Program-made: the position numbers and the translations under genes
Notes under the pieces: generated by a model
Databases searched by the model: none
What the model was told of the DNA's origin: nothing
The model's input: the letters and a program-made list of their open reading frames with translations, nothing else
Source: a virus
Direction: 5' to 3' (one strand)
IMG/VR virus record: IMGVR_UViG_3300006920_000023
Location: 1 to 40,539 of that record
Length of the DNA stretch: 40,539 nucleotides
Shown: piece by piece, positions 1 to 40,539 of the stretch
Layout of the letters: each line of letters begins with the position of its first letter
How positions within the stretch are numbered: the stretch's first letter is position 1

Positions 1-7
1 CACCTCA

Positions 8-41
8 TGTTAGGAAATGATGTTAGGAAAGCGTTAGGAAA
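8..41 (+). repeat. Three direct integrase arm-type sites (P side)
   Basis: Decamers at 8-17 (TGTTAGGAAA), 21-30 (TGTTAGGAAA) and 32-41 (CGTTAGGAAA), with starts spaced 13 and 11 bp. The first overlaps the integrase stop codon, so the last codons of int double as a binding site. Short direct repeats flanking a tRNA-derived core are typical N-terminal-domain (arm) sites of tyrosine integrases. The functional assignment is inferred. Confidence 0.75.
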
Positions 42-73
42 GAGTAAGCACTAACCGTGCAGGCCTTTAAATA

Positions 74-123
74 TGGGGTGACCGATGGGGCTCGAACCCA
101 CGACAACCGGAGTCACAGTCCGG
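74..123 (-). tRNA. Partial tRNA-His (GTG), 3' half only, attP core
   Basis: Read on the minus strand, the sequence contains the complete anticodon arm with GTG in the loop (stem CCGGA/TCCGG), the variable loop, the T arm with loop GTTCGAGC, the acceptor 3' strand and an encoded CCA ending near position 74. The 5' half (acceptor 5' strand and D arm) is absent: the bases after 123 do not match a tRNA. This is a fragment carried by the phage to rebuild the host gene on integration, not a functional tRNA by itself. Confidence 0.9.
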
Positions 124-159
124 TATTCCCCCCTTACATTTCAAGACCTTAACTCTTTT

Positions 160-169
160 TTTCCTAACA
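160..169 (-). repeat. Inverted arm-type site
   Basis: TTTCCTAACA, the reverse complement of the arm decamer found at 8-17, on the far side of the tRNA core. Confidence 0.7.
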
Positions 170-193
170 TGAGCGCTTTTTTAGGCGCTTAAA

Positions 194-206
194 AATCAAC
201 TAGTTA
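194..206 (+). promoter_or_regulatory. Predicted IHF binding site in attP
   Basis: AATCAACTAGTTA matches the established IHF consensus WATCAANNNNTTR at every fixed position and follows an A-rich stretch, as strong IHF sites do. It sits between the arm sites at 160-169 and 225-234. A second candidate with one mismatch lies at 139-151 (TTTCAAGACCTTA). DNA bending by IHF would bring arm and core sites together. Confidence 0.7.
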
Positions 207-224
207 CACAAGTTGACCAACCCA

Positions 225-234
225 TGTTAGGAAA
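225..234 (+). repeat. Distal arm-type site
   Basis: TGTTAGGAAA, identical to the copies at 8-17 and 21-30. It lies just upstream of the ribosome binding region of the cargo gene at 250. Confidence 0.7.
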
Positions 235-249
235 AAAGAGGAATGGAGA

Positions 250-1140
250 ATGCACCCGGAAGAGCGCAGCAAATCATCACGAAAACCCGCAAAAGTCCCA
301 CAAAAGAGATTGCGCTATAAGCGCCACGATACACCCGGTACCCACAAGGCTTTCTTGGTGCTGGCGATCATAGCCGCAATTATAATGCTATGGCTAAATC
401 TGAATGTTGCCCAGGCGCAACAGTGGCCGGCAGAGCCAACGGTCTCATATGACCGCACCAATGAGCCTGTGGACGCGACTCAAGCGATTGAATACGCGCT
501 GTGGTCGATCCGTGAGCGTACTGGCAGATCGGGCTCTATAGTCCCGTTGGGCGGCGACATCCCTATCACTTGGGTTAGTGCCGCGCAGATGCTTAACCAA
601 ACTCAATGCTCATGTAACGGGTGGGCTTGGTGGAGTTGGGATCAAAACAGCAACATGACAAGTGCCAGCATTCTGCTAAATATCGACACTTTGGCCGAAG
701 GTGGGAAGAAGCTGGTGCGAACCGTGCTGCACGAACTCGGGCATGCCCTCGGTGGAGATATTCACCACAACGAAGCAGGAGCCGTTTTAAGCGCATCTGG
801 AAGATACCCTTACGATTACGCGCTAACAACCACGGACGCGCTAAAACTGCCCTATGCGTCCCGCTCGCTGTGCTTTGCAGAGCTAACTTTGCAGAATGAC
901 ATCTACATTCCCGATATTCAGGGCATGAAGGCCATGCTACGCTACCAAGGCGATGGCGTTTGGGCGCTGGTATCGCTAGCCGAAAATGAATCGACGCAGG
1001 GCTGCACGCAGGCAAGCGTCAATGAGGCGATGGAAATAGAGCTCACCGATCTGCGAGGCTATTCAGGCCAGTACAGCTATGTTCGATTAGAACCAATTGG
1101 GAACGATACGTGGGCGCTAGGGATGGCCATAGAACACTAA
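250..1140 (+). CDS. Membrane-anchored zinc metalloprotease-like cargo (moron) protein
   Basis: A 296-residue protein. A basic N-terminus (residues 1-33) precedes one hydrophobic segment (about 34-56) ending near an AQAQ sequence, which looks like a signal anchor or signal peptide. The putative catalytic motif is HELGHALGGDIHH at 161-173: H161, E162 and H165 fit HExxH, and G168 fits the metzincin glycine. The usual third ligand position (171) is Ile, with His at 172 and 173, so there is a one-residue shift. A hydrophobic stretch AVLSAS near 178-183 could serve as the Met-turn region. It sits between attP and the tailspike, on the opposite strand to the late operon, 3 bp from the tailspike stop. 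That is the classic location for lysogenic-conversion cargo. The start has a GAGG-type site 7-10 bases upstream. Substrate and true proteolytic activity are unknown. Confidence 0.75.
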   Translation: MHPEERSKSSRKPAKVPQKRLRYKRHDTPGTHKAFLVLAIIAAIIMLWLNLNVAQAQQWPAEPTVSYDRTNEPVDATQAIEYALWSIRERTGRSGSIVPLGGDIPITWVSAAQMLNQTQCSCNGWAWWSWDQNSNMTSASILLNIDTLAEGGKKLVRTVLHELGHALGGDIHHNEAGAVLSASGRYPYDYALTTTDALKLPYASRSLCFAELTLQNDIYIPDIQGMKAMLRYQGDGVWALVSLAENESTQGCTQASVNEAMEIELTDLRGYSGQYSYVRLEPIGNDTWALGMAIEH

Positions 1141-1143
1141 TTT

Positions 1144-3687
1144 CTATACCTTCTCAAACTCGATAAAATGAGCATTGATCTGGAAGCCTTTGATGGTTTG
1201 TCCTGATCCAACAGCAATGACCAGCAAATACATGGCCTCGCCTGCCTCCACCAATGCCTCCGTTTCGGGGGCCGAAAATCCAGATTCGCGCTCTATTCCA
1301 ACAGTCATGCCGCCAGTGGTAGACGTTGAGCACACCGTAGTAGCGGTATTATCGACTCGCAGAGTTGAGTAGTTGGTGGCATCTGCTGACAGGGTTTGCG
1401 AGCTGTAGGTAATATCACCGAAGTACGCACTTTTCCTAGTATCTTGGTATAGCTGGAATACCTTGTTCTGCCCAGTAGATACGGTCACATCTCCGCACGA
1501 CACCTTTCTGCTCGGTAGAAGTTTTCCGGCAGTGTTTGAGGTTACAACGATAGGCGATGTGTATTGCGTAATCTGGTTGTTTCTCCACTCAAAGCTAGCC
1601 GCGCCAGTATTGGCGCTAAGTCTAAGAGCAGCGCCTGTTACCGTAGTGTCAACGGTTCGAAGGAATCGACTATTAGTAACCGAAATCTGCGATTCATCAA
1701 GTACCGTTGAAATATCAAGAGCATCTAGCGGGTAGTTCTCGATGTGGATATTGTCCATAACGCAGTATTTTGGAACTGACACCCTGATTGCATCTGTGGA
1801 GGTTTGCAGGTCTACTAGCTTGACGTTCTGCAGGGTGCAAGATAGTTCAGAGTTTGTAAAAGAGTCCTTGAGCAAGTAAATTACCGCCGCTCCAGACGAG
1901 GTATCTCCATAGGGAGAATTGTGGTCAATATCGAGCAGCTTTAGATTCTTCACGCTCCTGCCCTGGATCGTGCCCGATTCGTTCATCTTGATATTTTGCA
2001 GAGTAATATTCTGGCACACGTACCCGGCGTCAGTGTTAAAGTCACTGCCCACAAAAATGACACTGCCTCCTTGCCCGCAATTATCAATTGAGACACCTGA
2101 AACCGTGACGTTTTTTGATACCGTGTAGTTTGCAACAGGATCGTTTGCCACATACTCCGCAAAGGTTTCAGGGGTAGTAGACTTAAAGTTGATATAGATC
2201 ACATTGGCAGAATCTTTGGCATTTATGCCGCTAAACACAGAATTTTGCACTGAGTTCATATCCCAACACTGGCCGCCGTTGATAAACGAGACGTTGGTAG
2301 CGCAGCACTCTCTTACGACACGATCAAAATCAATGGCTTCGCTGAAATTGTCGAAATGAAGATTCGAGATATTCACTCTGTCAACATAGGAAAAGTTCAT
2401 GCCCTGCGTAGTGTTCTTCCATCGGCAATCTGCGATTACAACATCACTGCAGTTTTGCAGTGTTATCGTTGCACCAGCCCTGCTACCGCTAGAGGTGAAG
2501 AAGCAATCCTTGACCTTTATTCCGGCCACACCAGTAAGACTAATTGAACGCTTATTAATGGAGCTATCGCTTGTTGGGTCGAAATCAAAAGTGAGTCCGA
2601 AAAACGCGATGTTCTCAAGCGTCCCAGCGGTCATGTTTTTACTAGTTGAGAATGCGTAGTTGACCGAACTTGCCACCACATAGCCTACAAAATATATCGT
2701 GGCACCGTAGCCTTTTATCGTAATATTGCTGCGATCGATATCGATGGCGCGATGCACCGCCGTTCCAGCCGAATTGCCATAGGTATAGGGAGATGATGCC
2801 AGTGCCACAAGTTTGTATGTAGCAGGGGGGAACAGCAAGCACCCGCCTTCCGGGGTGGCATCTACCGCCGCCTGCACTGCAGTTGTATCGTCGGTGCTTC
2901 CGTCGCCTTTCGCACCGAACCATAAAACATTCAATTCACCGACAAAATCCCTTAGCCATGCGGCAGAGCCATCACCGCCAGTAGGCACAATAATGGTGCC
3001 ACCGTTGTCGGTATAAGTTGATGCGGCCGCGCCCGATACCCACCGAAAATGCCCACTACCGCCATCACCGCGATCGGTGTGGGATTGCAGATAAGCATAG
3101 TTGTACCCGGTGCGCCCCTCGATGCCGCGAAGCGCCGCGATATTGGCGACCTCTTCAACAAAATCACCGGACTCGAACAGGTACACCCACGCATAATCAA
3201 GGCTTGCTGTCAGCGGGGCCGCATCATCAACACTCACTGTCACAGTGGTATTAGGGCTGCTATAGCTACACGCGGTAATAGATCCGTAGAGAGTGGTTGT
3301 ATCCTCCATCTTCACCCGTCGGCCGACTTTGTAGATTGAAGTGGCATTCCCGGCGAGCGTGAAACTGGTAGTGCTGGCGAAGGTTGCTGTTCTCTTGTTA
3401 TTCCATACTTGAGCAAGCTCATTGCCAGATGTAACAGGGCTTTCGGACCAGATCAGATTATCATCAGCATCGGTGACCACAATTGCATACACGCCATCAA
3501 GGTAGACGTCGGCATAACCGGATGAGTTTGTCACTACTGGATTCGTGTTTGCCGCACCATTCTCCCCATTAAAGGTTTCCTTGCGCGTGACACCATCGAT
3601 CTCGTAGGTATTGATCTTGGCGCCTACAACGGGGTCTCCGTTGCTATCGAACACGTAAAATTTTGGACCGGCAATAGATACAGGCAT
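1144..3687 (-). CDS. Tailspike with N-terminal anchor and pectate-lyase-type beta-helix
   Basis: An 847-residue protein at the end of the late operon, the position of P22 gene 9. Residues about 1-90 form a beta-rich head-binding or anchor domain. About 200-250 contain the phage motif GHFRW...GG..I, and 251-268 hold WFGAKGDGSTDD, the signature of the pectate lyase 3 superfamily entry into a right-handed parallel beta-helix. The long Asn/Ser/Val-rich repeats after this fit the helix. Expected role: binding and probably cleaving host surface polysaccharide as the receptor-recognition enzyme. Catalytic residues and the sugar cannot be assigned from sequence. The start has TGGAG upstream, but an intrinsic terminator lies just before it, so expression may be reduced or need its own promoter. 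Confidence 0.88.
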   Translation of the reverse strand: MPVSIAGPKFYVFDSNGDPVVGAKINTYEIDGVTRKETFNGENGAANTNPVVTNSSGYADVYLDGVYAIVVTDADDNLIWSESPVTSGNELAQVWNNKRTATFASTTSFTLAGNATSIYKVGRRVKMEDTTTLYGSITACSYSSPNTTVTVSVDDAAPLTASLDYAWVYLFESGDFVEEVANIAALRGIEGRTGYNYAYLQSHTDRGDGGSGHFRWVSGAAASTYTDNGGTIIVPTGGDGSAAWLRDFVGELNVLWFGAKGDGSTDDTTAVQAAVDATPEGGCLLFPPATYKLVALASSPYTYGNSAGTAVHRAIDIDRSNITIKGYGATIYFVGYVVASSVNYAFSTSKNMTAGTLENIAFFGLTFDFDPTSDSSINKRSISLTGVAGIKVKDCFFTSSGSRAGATITLQNCSDVVIADCRWKNTTQGMNFSYVDRVNISNLHFDNFSEAIDFDRVVRECCATNVSFINGGQCWDMNSVQNSVFSGINAKDSANVIYINFKSTTPETFAEYVANDPVANYTVSKNVTVSGVSIDNCGQGGSVIFVGSDFNTDAGYVCQNITLQNIKMNESGTIQGRSVKNLKLLDIDHNSPYGDTSSGAAVIYLLKDSFTNSELSCTLQNVKLVDLQTSTDAIRVSVPKYCVMDNIHIENYPLDALDISTVLDESQISVTNSRFLRTVDTTVTGAALRLSANTGAASFEWRNNQITQYTSPIVVTSNTAGKLLPSRKVSCGDVTVSTGQNKVFQLYQDTRKSAYFGDITYSSQTLSADATNYSTLRVDNTATTVCSTSTTGGMTVGIERESGFSAPETEALVEAGEAMYLLVIAVGSGQTIKGFQINAHFIEFEKV

Positions 3688-3702
3688 CAGATTATCTCCA
3701 AT

Positions 3703-3725
3703 AAAAAACCCGCACTAGGCGGGTT
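3703..3725 (-). terminator. Intrinsic terminator between ejection protein and tailspike genes
   Basis: On the minus strand a perfect 7-bp stem (AACCCGC/GCGGGTT, loop of 5) is followed directly by a T run (A run at 3703-3708 on the plus strand). It lies only about 15 bases before the tailspike start codon, next to its ribosome binding site. Confidence 0.85.
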
Positions 3726-3748
3726 CGGTGTGGATCACAAAGGATTGA

Positions 3749-6700
3749 TTATTTCGGCATTTTTTCTTCGATCTCGCGCAGCGTTTTTTCCGCTAGCTGG
3801 TACACCTGGGCAAGCGTGTCATTCTTGGCTTTGTACCAGGCTTCTATGCGCTGCTCTTTGATTTCTACGGGCAGTGTTGGGTCGTATTTGATATCGGCCA
3901 GCACCATGTCCTGATCTTGGAATGCGCGATCGATCTGATTGAAAGCACCGTCCAAGGCAATAAGGGCCGTATTGACCTCATTGCCGGTAATGCTGGCCAA
4001 AGCCTTGCCATCGCGTATGGCCTCCGACTGCGCCGCGGCGAATGCGCCCCGCATGCCAGCCGCCTTGTTTTTGAGGTTGTAGTACCCCTCAGTCCATTTC
4101 GTTCTATAAGGCACCTTCTGCCCTGCAAACTGATAGGTGAGGTAGTCAATAGGATTGCCGCGCGCAAAGGGTCTTTCGCCCCACTGCTCTTTGTTCCAAA
4201 GCACATTTTCAGAGGCATCAGAGATTAGTGCTTCCACATAACGTAGATAGCCTTTGGTGTAGTGCTCTGCAAGCAAGGGTGATACCCCTAGCGCCTTGCC
4301 GATGTTGCGGTACAAAATCGGAGTGCGATCGGTGTACTGGTACTCTGCCGGCCGATTCATCATGTACTCAGGAATTACCGGGGCACCTGTGAAGGTCTCG
4401 TTAATCTGCGCTTCGACAATGGGCTGCAGTATGCCGGGGTAGTCGCCAATTCCCATGGAATTGACCATTGTCCACGCAAGGTTTTCAGCCGCGGCCTTCC
4501 CGTCTTTGTCTTTGATATAGTCAAGCGCGGTCTCTGGAATAGAGGCAAAGATATGGCCTATATCATAGGGGCGCGGGATCTTAATTGGAGCGCCGCCCTC
4601 GGGTGGGAATATCCACCAAAAACGAGATTTTTGGTCAGCGGTCAAAGCCTTGTACCGATCATCGTCCTGATTTATCAACCAGAGTATGCCGGTCATGGTC
4701 GTGATCATCGAGCCGGTCAAAAGGAACTTTACCTTGGCATCGTGCAGTTTCACCAAATTGGCGCCGGTCATCTTGCCTTTGATCTCGAATATCTCGCGCG
4801 CGGTCTTATCAAGCCCCTGAATACCTGCATTCATGAAGGGCACCATGCGCAGATACTTTGCCCATGCCTCTGATCCTGGCATCTTGGCAAAGTCAGTGGC
4901 GACCTCGCGGGCCTCCCACGCGGCCTCTAAGGCGTTCTTCCCGGCCTTCCTGCCCTTGCGGTAGTCTCCTAGCCTAGAACCGTACTCAAAGGTGCTGGCG
5001 AAGCGGTCATAGCCAGCGAATGCCTTGGCTGCATAATCCCAGCCGGAACTAGCCGGCAAGTCTATGCGTGATCTGCTTCTGCCCTCCACTGTGCGCGCTT
5101 CAATGCGTGTGCCATAGCCGCCACCATTGAGCATGAATTCCTTGTACAGATCGGAGGTAAAAATCATCTCGGCCATACCGCGCAGCGTGTCGAATACCGG
5201 GATGAACTTGTTTTTCGAGATCACCGCCGCGCTCACCGTGTCACGCACCGCGTTTGGACCCAAGAACTGCAGCATCGAAGTGATAGTGCGAGTTTGCAGA
5301 TTTTTTACATGGAACAAGGCATTGAGCAGTGCCCCGGATTTAAACCCGCGCATCCCGGTAAGGGCTTCTACCAATAGGGGGCTGCGCACCTCGAAGTATG
5401 TTGTCTTCCCGTCTATGTTCACCGCCTCAACATGGGTTTCCAGAGTGCGGGGCATAGTCTGCGTCCAGAAAGTCATCAAGCCGGGGTTGTCGATCAGGAC
5501 ATTGGCGATGTCGTTCACGTCAGTGATTTGCCCATCAAGATTCTCGGCATTGGCCACAATCATGCCGTTACTGCTGATCGTCATGCCAAGGTTTGCCATC
5601 GCCTGTGCAATGGCCATGGCTTGTTGCTGCAGATGCACCTTGACTTGCTTGCTATCGGGCGGGATCTTGACCGCGAACAAGGAACCCTCTTGGCTTCGGG
5701 CGATATCCTTGAACAGCGTTTGACGGGCGCGGGCGATAGTGGCCGCCCGGATATTGGAGTAAAGCCCTTCGATGATGTTGTCGGCGATCTCGCGGGTGTT
5801 CATGGTGCCACCGGTCAAGCGCTTTCCAATGGTGGCCCCTTCCCCTTTGCCATCCTCGATGCTCTCGATCACCCGGTGGAACGGCACGTAGTTCTTGTTG
5901 GCATCGGCAAAGGCTTTGCGCTGGTCCTCGCTTAATAGGCCCATCTGCACGTAGAAGTCCAGCATGCGCTTGTTGAATGCCTGGTATTCGCGGAATACCT
6001 CGCGGAATTCGCTGTATTGCTCGCCCAATTCAAGCCCAGCGGCGATCTCGTCTCGAGTGAACAGGTTCTCGCGGCCCTGCTGTAGAAGTTCATGCGCGCG
6101 GCGCGCCTTGAAGTATTCCATCAGCAAATCGAAGCGCTCATAGCCATGTTTTGCCGCTGGCCAAAAGATATCCTTCAAGCCCTTGCCGCTGAACTTGAAA
6201 TCACCCTCTTCTGTGAGCTCTGGTGTGCCATAGCGCACGACTGCCTCGTGCATGGCCTCTGCGCCGTTGACCATCTGGAATTGCTTGTAGGCGCTCCTAT
6301 TGGCATCTGCGATGTCACCGCGAATGGTGCGCTCGATCACCTTAATACCGTGGATTTTGTCTATGGCATTTTGGCGATAGCGCTCGGCCGGGGCCGATTG
6401 GATGTATTGGGCAAGTGACTGCGCCGGGGTGAGCTCTTTGCCGGACTTGGCACGAAAGGACGCGCGCGGGCCTTGCAGATACCACTTGTGCATCTCTTCC
6501 TGCAGCTCTGTCATCTTGCGCGCAAAGGCTGGGCTCCTGTTAAGTGTCTCCTCAAACGCTTTGGTGAATTCAGGCGCTGTCTCGATCACCTTGTTGTACT
6601 GCGTAAGCCACAGGCGCACAAACTCGGCAAAGCCTTCGCTCTTGACCAGCCTTGGATCGCTGGTGTAGGAAAACTGCTCTACCTGCTTTTTGAACTGAGG

Positions 6701-8602
6701 TTGATTGCGCAGGCGCGTGAACACCTTGGCAAAGGTATGGTGAAAATCCAGATAGTGCGCCATCTCGTGCGCCATGGTCTCGACATCATCATAGCTTTTG
6801 GTGCGCACTTCGCTATTATTGCGGCGATAGAAACCTAGTTTAGACTTGCCTTTGATCTTGCTCTGGTACAGGCGAGGCCCAATGATGTCCTCGAGCATTA
6901 CACGGATGCCCTCACGGCGCGTAGGCTTGTTCTCTGGCTTGAGCTTTACCGTGCGCTGCCCGAGCTGGAAACTCTCCTCACGCGCTCTCTCAGGAGCTGT
7001 AATCTGGCGATACATTGGCTGCCACCCAGGCATAGGCATATCCATTGAGGAGTTGTCGACGCCTTTGCTGGCAAAAGTGTCTGTTGTGAGCTCTGCCATA
7101 GTGGCTGCTGCCGCTTCGCTCTTCGCACTTGGCGACTGCGTTACAGCTTGCGCGCCAGCCGTTTTCATCGCGGCATAGGCTATTTCGGTATCGCTAAAGC
7201 CAGCCTGCTGCATCTGTTGGTAGACTGCTGGCGTAACAGTCACCACAGACAGCGGTGTGCCGCTCATACGCGCAGCTTCGGCCCTGCCTTGGCCATCTAT
7301 CACCTGTGGGCCTGATTCGCCTGTCACGGCCACCACAGGGGCATTGCTAGTGGTATCAGGGGCAACACCTTCGAAGGCTGGGATGCTCGACGGATCTACT
7401 TGACTCGTGGTAACCGTTGCAGGCGCATCCATTGAAACCGATTCTGATACGACTTCTCTGGTGGCGTTCTCTGGCGACATCGAGCGCACCGCTTCTTGCT
7501 CGACGTTCACAGCCTGTGCCGCATCCATCTCGGCATTGATCTCGGCGGCCACGCGCTCCATGACCATTTCTGCCACAGACTTTGGCTTTACCACTTCGTT
7601 GACAGTAGAGGCGGCCGCACCGGCGCCCGCACCGTATACGCCACCGGCAACGGCGCCAGCAAGGCCGCGCTCTGCGGCTTCACCAAGGGACATATCAGCA
7701 CCAGTGCCGAACTTCTCGCCCAAATATTCTAGGATGCCTTCCTGCACAAACTCGGTGGCCGCCTCTGTGCCGGCAGACTCGGCGGCATCCTTCCCGATGC
7801 GTTTCGCAGCATTTAAGAATCCAGCCTCTAATGCCTCCTTTCCGACCTGGGCAGGATTGGCAATACGACCGGCACCGACGCGCTCGAGTAGCGCAGAGCC
7901 CAATGCGAAAGGGATGGCTTCCACGACATCTATCAGATCAGTATCGGCTTTGCCCTTGTTCTTGGCGCGCGTCTCGCCAATCTCGCCAGCTCGGGTAATG
8001 ACGTAAGCTGGCAGATTCATCATGACCGCTATCATGTCCGGAGTAGACTTAATGCCCTGCTCTAAGCCATAGGCGATCACTTCACCGGCATCGGACAAGC
8101 GCAGATCACCATCGGTGAAGGCCTGCTTTACGCTCTCCCAAGTGTGCTCTGGCACATACCCGGCGTCAGTCTTTGCCCAGCTATCGGCCGCAATGTTCAA
8201 AGGCTCCTTGATGTTCTTGTCCTGCTTTAGCTGCGCGTACTTCTCGGGGCCGTAATACTTGGGCATGCCGCCATCAAAGACGAAGCCGCCAAGGGGTAAC
8301 TTTTCCTCGAGCGCACTGGCAGCGGCCGCGCCAGTGCGAAACAGTCCAGAAAGCAATTGACCGCCACGCTCTACCGCGCCGCGCACAGCATTCAGTGCTT
8401 TTGGCTGCTCGGTTTCTGGCATTGAGTTTGGCGCGCTTGGCATCAGCGAGCGAGAAAGATCAGCAGCATTGTCAGTAGGCAAAGCGAAGTCAGATTCCTG
8501 CGCCAATCCCTTTTCAATAGCGCGCATGCGAATCTGGTCTTTGCCTATACCATCAGGTACGCCACGGATGGTGACGCCATTGGGTAGCAGTACATCAGGC
8601 AT
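3749..8602 (-). CDS. Giant polyvalent ejection (internal virion) protein with zincin motif and LPD38-like region
   Basis: A 1617-residue protein in the slot of P22 gene 16 (ejection protein, 609 aa), so greatly enlarged. The N-terminus (1-30, LPNGVTIRGVPDG) is a short motif common at the start of phage internal virion proteins. About 430-455 (IDGQGRAEAARMSG) resembles ParB/DdrB-like segments of polyvalent proteins. HEMAHYLDFHH at 612-622 gives H612, E613 and H616, with E656 and E660 downstream in EGFAEF, a gluzincin-like arrangement. About 1085-1330 resembles the large polyvalent protein domain LPD38. Known for such proteins: carried in the capsid and injected with DNA. Inferred: its metallopeptidase-like domain may act on the cell wall or on host proteins at entry. 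The start overlaps the stop of the upstream gene (TAATG), indicating translational coupling. Confidence 0.8.
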   Translation of the reverse strand: MPDVLLPNGVTIRGVPDGIGKDQIRMRAIEKGLAQESDFALPTDNAADLSRSLMPSAPNSMPETEQPKALNAVRGAVERGGQLLSGLFRTGAAAASALEEKLPLGGFVFDGGMPKYYGPEKYAQLKQDKNIKEPLNIAADSWAKTDAGYVPEHTWESVKQAFTDGDLRLSDAGEVIAYGLEQGIKSTPDMIAVMMNLPAYVITRAGEIGETRAKNKGKADTDLIDVVEAIPFALGSALLERVGAGRIANPAQVGKEALEAGFLNAAKRIGKDAAESAGTEAATEFVQEGILEYLGEKFGTGADMSLGEAAERGLAGAVAGGVYGAGAGAAASTVNEVVKPKSVAEMVMERVAAEINAEMDAAQAVNVEQEAVRSMSPENATREVVSESVSMDAPATVTTSQVDPSSIPAFEGVAPDTTSNAPVVAVTGESGPQVIDGQGRAEAARMSGTPLSVVTVTPAVYQQMQQAGFSDTEIAYAAMKTAGAQAVTQSPSAKSEAAAATMAELTTDTFASKGVDNSSMDMPMPGWQPMYRQITAPERAREESFQLGQRTVKLKPENKPTRREGIRVMLEDIIGPRLYQSKIKGKSKLGFYRRNNSEVRTKSYDDVETMAHEMAHYLDFHHTFAKVFTRLRNQPQFKKQVEQFSYTSDPRLVKSEGFAEFVRLWLTQYNKVIETAPEFTKAFEETLNRSPAFARKMTELQEEMHKWYLQGPRASFRAKSGKELTPAQSLAQYIQSAPAERYRQNAIDKIHGIKVIERTIRGDIADANRSAYKQFQMVNGAEAMHEAVVRYGTPELTEEGDFKFSGKGLKDIFWPAAKHGYERFDLLMEYFKARRAHELLQQGRENLFTRDEIAAGLELGEQYSEFREVFREYQAFNKRMLDFYVQMGLLSEDQRKAFADANKNYVPFHRVIESIEDGKGEGATIGKRLTGGTMNTREIADNIIEGLYSNIRAATIARARQTLFKDIARSQEGSLFAVKIPPDSKQVKVHLQQQAMAIAQAMANLGMTISSNGMIVANAENLDGQITDVNDIANVLIDNPGLMTFWTQTMPRTLETHVEAVNIDGKTTYFEVRSPLLVEALTGMRGFKSGALLNALFHVKNLQTRTITSMLQFLGPNAVRDTVSAAVISKNKFIPVFDTLRGMAEMIFTSDLYKEFMLNGGGYGTRIEARTVEGRSRSRIDLPASSGWDYAAKAFAGYDRFASTFEYGSRLGDYRKGRKAGKNALEAAWEAREVATDFAKMPGSEAWAKYLRMVPFMNAGIQGLDKTAREIFEIKGKMTGANLVKLHDAKVKFLLTGSMITTMTGILWLINQDDDRYKALTADQKSRFWWIFPPEGGAPIKIPRPYDIGHIFASIPETALDYIKDKDGKAAAENLAWTMVNSMGIGDYPGILQPIVEAQINETFTGAPVIPEYMMNRPAEYQYTDRTPILYRNIGKALGVSPLLAEHYTKGYLRYVEALISDASENVLWNKEQWGERPFARGNPIDYLTYQFAGQKVPYRTKWTEGYYNLKNKAAGMRGAFAAAQSEAIRDGKALASITGNEVNTALIALDGAFNQIDRAFQDQDMVLADIKYDPTLPVEIKEQRIEAWYKAKNDTLAQVYQLAEKTLREIEEKMPK

Positions 8603-9525
8603 TAAAGATCATTCCAGTTGACTACGTTGCCACCAGCGGAGCCGCCTTGCGGTGTCATGCCGGGAATAGCCACACCCATGTTCTGCGCCGCTTTGGCTAC
8701 AGCTTCTGATCGTGTCATACCGCCTTGACGGTAAAGCGCAGTGGCCTGCGTTGCGATCGATTGGGCCTTGGCGCGCAATGTCGGATCAAGCGCCTGCACA
8801 TTGCCCATCTGGTCGAATAGCCCGCCGAGCAGTTCTACAGACTGCCGGAACATCAAGGACTCATCGGACGAATTCATGCCCGCCTCGGTAGGTGAGCGAG
8901 GATTGTCCGCGATAGTTTGATCGCCGCGTATACGCACTGAGCCTGGGGAAAGTGTGTACTCTTCTGGCTGCTGGCGCTGTAGCGCATTCTCGCTGGCCGT
9001 TCTGGCCACTTCACGGCCGCCTTGGAACATGACATCTTCACCGCCAAAGGTTTTGATTTCGGGATTCTCGAGCAGATCATCAATCTCGCGCGCTCGGGCG
9101 AGCTGAAACTTCATAAAGTCTTCGTCGAACTGCTCTGGCATTTGCGACCTGGCAGACTCGGGAACCGAGTTTCGATAGAGCTGGTAGGCTTGCTCGGGCT
9201 TGTCTGAACTGAGCACCACGGCGGCCATGCGTCCGGCGCGGTCGTTCATCTCTTTAATCTCCTCTTGTTTTTTCTCGTCGGCACTTTTCATGTACTTCAT
9301 GATCTGGTCTGCCTGCTGCGGGTCTAGCGTGACCAGTTGTTCCATGGCGCCCGGTACGCCCTGCACGGCTTGCCCTCTAACGCCTTGTAGCAAGGCGTTT
9401 CTCGAGCGCGCAGCGGCACGATCTTCCTGCCCCTGTGCAAACTCTTGCTTCTGCATTTTAAAGCGATCAGAGGCCATCTTAGAGTTCAAGACGTTGCCCA
9501 TGTCAATGCCGTATGGTGTAGCCAT
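8602..9525 (-). CDS. Probable DNA ejection protein (P22 gp20 position)
   Basis: A 307-residue, Gln/Ala/Met-rich, mostly helical protein with no membrane segment, rich in charged helices (about residues 15-45 and 75-150) and a Gly-rich C-terminus. It lies between the two other ejection-protein candidates in the order seen in P22 (7-20-16). Soluble helical ejection proteins are known to pass through the tail with the genome. No specific family motif was recognised, so the call rests on position and composition. Its stop overlaps the start of the 1617-residue gene. Confidence 0.6.
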   Translation of the reverse strand: MATPYGIDMGNVLNSKMASDRFKMQKQEFAQGQEDRAAARSRNALLQGVRGQAVQGVPGAMEQLVTLDPQQADQIMKYMKSADEKKQEEIKEMNDRAGRMAAVVLSSDKPEQAYQLYRNSVPESARSQMPEQFDEDFMKFQLARAREIDDLLENPEIKTFGGEDVMFQGGREVARTASENALQRQQPEEYTLSPGSVRIRGDQTIADNPRSPTEAGMNSSDESLMFRQSVELLGGLFDQMGNVQALDPTLRAKAQSIATQATALYRQGGMTRSEAVAKAAQNMGVAIPGMTPQGGSAGGNVVNWNDL

Positions 9526-9536
9526 GTCGTCCCCTT

Positions 9537-11072
9537 TTAAGCTGTCATCTTGTACAGAAGGTAGTTTTCAATGCCCTGATTGGCAGATTGGGTAATGCCT
9601 TGGTATCCAGCGGCAGTAGCATTCCCGCCATTGATGAGCGCGTTAGCAGTAGCTGCGCCTCCGTTCGTGTTCTGATTGGCATTATTATTCGTGGTGTTGC
9701 TGATCGAGCTCATGACGTTGTTGCCGGAGGTGCCCACAGCATTGATGCTAGACTCGGTAGCACCGCGCCCGATGTTGGCAATACTCAGAGCAGTATTGAG
9801 CACGTTCTGTCGACGTTGATTCTCCAAGTTCACCCGATTGGTGTAATCGGTGTATTGGGCATTCTGCTGCGTTTGATGCTGCTGTACTCCTTCGGCGCGT
9901 TGGCGCTCTTTTAGCCCCTCGTTATCCATAAATGTGCCGTAGTCAAAATTTCGATCATCGCTGTACTCGCCAAATTCCATATTGTAGTCGTCGATATACC
10001 CACCGTAGGCAAACGAGCGATCCATGTTGTATTGATTGTTGTCTCGATCGGTCTCCTGCAGGTAGCGAGTAAAGGCGTTGGCATATTCCTGTGCGGCAAG
10101 CCCTTGCACATAGCGTTCAGTAACTTTCGCTTGCGCAGGAGATGCAAGTCGACCGCGCACAGAGGCCACACGCTCGAGCGCATTGAGCCCTTCCTCTTTG
10201 CGGAACTGATAGCCGGGGTCTTCCTCGAAATTAAACTCAGGGCGCGTGTAATCCTCATAGGAAAAATCGCCCCCGGAGTAGCTGAAGTCTTCTGGCGGCG
10301 TATAGGTGCCCGCCTGCAAATTACCCGGCGCTTGGTATTGCTCGAACTTGTAAGGCTGGATAGTGCTTTGGGAGTTGGCCGCGCCAAGCAAGCTGTTCAC
10401 CATATTGGAGCGGTTTGGTTGGGTCACATTGGTGTCGATCCACTGCGCCGCCTCACCAGGTTGCAAGCCCATGGCCTGATCAATCTTCTCGGCACTGTAG
10501 CCAAACTGTTGCATAGCCCGATACACGTCCTCTGGCTTCTCGCTGCCACCGGTGAGATTCATAATCTCAGCGCGATCGACATCGGCAGAGTCACCCACAT
10601 TGGCATTGATCCAAGCATTGGCCTCGCCCGGTTGAAGCCCGAAGGCTTTGTCCAGTTCGGAGACCGAATAGCCCTCGCGCTTGGCAGCCTCAAAGATCGC
10701 TTGTGGGTCTTCTGATCCACCCGCTGCTGCAACAATCTCTTCCCTAGTAGGGGCAACATATGCGCGCTGATCAAGGTTAGCGCCTAGTGGCTGCAATGAC
10801 CCATCTGCGGTGCCCTTGGCAATGTACTCGAGCGCGGCAAGGCCAGCGTCTTGCCATGGCTGGTTCAAGGCTGTTTGCGTTGCCAGTGTGTTGGCGTTGG
10901 TGGCTAGAATCTTATCCAACGCAGCGTTCTGTGCCGCGATATTCTCGCGTGAGATTTGGAGCTGAACTTCGCCCGCGTCCTTAGAGGCATCGACCTGCGC
11001 ATCGGAGGCCTTTTTTGACCCGTAAGCACTGACCAGAGTAGAGCCTACTATTGCTGTAATGACCCATCCCAT
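9537..11072 (-). CDS. Probable DNA transfer/ejection protein with two 48-residue repeats (P22 gp7 position)
   Basis: A 511-residue protein. The N-terminus (1-18) is a short hydrophobic, small-residue segment, as in phage DNA transfer proteins. Two homologous segments of 48 residues lie at 111-158 and 168-215 (period 57). Each has the pattern E-I...GGSE.P...GYS...D.A.GLQPGEA..WI, suggesting a duplicated helical module. Residues 240-300 are Tyr/Phe/acid rich, and the C-terminal third is Asn/Gln rich. Position matches P22 gene 7, whose product is ejected into the cell. Sequence similarity is inferred, not tested. Confidence 0.65.
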   Translation of the reverse strand: MGWVITAIVGSTLVSAYGSKKASDAQVDASKDAGEVQLQISRENIAAQNAALDKILATNANTLATQTALNQPWQDAGLAALEYIAKGTADGSLQPLGANLDQRAYVAPTREEIVAAAGGSEDPQAIFEAAKREGYSVSELDKAFGLQPGEANAWINANVGDSADVDRAEIMNLTGGSEKPEDVYRAMQQFGYSAEKIDQAMGLQPGEAAQWIDTNVTQPNRSNMVNSLLGAANSQSTIQPYKFEQYQAPGNLQAGTYTPPEDFSYSGGDFSYEDYTRPEFNFEEDPGYQFRKEEGLNALERVASVRGRLASPAQAKVTERYVQGLAAQEYANAFTRYLQETDRDNNQYNMDRSFAYGGYIDDYNMEFGEYSDDRNFDYGTFMDNEGLKERQRAEGVQQHQTQQNAQYTDYTNRVNLENQRRQNVLNTALSIANIGRGATESSINAVGTSGNNVMSSISNTTNNNANQNTNGGAATANALINGGNATAAGYQGITQSANQGIENYLLYKMTA

Positions 11073-11074
11073 AA

Positions 11075-11497
11075 TTAAATCTCCTGCTCTGTAGTGTCTT
11101 CTGCAACGATTAATTTGGCTTCAATAGCATCAAGATCATCGGTGTTATTCCAAGGGTGAATGTTCACGAAGGTGCTGTCCTCGATTGCGACTATGGCTTT
11201 TTTGACGTTGGGCCCGGTATAGAAAACACATGGCGCCACCAATAGGGCTTCTCCTTCATCGCACACCACTTTAATGCGCCCTTTGATCAGCATATTGGTG
11301 CAGGAATAGCGGTGAATTTTCCCGGTAAGAATTACACCGGCGGGAATATCAAGGACTCGCGTGTATGTGCCATGCGCAAAATAATGCTGTGGTTCTAGGT
11401 GGACTTGTTCTTGCTTTAGCATTAGCCCTTGCAGGGTACTGACTCTCGCGCGGAAATCGCCTGGGAGTGAATCAAATGCTCTGAGTTCGCCTACCAT
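11075..11497 (-). CDS. Cupin-like virion assembly protein (P22 gp14 position)
   Basis: 140 residues from the ATG at 11497. A longer reading from a GTG at 11539 would overlap the upstream gene by 49 bases and is less likely; the ATG overlaps the upstream stop as ATGGTAG. The central region (about residues 40-120) alternates short beta strands with Gly turns and contains HYFAHGTYTRVLDIPAG-type sequence, resembling a jelly-roll/cupin fold. Position is that of P22 gene 14. Enzymatic activity is not implied; a structural or assembly role is inferred. Confidence 0.55.
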   Translation of the reverse strand: MVGELRAFDSLPGDFRARVSTLQGLMLKQEQVHLEPQHYFAHGTYTRVLDIPAGVILTGKIHRYSCTNMLIKGRIKVVCDEGEALLVAPCVFYTGPNVKKAIVAIEDSTFVNIHPWNNTDDLDAIEAKLIVAEDTTEQEI

Positions 11498-12240
11498 GTC
11501 GCTATCGCTACCCTCTTCCAAGTGTCCGTTGCTGTGCACACGTAGATGTAATCAGAATCGTAAGTGATCGTGCCCGCCGTGCCGGTTGCCGCTGCACTGG
11601 CCGGAGGGGAGCTGTTCGCAATTAATGGGCCTGTGAGCGTAAGTCCTGCGAATGTTGGAGCGTTGGCGCTGCCAAGCCCTAGTGTTGTTCTGGCAGTCGC
11701 TGCATCGGCATCATCTAGGAGCGTGATCGCAAAGGCAGTTAAATCAGTCACCGCGTAAGAGTTAGCCGCGGTGGTATAAATCATCTTATTGGCGGCAGTG
11801 GTCAGACTTGCGATTGACTGCAAGGCGACGTTATAGGCTTGAACATTGGTGCCGATGGCAAGGCCAAGGGTTGTGCGCGCGGTACTCTCGTTAATGTCAT
11901 CAAGAAGTGATCGAGCAAAATTCGTGATAGTGCCGGTTGTCCAGACATCAGCACCTGTCGTGTAAAGGAATCGATCAGCGGAAGTAGTCAGTCCTGCAAT
12001 CGACTCAAGGCTAGGGTCTTGGGCCTGCACATTCGTGCCGATCTCTAACCCTAGCGCGACCCTTGCCCCGGCCGCTGTATCCGAATTAGTGCCGCCAGAG
12101 CCAATGCCAAGCACACCGCCAAAGCTGCCAGTGCGATTCCATAGCCGATACATAAAGTCGAGGAAATCAGGGTTGCCAGCCCCCGTCTTAGTGTTGATCA
12201 GGCTGCCTTGCAGTTTCTGAGGATTAAGCCGTGTGCTCAT
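11491..12240 (-). CDS. Tail needle-position protein with two 62-residue fibre repeats
   Basis: A 249-residue protein immediately after the gp10-like gene, where P22 encodes the tail needle gp26. Residues 63-124 and 125-186 are tandem repeats (period 62) beginning LGLxIGTNVQA and containing S(I)A.LTT.A...YTT and LLDD...ARTT. These are typical of trimeric phage tail fibres. The C-terminus (about 215-249) has a Tyr/Thr-rich cap ending in a Trp. Expected role: a trimeric fibre or needle that plugs the tail or contacts the cell. ATGA overlap with the gp10-like gene. Confidence 0.65.
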   Translation of the reverse strand: MSTRLNPQKLQGSLINTKTGAGNPDFLDFMYRLWNRTGSFGGVLGIGSGGTNSDTAAGARVALGLEIGTNVQAQDPSLESIAGLTTSADRFLYTTGADVWTTGTITNFARSLLDDINESTARTTLGLAIGTNVQAYNVALQSIASLTTAANKMIYTTAANSYAVTDLTAFAITLLDDADAATARTTLGLGSANAPTFAGLTLTGPLIANSSPPASAAATGTAGTITYDSDYIYVCTATDTWKRVAIATW

Positions 12241-13613
12241 GAGAAGTCCGCATAAAGACCGTCGACCACCATATTGCGAATAGGCTCTGCCACCCTGATA
12301 TGCACATGACGTTCACGAAACTGTCCAAGGCGGTTCCAGCGCACTCGAGTTAAATACTCCCCTCTGCGGCCAATGCTTTTATACTTCCAGTTTGACCAAG
12401 AGTTCTGGCCATCGTCTGAGTAACGCATTTGCGCCTGGGGATCGCTTCCAGCGCCGGACTCTGTGGCGCTTCCACTATTCATTTTCACTTCCAGCGCTTT
12501 CATCGTGACATGCTCTCTATCGGCGTGAATCACCGGGGCAATCACGTCGCGGATAATGGAATCACCTGAATCTGTCGGCGCTTGAAGCGTGAGCACGTAG
12601 ATATTTCCGCTTTGGAAATCCCCGATCATGTTCATCTCGTAGGCGTTCATAAAGCAGTTGCCGTGGTGTCGACCACTCCATGCAATGTGGCTGCGTCTTG
12701 CCCACAGGCCGGTTGAAAGGTCTAGCGCCCAAGTGATCTCGAGCGTGGGGAAGGTCACCACGATGAATTTGTGGCCTTCCTCGGTGTAGATGTAAGCGTG
12801 GGCGTCGGAGACATCGCCTACTGAGATTGATTCTTCGAAATTATGGTCACTAACACGGCGATGGAAATACCCTTCGGCCATGTAGAAAATGCGGTCATTA
12901 CCAAGCCAGAAGAGCGTATCGTCTTTGACCAGCGTATGAGCGGCACCGATGCCCTTCTCCACTAGAACACCTTGGCGTTTATCGAAGGGGAAATCAGGGT
13001 CGGCGCTGTTGTAATGCACCTCGGTGGAAGTACCGCCAAAGTGCCACAATTCACCTCCTAGTGTTTCAGTGGCGCGGATCTCATCAGGCAATGACTCAGC
13101 GTAAGAGGCCTCCGACGCATCGAGCGTGACTGCGTTCAGGCCGCTGATAAAATAGATGTCCGAATCTGGCACGGCGCTGAATACGAAATACCCATCGAGG
13201 AATTTCACGCAGTAGCAATCAATCCAGCCGCCACCGGAGAATTGCGCCAAGCCGCCCGAAACAGAGTAGTAATAACCATTACCGCCGACCACGACCAGGT
13301 AAGTGCCGTTGGTCGCCATCTTCACACGGCCAGCAAAGGAGACAGTACCGAGCTCGGTTACTGTCCCGGTTGAGGTGACCGAATACAGCTTGGTGGGCGT
13401 GACCACGTAAAGAGTGCCGGCCATCATCAATCCATCTAGCACCGGGCCAGTGGGCAACGTGCAAAAAGTGTAAGAGCCGGGAGTGCCCACAAGAATGGTA
13501 GGCGACTTAGAGCCGGTCGGCACTGCCTGCACATACCAGTTCTCCAAATAAGAACCGTTGGCAGACCTCGCCTTACCAGAGGCGTTCTGCATTGCTAGCT
13601 GAATTGGTCTCAT
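12237..13613 (-). CDS. P22 gp10-like tail hub / packaged DNA stabilisation protein
   Basis: 458 residues (P22 gp10 is 472), rich in beta strands with repeated hydrophobic-Tyr-Val patterns (LMMAGTLYVVTPTKLYSVTS). This fits the propeller-like packaged-DNA stabilisation family. It lies between the gp4-like gene and the needle-position gene, exactly the P22 4-10-26 order. Known role: ring below the portal that closes the head after packaging and carries needle and tailspikes. The start overlaps the previous stop by four bases. Confidence 0.8.
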   Translation of the reverse strand: MRPIQLAMQNASGKARSANGSYLENWYVQAVPTGSKSPTILVGTPGSYTFCTLPTGPVLDGLMMAGTLYVVTPTKLYSVTSTGTVTELGTVSFAGRVKMATNGTYLVVVGGNGYYYSVSGGLAQFSGGGWIDCYCVKFLDGYFVFSAVPDSDIYFISGLNAVTLDASEASYAESLPDEIRATETLGGELWHFGGTSTEVHYNSADPDFPFDKRQGVLVEKGIGAAHTLVKDDTLFWLGNDRIFYMAEGYFHRRVSDHNFEESISVGDVSDAHAYIYTEEGHKFIVVTFPTLEITWALDLSTGLWARRSHIAWSGRHHGNCFMNAYEMNMIGDFQSGNIYVLTLQAPTDSGDSIIRDVIAPVIHADREHVTMKALEVKMNSGSATESGAGSDPQAQMRYSDDGQNSWSNWKYKSIGRRGEYLTRVRWNRLGQFRERHVHIRVAEPIRNMVVDGLYADFS

Positions 13614-14311
13614 GGGCCTTCATTGATATTGTAAGGGCGTGAGTGTAGGAGCGCGGAGTCGACACGCGAACTTAGAGGCGTCGAGTTAATGCGCTTTATC
13701 TTCTTCTTGGCGCTCGATGCCAGCTTGCTCGTCACGGCATTGAATGGGCGCTCGAAGGCTATCGCTAACTCCACCTCAAGATTGAGCCTGATACAGCGGT
13801 CATATCCCGGTGGATAGGCCGTGCTTTCAGTCAGCGCCGGCAGCGCTGTCAATGGCTTGTGGCTTACGATCACGATCGAGGTGTCAGCCTCAAGAATGCT
13901 CGTGAAGTAGACCTTTGCCAGTGGGTAGGCGGGCTCGAAATACGCATAGGAAGGGCGCGCCACTGTGTTCTTTGGCGAGATTGAGGCCCATTGACTAAGC
14001 CCTACCACAATTACCGGACTCTCGGCACCAGAGGCGTCCTTAATGCGGATGTCGACCACCTTTAAGGGCCGCGCACTGTTAAGGTCACCGCCTGTGCCGA
14101 AGGTATAAGTGGCCTTCGCACCCACGGTATTGACCGCAAATGTCTCGTGCGTTACCGCGGGAACCAATAGCCGTTCATTAGACCAATCATCAATCATTTG
14201 CTGCGCGATCAGTAAGGAGTCGGAAAGCTCATCACCGCTAGGCTCTTCACCAGAGTCAGTAACGCCTATATTGCGCAGCGCCTGCTTGATTAGGTCTTTA
14301 GTTGTTGCCAT
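13610..14311 (-). CDS. P22 gp4-like tail accessory/head completion factor
   Basis: 233 residues from the ATG at 14311, which has GAGG seven bases upstream; a GTG at 14323 is possible but less suitable. The N-terminus (about 5-60: DLIKQALRNIGV...D..L....MIDDWSNERL) is the characteristic helical start of the gp4 tail accessory family. The rest is the strand-rich segment found in larger members. It binds the portal after DNA packaging and starts tail assembly. Longer than P22 gp4 (166 aa). Confidence 0.8.
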   Translation of the reverse strand: MATTKDLIKQALRNIGVTDSGEEPSGDELSDSLLIAQQMIDDWSNERLLVPAVTHETFAVNTVGAKATYTFGTGGDLNSARPLKVVDIRIKDASGAESPVIVVGLSQWASISPKNTVARPSYAYFEPAYPLAKVYFTSILEADTSIVIVSHKPLTALPALTESTAYPPGYDRCIRLNLEVELAIAFERPFNAVTSKLASSAKKKIKRINSTPLSSRVDSALLHSRPYNINEGP

Positions 14312-14648
14312 CGATAGCCTCACGGACTTTCTTGATTAGCGTGTCTTCTTTCCAATTGACCATCAGCATCTTGGCGCCATTGGCCTTGCCTAGTTCAACC
14401 AGCTCAGGCTTGGTCAGCCTGGTGGGCTCTGCATTGAAGATGGCAAGCAAGTCACGCTCACCAAGACTCTCGTCTTCGCTCTTGGCCGCCTGTGCTTTCT
14501 TCTCGGGCGCTTTCTCCACCGGCTTGCCTATCTTTGCCGGGTTATCTACCCAACCATCCTTTGCCAGTGCGTCCATGTCCTCTACGGCCGCATCGAAAAT
14601 CTTGCCTTTCGGTGCGTCTGCGCTGAATAAATATGTTGGCGTTTTCAT
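14298..14648 (-). CDS. Small charged protein with HeH/SAP-like C-terminus
   Basis: A 116-residue protein with a Lys/Glu/Ala-rich middle (about 42-62) and a C-terminal segment (76-112, LTKPELVELGKANG...KEDTLIKKVREAI) that resembles the helix-extension-helix or SAP fold. That fold is common in small proteins next to phage capsid genes. GGAG lies six bases before the ATG. It follows an intrinsic terminator, so its expression may be lower than that of coat. Function unknown; a head-proximal role is inferred from position. Confidence 0.6.
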   Translation of the reverse strand: MKTPTYLFSADAPKGKIFDAAVEDMDALAKDGWVDNPAKIGKPVEKAPEKKAQAAKSEDESLGERDLLAIFNAEPTRLTKPELVELGKANGAKMLMVNWKEDTLIKKVREAIDGNN

Positions 14649-14657
14649 GAGTTCTCC

Positions 14658-14686
14658 AAAAATAAAGGGGGCACAATGCCCCCTTT
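14658..14686 (-). terminator. Intrinsic terminator after the decoration-like gene
   Basis: Perfect 10-bp stem on the minus strand (AAAGGGGGCA/TGCCCCCTTT) with a 3-base loop, followed by ATTTTT. It sits between the genes at 14711-15478 and 14298-14648, inside the late operon, so it would limit downstream transcription unless antiterminated. Confidence 0.85.
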
Positions 14687-14710
14687 AAAGTCTTGCGGTT
14701 TACCTGCGGT

Positions 14711-15478
14711 TTAGTCGTCGCCTAGATCAACCCAAGTGATCTCGATTGTGCCGGTGACATCGATAGTGCTTGTGGCATCGATTGTCGCGGCAGTACCGGA
14801 CCAGTTCAGATTGAAAGAGCCTGCGGTAGCTGTACCGTTATGAGCCACACCATCACCGAAGATATTGGTGCCAGTGCCTGTGCCACCGGAAAGCGTCACG
14901 GCAATTTCATCGCCGATATCGTCGCTAGTGGTAGCAAGAGCACCGTCAGCGGCTGCGCCAATGGCCACAGAGCCGACACCGATATCGAACACGGCATCAC
15001 CGGCTGCGCCAGTAAGCGCCGAACCCTCGGCAAACGCCGTGTAGTTCTGGCGACACCCGAGCGTGGTGTAGGCAAGCTGCGCAAGATCACACAGCTTTAA
15101 AGTGCCGTAAGAACCCGAGACACCCGCATCGGTCACAGGAATCTGCGCAGCGGCCAGCGTGAAGCGCGTGGTATGCACGCCGTTCTCACCAGGGAAATGC
15201 TCCATGGTGATCGTGCCAGAGGCAGGCGTGTTCACAGTGGGTTTGCGCGCGTGTTTGCCGATCCGCACCCATCGGCCACGAGTCACGCCCGTTGCCGCGA
15301 TGTACTTATCGTTATCCGCTGTCTCGGTGCTGTCAGCATCCCAGCGGTAATAGCCTTGCAAACCATCATCGGCTGCAAGTTGGCCTTGGAGATAGACAAG
15401 TTGCCCGTCGTTCTCTTGGCCGCGAGTGAGTAATTCGGCCAGAGTGCCGATTACCAGTGAAGTTAAATACTTAATCAA
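14711..15478 (-). CDS. Probable capsid decoration or head-fibre protein
   Basis: A 255-residue Gly/Ala/Thr/Asp-rich protein encoded directly after the coat gene. Residues 35-75 (GYYRWDAD.....DN.....TG...GRWVRI) resemble a motif also present in this phage's tailspike (about 210-245), suggesting a shared surface-protein module. The C-terminal half is low-complexity beta-like sequence. It starts with TTG at 15478, six bases after a perfect GGAGG; no ATG in frame is better placed. Position and composition support a capsid-surface protein; no enzyme motif seen. Confidence 0.6.
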   Translation of the reverse strand: MIKYLTSLVIGTLAELLTRGQENDGQLVYLQGQLAADDGLQGYYRWDADSTETADNDKYIAATGVTRGRWVRIGKHARKPTVNTPASGTITMEHFPGENGVHTTRFTLAAAQIPVTDAGVSGSYGTLKLCDLAQLAYTTLGCRQNYTAFAEGSALTGAAGDAVFDIGVGSVAIGAAADGALATTSDDIGDEIAVTLSGGTGTGTNIFGDGVAHNGTATAGSFNLNWSGTAATIDATSTIDVTGTIEITWVDLGDD

Positions 15479-15541
15479 GGTAAGCCTCCATGGCGCACCC
15501 TCATGGATGCGCGCATCTGAAAAGCATTAATGAAATACCGC

Positions 15542-16804
15542 TTACGCGACGTTATCGGACCACAGACGATGACCGAGCTCGCCGTAGATGACGTGTGTTC
15601 CCCACACAGCATCGATACGAGTGATCTCGCTTTGGTTGTTGATGTCGTAGGCGCCGGTCATGCACAGGCTCAAGCCTGAATCCGGGTCACGGACACGAGA
15701 TTTCACCGTCGCGGACTGCGGCAGTTCAAGGTCAATCATGGCCAATGCCACTGCATCCCTGTGGTACAGGAAGTTTTGACGATACTCAGTGTTTGCAGTA
15801 CCAAGCACCACAATTGGTGCATTGTCAGCAGGAGCAGCGGACACGTTCTGATAGCCGCGCAGCGAGATAGTGTTGCCCTCACCGTCCACGGTTGTCAGAG
15901 TGCCATCATTGATTGATGGGTAGATGGGGATAGTGGCATTGCCTGAACCATCCGAATCCACATCAGCGGTCACCACGAAATACTGCAGGCGGCCAGTTGA
16001 GGTGTAGTTCTGAGGGTTGATCTCATACACACCGCTGATCGTGATCACATCTCCTTCTTTGAGCAGGCCAGTGGTGGAAACATCCCAACCATCGGTGATC
16101 AATGAAGAGCCTGTCTGTGACGCCGTGTTCACAACAGGAGATCCACCATGGTCGCCCACAGTGTGTGTTGGCATGTTGGCAGACTCGAAGGTTTCAAAGC
16201 CGCCCAATGGGCCTTTATAGCCTTTCTGCAACGCTTCCTTGGCCAGCATTTCGACGTACTTGCCGGACATCTCATTGCTCAATACCGCCATGTCCATCAT
16301 GTCGAGCATCGCGCGACGATTGCCATCATCTGGCACACCTGCTTTGCCCATGTAGGCATAAGCTAGGCGCATATCCGCGATAGTAGACGCAGTGCCTGGG
16401 GTACCAGAGCTGCAGAAGAAACGCTTGCGCATCTCTAGCAGAATAGATCGGTCAACCACGTTGGCAATCTGCACAATACCTGACTTGAGGTATCGCTCGC
16501 TGAACTGCTCCAAAGACAAGGTGCGATCACGCATGGTGATCTCCAAGCCGAAGTGCTCTTGACGATCGATTGCGAACGGGATTTTCTGATCAACCATAGG
16601 TTGCTTGACCAGAGTACGGCCAGCCGCGGTGCGAGTGCGGAATGGCAGCTTTAGGCTGATTGTGTCGCCCACTTTGCCGAAACGCTTCTCGAGGTCTCGG
16701 TAGACAGTGGCGGCAGTAACCAGGTTGTTTTTAAGTAAAACCAATGCTTCCTTGATGATAATGTCATCAGTAAGCAGGGAATTTCCTGAGCCTTGTACGC
16801 TCAT
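15542..16804 (-). CDS. Major capsid (coat) protein, P22 gp5-like
   Basis: 420 residues (P22 gp5 is 430), directly after the scaffold gene. The N-terminus (LLTDDIIIKEALVLLKNNLV) and the following segment (FGKVGDTISLKLPFRTR...G) are characteristic of the P22 coat family. The middle (about 225-320) contains an inserted strand-rich segment with Asp/Gly turns, as the P22 I-domain does. Forms the icosahedral HK97-fold shell with scaffold. GAGG lies upstream of the ATG. Confidence 0.9.
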   Translation of the reverse strand: MSVQGSGNSLLTDDIIIKEALVLLKNNLVTAATVYRDLEKRFGKVGDTISLKLPFRTRTAAGRTLVKQPMVDQKIPFAIDRQEHFGLEITMRDRTLSLEQFSERYLKSGIVQIANVVDRSILLEMRKRFFCSSGTPGTASTIADMRLAYAYMGKAGVPDDGNRRAMLDMMDMAVLSNEMSGKYVEMLAKEALQKGYKGPLGGFETFESANMPTHTVGDHGGSPVVNTASQTGSSLITDGWDVSTTGLLKEGDVITISGVYEINPQNYTSTGRLQYFVVTADVDSDGSGNATIPIYPSINDGTLTTVDGEGNTISLRGYQNVSAAPADNAPIVVLGTANTEYRQNFLYHRDAVALAMIDLELPQSATVKSRVRDPDSGLSLCMTGAYDINNQSEITRIDAVWGTHVIYGELGHRLWSDNVA

Positions 16805-16814
16805 AATTTATACC

Positions 16815-17777
16815 TCACCAGAATTTTGATTTGGTGCTCTGCTTCCGCGAATTCTCGAATTCAGCAAAGTCCATATCCTCGAGTTTCTTCTCGGATGCGT
16901 CATTGCCGGAGACAGGCTTTACGGGAGCCGGAGCCTGAGTAACCTTCTTGGTCGGCGCTTTATCGTCGGGCTTCTTTTCAGTTGCCTCGGATTTTTTCGC
17001 CGCGAGCTTGGCCTCGATCTTTGCAATCTCTTTGGCCTGCCGAAGCGGGGAAAGCTCTGCAATTCTCGCGGTCTCGCTCTTGTGCTTGCCAAGGTAGTAA
17101 GCTATCTCGCTGGGATCGTCAGCATCAGCCATGGCGATGATCATCGGTTCGGTAATGCGGGTATCTTTGGCCAGCACTAACTCGTCGAAATCTTCATGCG
17201 CCTTTCTGCCATCCTCGAACGAGTCTGAAACTTCGGCCAAGGCCTCCACAAAGTCCGAATTAGCCGCGGGCTTTTTCGCCTCGCTGCTAGGTTTGGGCTT
17301 CTTCTCCGTCCACTTCTCAAGGGCTGTTTCAAACTCCTTGTGCGTGTCGAAGTCTTCAGGCTTAGGCTTTGAGCTTTGAGACTTGATCTCGGCTAGCTCA
17401 CGCTCCGCTTTCGCAGCGCGCTCTTCGGCTGAACTGGCTCGCTCTTCGGCAAGGCCTGCTCTCTTGGTCAAACGTCCTATGCGCTTCTCAAATCGCCTCT
17501 GGTGGCGTTTTCCGCTGGCATCATCAGCGTCGGGCGTGTCCTTATCGCCTTCCTTCTTACCTTCGTCCTTGCTCTCACCTTCGGGCTTTTTACCCTCTTG
17601 GGCTTTGCCCTCTGGCTTGCCTTTCTCGCCAGCTTTCTCGTCAGTCTTTTCAGACTTACTTTCTGGCTTTTTTTCAGTGGAAGGGGCTGATTCTTCCTTC
17701 TTCTCAACGCTGATATCCAGCGTTTCAGCTTCATCGTTTACCACTACAAATGCGTTGCTCATCTCTTCGGTGTTCAT
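16815..17777 (-). CDS. Scaffolding protein, P22 gp8-like
   Basis: 320 residues, extremely rich in Lys and Glu, with long helical and disordered stretches (about 25-160). The C-terminal KKLEDMDFAEFENSRKQSTKSKFW-like end resembles the basic helix-turn-helix by which P22 scaffold binds coat. Lies between portal and coat, the P22 order. Directs procapsid assembly and leaves before DNA entry. GGAGG six bases before the ATG. Confidence 0.85.
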   Translation of the reverse strand: MNTEEMSNAFVVVNDEAETLDISVEKKEESAPSTEKKPESKSEKTDEKAGEKGKPEGKAQEGKKPEGESKDEGKKEGDKDTPDADDASGKRHQRRFEKRIGRLTKRAGLAEERASSAEERAAKAERELAEIKSQSSKPKPEDFDTHKEFETALEKWTEKKPKPSSEAKKPAANSDFVEALAEVSDSFEDGRKAHEDFDELVLAKDTRITEPMIIAMADADDPSEIAYYLGKHKSETARIAELSPLRQAKEIAKIEAKLAAKKSEATEKKPDDKAPTKKVTQAPAPVKPVSGNDASEKKLEDMDFAEFENSRKQSTKSKFW

Positions 17778-17839
17778 ACACTGCCTCCACGGCGTGTTCT
17801 CAGCACATACGTCTGATAGGGGTTAATAAAATCGGGGGT

Positions 17840-19960
17840 TTAGCGTTGGGGAACTGCTCGCATCTCTGTGAGCTTTATCTCGGCCATGGCATCGGCGACC
17901 ATCTTGGCGACTACTTGGAAGTCCGGCTTGCCTAGCATGGCCTGCTCTTTGATCTTGGAATACTCGAGCTCTGCCTGCTTGGTGCGCTCCTTCTCGAGCG
18001 CAAGATCAATCTGCCGGCCTTTGTTCTGTTCCTGGCTCTTGGCCACATCGGCCTTGGCCTGATCAGCTTTGGATTGCTGTATAGCCATCTCGGCTTGCTG
18101 TTCTGGTGTAGGCTGCGCAGGATTCTTGTCGAGCTCTAACTCCTCGATCTCCTCTGGCTTCAACATCTCGCGCGGCAATGACATCTTCAAACGTCTTGAG
18201 GCTTCGCGTGATAGGTGCCAGTCCATGTTCTCGGCTATGAGGTCTAGCAGGATGCGGCCTGTCTCTGGCACGGCCTGCACGAAGCGCAGCATGCTCTCTA
18301 CTGCCTCCTCGCGCTGTGTGCTGAAAGATGGGCCTGACTTGACCACGACATCAAAGCGCCCTTGCGCCAGGTCATGCAACAGCACGTCCTTTCCGCTTTG
18401 CTCATCGCGCACAGTCTGGTTGATCTGCACCCAATCCCCGGCGCGGTCCTCACCTAGCACACGGATCACTCGGTCACCGTCATACACGCGCGGGATAATC
18501 TCGACCAATATCTTGCCGATGGCAGCGATGGCCATGTCGCGGTTGTCGATGTAGTGGAAGTTTCCGGTGTCCGACTGAGACTTACGAGAGTCGATGGCGA
18601 CGCCGCTAGTCTCGTTTGATTTGTTGCCAAGCGTGGTGTCGTACATCCCGAGCGTGGACTTGACTAGATCCGTAGCAGCAAGTGCAAGCTGCATCTCCGC
18701 AGCAGGCATCGCGGCAAAGTCTGAGCGCTTGGGCGCGTCTAGTTTTAGGCCATTCTCATCGTATTGGTTATATCGCAGCAGCGAAGGATTGCCTCTATTG
18801 GCGTTCTCCCACTCTCTCTCGTAGCTTTCCACGGCTTCGGCCGGTGCGACCCATGGTGCTTTAGGAGACAGCGCTACTTTCTCAGTGGCAGCGGTCCACC
18901 AGTAGTTAGACATCATCTGGCCATCTTTGGCGAAGTGGTGCAGGCCTAGATAGATCATCTTGTCGCCTACCGAGAACTCTTCACCTACTACCGGGATCAC
19001 TGGAATGATCGTACCAGGCCACTCGGTTTCCGTTTCTAGCACAGAGTAAGCCGTGATCTTGCGCCACATCACTTTCCACGTCTTGACCTTGCGAGTGTTG
19101 ACGATAGTGATACCTGCTTGCGCAAGTTCATCGAGGATGGGCTCGGCGATCTCGCGGCTCGTTACCCGGCCATCACTAAGCAGCAATATCTCAACAGTTG
19201 CTGGCACCCGGTAAAAATACTCGGCCACACGGATGTAATCGCCATCGCTCCACCACTTGTATTGACTGCGGTCAGAGTCGGCTAGATCACCGACCTGTGC
19301 ATCAGGGTACCGAGCCTTAAACTCGGTCTTGTGCATGCGCTCGCCGATGATGAGCCAATTCTTGTCGGTAGTGTCCGGCAAGGTGTAATCAGGGTCACAG
19401 ATCACAGAGAAGCGGTTTTGCAGCGAGCCGATCTTTACGTCCTGGTCGAACGTGTCCTGGTTCTGGTACTCGGTGAGCACACGAAGCCAGCCGAAGCCGG
19501 ACTCCACCGCATGTTGCCCAGCGCGGTCATAGTGGCGATCTGCGTTGCTCTGGTTCTCAATGTTGCGAATCAAGCCTTCGTACACTTCGGCCAGTGAGTA
19601 GTTCTTCGTGCCGGCCAAATTCGCGATCTTGGACTGCTTGCCAGTGGCGATATCAGCAGAGGAGGGAATCACGCTGATCGCAGGCGTGGCCATGCGCATT
19701 GCATTGACCACTTGGCGCTTGAACTGCGGCAACTGGTTCAGCGTCAAGCATGGGCGGCCCTCGTCCTCACGCTCTTTCCTTGCCTTCGAATCCCACTGGC
19801 CAACGCCATAGAGGAAGTTTAGGTCATGCTGCGCTACTTCGAAGTTATCTTTCCACCAATCCAAGCCGCGCACCGCGCGCTCACGAGCCACCTTTAGAAA
19901 CTCAGCGTCGTTCTTAGGCGCGTTCTCGCTTGTCTTTACTGGATCATTGCCTTTAAGCAT
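17840..19960 (-). CDS. Portal protein, P22 gp1-like
   Basis: 706 residues from the ATG at 19960 (a GTG three bases earlier is also possible); P22 gp1 is 725. The N-terminus (RAVRGLDWWKDNFEVAQHDLNFLYG) and the conserved PCLTLNQLPQFKRQVVNAMR segment are typical of the P22 portal family. The C-terminal 100 residues (about 600-700) are a long Gln/Lys/Glu helix, matching the portal barrel. Forms the dodecameric DNA channel that binds terminase and gp4. Start overlaps the terL stop (TGATG). Confidence 0.9.
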   Translation of the reverse strand: MLKGNDPVKTSENAPKNDAEFLKVARERAVRGLDWWKDNFEVAQHDLNFLYGVGQWDSKARKEREDEGRPCLTLNQLPQFKRQVVNAMRMATPAISVIPSSADIATGKQSKIANLAGTKNYSLAEVYEGLIRNIENQSNADRHYDRAGQHAVESGFGWLRVLTEYQNQDTFDQDVKIGSLQNRFSVICDPDYTLPDTTDKNWLIIGERMHKTEFKARYPDAQVGDLADSDRSQYKWWSDGDYIRVAEYFYRVPATVEILLLSDGRVTSREIAEPILDELAQAGITIVNTRKVKTWKVMWRKITAYSVLETETEWPGTIIPVIPVVGEEFSVGDKMIYLGLHHFAKDGQMMSNYWWTAATEKVALSPKAPWVAPAEAVESYEREWENANRGNPSLLRYNQYDENGLKLDAPKRSDFAAMPAAEMQLALAATDLVKSTLGMYDTTLGNKSNETSGVAIDSRKSQSDTGNFHYIDNRDMAIAAIGKILVEIIPRVYDGDRVIRVLGEDRAGDWVQINQTVRDEQSGKDVLLHDLAQGRFDVVVKSGPSFSTQREEAVESMLRFVQAVPETGRILLDLIAENMDWHLSREASRRLKMSLPREMLKPEEIEELELDKNPAQPTPEQQAEMAIQQSKADQAKADVAKSQEQNKGRQIDLALEKERTKQAELEYSKIKEQAMLGKPDFQVVAKMVADAMAEIKLTEMRAVPQR

Positions 19961-21459
19961 CACATTGCCTGCCAGCTAGTCTCGCTGGAATTAGAGGTTG
20001 ATTGGGATTGCTTGCGCTCGCGCTTAGAGCCAGCGGTAGACAGCGACATCATCACGCAGTCGGCCATGTTGGGACTCTCGAGCTCGTAGGGTTTTTTCTT
20101 CATGTCCGGCTTGGACACAATCTGAATCTTGCCGCTGCCGTTCTCTTTGCGCGGAATGCCGCACACTTCGGAGCGAAGCAGGCCTATCTCATCGATGTCA
20201 GAGCTAAAGCTGATCAACTGCGAAGGATCGATATACTTGCCGTGGACAACAGCCTGCCAGGTCTTAAAGCAGCGATCACGCAGCGCCCAATAGTATTGAG
20301 CGCGCTTGTTAAGGAATGTCTCCTTGTTGCTCTTAGGCTTTCGCAGCTCATCGGTAACGGGCTCGTAAACTTTGTCCGGGAAGTCTGGTGACTCCGAACC
20401 CTTGAACATGCCGGCCCTGATCTTCTTGCCACTTAGCGCGGTAGAGACTTGCCTGCGGATACCGGCGCCTAATCCGTCACCATCCCAAAGGAACTGATCG
20501 GCCTGCACCATGATTGCGTAATCAAGCGCCCAATCTGCCCCTGAGTTGATGTCGCCATCGTCTTTAGTGCGGCAGTCAACGATCACTGAGCCGTGACGAT
20601 AACAAAGCGCTTTAGGGTCACTGCCTTGGTCGCTTGGATCGTGCGAAACCACTTCAATGCCTTCTGGCTCAAACCCTAGCTTTAGGTGAGCATCGACACA
20701 GGCATCGAACCAATCTGGCCGGATAATGGCGTCAGCGACCGCATCAGAGTACGCGCCATGCCATTTGTGATCGTACTCAGCGGCGCTCATATATTTTTCA
20801 TCGTCTGCGCGCTCGATCTCCAAGCCAGAGCCTATAAACCAAGGGTTTTCGTTGTAGTTGACTTCGACAATGATGCAAAGATCGTCTTCGTAGTAACCGC
20901 ACCGGGCGAGTTCACGCTCTGCGCGCTTGAGTAGCCATTGCGCGATCGGATCTTTTGATCTGCGCCGGTTCATGGTGATCCAGATTTCAGGTATCCGAAT
21001 CTCCCGGCCCATTTTTCTGGCTTCGTCTTGCTCTCTGGCTGAAACACGCACTGAGGCGGTGAGCACTTTCAGCGTGTCATTGCTGGTGGCCTCACCCTCT
21101 TCAATCCATAAACCATGTGCATTGATGCCTTTAAGGCTCGTGATATTGCGAGATAGGCCTCGGTAGAAGTTGAAGCCACCAGAGGTGTGCTTAATCTCTG
21201 TCTTCAGGCAAGTAAAGCCTGGTAGTTGCAATCGCTCGATCTCATCCTGCAGCATCGAGTGAACAGACTCATCGATAGAGTTCTGATACTCACGGCCGCA
21301 ACACCACCCCTCACCAGAGCCAATTCTGGTAAGGACGTGATCAGCGACGAACGTGGATTTTGTAGATGCCCTGCCGCCGACTAGTAGCTTTATCCGCTTG
21401 GGTATCTGTAGCAGCGGAGTTAGGCGATCGATGCAATCAATTACTACTTCGTCTTCCAT
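19960..21459 (-). CDS. terL: Terminase large subunit, P22 gp2-like
   Basis: 499 residues, the same length as P22 gp2. The N-terminal ATPase has a deviant Walker A GGRASTKST at 28-36 and a Walker B LWIEEGE at 117-123 (E120/E121). The C-terminal RNase H-like nuclease begins with VVSHDPSD, its first acidic residue being near D274. Pumps DNA into the procapsid and cuts after a headful. Overlaps terS by 23 bases. The headful mode is inferred from family and from the circular sequence. Confidence 0.92.
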   Translation of the reverse strand: MEDEVVIDCIDRLTPLLQIPKRIKLLVGGRASTKSTFVADHVLTRIGSGEGWCCGREYQNSIDESVHSMLQDEIERLQLPGFTCLKTEIKHTSGGFNFYRGLSRNITSLKGINAHGLWIEEGEATSNDTLKVLTASVRVSAREQDEARKMGREIRIPEIWITMNRRRSKDPIAQWLLKRAERELARCGYYEDDLCIIVEVNYNENPWFIGSGLEIERADDEKYMSAAEYDHKWHGAYSDAVADAIIRPDWFDACVDAHLKLGFEPEGIEVVSHDPSDQGSDPKALCYRHGSVIVDCRTKDDGDINSGADWALDYAIMVQADQFLWDGDGLGAGIRRQVSTALSGKKIRAGMFKGSESPDFPDKVYEPVTDELRKPKSNKETFLNKRAQYYWALRDRCFKTWQAVVHGKYIDPSQLISFSSDIDEIGLLRSEVCGIPRKENGSGKIQIVSKPDMKKKPYELESPNMADCVMMSLSTAGSKRERKQSQSTSNSSETSWQAM

Positions 21460-22018
21460 CGCTCTTCACGCCACGGAATACAATTTTTAGATTTTCGCCT
21501 GTAGGTCCAGAGATCCCGACCTGCTCTCTGTAGGCATTGACGCTAATGTGCTTTCCTAGCAGCTCTAAGTTCTTGATCTTGTCTGGCCACTTGATCTTCT
21601 TGAGCAGGCCAACCATGACACGCTCATCGCCGCGGCCTTCGAACAATTCAGCAACGTCCATCCCGCTTATGAAGCTGCGCCAAACCTTGGGCCATTCACG
21701 CACAGGCTTTAACGATCCATCGTCTTGAAGGATATCGAGCAAATCCATCTGATCGATCTCTAGGTGCCTGCCTAGAACATACTGCGCATCGACGTTGAAC
21801 TTGTCCTGGGCAATCTTTGCAACGGTCTCTTGGAGCTCTCGAACCCTTTCCTGAACCTTCTCTGTGCTGAACAGCGTTGAGGCCTTGCTCCAAACGGTCT
21901 TATCCTTCCACGTTAACGAGTGTGGATACGCGATACGAAATGCCGCGCTTTGGTCACCACCATTGAGAATATATTGCTGACACGCTGTTTCATGGTTCTG
22001 GTTCTTGAGTGCAGGCAT
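21437..22018 (-). CDS. terS: Terminase small subunit
   Basis: 193 residues from the ATG at 22018, which has AGGAGG seven bases upstream. A longer reading to 22099 lacks such a site. The N-terminus (ACQQYILNGGDQSAAFRIAYP) matches the helix-turn-helix DNA-binding opening of terminase small subunits, and the middle (about 60-90) is helical. It recognises the pac site and stimulates TerL. In P22 pac lies inside the small-subunit gene; no pac could be identified here by eye. Confidence 0.82.
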   Translation of the reverse strand: MPALKNQNHETACQQYILNGGDQSAAFRIAYPHSLTWKDKTVWSKASTLFSTEKVQERVRELQETVAKIAQDKFNVDAQYVLGRHLEIDQMDLLDILQDDGSLKPVREWPKVWRSFISGMDVAELFEGRGDERVMVGLLKKIKWPDKIKNLELLGKHISVNAYREQVGISGPTGENLKIVFRGVKSDGRRSSN

Positions 22019-22194
22019 CGATTTGCCTCCTGCCGATAACCGGCATCGTTTGTGCGGTTGCTGCTTAGGAGTGCGGCTGCGCTGTCTACAGCGGCACACA
22101 TCAGTTTTTCACGCTCATTGAGCTGCTTGTGCGCTCGGCGTTTGTTTAGTGCGCGCTGTACCTGCTTCTTGGTGAAAGTGTTGGTGCGTCGCAT
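21913..22194 (-). CDS. Small basic protein of unknown function upstream of terS
   Basis: 93 residues from the ATG at 22194 with GAGG about 8 bases upstream. The first half (RRTNTFTKKQVQRALNKRRAHKQ...) is strongly basic and helical with no membrane segment. Its 3' end overlaps terS by about 106 bases, which is long, so either the gene is real with an overlapping tail or only the first part is meaningful. It occupies the slot where lambdoid phages often encode Rz, but it lacks Rz topology. Confidence 0.4.
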   Translation of the reverse strand: MRRTNTFTKKQVQRALNKRRAHKQLNEREKLMCAAVDSAAALLSSNRTNDAGYRQEANRCLHSRTRTMKQRVSNIFSMVVTKARHFVSRIHTR

Positions 22195-22340
22195 TGGGTT
22201 GCCTCGAATTAGATTGGCTCTCTGGCGCCACTGGCGAGCCCACCAGGAATGGCGGTAAGAAACTGTAAAAGAAACCGGGCTTGCAGATTTCACACAGAGG
22301 GCGCTACTTCGGGCCGGAATTACCCGCTAACCGTTCTGGA

Positions 22341-22814
22341 TCACGCATCTGCCATACGTTGGGGGAGATAAGCTGATTCTGCTGCCCTGCGCCTTACTAG
22401 GCCTTGGAGTATTCTGCCGCCGCCTCTAGTCCAGCGTGAGAGCTCGTCCTGCGCGCCTTCCCAATCCTGTTCCTGTATGCGCTTGCGCAAGGTGCTGCCC
22501 CTGTAGCGCGGGACACCAAGGTTGTAGGAGAAGTCAGTAAGGGCGCCGAGAATGCGCGGGAATGCGATTAGGTTTGGCGAGGCCTTGAGTGTGCCGGCCA
22601 TGTAGTTGCGCTCGAGCTCTTGAAGTAGCCACTCTCGTGCGAGTTGTTCGGTGATCGGCGCGTCGTGCTCTGTGACTCTTGAGCCATCAGGCTTGTAGAC
22701 CGTGCCGTAGCCTATGGTCCAGTACCCTGCCGGACAAAGATAAGGGGTAGCGCTGAATCCTTCGAACATGCGGCAAAGGGTGGCCGCGATTAAGAGCGCG
22801 CTTTGCGTTCCCAT
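22341..22814 (-). CDS. Endolysin, GH24 (T4/P22-type) lysozyme
   Basis: 157 residues from the ATG at 22814 (an upstream TTG extension is less likely). The catalytic signature is E18, then C27, then T33 (EGFSATPYLCPAGYWTIGYGT region), the E-8-C-5-T variant of the E-8-D-5-T lysozyme motif. It cuts the peptidoglycan glycan chain. No signal peptide or SAR transmembrane segment precedes the catalytic domain, so it should depend on the adjacent holin for release. Overlaps the holin gene by 25 bases. Confidence 0.9.
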   Translation of the reverse strand: MGTQSALLIAATLCRMFEGFSATPYLCPAGYWTIGYGTVYKPDGSRVTEHDAPITEQLAREWLLQELERNYMAGTLKASPNLIAFPRILGALTDFSYNLGVPRYRGSTLRKRIQEQDWEGAQDELSRWTRGGGRILQGLVRRRAAESAYLPQRMADA

Positions 22815-23263
22815 ACCCTGCCAACGAACCAGAAGGTGAGGAGCATCCACAGCATTGCCATGTCTTCCTCTGTCCAGCTTGAGATTAAAACGTCTTTCCA
22901 ATCTGCGCCTACCGCCGCCGCCATCAACATAGTGGCAATCTTTACCGCCGAATACAGTGTGACAAACCAGTAGGTGACAATCGGGCGTACTGCGGCTGAT
23001 ATAGCCGCGATGAACCAGCCTGCCGCTCTAGCGGTCTCGCCCTGCTCTCTTAGAGCTACGGACATGGCATCGATCTCTTTGCCGGTTAAGGCGGTCTCTG
23101 CTTGGCGTAGGTGTATCTCGCCCTGTAGCTTTGCGAATTCTTTTTCACCATCGAGCATGGCCAGCTCATGGGCGCGCTCGTTCTTACGGTCAAAGTGCTT
23201 GAGGATTTCAGGGGCGATTCGTAGGGCGCCGCCTAGAAAGCTGCTGAGAAGTGCTTCGATCAC
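22790..23263 (-). CDS. Holin, 3TM gene-transfer-release family
   Basis: 157 residues. An N-terminal amphipathic/hydrophobic stretch (1-20) is followed by a charged helix (25-75), a WFIAAISAAVRPIVTYWF hydrophobic block (83-100), a second (101-118) and a third (135-151) before WTEEDMAML and FWFVGRVWERK. These features match the holin-of-3TMs family. Starts with GTG overlapping the previous stop (GTGA). Forms the membrane lesion that frees the endolysin. Confidence 0.85.
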   Translation of the reverse strand: MIEALLSSFLGGALRIAPEILKHFDRKNERAHELAMLDGEKEFAKLQGEIHLRQAETALTGKEIDAMSVALREQGETARAAGWFIAAISAAVRPIVTYWFVTLYSAVKIATMLMAAAVGADWKDVLISSWTEEDMAMLWMLLTFWFVGRVWERKARS

Positions 23264-23511
23264 TTGTCGACCTTCCCGTTTAGTTTGTCAGAGATCGCAT
23301 CGAGCTTGCCAAATAGCTTATCAACAATCCTTTCGAGCTCTTCACGACTCACGTACTTGCCAGCAACAAGAATTTCGATGGCTGATACGCGGTCAATTAT
23401 CTGTTTGTCAGAGGCTTGGAGGTCTTTCACGGTTTCCCATATTGTTTTGAGTACCCAACCACCAAGGCACCCAGCGATAGCGATTGCCCAGTTGAAAACC
23501 ACCTGTTCCAT
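23260..23511 (-). CDS. Small lysis-cassette membrane protein (one TM plus coiled coil)
   Basis: 83 residues from the ATG at 23511 with AGAGG upstream. One transmembrane helix (about 4-27) is followed by a charged heptad-like helix (30-80) ending KLNGKVDK. Similar small proteins sit next to holins in many phages. Topology resembles an inner-membrane spanin or holin regulator, but neither is established. First gene after the late terminator. Confidence 0.65.
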   Translation of the reverse strand: MEQVVFNWAIAIAGCLGGWVLKTIWETVKDLQASDKQIIDRVSAIEILVAGKYVSREELERIVDKLFGKLDAISDKLNGKVDK

Positions 23512-23539
23512 TTGAACCTCTCTGATCAAACTCAGGACG

Positions 23540-23565
23540 AAAAAAAACCCCGCTTTTGGGCGAGG
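23540..23565 (-). terminator. tR'-like terminator downstream of late promoter
   Basis: Minus-strand hairpin CCTCGC/GCGGGG (one G-U pair, 6-base loop) followed by eight Ts (A run at 23540-23547 on plus). It lies about 50 bases after the predicted late transcription start, before all late genes, so transcripts would stop here unless modified by the Q-like protein. A small GGGGT/ACCCC hairpin at 23576-23588 precedes it. Confidence 0.85.
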
Positions 23566-23600
23566 CTTTGTTTTTGGGGTAGAACCCCACAGTCGCAGAA

Positions 23601-23629
23601 ATTGTGGCGCTAATTTGCGCCAGTGTCAA
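23601..23629 (-). promoter_or_regulatory. Predicted late promoter (pR'-like) with palindromic spacer
   Basis: TTGACA (23624-23629), a 17-bp spacer, then CACAAT (23601-23606). The TTGACA overlaps the stop codon of the Q-like gene. A perfect 6-bp inverted repeat, TGGCGC-N6-GCGCCA (23605-23622), fills most of the spacer, the place where lambda Q binds between -35 and -10. Start would be near 23594. Confidence 0.75.
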
Positions 23630-24000
23630 CTAGCATTTGCTTCAAATGCGCGCGACATACAAAGCGCGCCGAAAAGTGTCGATATCCCATCTCTGTGGTG
23701 CATCGTGATATTGTCTCGGTTGTCTCCCATATTCTCGGCAATCTGCCTGATTGATCTATCTGATTTGTATTTTAGGATGATCACCGTTCTTGGTCTTATT
23801 GCCAGTTGATACACCGCGTCATTGATTTTAGTGAACTCTTCCACCGACAAAGGCGGTTCCCCTCGTCCGCTACTCAGGGTGCATGCCCCGTAACCAAGGC
23901 CAGCGCCAGATCGAGCCATCATGCCCCATTCACGAATAGCGATGGCGCGCTCTTTTTGCTTGAGGTTTATCTCCTCCATATCGCAAACTCTTAAATTCAT
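23626..24000 (-). CDS. Q-type late antitermination protein
   Basis: 124 residues. About 22-45 (IREWGMMARSGAGLGYG) is the Trp-Gly start seen in the antitermination Q family of phage 82 type. About 76-112 (DRSIRQIAENMGDNRDNITMHHRDG) is a sigma region 4-like helix-turn-helix. Position (end of the early operon, just before promoter plus terminator and lysis genes) agrees with Q. It would load on RNA polymerase at the late promoter and carry it through the terminator. GGAGG nine bases upstream of the ATG. Confidence 0.78.
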   Translation of the reverse strand: MNLRVCDMEEINLKQKERAIAIREWGMMARSGAGLGYGACTLSSGRGEPPLSVEEFTKINDAVYQLAIRPRTVIILKYKSDRSIRQIAENMGDNRDNITMHHRDGISTLFGALCMSRAFEANAS

Positions 24001-24004
24001 CTGG

Positions 24005-24415
24005 CTAAACCTCCACTATCCGAATTCCATGAACGTGCAACATTAGCTTGCGCTTGATTATGTAGACCTGCGTTTTCATGCCTTTCGCATCCTCGACGAT
24101 TTCCTTGCCGTTTTTCTCGTACACGAAGTCCGCAATGTACTTAATCTGCCTCTCGAGCAATTTGCCGCCCTGGTCGCGCTGCGCCGGTATCAGGATGTAG
24201 GGCACCTGTTCGCGCAAGTTGTGAATGTCGCCAATGCGCAGCAATAGTTTCAACTCTGCCGATCGTCGCGATTCTTTCTTTGAATCATGATTCTTGGTTT
24301 TCTCATTGCCGTATTTTGGTTTCTTCTTGGCCATCGGACGCATGGCCATCAGCGCCAATAGCTGATTATTAGAGCTAAGCGCGCTGGATTTCTTCTTTGG
24401 AGCGAATCTACGCAT
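24005..24415 (-). CDS. DUF1064 predicted endonuclease (Holliday-junction resolvase-like)
   Basis: 136 residues. After a basic N-terminus comes the DUF1064 signature: KYGNEKT near 34, SKKESRR near 46, LRIGDIHNLREQVPYILIP near 60-77, IKYIADFVY near 92, and the catalytic-like EDAKGMKT near 108 with Asp and Lys in a D...(E/D)xK arrangement. Likely replaces RusA/NinG in processing recombination junctions before packaging. An overlap of 8 bases with the upstream gene indicates coupling. Confidence 0.8.
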   Translation of the reverse strand: MRRFAPKKKSSALSSNNQLLALMAMRPMAKKKPKYGNEKTKNHDSKKESRRSAELKLLLRIGDIHNLREQVPYILIPAQRDQGGKLLERQIKYIADFVYEKNGKEIVEDAKGMKTQVYIIKRKLMLHVHGIRIVEV

Positions 24416-24686
24416 AACAGGCCATTAATCGCATTATCGTGATGTTCAGTGCGTCAAGCTCATCCACCTTCCGAATCAACCAGGCGCGTTTCTGTCCGTG
24501 CAGTCCTAAAAACGAATCTCGATGGCAGTCAGGGCAAAGCGCTACACTGGTAAACCACTGCCCTTGCTTGATCTCGTGGCACTCGCTAGGACCGCATGCG
24601 TCGCACACTGAGCACGGCAATGACTTGACCAGCTCAATGTGGTCGCGCTCTGCTTGTGTTGGAGCCTTCTTGTTCTTTGACTGCAT
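24408..24686 (-). CDS. Zinc-binding HNH/Ref-like nuclease
   Basis: 92 residues with CSVC (near 25-28), SECHEIKQGQW (near 35), ALCPDCHRDSFLGLHGQKRAWL (near 49-70). Two Cys pairs plus the CH and HG motifs match small HNH/Ref-like recombination nucleases in the nin region of lambdoid phages. Likely acts on recombination intermediates. Starts within TAATG of the previous stop. Exact family not certain. Confidence 0.65.
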   Translation of the reverse strand: MQSKNKKAPTQAERDHIELVKSLPCSVCDACGPSECHEIKQGQWFTSVALCPDCHRDSFLGLHGQKRAWLIRKVDELDALNITIMRLMACYA

Positions 24687-25132
24687 TAGCGGCCTTTCTC
24701 CAAATCCATCCTGAATCGATCAGGCCATAGGGGAACACTCACTCCATGTTTCTGCTGCAGGTGCCGCATAATGACCTCGTAGATTTCGGTGTAGTCTTTC
24801 CGATCCGCCTCTGTTGTCGATTCTTTGTCTTGCATGATTACCTGTATTGGGCGCCAGAGGTGGTTCTTTGCAGATTCCATCGTCCAAGGAATTTCCACCT
24901 CTTCCTTGAGTACGGTTTTCATATCGAGTCCGGCATCATTGAGCGTATCGGCTACCTGTTGAAGCCACAGGTGCAAGGCGCTGTTCTGCGACAAGGTGCG
25001 CTTAGTGCCGGCCTTGTTGACGACCTTCACAGAGATGATCTGGCCTAGCTCCATCGCCCTAGCGACTTGCTTTGCTTCATCTCCAAAGGGTGCGTACATC
25101 CCACCGCATTTCTTTAAAAGCATCTCAGCCAT
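24686..25132 (-). CDS. NinB/Orf-like recombination mediator
   Basis: 148 residues. KRTLSQNSALHLWLQQVA (near 44-61) corresponds to the R-SLxQN-x-LW helix of lambda Orf (NinB), with a following helical part and a Trp-Pro-Asp-Arg end. Neighbours (HNH/Ref-like, DUF1064) fit a nin-type recombination set. Orf acts in recombination by loading strand-exchange proteins on SSB-coated DNA. Call by motif and context; similarity elsewhere is weak by eye. Confidence 0.55.
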   Translation of the reverse strand: MAEMLLKKCGGMYAPFGDEAKQVARAMELGQIISVKVVNKAGTKRTLSQNSALHLWLQQVADTLNDAGLDMKTVLKEEVEIPWTMESAKNHLWRPIQVIMQDKESTTEADRKDYTEIYEVIMRHLQQKHGVSVPLWPDRFRMDLEKGR

Positions 25133-25590
25133 TAAGCAGCCCTTGCCTTAAAGTCTTTGTGCCACTCGAAAGGCGATGTCGGCATCTCAGTCTTGTTGCC
25201 AGCCTCATCGACGAATTCCCAAGTCTCTTTTCGACCAGGCGATACGACCATCTTCGTCCAAGTGTTTGGCTCTACCTCGACTATGCGGTGCAAGGTCGAT
25301 TGGAAAATTATGTGGTGCTCGCCGGTTTTGCGCGTTTGATGGAAGATAATGCCGTCGCGGGATATCTCTTCTGTGTACTGGCCGACCAAGATCGTTGAGC
25401 GAGCCATCCATGGGTGCGTGTGCAAGTGTCGCTCTGAATCATTGCGCAGGAAGCGGTGATACCAGACCTGGGTGCCATCAAAAAGCTCATGTGAAAAATA
25501 CCGCTCTAGGTACGTCTCTCGATTGATCACAATTGCTTTCATTGGCATATCGGCAGTGAGAGCCATCATTTGTTCGTGGGTAGTGTTCAT
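25132..25590 (-). CDS. Cupin-like conserved phage protein
   Basis: 152 residues from the ATG at 25590, which overlaps the upstream stop (ATGA) and has GAGG upstream; longer starts are not supported. RHLHTHPWMARSTILVGQY (near 54-72) gives His-x-His and further His/Glu residues in a strand-rich context, as in metal-binding cupins. Function in the phage is unknown. Sits between DnaB-linked and NinB-like genes. Confidence 0.5.
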   Translation of the reverse strand: MNTTHEQMMALTADMPMKAIVINRETYLERYFSHELFDGTQVWYHRFLRNDSERHLHTHPWMARSTILVGQYTEEISRDGIIFHQTRKTGEHHIIFQSTLHRIVEVEPNTWTKMVVSPGRKETWEFVDEAGNKTEMPTSPFEWHKDFKARAA

Positions 25591-25769
25591 GCTTCCACCT
25601 CGATTGGCTTTAGTGTTTCCGGGTCCATGTTCAGCATGGCGCAGATTTTGGGCATTTCGCGGTCGCGTTCCGCGCAACTGCTCTGCAATCGCTCTGCAGG
25701 CGTCTGGTTGAACATATCGCCCATCATGTCGCCTAGAATCTCGTTGACGTGTCTTGGTTGATTACTCAT
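25587..25769 (-). CDS. Small unknown protein of the replication operon
   Basis: 60 residues, Met-rich and acidic, from the ATG at 25769 with CAGGGGG upstream. It overlaps the dnaB stop by 8 bases and the cupin-like gene by 4, so it is coupled to both. Contains no recognised motif. Confidence 0.6.
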   Translation of the reverse strand: MSNQPRHVNEILGDMMGDMFNQTPAERLQSSCAERDREMPKICAMLNMDPETLKPIEVEA

Positions 25770-27180
25770 CAATGCCCCCTGACATATCGCTGAATGAATC
25801 TTCTTGGCTTGGGGCGACGTATCCACCGGCAATGTCTCTAAAGCGGCTGTATTCAAGCTGTGAGCGCAGGTAGATGGTTTTTATCGGGCCATTGCGCTGC
25901 TTGCGAATGATAGCCTCTGCGACGCCTTTCTGGTTCGTGTTCTCGTTGTAGACCTCATCGCGGTAAGTCATGATGATGATGTCGGCGTCTTGCTCAATTG
26001 CGCCTGATTCCCGAAGGTCGGACATCACCGGGCGGCGGTTGTTCTTTGGCCGACTCTCGACCGATCGATTCAACTGGCTTAGTGCAATCACAGGGCAACC
26101 AAGAACACGCGCGGCCGCTTTCATGTTGCGGGAGATACCCGTCATGCGCTGCGTACTGCCCTCTTCGCTCTTATCGGAGAAAAGCTGCATGTAATCCACG
26201 ACAACAAGCTCTATTTTCCTGCCGATGGTGTTGGATAATTTGCGGCACTGGCTCAACATCTGCGTACTGCTGATGGTTGTATCATCGAGGATGTACAGCG
26301 GCTTATCCTTGATTTTTGAGGCCGCTGCAGTCAGTCCCGGCCAATCATCATCGTGTAATTTTCCCGAGCGTAGGCGCCCATGCGGAACACTCCCAAGGCT
26401 CGAGAGATTGCGAAGGCTTAACTGCTCCGAAGGCATCTCGAGGCTAAACACGACTACAACGTGATCTTTAAGTGCGGCGTTCTCTGAAATGTTCATCGCC
26501 AAGGTTGTTTTGCCCATCGAAGGCCTGCCGGCCACTACCACAAAGTCGCCAGGGGATAGCCCGCACGTTGCCTCGTCAAGATCCTTGAAGCCTGTCTCGA
26601 GCCCGATAATCTCGCCCTTGTGCTGAAACCTGTGGTCGATACCCTCGATGGTCTTGAGCATGATCTGGTTGATATGCGTCAGCTCGTTTGTTTCCCTGAT
26701 CTGAATATCGGAGGTTAGCGTTTGCGCCTGATCGATCTTGCCTTGCGCCTCCTCAGAGCCAAAGCCAATCTCGGCAATCTCGTACCCGGTGCGAATGAGT
26801 CTTCGGCTTACTGCCCGATCTCGGATGATATTGGCGTAGTGCGCAGCATTGCTTGAGCCACGGCCATTGGTGAGGATATCGGTTAGGTAATCAACGCCTC
26901 CCGCATCGTTTAGCTGGTCTGCCCTGTCCAGTGCAGCAATCAGCGTCACCGCGTCAATGGGGAACGACTGCAGCGCCATGGCCTGAATTTGGCGCCAGAT
27001 CAAAATATGCTCGTGCCTGAAAAAATCTTCATCGGTGAGCCAATCGACTTCGTACAAGATTTTATTGCTCGACACCACCGCGGCGATCAAGGATTGCTCG
27101 GCATCGACCGAATGCGGGGGCGTCTTGAGGCCCGCTATCGGAGCTGCAGGCGCTTTCAGGCTTTGTATGGCTGCGCTCAT
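25762..27180 (-). CDS. dnaB: Replicative DNA helicase, DnaB-like
   Basis: 472 residues. The N-terminal DnaB domain covers 22-125 (PHSVDAEQSLIAAVV...). The RecA-type ATPase has Walker A GRPSMGKTT at 218-226 and Walker B LVVVDYMQLF near 325-334, followed by the SQLNRSVE and RESGAIEQDAD motifs. Unwinds the phage origin 5' to 3'. The phage thus brings its own helicase (as P22 gene 12 does) rather than lambda P. ATGA overlap with the upstream initiator gene. Confidence 0.95.
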   Translation of the reverse strand: MSAAIQSLKAPAAPIAGLKTPPHSVDAEQSLIAAVVSSNKILYEVDWLTDEDFFRHEHILIWRQIQAMALQSFPIDAVTLIAALDRADQLNDAGGVDYLTDILTNGRGSSNAAHYANIIRDRAVSRRLIRTGYEIAEIGFGSEEAQGKIDQAQTLTSDIQIRETNELTHINQIMLKTIEGIDHRFQHKGEIIGLETGFKDLDEATCGLSPGDFVVVAGRPSMGKTTLAMNISENAALKDHVVVVFSLEMPSEQLSLRNLSSLGSVPHGRLRSGKLHDDDWPGLTAAASKIKDKPLYILDDTTISSTQMLSQCRKLSNTIGRKIELVVVDYMQLFSDKSEEGSTQRMTGISRNMKAAARVLGCPVIALSQLNRSVESRPKNNRRPVMSDLRESGAIEQDADIIIMTYRDEVYNENTNQKGVAEAIIRKQRNGPIKTIYLRSQLEYSRFRDIAGGYVAPSQEDSFSDMSGGIDE

Positions 27181-28046
27181 ACGGCTTTGCTCCTCTGGCT
27201 GTTCTCGGCCTGCTTCCCGGTTGTTGTGAGCTCGTAAACCCCGTCAGAGTTCACCCACCAGAGCTTTAGATAGTTTCCGCGAATGTATTTGCGGAACGTC
27301 ATTCGCCAATCTTTCTGGCGCCGGTTCTCGCTGATCATCCTGTCTCGAAACTCGCGCCATGCCAGTGTCAAAAAATCATCGGGTATTCCAGCGCCGGTTG
27401 CGTACTTGAAAATCGGGTCGCCAGGAGGGAGCACTTTTTCATCGTTCGCCTTGCACTGCTCGATGAAGGTTTTGATTTCAATGGCTGGTTTCTTTCGGTT
27501 TGGTTTGTCATCCGAAGGATTTTTACCAGAAGTCCCCTTTGGGGATTTAGGGGTATTAGTAATTGGTTCTTGGTTATTGGTTATTGGTTCTTGGTTAGGT
27601 GGCGTTTCGTGCTCTTTTATTAACGCATCGATCACGCTCGTCCACGCTCCGTGCGTTTTCGATAACGGAGCGTGCTTTATTTCATCACGCAGTTGATCGC
27701 ACGCTTTAGCAAGCTCTTCTTTTTTCTGCTTCTTAGATTCTCTGGAAATGGCGATCAGGCGATTTTGTATGCCGCTGATCTTGAACATCTCCAACTCTTC
27801 CTTAACCCTTGATTGCACATAGGTTCCGTCTTCTTGGAGCTCGAAAAACCGCGAAAGCACAAAGCGCACAGCTTGTTCTTCTTCTGGCGTACTGGCCCAG
27901 GTCCACTCAAACGCCTCACTCTCCGTGGGGAAGCGTTCACGGTCGTAGCACGCATCTAGCAAGAGCGTGTACGCACCGTGCTGTAACATGGACAGTCGGC
28001 CAGCTTTCTTCGCGTAATCGCCAAGATTTCGGGTGTAGTAATGCAT
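27177..28046 (-). CDS. DUF1376-type replication initiator with internal iterons
   Basis: 289 residues. The N-terminus (YYTRNLGDYAKKAGRLSMLQHGAYTLLLDACYD, 3-35) is the DUF1376 signature of phage replication proteins. A linker (about 150-185) repeats NQEPITN and is Pro/Ser/Lys rich. The C-terminus (190-270) is a DnaT/DnaC-type helical domain (ADDEKVLPPGD..F.YA...G). Gene order (CII-like, this gene, DnaB) equals lambda cII-O-P and P22 cI-18-12, so it should bind the origin and load DnaB. The origin probably lies inside it (27563-27597). Confidence 0.8.
   Translation of the reverse strand: MHYYTRNLGDYAKKAGRLSMLQHGAYTLLLDACYDRERFPTESEAFEWTWASTPEEEQAVRFVLSRFFELQEDGTYVQSRVKEELEMFKISGIQNRLIAISRESKKQKKEELAKACDQLRDEIKHAPLSKTHGAWTSVIDALIKEHETPPNQEPITNNQEPITNTPKSPKGTSGKNPSDDKPNRKKPAIEIKTFIEQCKANDEKVLPPGDPIFKYATGAGIPDDFLTLAWREFRDRMISENRRQKDWRMTFRKYIRGNYLKLWWVNSDGVYELTTTGKQAENSQRSKAV
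27563..27597 (+). repeat. Five tandem heptamers TTGGTT(A/C): candidate replication origin iterons
   Basis: Five adjacent perfect copies of TTGGTTC or TTGGTTA (order C, A, A, C, A) within the replication initiator gene. Lambda and P22 origins are likewise iterons inside the initiator gene. They translate as an NQEPITN repeat because 21 bp equals three heptamers. Origin function is inferred. Confidence 0.65.
27643..27674. repeat. 10-bp perfect inverted repeat beside the iterons
   Basis: CACGCTCCGT (27643-27652) and ACGGAGCGTG (27665-27674) are separated by 12 bases, inside the initiator gene 46 bp from the iterons. A third partial copy (CACGCTC) lies at 27633. Possibly part of the origin or an RNA hairpin. 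Confidence 0.55.
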
Positions 28047-28048
28047 GA

Positions 28049-28204
28049 TTACCGCTCTTCCTCATCCATATCGATGTTGCGCTTGGCGCAGCGCGCGCAA
28101 ATTTGAGTGCCTACAACCCTCCTCTGCCACTCGCTGTCGATCTCATCGCCGCAACCGGGAGTAATGCAACAGTCGGCGCTTTCTTGGATTTTTTCGATGT
28201 CCAT
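28049..28204 (-). CDS. Small zinc-ribbon protein
   Basis: 51 residues from the ATG at 28204 with AAGGAG upstream. Cysteines in the CC...C and CxxC arrangement (CCITPGCG and CARC) suggest zinc binding of the DksA/TraR type without its coiled coil. Its end (GAGGAAGAG) supplies the ribosome binding site of the next gene. Function unknown. Confidence 0.6.
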   Translation of the reverse strand: MDIEKIQESADCCITPGCGDEIDSEWQRRVVGTQICARCAKRNIDMDEEER

Positions 28205-28225
28205 GATTGACTCCTTAGAATTAGT

Positions 28226-28421
28226 CCCGGCCCTGTGACTGCTCACATTGATGGGCCGGGGTGATGCGTAGCCATTGCAAAGACACGCTAATGACTAGGG
28301 GTTTAGCTACACATCCGGCTGCGCTCTCTACACGGCACTTTGGGCCGTGTTGTTGGCTGCAACCTCACCTGACTTGCAGATCAGGCAGAGCGCATGCGGA
28401 TATGCCCTACCTTCGGGTAGG
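28226..28421. ncRNA. Strongly structured noncoding segment; candidate RNA (lambda oop position)
   Basis: A gene-free 230-bp gap between the CII-like and zinc-ribbon/initiator genes. Hairpin 1: CCCGGCCC (28226-28233)/GGGCCGGG (28253-28260), stacked on TGTGA/TCACA with a 4-base loop. A three-way junction: TGCGCTCT (28320-28327)/AGAGCGCA (28387-28394) enclosing ACACGGC (28330-28336)/GCCGTGT (28344-28350) and CCTGA/TCAGG (28368-28385). Last hairpin: CCTACC-TTCG-GGTAGG (28406-28421), a UUCG-type loop on the plus strand. Strand, promoter and function are unknown. It is the leader of the downstream minus-strand genes if transcribed from PR. Confidence 0.5.
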
Positions 28422-28431
28422 TCGATGTTTA

Positions 28432-28824
28432 CTAAAAAAATCCCTTAGCCTTGGCTTGGTCTAGCACTCCCTTCATTCCTTTGAAGCAATCAATAAATTC
28501 ACGCTGCAATCTAGCCTTATCATCCTCTGGCTCGATCGGAGTTGGGGTCGTATAATCATGCTGCGCGCAGTCGTATTCAATTGAGGCGCATCGGCCCTTG
28601 GCGCTCTTTGCCATGTCCTTCAACACTTGATGCTGATACACATCAAACTTCTGTGTGTGATTAGGATCTATTGAGTTTCGAAGGTGTCGCTCGGCTGCAT
28701 CAGGACTGTTTTTGAACTTCTCAGGATAGAGTTTCTGCGCTACTGCAGCCCATCCTCCGGCGTCATAAACTTCACGCTCTAATGCGGCTCTAAGGCTTGT
28801 GGCTTCTAGTTCTTGCTGTTCCAC
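28432..28824 (-). CDS. CII-like transcription activator (phage CP76 family type)
   Basis: 130 residues from the GTG at 28824 with AGGGGA seven bases upstream. The N-terminal half (LRAALEREVYDAGGWAAVAQKLYPEKF...AERHLRNSIDP) matches phage CII/CP76 regulatory proteins, with a helix-turn-helix around 22-60. The C-terminus contains the PEDDKARLQREF helix typical of the family. Lies after cro and the tR1-like terminator, exactly the cII position. Expected role: activating repressor and integrase promoters to favour lysogeny. Confidence 0.75.
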   Translation of the reverse strand: MEQQELEATSLRAALEREVYDAGGWAAVAQKLYPEKFKNSPDAAERHLRNSIDPNHTQKFDVYQHQVLKDMAKSAKGRCASIEYDCAQHDYTTPTPIEPEDDKARLQREFIDCFKGMKGVLDQAKAKGFF

Positions 28825-28854
28825 TTTGCTATCCCCTAAAACAATTAAGAAAAA

Positions 28855-28889
28855 TTCGTAAGAATTCGTAAAAAGTTTCTGCGCACAAT
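28855..28889 (+). promoter_or_regulatory. Candidate CII-activated promoter (pRE-like)
   Basis: TTCG-N6-TTCG at 28855-28868 reproduces the TTGC-N6-TTGC spacing of lambda CII sites (10-bp period), followed by a possible -10 CACAAT at 28884-28889. It lies between cII- and cro-like genes, reading rightward through cro antisense toward cI, as pRE does. The binding specificity of this protein is not known, so this is an architectural match only. Confidence 0.45.
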
Positions 28890-28908
28890 AAAAAACGCCA
28901 CAAAGGCG
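28890..28908 (-). terminator. tR1-like terminator between cro and cII genes
   Basis: Minus-strand stem CGCC/GGCG (4-5 bp, loop TTTGT) followed by six Ts. Its place after cro and before cII matches lambda tR1. The short stem suggests a leaky terminator. Confidence 0.6.
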
Positions 28909-28915
28909 CTTTGAT

Positions 28916-29119
28916 TTAAGCTGGTGCTACGGATTGCTCTTTAGCGAGCTGAACAAGCGCGGCACCGACTTCAAAGCTGGGTCGCTTAATCACTCCGGTT
29001 CCGATCCTAGAGATTGTTTCCTGCGTGGTTTTGACGCCCTTGGTATCCAGGGCAGAGACAATTTGAGGCTGCTTTAAGCCTATTTCGGTAAGTTCTAAAA
29101 CCGCTTCTTGAGGTGTCAT
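28916..29119 (-). CDS. cro: Cro-like repressor
   Basis: 67 residues from the ATG at 29119 (a longer reading to 29179 would run across the operators and is rejected). Helix-turn-helix about 15-45 (LKQPQIVSALDTKGVKTTQETISRIGTG). Divergent from the CI-like gene with two operators between them, first gene under PR. Expected to bind the AATAC-N6-GTATT sites and shut off repressor synthesis. Confidence 0.8.
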   Translation of the reverse strand: MTPQEAVLELTEIGLKQPQIVSALDTKGVKTTQETISRIGTGVIKRPSFEVGAALVQLAKEQSVAPA

Positions 29120-29150
29120 GACACGATCTCTTGAATTGTTGAGTACGCCG

Positions 29151-29193
29151 ATAATACCCACGCGTATTATCTCAGTCAATACTCAAGAGTATT
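29151..29193 (-). promoter_or_regulatory. PR promoter with operators OR-A and OR-B
   Basis: PR on the minus strand: TTGACT (29174-29179), 17-bp spacer, TATTAT (29151-29156). Two operators AATAC-N6-GTATT, at 29153-29168 (over -10 and spacer) and 29178-29193 (touching -35), are 25 bp apart. Binding would block PR. For the divergent repressor gene only weak promoters are visible (TTATCT/TATTAT at 29167-29195, or TAAAAT at 29205-29210), consistent with an activated maintenance promoter. Confidence 0.85.
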
Positions 29194-29217
29194 ATTAACT
29201 GAAATAAAATTACGGCC

Positions 29218-29604
29218 ATGAAAAGAGACTTTTGCGAAACATTTAACCTGCTATGCAGGCAAGACCCGGAGTTTTACCGGAATGGGGCTGTTAATTCTGC
29301 TGCAGTGTCGCGCGCGGTAGGAATTGCTCAAGCCACTATCCACAGGATGCTTGAAGGGCAATCCAGCGAGCCAAGGGCCGGGAATGCGAAGAAACTTTGC
29401 ACCTATTTCAAGGTTACTAGGGAACAACTGGTAGGAGATGCGCCGATACCTGGGATTGATGGGAATCTGGAAGAGGTGTTTTTAGCGCAGGCAAACCCAA
29501 GACTAGCCGCAGCCTTTCGGAGATTAAAGGACTCCCCGCTTGCAGATCAGGAGGCCGTGCTCGCGGTGATTGAAGGCCTTGAGCTGAGAAGAAGTCCTCG
29601 ATAA
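29218..29604 (+). CDS. cI: CI-like repressor without peptidase domain
   Basis: 128 residues. The N-terminal helix-turn-helix covers 26-47 (SAAVSRAVGIAQATIHRMLEG) and continues as the usual repressor fold to about 75. The rest (80-128) is a short helical tail. The S24 LexA-type autocleavage domain (about 100 residues with Ser/Lys dyad) is missing, so RecA-driven self-cleavage is not expected. There is no clear ribosome binding site before the ATG; a leaderless transcript, as for lambda cI from PRM, is possible. Confidence 0.75.
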   Translation: MKRDFCETFNLLCRQDPEFYRNGAVNSAAVSRAVGIAQATIHRMLEGQSSEPRAGNAKKLCTYFKVTREQLVGDAPIPGIDGNLEEVFLAQANPRLAAAFRRLKDSPLADQEAVLAVIEGLELRRSPR

Positions 29605-29910
29605 GGTCAATCAAAAAAGCCTCTTCTGGCGCACTAAATACTGGAACTTTCTGGCTCATTATTCCGGCCTCAATTCGCAACGGGTTTTGAAATTATCCCC
29701 AAAGCAGCGGAGTGTCAACTGCAAAGCGGCAAAGAAACCGCATTATTTAATATTAGTGAACCGCTTCAATAATAGGCTCGAACAACTTAAGAATTACTCC
29801 TATATACTCCACCAATCACATGCTCTAGAGAGCCCTTCCAGCCCATTGCCTCTGGCATAGCCACCAACAACGCATTGACATAAGTCAATATTTTGACCTT
29901 TGCTAAAAAT
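29605..29910. other. Gene-free region between cI and PL
   Basis: About 300 bases with stop codons in all plus frames. It contains only a weak hairpin GCGG/CCGC at 29726-29741 with an AT-rich tail, which might end cI transcription. A minus-strand open frame covering 29417-29680 lies partly antisense to cI and is not supported by a ribosome binding site or known motif. Confidence 0.5.
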
Positions 29911-29953
29911 AATACGTTTGGGTATTGACAGCAATAATACGCTTTCGTATTCT
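29911..29953 (+). promoter_or_regulatory. PL promoter with operators OL-A and OL-B
   Basis: TTGACA (29925-29930), 17-bp spacer, TATTCT (29948-29953). Operators AATAC-N6-GTATT at 29911-29926 (over the -35) and 29936-29951 (over spacer and -10), 25 bp apart. Layout is the same as at PR, so one repressor should silence both early operons. Confidence 0.87.
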
Positions 29954-29988
29954 TCCCTCATCGACCACCAAATCGACCGGGGAAAACC

Positions 29989-30411
29989 ATGAACGCCACA
30001 ATCAAGACCGCAATAGGCGATCTGCTCTTCTGGTGCAAGGCTAAGACTCAGATGGAGCATGTCGGCAATGTTAATGAAGTCTTCACCGTTGAATACGCCC
30101 AGGAGCACTTAGAGAAGGCCAGCAGCAAGCTAGAGCTGGCAATAGACACCTACGGCGGCACAGCGCCTCACACAGCGCCTAACCGCGAAGTGCTCTCTGC
30201 TACTTGGGATCTGTACCAAAACGGGCAAATCACCTTCGACGAGCAATTGAGAGCCCACTACTCCGATATCGCCCTGCTTACTCTCGGTGAGCTGATTACT
30301 TCCGCTGATCTTATCCGCGCTCCCTTTGAGCGGTCCCATGCATTCAAAGCGATCTTCATGGAGCACCAGCGATCACTCGCGGCCCAGCGCCAGCTATCGG
30401 CGGTTCACTAA
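29989..30411 (+). CDS. Unknown protein, first gene of the PL operon
   Basis: 140 residues, mainly helical (KTAIGDLLFWCKAKTQMEH...EYAQEHLEKASSKLELAIDTYGG). Start preceded by GGGGA. It occupies the position of lambda N, but it is not a short Arg-rich RNA-binding protein, and no boxA/boxB element was seen before it. No family recognised. Confidence 0.65.
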   Translation: MNATIKTAIGDLLFWCKAKTQMEHVGNVNEVFTVEYAQEHLEKASSKLELAIDTYGGTAPHTAPNREVLSATWDLYQNGQITFDEQLRAHYSDIALLTLGELITSADLIRAPFERSHAFKAIFMEHQRSLAAQRQLSAVH

Positions 30412-30451
30412 TGGAAATTCTACGACACGGCAGACGCCGCCCGGGGGATTT

Positions 30452-30604
30452 ATGCGAAGCAAACCTTACAGCGACGATCCGGACATCTACGACTTCCAGC
30501 TTGACGCAAAGCGCGCAAGAGAGCTCAAGCGCAAGTGCTGGAACACTCCCGACTGCGGATGCCCCTATTGCTGTCCCGAAGATTTTGAAGAGTCGGATGA
30601 ATAG
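30452..30604 (+). CDS. Small cysteine-rich protein
   Basis: 50 residues from the ATG at 30452 with GGGGG seven bases upstream. Acidic N-terminus, basic middle (AKRARELKRKCW), then CGCPYCC near 38-44, a likely zinc site. Function unknown. The competing frame 30411-30650 has Ser/Thr-rich, out-of-frame-like composition. Confidence 0.55.
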   Translation: MRSKPYSDDPDIYDFQLDAKRARELKRKCWNTPDCGCPYCCPEDFEESDE

Positions 30605-30646
30605 CGATTTCTGCGGGATTTTCGGAACTGATATGGAGGTGATGCC

Positions 30647-30841
30647 GTGAGCTTAAAAATAAAACTAGCGAAAGGCTTGGATTTGAATTGCGTCGCCCTT
30701 GTCGGCGGGCTGCCATCGGATTTGAAGGGCAGAAAAACAATGCCATCAAAGCGTCTGGATGATCCTGATTTTGAGTATCGATCGTCTTGCAATACCAACA
30801 TTAGGGAAACGTGGGATCGGGCGCGACAAAGAAGCGCTTAA
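30647..30841 (+). CDS. Small unknown protein, GTG start
   Basis: 64 residues from GTG with GGAGG six bases upstream, a strong site that decides the start. Basic, ends RDRARQRSA-like. No motif recognised. Confidence 0.6.
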   Translation: MSLKIKLAKGLDLNCVALVGGLPSDLKGRKTMPSKRLDDPDFEYRSSCNTNIRETWDRARQRSA

Positions 30842-30862
30842 ATTAACTTGTAAAAACGGGGA
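30837..30862 (+). repeat. Upstream repeat, copy 1
   Basis: CTTAAATTAACTTG followed by TAAAAACGGGGA before the gene at 30868. Nearly the same sequence recurs at 31341-31367 before recT. The GGGG is the ribosome binding site; the AT-rich part could be a -10-like or translation-enhancer element. Confidence 0.5.
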
Positions 30863-30867
30863 TAAAC

Positions 30868-31323
30868 ATGAAATTTACAGTCGAGTTAGAAGATTTTTAC
30901 ATCGAAGAAGGCGAACTTAACGAGACTCTTGTTAGGGCAATCAAGCATGAAATTGTTCAGTCAATCCGCAAGAAAACAAAAGAGGATACTGAAAAGAAAA
31001 TAGCCGATCAGGTCCAGAGTATTGTGCAGGCCGCCATACAGTCGCAAATAGATGAATCAATATCTCTGTTTGTTGAAACGGGCGTGATCACTGTTCAGGG
31101 TAAAGAAATTCAGATAGCCGACCACCTCAAAAACGTCTTTCAGAATAATCACGGATGGAGCAGTCCGACTTCAAAAATGGAGTCGATAGCAAAAAGATTT
31201 GGCGATGATCTGAAAGCGCAATACAACAACATTTTTGCCAGCAAGATTGTGCAAACAATGCACCAGCAAGGATTTTTAAAGGATGACATGGCAAAGATTC
31301 TGCTCGGGGAAGCTTCCAAATAA
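30868..31323 (+). CDS. Unknown coiled-coil-like phage protein
   Basis: 151 residues, strongly helical and Lys/Gln/Glu rich (about 22-70), then a central strand-like region (VETGVITVQGKEIQIADHL). GGGGA ribosome binding site. Sits upstream of recT, sharing a duplicated leader. No family recognised; may assist recombination by context only. Confidence 0.65.
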   Translation: MKFTVELEDFYIEEGELNETLVRAIKHEIVQSIRKKTKEDTEKKIADQVQSIVQAAIQSQIDESISLFVETGVITVQGKEIQIADHLKNVFQNNHGWSSPTSKMESIAKRFGDDLKAQYNNIFASKIVQTMHQQGFLKDDMAKILLGEASK

Positions 31324-31340
31324 CGCTTCGCGCGGCAGCG

Positions 31341-31367
31341 TTTAAATTAACTTATATGTAAACGGGG
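31341..31367 (+). repeat. Upstream repeat, copy 2, before recT
   Basis: TTTAAATTAACTTATATG then TAAACGGGGAA, closely similar to 30837-30862, directly before recT. Confidence 0.5.
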
Positions 31368-31376
31368 AACGGGGAA

Positions 31377-32321
31377 ATGAATAACGAAGTCGCTATTTTT
31401 CAGCAGGAGATTGAGGCGCAAAAGAGCCAGCTTCAATCAATCTTGCCGGAGCACTTGCCGGTAGAGCGATTCATTCGCGCCTCTATCGTGGCGGTGCAGA
31501 CTAATCCTGGTGTGCTAAACGCAGATCGTCAGAGCCTATTCAACGCGCTGACGCGATGCGCGGGTGATGGCCTTGTGCCTGATAACCGGGAAGCTGCGCT
31601 GGTGGAGTTCAACACTAATATTGGGAACAAACAAGCCCCAAACTGGATTAAAAAAATTCAGTACATGCCTATGGTGGACGGAGTTCTAAAGCGAGCGCGT
31701 CAATCTGGCGAAGTGGCGGTAATCACTGCGCGCGCAGTTCATGAGAATGATGAGTTTAATTATTGGGTGGACGAGAACGGGGAGCACCTAAAGCACAGGC
31801 CGAGCTTTGAGTCCGATCGCGGCGCGATAAAGCTTGTCTACGCAATGGCAAAGATGAAGTCCGGCGATGTGATTGTAGAGCCAATGACGCTTGCCGATGT
31901 GAACAAGGTGAAAGCTGCCAGCAAGACCTCCGGTAGTGGGCCATGGGTGGATTGGTTTGAGCGCATGGCGCTCAAGTCTGCCCTTCATCGCCTAGCTCGC
32001 AGACTGCCCAACAGCAGCGAGATTATGGAGATGCTTTCTAATGATAATTGGATGTACGACTTCAACAATGAGCGCAAGCAGCAAGCATTGCCCTCTAGCC
32101 GAAATGCGGAGCCAGAAAGCAACACCGTCTCTAAGGCTCAGATTGACGAGATAAACAAGGCGTTGAAATTTGCCGGAGTAAGTGAGCTGGATTTCTGCAA
32201 AAAACTTCGCATTGGCTCGATGGAAGAATTGGAGAAAGCAAGATTCCAAGCTTCTCTGGATTTCCTTAATCGCTACATTGACTCTCAGCAAGCCATAGAG
32301 CATCAGGGGGTCGAGCAATGA
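31377..32321 (+). CDS. recT: RecT single-strand annealing protein
   Basis: 314 residues. The RecT core covers about 10-230, with LPEHLPVERFIRASIVAVQTNPGVL, NALTRCAGDGLVPDNREAALV and IQYMPMVDGVLKRARQSGEV, the conserved blocks of the family. It anneals complementary strands produced by the adjacent exonuclease in RecA-independent recombination, and promotes concatemer or circular-genome repair. Followed by an ATGA overlap to the exonuclease gene. Confidence 0.95.
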   Translation: MNNEVAIFQQEIEAQKSQLQSILPEHLPVERFIRASIVAVQTNPGVLNADRQSLFNALTRCAGDGLVPDNREAALVEFNTNIGNKQAPNWIKKIQYMPMVDGVLKRARQSGEVAVITARAVHENDEFNYWVDENGEHLKHRPSFESDRGAIKLVYAMAKMKSGDVIVEPMTLADVNKVKAASKTSGSGPWVDWFERMALKSALHRLARRLPNSSEIMEMLSNDNWMYDFNNERKQQALPSSRNAEPESNTVSKAQIDEINKALKFAGVSELDFCKKLRIGSMEELEKARFQASLDFLNRYIDSQQAIEHQGVEQ

Positions 32322-33022
32322 AAATCAGCACTGCAGAACAAGGCACGGAGCAGTGGTTCTTTGATCGCGCCGGCGTGATTACCGCCAGCATGTTCGCCGG
32401 CGTTCGTCGCCGCCTTAAATCTGGCGTTGATAAAGGCGAGTACACGATCGAGGCCAGAAACTACGCCTTTAAGCTCGCCATCGAGCGCATCGGCAAAGTA
32501 AACCTTGATGAGCGCCCCTTTAGCGGCTGGCAAGCGCAGCGCGGGCGGGATCTCGAGGAGGCTTGCCGCATCCGTCATGAGGCGGACATCAACACACTTG
32601 TGGACCTAGCAGGCTTTATCACGACCGATTGCGGCCGCTTTGGTTGCTCGGCCGACTCACTTGTTGATGATGATGGTGGAGGCGAATACAAGTGCTTTCT
32701 GGCCGCCGACAAACTTCGCTCAATCATCATCGAAGATGATTGGAGTGATGTGATGGATCAAGCCCAGGGAGGCATCATGATCGCAGAGCGTGAATGGTGG
32801 GATATCTGCCTGTACTGCCCTGCCCTTGCAAAAATCGGCAAAGACTTCATTCGAAAGCGCACCTATCGCGATGACAAGTACATCGAGTCACTTCGCACCG
32901 ATCTGCTTTTGTTTGATGAGTATGTCGAGGAGTGTAGAGAGAAGATTGTCGCAACAGCAGAAAAACCTCCTTTACCAGTAGTTGAGGAGATCAACCAGGA
33001 AGAAATTGAAATTGTATTTTAA
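32318..33022 (+). CDS. YqaJ/lambda-exo family exonuclease
   Basis: 234 residues. Catalytic pattern: E80 in GRDLEEA, D113 in CSADSL, and the E123-x-K125 of GGGEYKC, the lambda exonuclease/PD-(D/E)XK fold. 5'-3' resection partner of the preceding RecT. The C-terminal tail (about 205-234) is acidic. Confidence 0.9.
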   Translation: MKISTAEQGTEQWFFDRAGVITASMFAGVRRRLKSGVDKGEYTIEARNYAFKLAIERIGKVNLDERPFSGWQAQRGRDLEEACRIRHEADINTLVDLAGFITTDCGRFGCSADSLVDDDGGGEYKCFLAADKLRSIIIEDDWSDVMDQAQGGIMIAEREWWDICLYCPALAKIGKDFIRKRTYRDDKYIESLRTDLLLFDEYVEECREKIVATAEKPPLPVVEEINQEEIEIVF

Positions 33023-33036
33023 CGAGGGGTGAAACC

Positions 33037-34017
33037 GTGAAACAGGAACTAATCGCAATAGAGAACAAGCCAGGCATTATCAGCGTGAATTTTGAGGTCT
33101 TGAAGAAGCATCTAGCCAAAGAGCTCGAGAAGTACGATGTAGTCGTTACCTCCGACACGCTCAAGGGCGCTAAGGAGCTTGCGACAGAGCTTAACGCTAC
33201 CAAGAAGGTGATTGATACCAGGCGCAAAGATGAGGTCGCAAAAGCCTCTGAGCCTATCAAGGCGTTCGACGAGAGCATGAAAGAGCTTTCTACCATGTGC
33301 GCCAATGGTCGCCAAAAACTCCTTGATCAGATCAAAGTGTTTGAGGATGAAACGCGCGCCACTGTTAGCGCGCTTTTAACCAAGTTACGCACAGAGTTGC
33401 GGGAAAAATTGGGTGTAGAGGAAGAATTCTACAAAGCTGAATTTGATGATCTGATTTTGCTGTCCAGCATTACCGGCACTGGCAATCTTACCGGTGCGGC
33501 CAAAGAGAAACTAAAGTCTCGAGTAAGCGAAGAGAAGTCACTTCAAGACCGCACACTGATGCGCCTGCTACAGCTTGAGAATCAAAGCTACAAAGCAGGG
33601 CTTTCATCTCCTTTGACTCGAGATCATGTTCGCACATTCTTGTTCGATAGCGACGAGGTTTATCAAGGCGAGTTAGACCGCATTATCGCCTCGGAGATCC
33701 AGCGCCAGGAAGAAACCGAGCAGGCCTTGCGCAAGAAGATCGACAAGGAAAACGAGCAGAAGCAGCCAGTAGTCGCGCCAGAGCCAGCGCCAGCAGAGGA
33801 GCCCGTGCAACAGGCGACACCAGCACAGGCAGAAAGCAGGCCTGTAGCAACTGGTATGCCGACCGCTACTTTCTCGATCACTTGCACATTCGAGCTAGAG
33901 GTAGATGCGCGCGCTAGCGACTCGCTCGTAGAGCAGCGCCTACGCGACAAGCTGGCTGCCGCAGGGTTCACCACCCTTTCGTCTGTTCAGGTAAAGCGTC
34001 AGAGCAAAGCAGCTTAA
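33037..34017 (+). CDS. DUF1351-type recombination-associated protein
   Basis: 326 residues. About 25-115 (VVTSDTLKGAKELATELNATKKVIDTRRKDEVAKASEPIKAFDESMKEL) matches DUF1351, usually next to recT/exo genes. A long helical region (110-240) is followed by a Pro/Ala/Glu linker (245-275) and a small C-terminal strand domain (FSITCTFELEVDA...). Role unknown, probably in recombination. Confidence 0.75.
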   Translation: MKQELIAIENKPGIISVNFEVLKKHLAKELEKYDVVVTSDTLKGAKELATELNATKKVIDTRRKDEVAKASEPIKAFDESMKELSTMCANGRQKLLDQIKVFEDETRATVSALLTKLRTELREKLGVEEEFYKAEFDDLILLSSITGTGNLTGAAKEKLKSRVSEEKSLQDRTLMRLLQLENQSYKAGLSSPLTRDHVRTFLFDSDEVYQGELDRIIASEIQRQEETEQALRKKIDKENEQKQPVVAPEPAPAEEPVQQATPAQAESRPVATGMPTATFSITCTFELEVDARASDSLVEQRLRDKLAAAGFTTLSSVQVKRQSKAA

Positions 34018-34050
34018 CCAATAGTCGCCTTCTGGCGTGGAGAAAATAGC

Positions 34051-34656
34051 ATGACACCAATTCAATTCTACGACACCGAGACATCCGGGCTCCCTCTTTT
34101 GTCAGAGCCTAGCGAGTCGGAAGAACAGCCGCACATTGTTCAGCTTGGTTCGATCTTAATTCATCCAGAAACCAAGGAGTTGATAACGTTTATGGATGTG
34201 ATCATTAAGCCAGATGGCTGGATTATTCCAAAGGAAACGGCGGCCATTCACGGCATCACGACCGAGCGCGCAATGGACGAAGGCGTTCCCGAGAAAGAGG
34301 CCTTCGAGCAATTCATTGAGATGTGGAAGCAATGTGATTACCGAGTCGGCTACAACGAAAGCTTCGACGCTCGAATGCTGCGCATCGCCTCTTTCCGTTT
34401 TGGGGATGAAGCGCTAGCAGATCGCTGGAAAGAGGCAGAAGCAAGGTGCGCTATGAAACTGGCGAAACCCATCTGCAAGATTCCAGCATCGGCAAAGGCG
34501 CGTCGTTTCGGGCAGTACAAGAACCCTACTTTGTCAGAGGCTTATGAATTCTTTACCGGTAAGCCTCTTGAAAACGCTCACTCCGCCATGGCCGATACCA
34601 AAGCCTGTATGGAAGTGTATTTCGCTGCGCTGGATGCGGAGAAAGTGGCGGCCTAA
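34051..34656 (+). CDS. DnaQ-like 3'-5' exonuclease (DEDDh)
   Basis: 201 residues. D8 and E10 in FYDTETSG, D106 in YNESFDARML, H177 and D182 in NAHSAMADTKA: the four acidic residues and His of the DEDDh family, with the ETAAIHGITTE motif at 62-73. Probably exonuclease X or RNase T type. Functions in DNA repair or degradation, grouped with RecT/Exo. Confidence 0.88.
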   Translation: MTPIQFYDTETSGLPLLSEPSESEEQPHIVQLGSILIHPETKELITFMDVIIKPDGWIIPKETAAIHGITTERAMDEGVPEKEAFEQFIEMWKQCDYRVGYNESFDARMLRIASFRFGDEALADRWKEAEARCAMKLAKPICKIPASAKARRFGQYKNPTLSEAYEFFTGKPLENAHSAMADTKACMEVYFAALDAEKVAA

Positions 34657-34744
34657 CCCCGGTGGCTTAACGGTGCGACTTGTCGGCCAGTTGCATTCGA
34701 TAGCCAGCTCCCGACCGACATCCATTTTTAGAGATTGGTGCACA

Positions 34745-35074
34745 ATGAAAAAGACATTAGCCAATTGCTGGCACGAGCACGAAGCCTTCATCTTGGAGAG
34801 TAAGGGGAATCTTACTGCTATCGAAATAGCGACCGAGATCGGGGTTACTGAGCGAAACCTGCGCTGGCACTGCGCCAAGCGCCACATAAGCCTTCGTAGT
34901 GATAGAGCCCGAGAGGGACAGCATCGACGCGCAAAAATGAAAAGAGAGGCCGCACGATTGGAAAAAGGCATTGTTGACCAGGATACGAAAACAAGCCTAA
35001 ACATCGACATCGAAAGTCTCTGGAAGATTCCGAAGCGCTGCTTCCATCAGGCTCACATGGGGAATTTCACATGA
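34745..35074 (+). CDS. Helix-turn-helix DNA-binding protein
   Basis: 109 residues from the ATG at 34745. EIATEIGVTERNLRWHCAKRHISLR (about 27-51) is a good helix-turn-helix, followed by a basic helix. The upstream 88 bases (34657-34744) hold no gene. A weak GGTG is the only ribosome binding candidate. Target unknown; may regulate this operon. Confidence 0.6.
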   Translation: MKKTLANCWHEHEAFILESKGNLTAIEIATEIGVTERNLRWHCAKRHISLRSDRAREGQHRRAKMKREAARLEKGIVDQDTKTSLNIDIESLWKIPKRCFHQAHMGNFT

Positions 35075-35289
35075 AGAAGTTCCTCACAGGCAACTTTTCC
35101 AAGCGCTTCGGCTATAGCGGATGGGCACTGAAAGTAATCGGGGCCAAGATGCCGCTGCACTGGACCACCAGCACAACAAGGGCAGAGGCGCGCCAGGTTA
35201 AAAAAGAACTCGAACTTGATCTCCCTGATCTATTTAGAAAGCTCGAAGTGGTCAAGGTCAAGATCACAGTCACAGAGGTGTCGAAGTGA
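35071..35289 (+). CDS. Small unknown basic protein
   Basis: 72 residues starting at an ATGA overlap with the HTH gene. Basic N-terminus, helical middle (ARQVKKELELDLPDLFRKL), then a beta-like end. No motif recognised. Confidence 0.6.
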   Translation: MKKFLTGNFSKRFGYSGWALKVIGAKMPLHWTTSTTRAEARQVKKELELDLPDLFRKLEVVKVKITVTEVSK

Positions 35290-36200
35290 ACGCAATTGAT
35301 CTATTTGCAGGGCTCGGGGGATGGTCCACTGGCGCAACAATGGCCGGGGTGAATGTTCTATGGGCCGCTAACCATTGGCAAGAAGCAGTCGATTGGCATG
35401 CAGCGAACCACCCAGGCACCGCTCATGTCTGCCAAGACCTTCACCAAGCGCGATGGGAAGAAGTGCCAGCACACGACATCATGTTGGCCTCGCCTTGCTG
35501 TCAGGGTCATTCAAAAGCCCGTGGTAAGGCATCAGGCAACCCACAGCACGACGCTTCGCGATCAACAGCGTGGGCAGTGGTCTCAGCTACAGAGTTCCAT
35601 AGGCCGCCTGTCGTGGTCGTTGAGAACGTCATCGAGTTCTTAGGCTGGGCTTTGTACCAAGCCTGGTCAGCGGCAATGAATGCGCTTGGTTACCAGCTAT
35701 CGCCCCACGTTGTCGACTGCGCGGATCTCGGAGTACCACAGAACAGAATTCGAGTGTTCATTGTGTGCACTCTTAGCAGCGCGCCATTAATGCTAGACCT
35801 TCCACAACTGCAGCATCAGTCAGCAGCCAGCTTCATCGACACAAGTGCTGGCAAGTGGAGTGCAGTCGATAGGCCGGGAAGAGCAAAGGCAACGCTCGAG
35901 CGAGTGCGATCTGGCCGCGAAGTCCATGGCGATACCTTCCTGATTAGCTACTACGGGAACACCAAGATCGGTCGCTCTTTGCTTCGACCTATTGGAACCA
36001 TTACCACGAAGGATCGCTGGGCAATCATCAAGGGAGATCAGATGCGCATGCTGTCAGCTAATGAGTGTCTGTCAGCAATGTCGTTTCCAGTGGCCACCAA
36101 GCGACCAGCAAGCCACAGGCTCACAGTTCACATGGCCGGTAATGCTGTGCCACCAGTGGCAGCAATGGAAGTCATTCAAGCAATTCAGAGGGCTGCGTGA
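35286..36200 (+). CDS. DNA (cytosine-5) methyltransferase, orphan
   Basis: 304 residues from GTG (GTGA overlap). C5-MTase motifs: I DLFAGLGG (5-12), IV SPC with catalytic C71, VI ENV (113-115), VIII QNRIR (152-156), X GNAVPP near 282. No restriction enzyme is encoded nearby, so it is likely an orphan that protects phage DNA or regulates. The recognition sequence is unknown. Target-recognition region between about 160 and 240. Confidence 0.92.
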   Translation: MNAIDLFAGLGGWSTGATMAGVNVLWAANHWQEAVDWHAANHPGTAHVCQDLHQARWEEVPAHDIMLASPCCQGHSKARGKASGNPQHDASRSTAWAVVSATEFHRPPVVVVENVIEFLGWALYQAWSAAMNALGYQLSPHVVDCADLGVPQNRIRVFIVCTLSSAPLMLDLPQLQHQSAASFIDTSAGKWSAVDRPGRAKATLERVRSGREVHGDTFLISYYGNTKIGRSLLRPIGTITTKDRWAIIKGDQMRMLSANECLSAMSFPVATKRPASHRLTVHMAGNAVPPVAAMEVIQAIQRAA

Positions 36201-36460
36201 TGATCCCATTCAATCCAGAAGAGTATTGGAAAGACAAGCTTCATAAAGTATGGGTGGTGTTTGTCACCGCGACGTTCCGCGAGCAAGGAAAGAAGAGAAC
36301 AAAGTCTCACGTAATGTACATCAGAGCAAAAACTCACGTAGGTGCGAGGCGATGCGCGCGAGAGCACTGCTTTCTAAAAGGAAGGCTTAGCACGACGGCA
36401 AGGCTGGCCACTCCAACAGACCTATGGTGCACACCATGTCCATCGAACCAGTCGAAGTAG
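36200..36460 (+). CDS. Small unknown protein
   Basis: 86 residues from the ATG at 36200, overlapping the methyltransferase stop. Basic, with Cys and His residues (RAKTH...CAREHC) and a Pro/Cys-containing end (TDLWCTPC). No family recognised. Confidence 0.55.
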   Translation: MIPFNPEEYWKDKLHKVWVVFVTATFREQGKKRTKSHVMYIRAKTHVGARRCAREHCFLKGRLSTTARLATPTDLWCTPCPSNQSK

Positions 36461-36765
36461 TTCGCGATCCCAGGGTACTCGGATGGTGGGAGCACCCCGC
36501 TCTAGCGAAGTCGGTTCGTGACACTCGCAAGGCACCGCATGAACCAGAGAACGCGACATTCTTGAAAATGAACCACGGCATCGAAGTAATAGCGCTGCCA
36601 ATAGATTGCGATCCAGACAACAAGAACTTCCTCGAGGTGACGTTGCCAGAGGCGCCAGGCAAAGAGTGGTTCTGCATCCTGATATGGGCATCAGATCGAC
36701 TAGGCCCGACAGTGTGGTTCGCCAAGCAATCGAAAGTTGAAACAGATTTGTTTTCAGAAATTTAG
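36424..36765 (+). CDS. Unknown protein
   Basis: 113 residues; the ATG at 36436 is an alternative start (overlap with the previous gene 25 or 37 bases). Contains GWWEHPALAKSVRDTR and a Trp-rich end (WFCILIWASDRLGPTVWF). No family recognised. Confidence 0.55.
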   Translation: MVHTMSIEPVEVVRDPRVLGWWEHPALAKSVRDTRKAPHEPENATFLKMNHGIEVIALPIDCDPDNKNFLEVTLPEAPGKEWFCILIWASDRLGPTVWFAKQSKVETDLFSEI

Positions 36766-36771
36766 ATATCG

Positions 36772-36791
36772 CCGGTATTTTCATTTACCGG
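36772..36791. repeat. Short hairpin in 80-bp gap
   Basis: Perfect CCGGTA/TACCGG inverted repeat with an 8-base loop, without a T run on either strand. Possibly an operator or a message-stability element between two groups of small genes. Confidence 0.4.
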
Positions 36792-36845
36792 AAATAGGAC
36801 AACCGCTCAAGGACGAGCATCAATAATTTATGAGGGGTGATGGGG

Positions 36846-37049
36846 ATGGAAAATGGAGCGCTAATTGGAATTGACCCGAAGACGCGCGTTTGCGTTTCTG
36901 TCGGGCCGAATACGCTAGAGATTTCGGAGGACATGAGAGCGGACGGGCTAATTTGCGTGCCTTGCTCAAAAGATACAGCTAAAGGGCTTTGGGGAACCGT
37001 GATTGCGGACATTTACTGGCTAGGACTTGCCAGCGCGGAGGTGGAGTGA
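36846..37049 (+). CDS. Small unknown protein
   Basis: 67 residues from the ATG at 36846 with GAGGGG at a suitable distance (ATG 36840 is an alternative). Strand-rich N-terminus (LIGIDPKTRVCVSVG). Followed by a TGATG junction. No motif recognised. Confidence 0.6.
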   Translation: MENGALIGIDPKTRVCVSVGPNTLEISEDMRADGLICVPCSKDTAKGLWGTVIADIYWLGLASAEVE

Positions 37050-37237
37050 TGGTTAAGAGATACATGCCGGATGATCTTGGCCCTGAAAACAAAATGCTCA
37101 CAGCAACGATAGTCGGAATCATGATTCAAATGCTAATCGACCAAGGGCTTACGGATACCGCGATTGCGAATATGTTTAGCCGTAGAAAGGTGCGCGAAAT
37201 AATTAAAGTTGTGAAAGCAAAAGGAGCCTCCCAATGA
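37049..37237 (+). CDS. Small unknown protein
   Basis: 62 residues from the ATG at 37049 (GGAGG upstream). Helical with a hydrophobic segment (LTATIVGIMIQMLIDQGL) and a basic end (RRKVREIIKVVKAKG) that could be a helix-turn-helix. Function unknown. Confidence 0.6.
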   Translation: MVKRYMPDDLGPENKMLTATIVGIMIQMLIDQGLTDTAIANMFSRRKVREIIKVVKAKGASQ

Positions 37238-37635
37238 GCGATAAGGCGATAGAACTATTACCGTGTCCGTTTTGTGGCGGTGCTGCGAAAATGTGCGAAG
37301 GCATGGGAGATCACTGGGTTAGGTGTCTTGGCTGTAGAGCGTCAGCAACCATGACAATCAGCAAAGCTCAGGCAGCTACTGAATGGAACACCCGGCAAGC
37401 CGCCAAGGAGCAGTATGCGCCTAAGTGGGTTAGTGTTGAGGATGGATTGCCTACAGAAGCCGAAGAGTTCTTGGTATTGCCTGTTCCTAATCGCGATATG
37501 AATATACTCACAGCCGAGTTCCAACCTTGGGATAAAAAGTGGAAGCAGGATTTTTATAATGGATACGATTATGAAGAGTTTGAGCCAGCCGTAACCCACT
37601 GGATGCCAATACCGCAATTAGGGGATAAGCAATGA
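37234..37635 (+). CDS. Lar-type restriction alleviation domain fused to DUF551
   Basis: 133 residues. The N-terminus is LLPCPFCGGAAKMC...WVRCLGCRASA...A.TEWNTR, the Lar family zinc ribbon (CxxC x2). The C-terminus is KWVSVEDGLPTEAEEFLVL...VTHWMPIPQL, the DUF551 module. Both are common in small phage proteins. Lar-type proteins are known to relieve type I restriction; the fused DUF551 role is unknown. Located near the methyltransferase, fitting an anti-restriction set. Confidence 0.8.
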   Translation: MSDKAIELLPCPFCGGAAKMCEGMGDHWVRCLGCRASATMTISKAQAATEWNTRQAAKEQYAPKWVSVEDGLPTEAEEFLVLPVPNRDMNILTAEFQPWDKKWKQDFYNGYDYEEFEPAVTHWMPIPQLGDKQ

Positions 37636-38297
37636 GCAATATAACAATGGAATTCGCAAGGCGAGATGATTGTTTGGACAGGATGGTTCCATCTGATTTG
37701 CGCCTGCTAATTGGTGAGCGTGACAGGCTGCGCGAGGAGTTAGCCGCCCTGTCTCAGCAGGAGGCTGTGACTCTAGACAATGCACCTATCGGCACTAAAG
37801 CCCCATCACATACAGGTGGCTATTGGATAAGAGTTGAGCGCGGCTGGAAATGGAATACTGGAGCCACCTTTGGGCGTCCCGGTGGCGACTGGACAGGAGA
37901 GTTAATTCCTCCTTCCCACCCACAACCGCAGAAGGTTGAATCAAAGGTGCCGCAAAGCGTTGAGGAGTTTAAGGCGCTGATAGGCGAGTATTTCGAACTA
38001 GGCGTGGCAGAAGGTGCAGAAGGTCGCAACCACGACACCAAAGATCACGCGGCGCAACGGAAGCTAGACGAAATTAACTCGGCATTGGCTGGCAAGGAGC
38101 TTGTGCCCGATTGGCTTAAAGAATTTATGCGAGACAAAGAAGCAATAGAGTGCATCCTCGAGTGGGCGCAGAACGAGGAGCAGATAGTAAATGTAGGCAA
38201 TGTTTCTGGGGAGCGTGATGAATTGTTGGAATCGTCAGCAGGGTGGGTGACGCGCCTATTGAAAGCCATGCTATCAGCCCCACAGGAGGGTGTATGA
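37632..38297 (+). CDS. Unknown phage early protein
   Basis: 221 residues. DLRLLIGERDRLREELAALSQQEA (near 23-45) is a coiled coil, typical of Ea22-like early proteins. The middle has a WIRVERGWKWNTGATFGRPGGDWTGE-type strand region. The C-terminal half is acidic and helical. ATGA overlap with the upstream gene. Confidence 0.6.
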   Translation: MSNITMEFARRDDCLDRMVPSDLRLLIGERDRLREELAALSQQEAVTLDNAPIGTKAPSHTGGYWIRVERGWKWNTGATFGRPGGDWTGELIPPSHPQPQKVESKVPQSVEEFKALIGEYFELGVAEGAEGRNHDTKDHAAQRKLDEINSALAGKELVPDWLKEFMRDKEAIECILEWAQNEEQIVNVGNVSGERDELLESSAGWVTRLLKAMLSAPQEGV

Positions 38298-38530
38298 GCA
38301 ATCAGACTTGCCATTACTGTAAAAAGCCGTGTATTCGATTTGAGCAAACGCTTTCAAGATGGTTCGCCAAGAATGGCGCTGATCTGGTAGCGCACTACGA
38401 CTGTGATCTTGCTGTACAAGGAGTTAAAGGTTGCCCGCAATGCAAAAGCGAAACAGGGGTAAAGATACCGCGAGACGATAGCCCGTACTGCGAAGATTGC
38501 GGATGGCCAGATGAAGATTTTGGAGAGTAG
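38294..38530 (+). CDS. Zinc-ribbon protein
   Basis: 78 residues from the ATG at 38294 (ATGA overlap). Cysteine pairs CHYCKKPC (near 6-13), GCPQCKSE (near 47) and YCEDCGW (near 65) suggest two zinc sites. Function unknown. Confidence 0.6.
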   Translation: MSNQTCHYCKKPCIRFEQTLSRWFAKNGADLVAHYDCDLAVQGVKGCPQCKSETGVKIPRDDSPYCEDCGWPDEDFGE

Positions 38531-38537
38531 CCACACA

Positions 38538-38609
38538 ATGACTAACGAACTGAAGCCTGTGGCGTGGCGCAAGACAACCTCACAATCAATAGCAGCCAGG
38601 GGGGAGTGA
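38538..38609 (+). CDS. Mini-ORF of 23 residues, possible gene remnant or leader
   Basis: MTNELKPVAWRKTTSQSI... resembles the start of a common family of small phage proteins (ELKPVAWR), then ends after 23 codons with TGATG into the next gene. May be a translated leader or a shortened gene that lost its body. Confidence 0.3.
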   Translation: MTNELKPVAWRKTTSQSIAARGE

Positions 38610-38812
38610 TGATGGACAGGAGCTACGAAGAACTTTACGGGCGCGATGATGACGCGGAATCAGAAGATTTATGGAACACCCGCGCCATCCCACCCACCCA
38701 CAGGGTAGTGAGTGCAGATGATTTGAACACCGCAGCGGGAGCTTGCGAGGATATCGGATGGGACGAGATCGCAGACAAGCTACGCGCCATCATCGACAAC
38801 AAGGGGGAGTGA
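38609..38812 (+). CDS. Small acidic unknown protein
   Basis: 67 residues from the ATG at 38609 (ATG 38612 also possible) with GGGGGAG upstream. Acidic (ELYGRDDDAESEDLW), then RAIPPTHRVVSADDLNTAAGA. No function known. Confidence 0.55.
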   Translation: MMDRSYEELYGRDDDAESEDLWNTRAIPPTHRVVSADDLNTAAGACEDIGWDEIADKLRAIIDNKGE

Positions 38813-39097
38813 ATGAACAGGAAAAAGTATCTCTTTTGGTTGAAAGCCAAGAGGTTTGTCGAAAATAAAATGAGAGCAGCTTGGTTTGAACATGGAAACT
38901 GTGATTCGTGCTGCACCAATTGTAAGTATTGGGAGAGCCACGGCAACGTGATTACAACCGAGGCGACAGTACCAGAGGACGGGAGCGAGACTAGACGCTG
39001 CAAGAATTGCGGCCACTCATGGAAGGCAATTTTTACACCGGCAGGATTCATCCCGATTGAAGAATTTGTGCCACCGTTAGCCAAGGAGCCACAATGA
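38813..39097 (+). CDS. Small zinc-ribbon protein
   Basis: 94 residues with CDSCCTNCKYW (near 30-40) and RCKNCGHSW (near 62-70), a C4-type zinc ribbon. GGGGGAG ribosome binding site. Function unknown. Confidence 0.6.
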   Translation: MNRKKYLFWLKAKRFVENKMRAAWFEHGNCDSCCTNCKYWESHGNVITTEATVPEDGSETRRCKNCGHSWKAIFTPAGFIPIEEFVPPLAKEPQ

Positions 39098-39129
39098 AAA
39101 GCACATACTTTGGATTGATCGGAAAATAA
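39094..39129 (+). CDS. Possible 11-codon leader peptide
   Basis: ATG overlaps the previous stop (ATGA) and runs 11 codons to a TAA just before the DUF4224 gene. Could couple translation of the excision/integration pair; very small, so weak. Confidence 0.2.
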   Translation: MKSTYFGLIGK

Positions 39130-39130
39130 A

Positions 39131-39427
39131 ATGCTCACCGAAGATCGTCAACTGACGCAATTAGAGATTCAGAGCATGACAGGCATAGAGCCTGGGCATC
39201 CCAATGCGCAAGCGAACCAGCTCAAGCGCCAGGGCATAAAGTGCTACATCAACGCTAAGCGCGAAGTGGTAGTTTGGCAGTCATGGATTCAGATGGCCGG
39301 CATGAAAGAGCTGGTGATTCACTTCCCTGCTCCTGATTCCAAAGCTCAAAATGATGAGTTAGTCTTAGATTTCGACAAATTGGATGGCTTAGACAGTGGT
39401 CGGCACAAGAAAAAGAAAACAGGATAA
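39131..39427 (+). CDS. DUF4224 protein, excisionase/directionality-factor candidate
   Basis: 98 residues. LTQLEIQSMTGIEPGHPNAQANQLKRQGI (near 8-36) and a basic end (GRHKKKKTG). DUF4224 proteins are usually next to tyrosine integrases. It overlaps int by 32 bases. By position it is the candidate recombination directionality factor, but this has not been shown. Confidence 0.6.
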   Translation: MLTEDRQLTQLEIQSMTGIEPGHPNAQANQLKRQGIKCYINAKREVVVWQSWIQMAGMKELVIHFPAPDSKAQNDELVLDFDKLDGLDSGRHKKKKTG

Positions 39428-40436
39428 TTGGCTGCCTAGCCGTGTATACCCCGGCAAATCATCCTATGAATGGCACCCTAAAGGCGGTGGCAGCGTGAAT
39501 CTGTGCCCCTTAGCCTCGCCACGCTCCGATGTCTGGAAAGCCTATGAAAAGGCCAAGCAGGAGCGCGATGGCAAGCCAAGGCATACTGTGGGCGATCTGG
39601 CTGCAGACTATTTCAAATCACGCCGATACCTGCACTTGAGACCAAGAACCCAAGACGATTACCGTGATTGCTGGAACGTCCTCAAGCGCGTATTTGAAGG
39701 GGTTGACGCCCACAAGGTGCTGCAAAAGCACGTCCGCGCCTACATGGACAAGAGGGGCGAGACAGCGCCGGTAAGGGCAAACCGAGAGCGCGTTGTGCTG
39801 AAAAACATCTACGCACACGCCTTTGAATACAGCATAGTGAAGCTAAATCCCTGCGATGGAGTGCGCAATTTCACAGAAACCGGGCGCGACTACTACATCG
39901 AGGACAAGGAATACGCTCAGTTTTACGGCGAGTCTAGTGAGATAATCCGGCTATTCATGGAGCTTTCCTACCTCAACGGCAGCCGCGGCCAAGATGTGCG
40001 CCTGATCAGAATGCCGGATCTGAGCGACATTGGGATCTACATCCAGCAGCAGAAAACTGGCAAGAAGCAGATCAAGGAATGGTCGGAGCGATTGAATCAG
40101 GTTGTCGATCGAGCAAAGACCAGGCGCGCCGCGATACTGGCCAAGATCAAGGTGGAGAGCCCATACTTGCTGCCAACGCGCACCGGGAACCCGTATTCAG
40201 CCGAAGGGCTAAAAACGATATGGGCTAAAAACAGGAAGATTGTCGAGGGGAAACTTGGCCGCAGAATCGAGTTTACTTACCACGATATTAAAGCCAAAGG
40301 CATATCAGATTATGAAGGCGATAAGCAGACTTTTTCAGGCCATGCCAACCGAAGACAGATGGAGAAGTACAACCGAAAAGCAGAGGTCGTTTCTAGTCTT
40401 CAAGTGCCGATAATGGCACCTCATGTTAGGAAATGA
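39396..40436 (+). CDS. int: Tyrosine-family integrase
   Basis: 346 residues from GTG. The N-terminal arm-binding part (1-60) has the LPSRVYPGKSSYEWHPKGGGSV start typical of these integrases. The core-binding domain is about 62-160. Catalytic residues: R197 (NGSRGQDV), K220 (QQKTGK), H296 (YHDIKAK), H316 (SGHAN) and Tyr325 (MEKYNRK). The second catalytic Arg is Lys299 here, a conservative change apparently shared by some relatives. The stop codon lies in an arm-type site. Integrates into a tRNA-His gene. Confidence 0.92.
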   Translation: MVGTRKRKQDNWLPSRVYPGKSSYEWHPKGGGSVNLCPLASPRSDVWKAYEKAKQERDGKPRHTVGDLAADYFKSRRYLHLRPRTQDDYRDCWNVLKRVFEGVDAHKVLQKHVRAYMDKRGETAPVRANRERVVLKNIYAHAFEYSIVKLNPCDGVRNFTETGRDYYIEDKEYAQFYGESSEIIRLFMELSYLNGSRGQDVRLIRMPDLSDIGIYIQQQKTGKKQIKEWSERLNQVVDRAKTRRAAILAKIKVESPYLLPTRTGNPYSAEGLKTIWAKNRKIVEGKLGRRIEFTYHDIKAKGISDYEGDKQTFSGHANRRQMEKYNRKAEVVSSLQVPIMAPHVRK

Positions 40437-40539
40437 TGTTAGGAAAGCGTTAGGAAAGAGTAAGCACTAACCGTGCAGGCCTTTAAATATGGGGTGACCG
40501 ATGGGGCTCGAACCCACGACAACCGGAGTCACAGTCCGG
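40417..40539. repeat. Right copy of 123-bp terminal direct repeat (circular overlap)
   Basis: Identical to 1-123. Includes the integrase end, the three P-side arm sites (40424-40433, 40437-40446, 40448-40457) and the tRNA-His 3' half (40490-40539), where the window stops. Confidence 0.95.

Follow-up and report, generated by a model that had tools for sequence, protein, structure and literature searches.

The window, a 40,539-nt stretch of viral DNA (IMG/VR record IMGVR_UViG_3300006920_000023), carries on its minus strand, in this order, a Cro-like regulator (29179-28916), a gene in the position of lambda CII, a structured RNA, a 51-aa open reading frame (ORF), a DUF1376 replication (primosomal) protein (27177-28046) and DnaB (27180-25762). 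The CII-position gene (28432-28824), so called because it lies between the Cro-like regulator and the replication genes, belongs to phrog_24214, a family of unknown function. The 51-aa ORF (28049-28204), which is the first gene past the leader, has four cysteines, a Shine-Dalgarno sequence (SD) AAGGAG at 28216-28211 and a weak match to a DksA-like zinc-finger family (phrog_54, E 0.007). The CII-position gene stops at 28432 and the ATG of the 51-aa ORF is at 28204, which leaves 227 noncoding bases; within them lies the segment considered here (28226-28421; 196 nt), flanked by these two early genes of a bacterial virus. A consensus scan of the region detected a candidate early promoter for the minus-strand operon (TTGACT-17-TATTAT, 29151-29179), where such matches show no excess over chance, and nothing promoter- or terminator-like on either strand of the segment. 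Just 5' of the CII-position gene, a direct repeat ATTCGTAAGAATTCGTAA (28854-28875; TTAC-N6-TTAC on the minus strand) resembles the lambda CII sites, and one relative, L209, has TTCC-N6-TTCC at the matching place. We rejected a tie between the RNA and the family of the CII-position gene, for which we found one weak relative only, with no RNA after its gene.

A preliminary description had recognized three structures in the segment, and all of them are present and above chance. Folded at its full 196 nt, the minus strand reaches -92.0 kcal/mol (z -6.28; reached by 0 of 200 shuffles) and the plus strand -83.6 kcal/mol (z -3.05; 1 of 200); the palindromic helices allow both strands to fold well, and the minus strand, along which the early operon runs, is clearly the better-folding one. 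When the whole window was scanned with a correction for composition, minus-strand positions 28261-28450 ranked second in structure among 190-nt stretches, the most structured stretch lying near 46-235 and containing a tRNA-like piece and a long palindrome. On the minus strand the segment begins with a 6-bp hairpin (28406-28421); this is the UUCG-capped hairpin of the preliminary description, although UUCG forms the loop on the plus strand only and the minus-strand loop reads CGAA. The core domain follows (28309-28405; 97 nt, z -5.6, 0 of 200 shuffles), in which the long stem P1 consists of a 9-bp helix P1a (28405-28397/28317-28309), a 2x2 internal loop (CA/GC; 28396-28395/28319-28318) and an 8-bp helix P1b (28394-28387/28327-28320) that closes two hairpins, hairpin a (28386-28367) and, after a junction, hairpin b (28350-28330). 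The 75-nt junction reported earlier (28320-28394), with its 8-bp stem closing two hairpins, is therefore real, and its stem is longer than described, the 9-bp extension P1a having been overlooked. Also overlooked was the complementarity between CUGCAA in the loop of hairpin a (28379-28374) and UUGCAG in the junction (28362-28357), which gives six Watson-Crick pairs (duplex -6.1 kcal/mol) and has a chance of about 0.009 when loop and junction are shuffled; an H-type pseudoknot (28357-28379) is thus possible within the core. The linker that follows (28261-28308) has several alternative pairings, and we detected no significant structure of its own in 28261-28309 when its fold was compared with shuffles (z -1.3). 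The segment ends in the hairpin reported as a 13-bp stem with a 5-base bulge (28226-28260), which indeed has 8 + 5 bp and a 5-nt bulge (z -5.1 on the minus strand, -4.3 on the plus strand) and stops 9 nt before the SD; inspection of its sequence revealed no U-tract. In local folds this SD, which serves the 51-aa ORF, is about half unpaired and not clearly sequestered.

The claim that the segment is noncoding also holds, as no gene was found that accounts for it. A plus-strand ORF of 67 aa with a GTG start had no relative in viral contigs, and a minus-strand GTG ORF (28246) merely extends the 51-aa gene, which has its own AAGGAG and ATG at 28216-28211 and 28204. Neither blastn against phages and plasmids nor scans of viral contigs for patterns and peptides recovered a sequence homologue of the segment, and there was no match at the segment to Rfam or tRNA families. 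When 45 related viral records and some 800 genomes of Burkholderiales and Pseudomonas were searched with a model built from the single sequence (R1), only chance matches appeared; two of these, in L082 and L092, were rejected as a simple hairpin and repetitive coding DNA, respectively. Within the window we found no iterons or direct repeats at the segment and no second copy of it, and a 24-nt near-repeat at 22074-22097 was dismissed as chance, as it lies inside coding DNA. In L002, which has the closest replication protein by best segment (77%), the CII-position gene stops 10 bases before the next small ORF and leaves no room for such an RNA, and an element of this kind is likewise absent from L129 (73% best-segment identity in the replication protein) and L131 (70%). 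Its absence from these nearest relatives indicates that the segment is an addition, or has been lost in the relatives.

We also folded the regions upstream of about 160 related replication genes, many of them redundant. Strong structures abutting the start codon occur in a minority of these, and three kinds recur. The first is the known int-alpA RNA (RF02996), which lies directly before the replication gene of L007; look-alikes recognized by eye in L005, L008, L010, L044 and L153 all score under the gathering threshold. Like the window element it is a structured RNA before the same replication gene, but the fold and sequence differ, and RF02996 had no match in the window at the Rfam gathering score. 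The other two kinds, which we call types A and B, had no Rfam match at gathering scores in those of their loci that were scanned.

Type A, an element of about 105 nt upstream of the DUF1376 gene (for instance L018:2364-2498), has six distinct members (L018, L040, L043, L057, L061 = L064, and L063 = L066 = L079). In the MAFFT alignment of these members (A5), with the structure drawn from L018, 98% of pairs are kept and 13 pairs show two-sided changes. A small hairpin loop (GUGAGAA, GUGAUAA or GUGGAAA) pairs with a strand inside the 23-bp P1, and this pseudoknot is fully (100%) paired and has two positions that covary; a second long-range pairing was seen as well (e.g. UGGACAG/CUGUCCA in L061), for which the alignment is too poor for counts. 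SD-like purines, GGAG or GAGG, lie in the 3' strand of P1, which stops 0-6 nt upstream of the start of the replication gene.

Type B is a three-way-junction element before replication genes, followed by a terminator-like U-tract, with five distinct members (L004:2404-2482, L060:2410-2484, the same as L051, L067:2411-2486, L194:901-978 and L215:938-1011). Two-sided changes occur at 18 of 27 pairs across the five members, and a pseudoknot of the form UUGRYN/NRCCAA (UUGGCG/CGCCAA, UUGGCA/UGCCAA, UUGGUG/CACCAA, UUGACC/GGUCAA) is 100% paired with three covarying pairs, counts that are biased towards structure because the alignments (A11 and A12) were laid out manually with gaps written as N. A model made from L060 and L067 alone recovered L004 (E 4e-8), L194 (E 6e-9) and L215 (E 9e-13). 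P1 is followed by 4-8 U, and in four of the five members 14-18 nt separate its end from the replication start. In L194 another gene intervenes between leader and replication gene, and the L215 leader precedes an unannotated ORF that matches replication-protein profiles of another family, so type B tracks replication genes rather than one protein family. The deposited phage record (MW202462.1) does not annotate this replication-protein gene (L215:1027-1728) and has instead an ORF antisense to the leader. A search of 274 genomes from the same class as a Pseudomonas genome with a type-B model (R2), run without a positive control, yielded no match. Long-stem leaders with U-tracts after them were also observed in L138 (1382-1460), L178 (1208-1301) and L198 (635-698), each with an upstream segment complementary to the interior (AUGACGG/CCGUCAU, GUGGAAAG/CUUUCCAC and UUCGCAC/GUGCGAA, respectively); they look like more variants of the plan of types A and B, though they were not aligned to either.

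The window element shares with type B its place before replication genes, its sense strand and its layout, which in both runs P1a, AU in the internal loop, P1b, UCUG, hairpin a, CCAAC, hairpin b and AGAG. The defining two-helix P1 with an AU-containing internal loop that closes two hairpins is present in the window, and its CAUGCGCUCUG...AGAGCGCAG resembles CAUGCGUUCUG...AGAACGCAG of L194. When the whole window was searched unfiltered with a model made from type B only (R3), the segment ranked first with a full-length, sense-strand match (15.6 bits, E 0.06; next 9.9 bits), yet unrelated control stems span 12-16 bits (L138 15.9, L140 15.6, L205 15.5), and we therefore dropped this score as proof of membership. 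Resemblance to the type-B consensus, judged against shuffles that preserve structure and with registers maximised, gave p 0.00035 (0.19 for the reverse complement); the mapping was chosen after inspection, and since the likeness was noticed first and several families were compared, we estimate that a fair p is nearer 0.003. The upstream hairpin with the UUGG loop is absent from the window, where the longest complement between upstream sequence and interior is 4 nt, and so is a U-tract after P1, where AGCUAAACC is found instead. The hairpins of the window are longer than those of type B, and a possible internal pseudoknot stands in place of the UUGG/CCAA pairing. Because its model score is matched by unrelated stems and the UUGG hairpin and U-tract are missing, we do not file the element as a type-B member and regard it as a candidate, possibly a divergent relative of this class.

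On these results the structured segment is real and noncoding, and we take it to be a leader RNA of the replication block, on the sense strand. Among the three roles suggested for it previously, a leader or riboswitch-like element of the replication operon appears to fit best, because of the sense-strand bias of the fold, the placement and the covarying leaders at the same place in relatives, and cis regulation is the best-supported function we can propose for it. We lean towards reading it as a cis-acting leader of the replication operon that may be a divergent relative of type B. The leftward early mRNA would carry the segment, and its minus strand would fold into the long P1 closing a multi-branch junction, which is probably pseudoknotted and has two further hairpins on its flanks. 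Sitting just 5' of the ribosome-binding site of the 51-aa ORF, first in the replication block, the fold may act in cis on replication-gene expression, either as a protein- or ligand-responsive element or through processing and stability, and it may have lost or replaced the UUGG hairpin partner and terminator U-tract of type B. The put RNA of phage HK022 offers a partial parallel: it comprises about 70 nt in two stem-loops, with putR about 270 nt past the PR start (PMC9378689). Both are structured elements of early transcripts, and put acts in cis, whereas the window element has a 97-nt multi-branch core about 720 nt past the candidate promoter.

Other explanations are less probable to differing degrees. 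The segment could be a passive feature of the mRNA, that is, a processing site (e.g. for RNase III) that also provides stability or insulation between the CII-position gene and the replication genes without being regulated. Long stacked helices (9 + 8 bp and 8 + 5 bp), a stable hairpin 9 nt before an apparently unsequestered SD, the lack of both a U-tract and SD occlusion in the window and the absence of the element from the nearest relatives are all consistent with such a feature, but a multi-branch junction, pseudoknot potential and a type-B-like signature exceed what an insulator needs, and the leaders that relatives carry there appear regulatory; we consider this explanation unlikely, though a serious competitor. 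It is rather improbable that the RNA fold is the by-product of an element that works as DNA, for example a piece of a replication origin or a palindromic mobile repeat that was inserted recently: the lack of the segment in the nearest relatives, palindromes that fold on both strands and adjoining replication genes would suit such an element, but the strand asymmetry favours RNA, neither iterons nor a second copy accompany it, and no copy was found in phages, plasmids, viral contigs or the roughly 800 genomes. Lambda oop, whose position the segment was correctly said to share, is transcribed from a promoter of its own, stops at tO and has a 52-base overlap with cII (PMC5869508). A comparable plus-strand antisense RNA pairing with the 3' end of the CII-position mRNA is very improbable here. 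In its favour are the location, with the CII-position gene on one side and the replication gene on the other, and the UUCG loop on the plus strand, but the opposite strand is clearly better folded, the CII-position gene lies outside the structured part, and no promoter- or terminator-like site for the plus strand lies nearby, so that the antisense suggestion of the preliminary description was not upheld.

Control of replication start in temperate phages has mostly been described in terms of promoters, repressors or antisense RNA. The more surprising result is that related phages have two covarying classes of leader in this place. Termination and SD occlusion are the two usual expression platforms of cis-acting leaders, and types A and B look regulatory for this reason: P1 formation would stop transcription in type B and ribosome binding in type A. 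Returning to the cis-acting leader that we favour for the window, it is conceivable, as a tentative extension, that this element belongs, in diverged form, to an undescribed class of pseudoknotted leaders. Such leaders would precede replication-initiation genes in diverse tailed phages and turn these genes off, type B through intrinsic termination and type A through SD occlusion, with the window using some other expression platform. If this is true, a recurring leader with a covarying pseudoknot and a terminator or SD-hiding stem would constitute a testable RNA switch of phage replication, to which the window element would add a form with neither terminator nor SD-hiding platform.

Two further features were observed at the beginning of the window. 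Positions 67-135 on the minus strand resemble the 3' part of a tRNA, with an anticodon stem-loop bearing GUG and a TpsiC arm GGUUCGAGCCCC; ARAGORN predicted no complete tRNA there, and the piece is probably what remains of a tRNA-His where a prophage attachment site lies. The motif GTTAGGAAA recurs within positions 1-240, which also contain a long palindrome (157-238; z -7.8); these are perhaps arm sites for a recombination protein or a bidirectional terminator.
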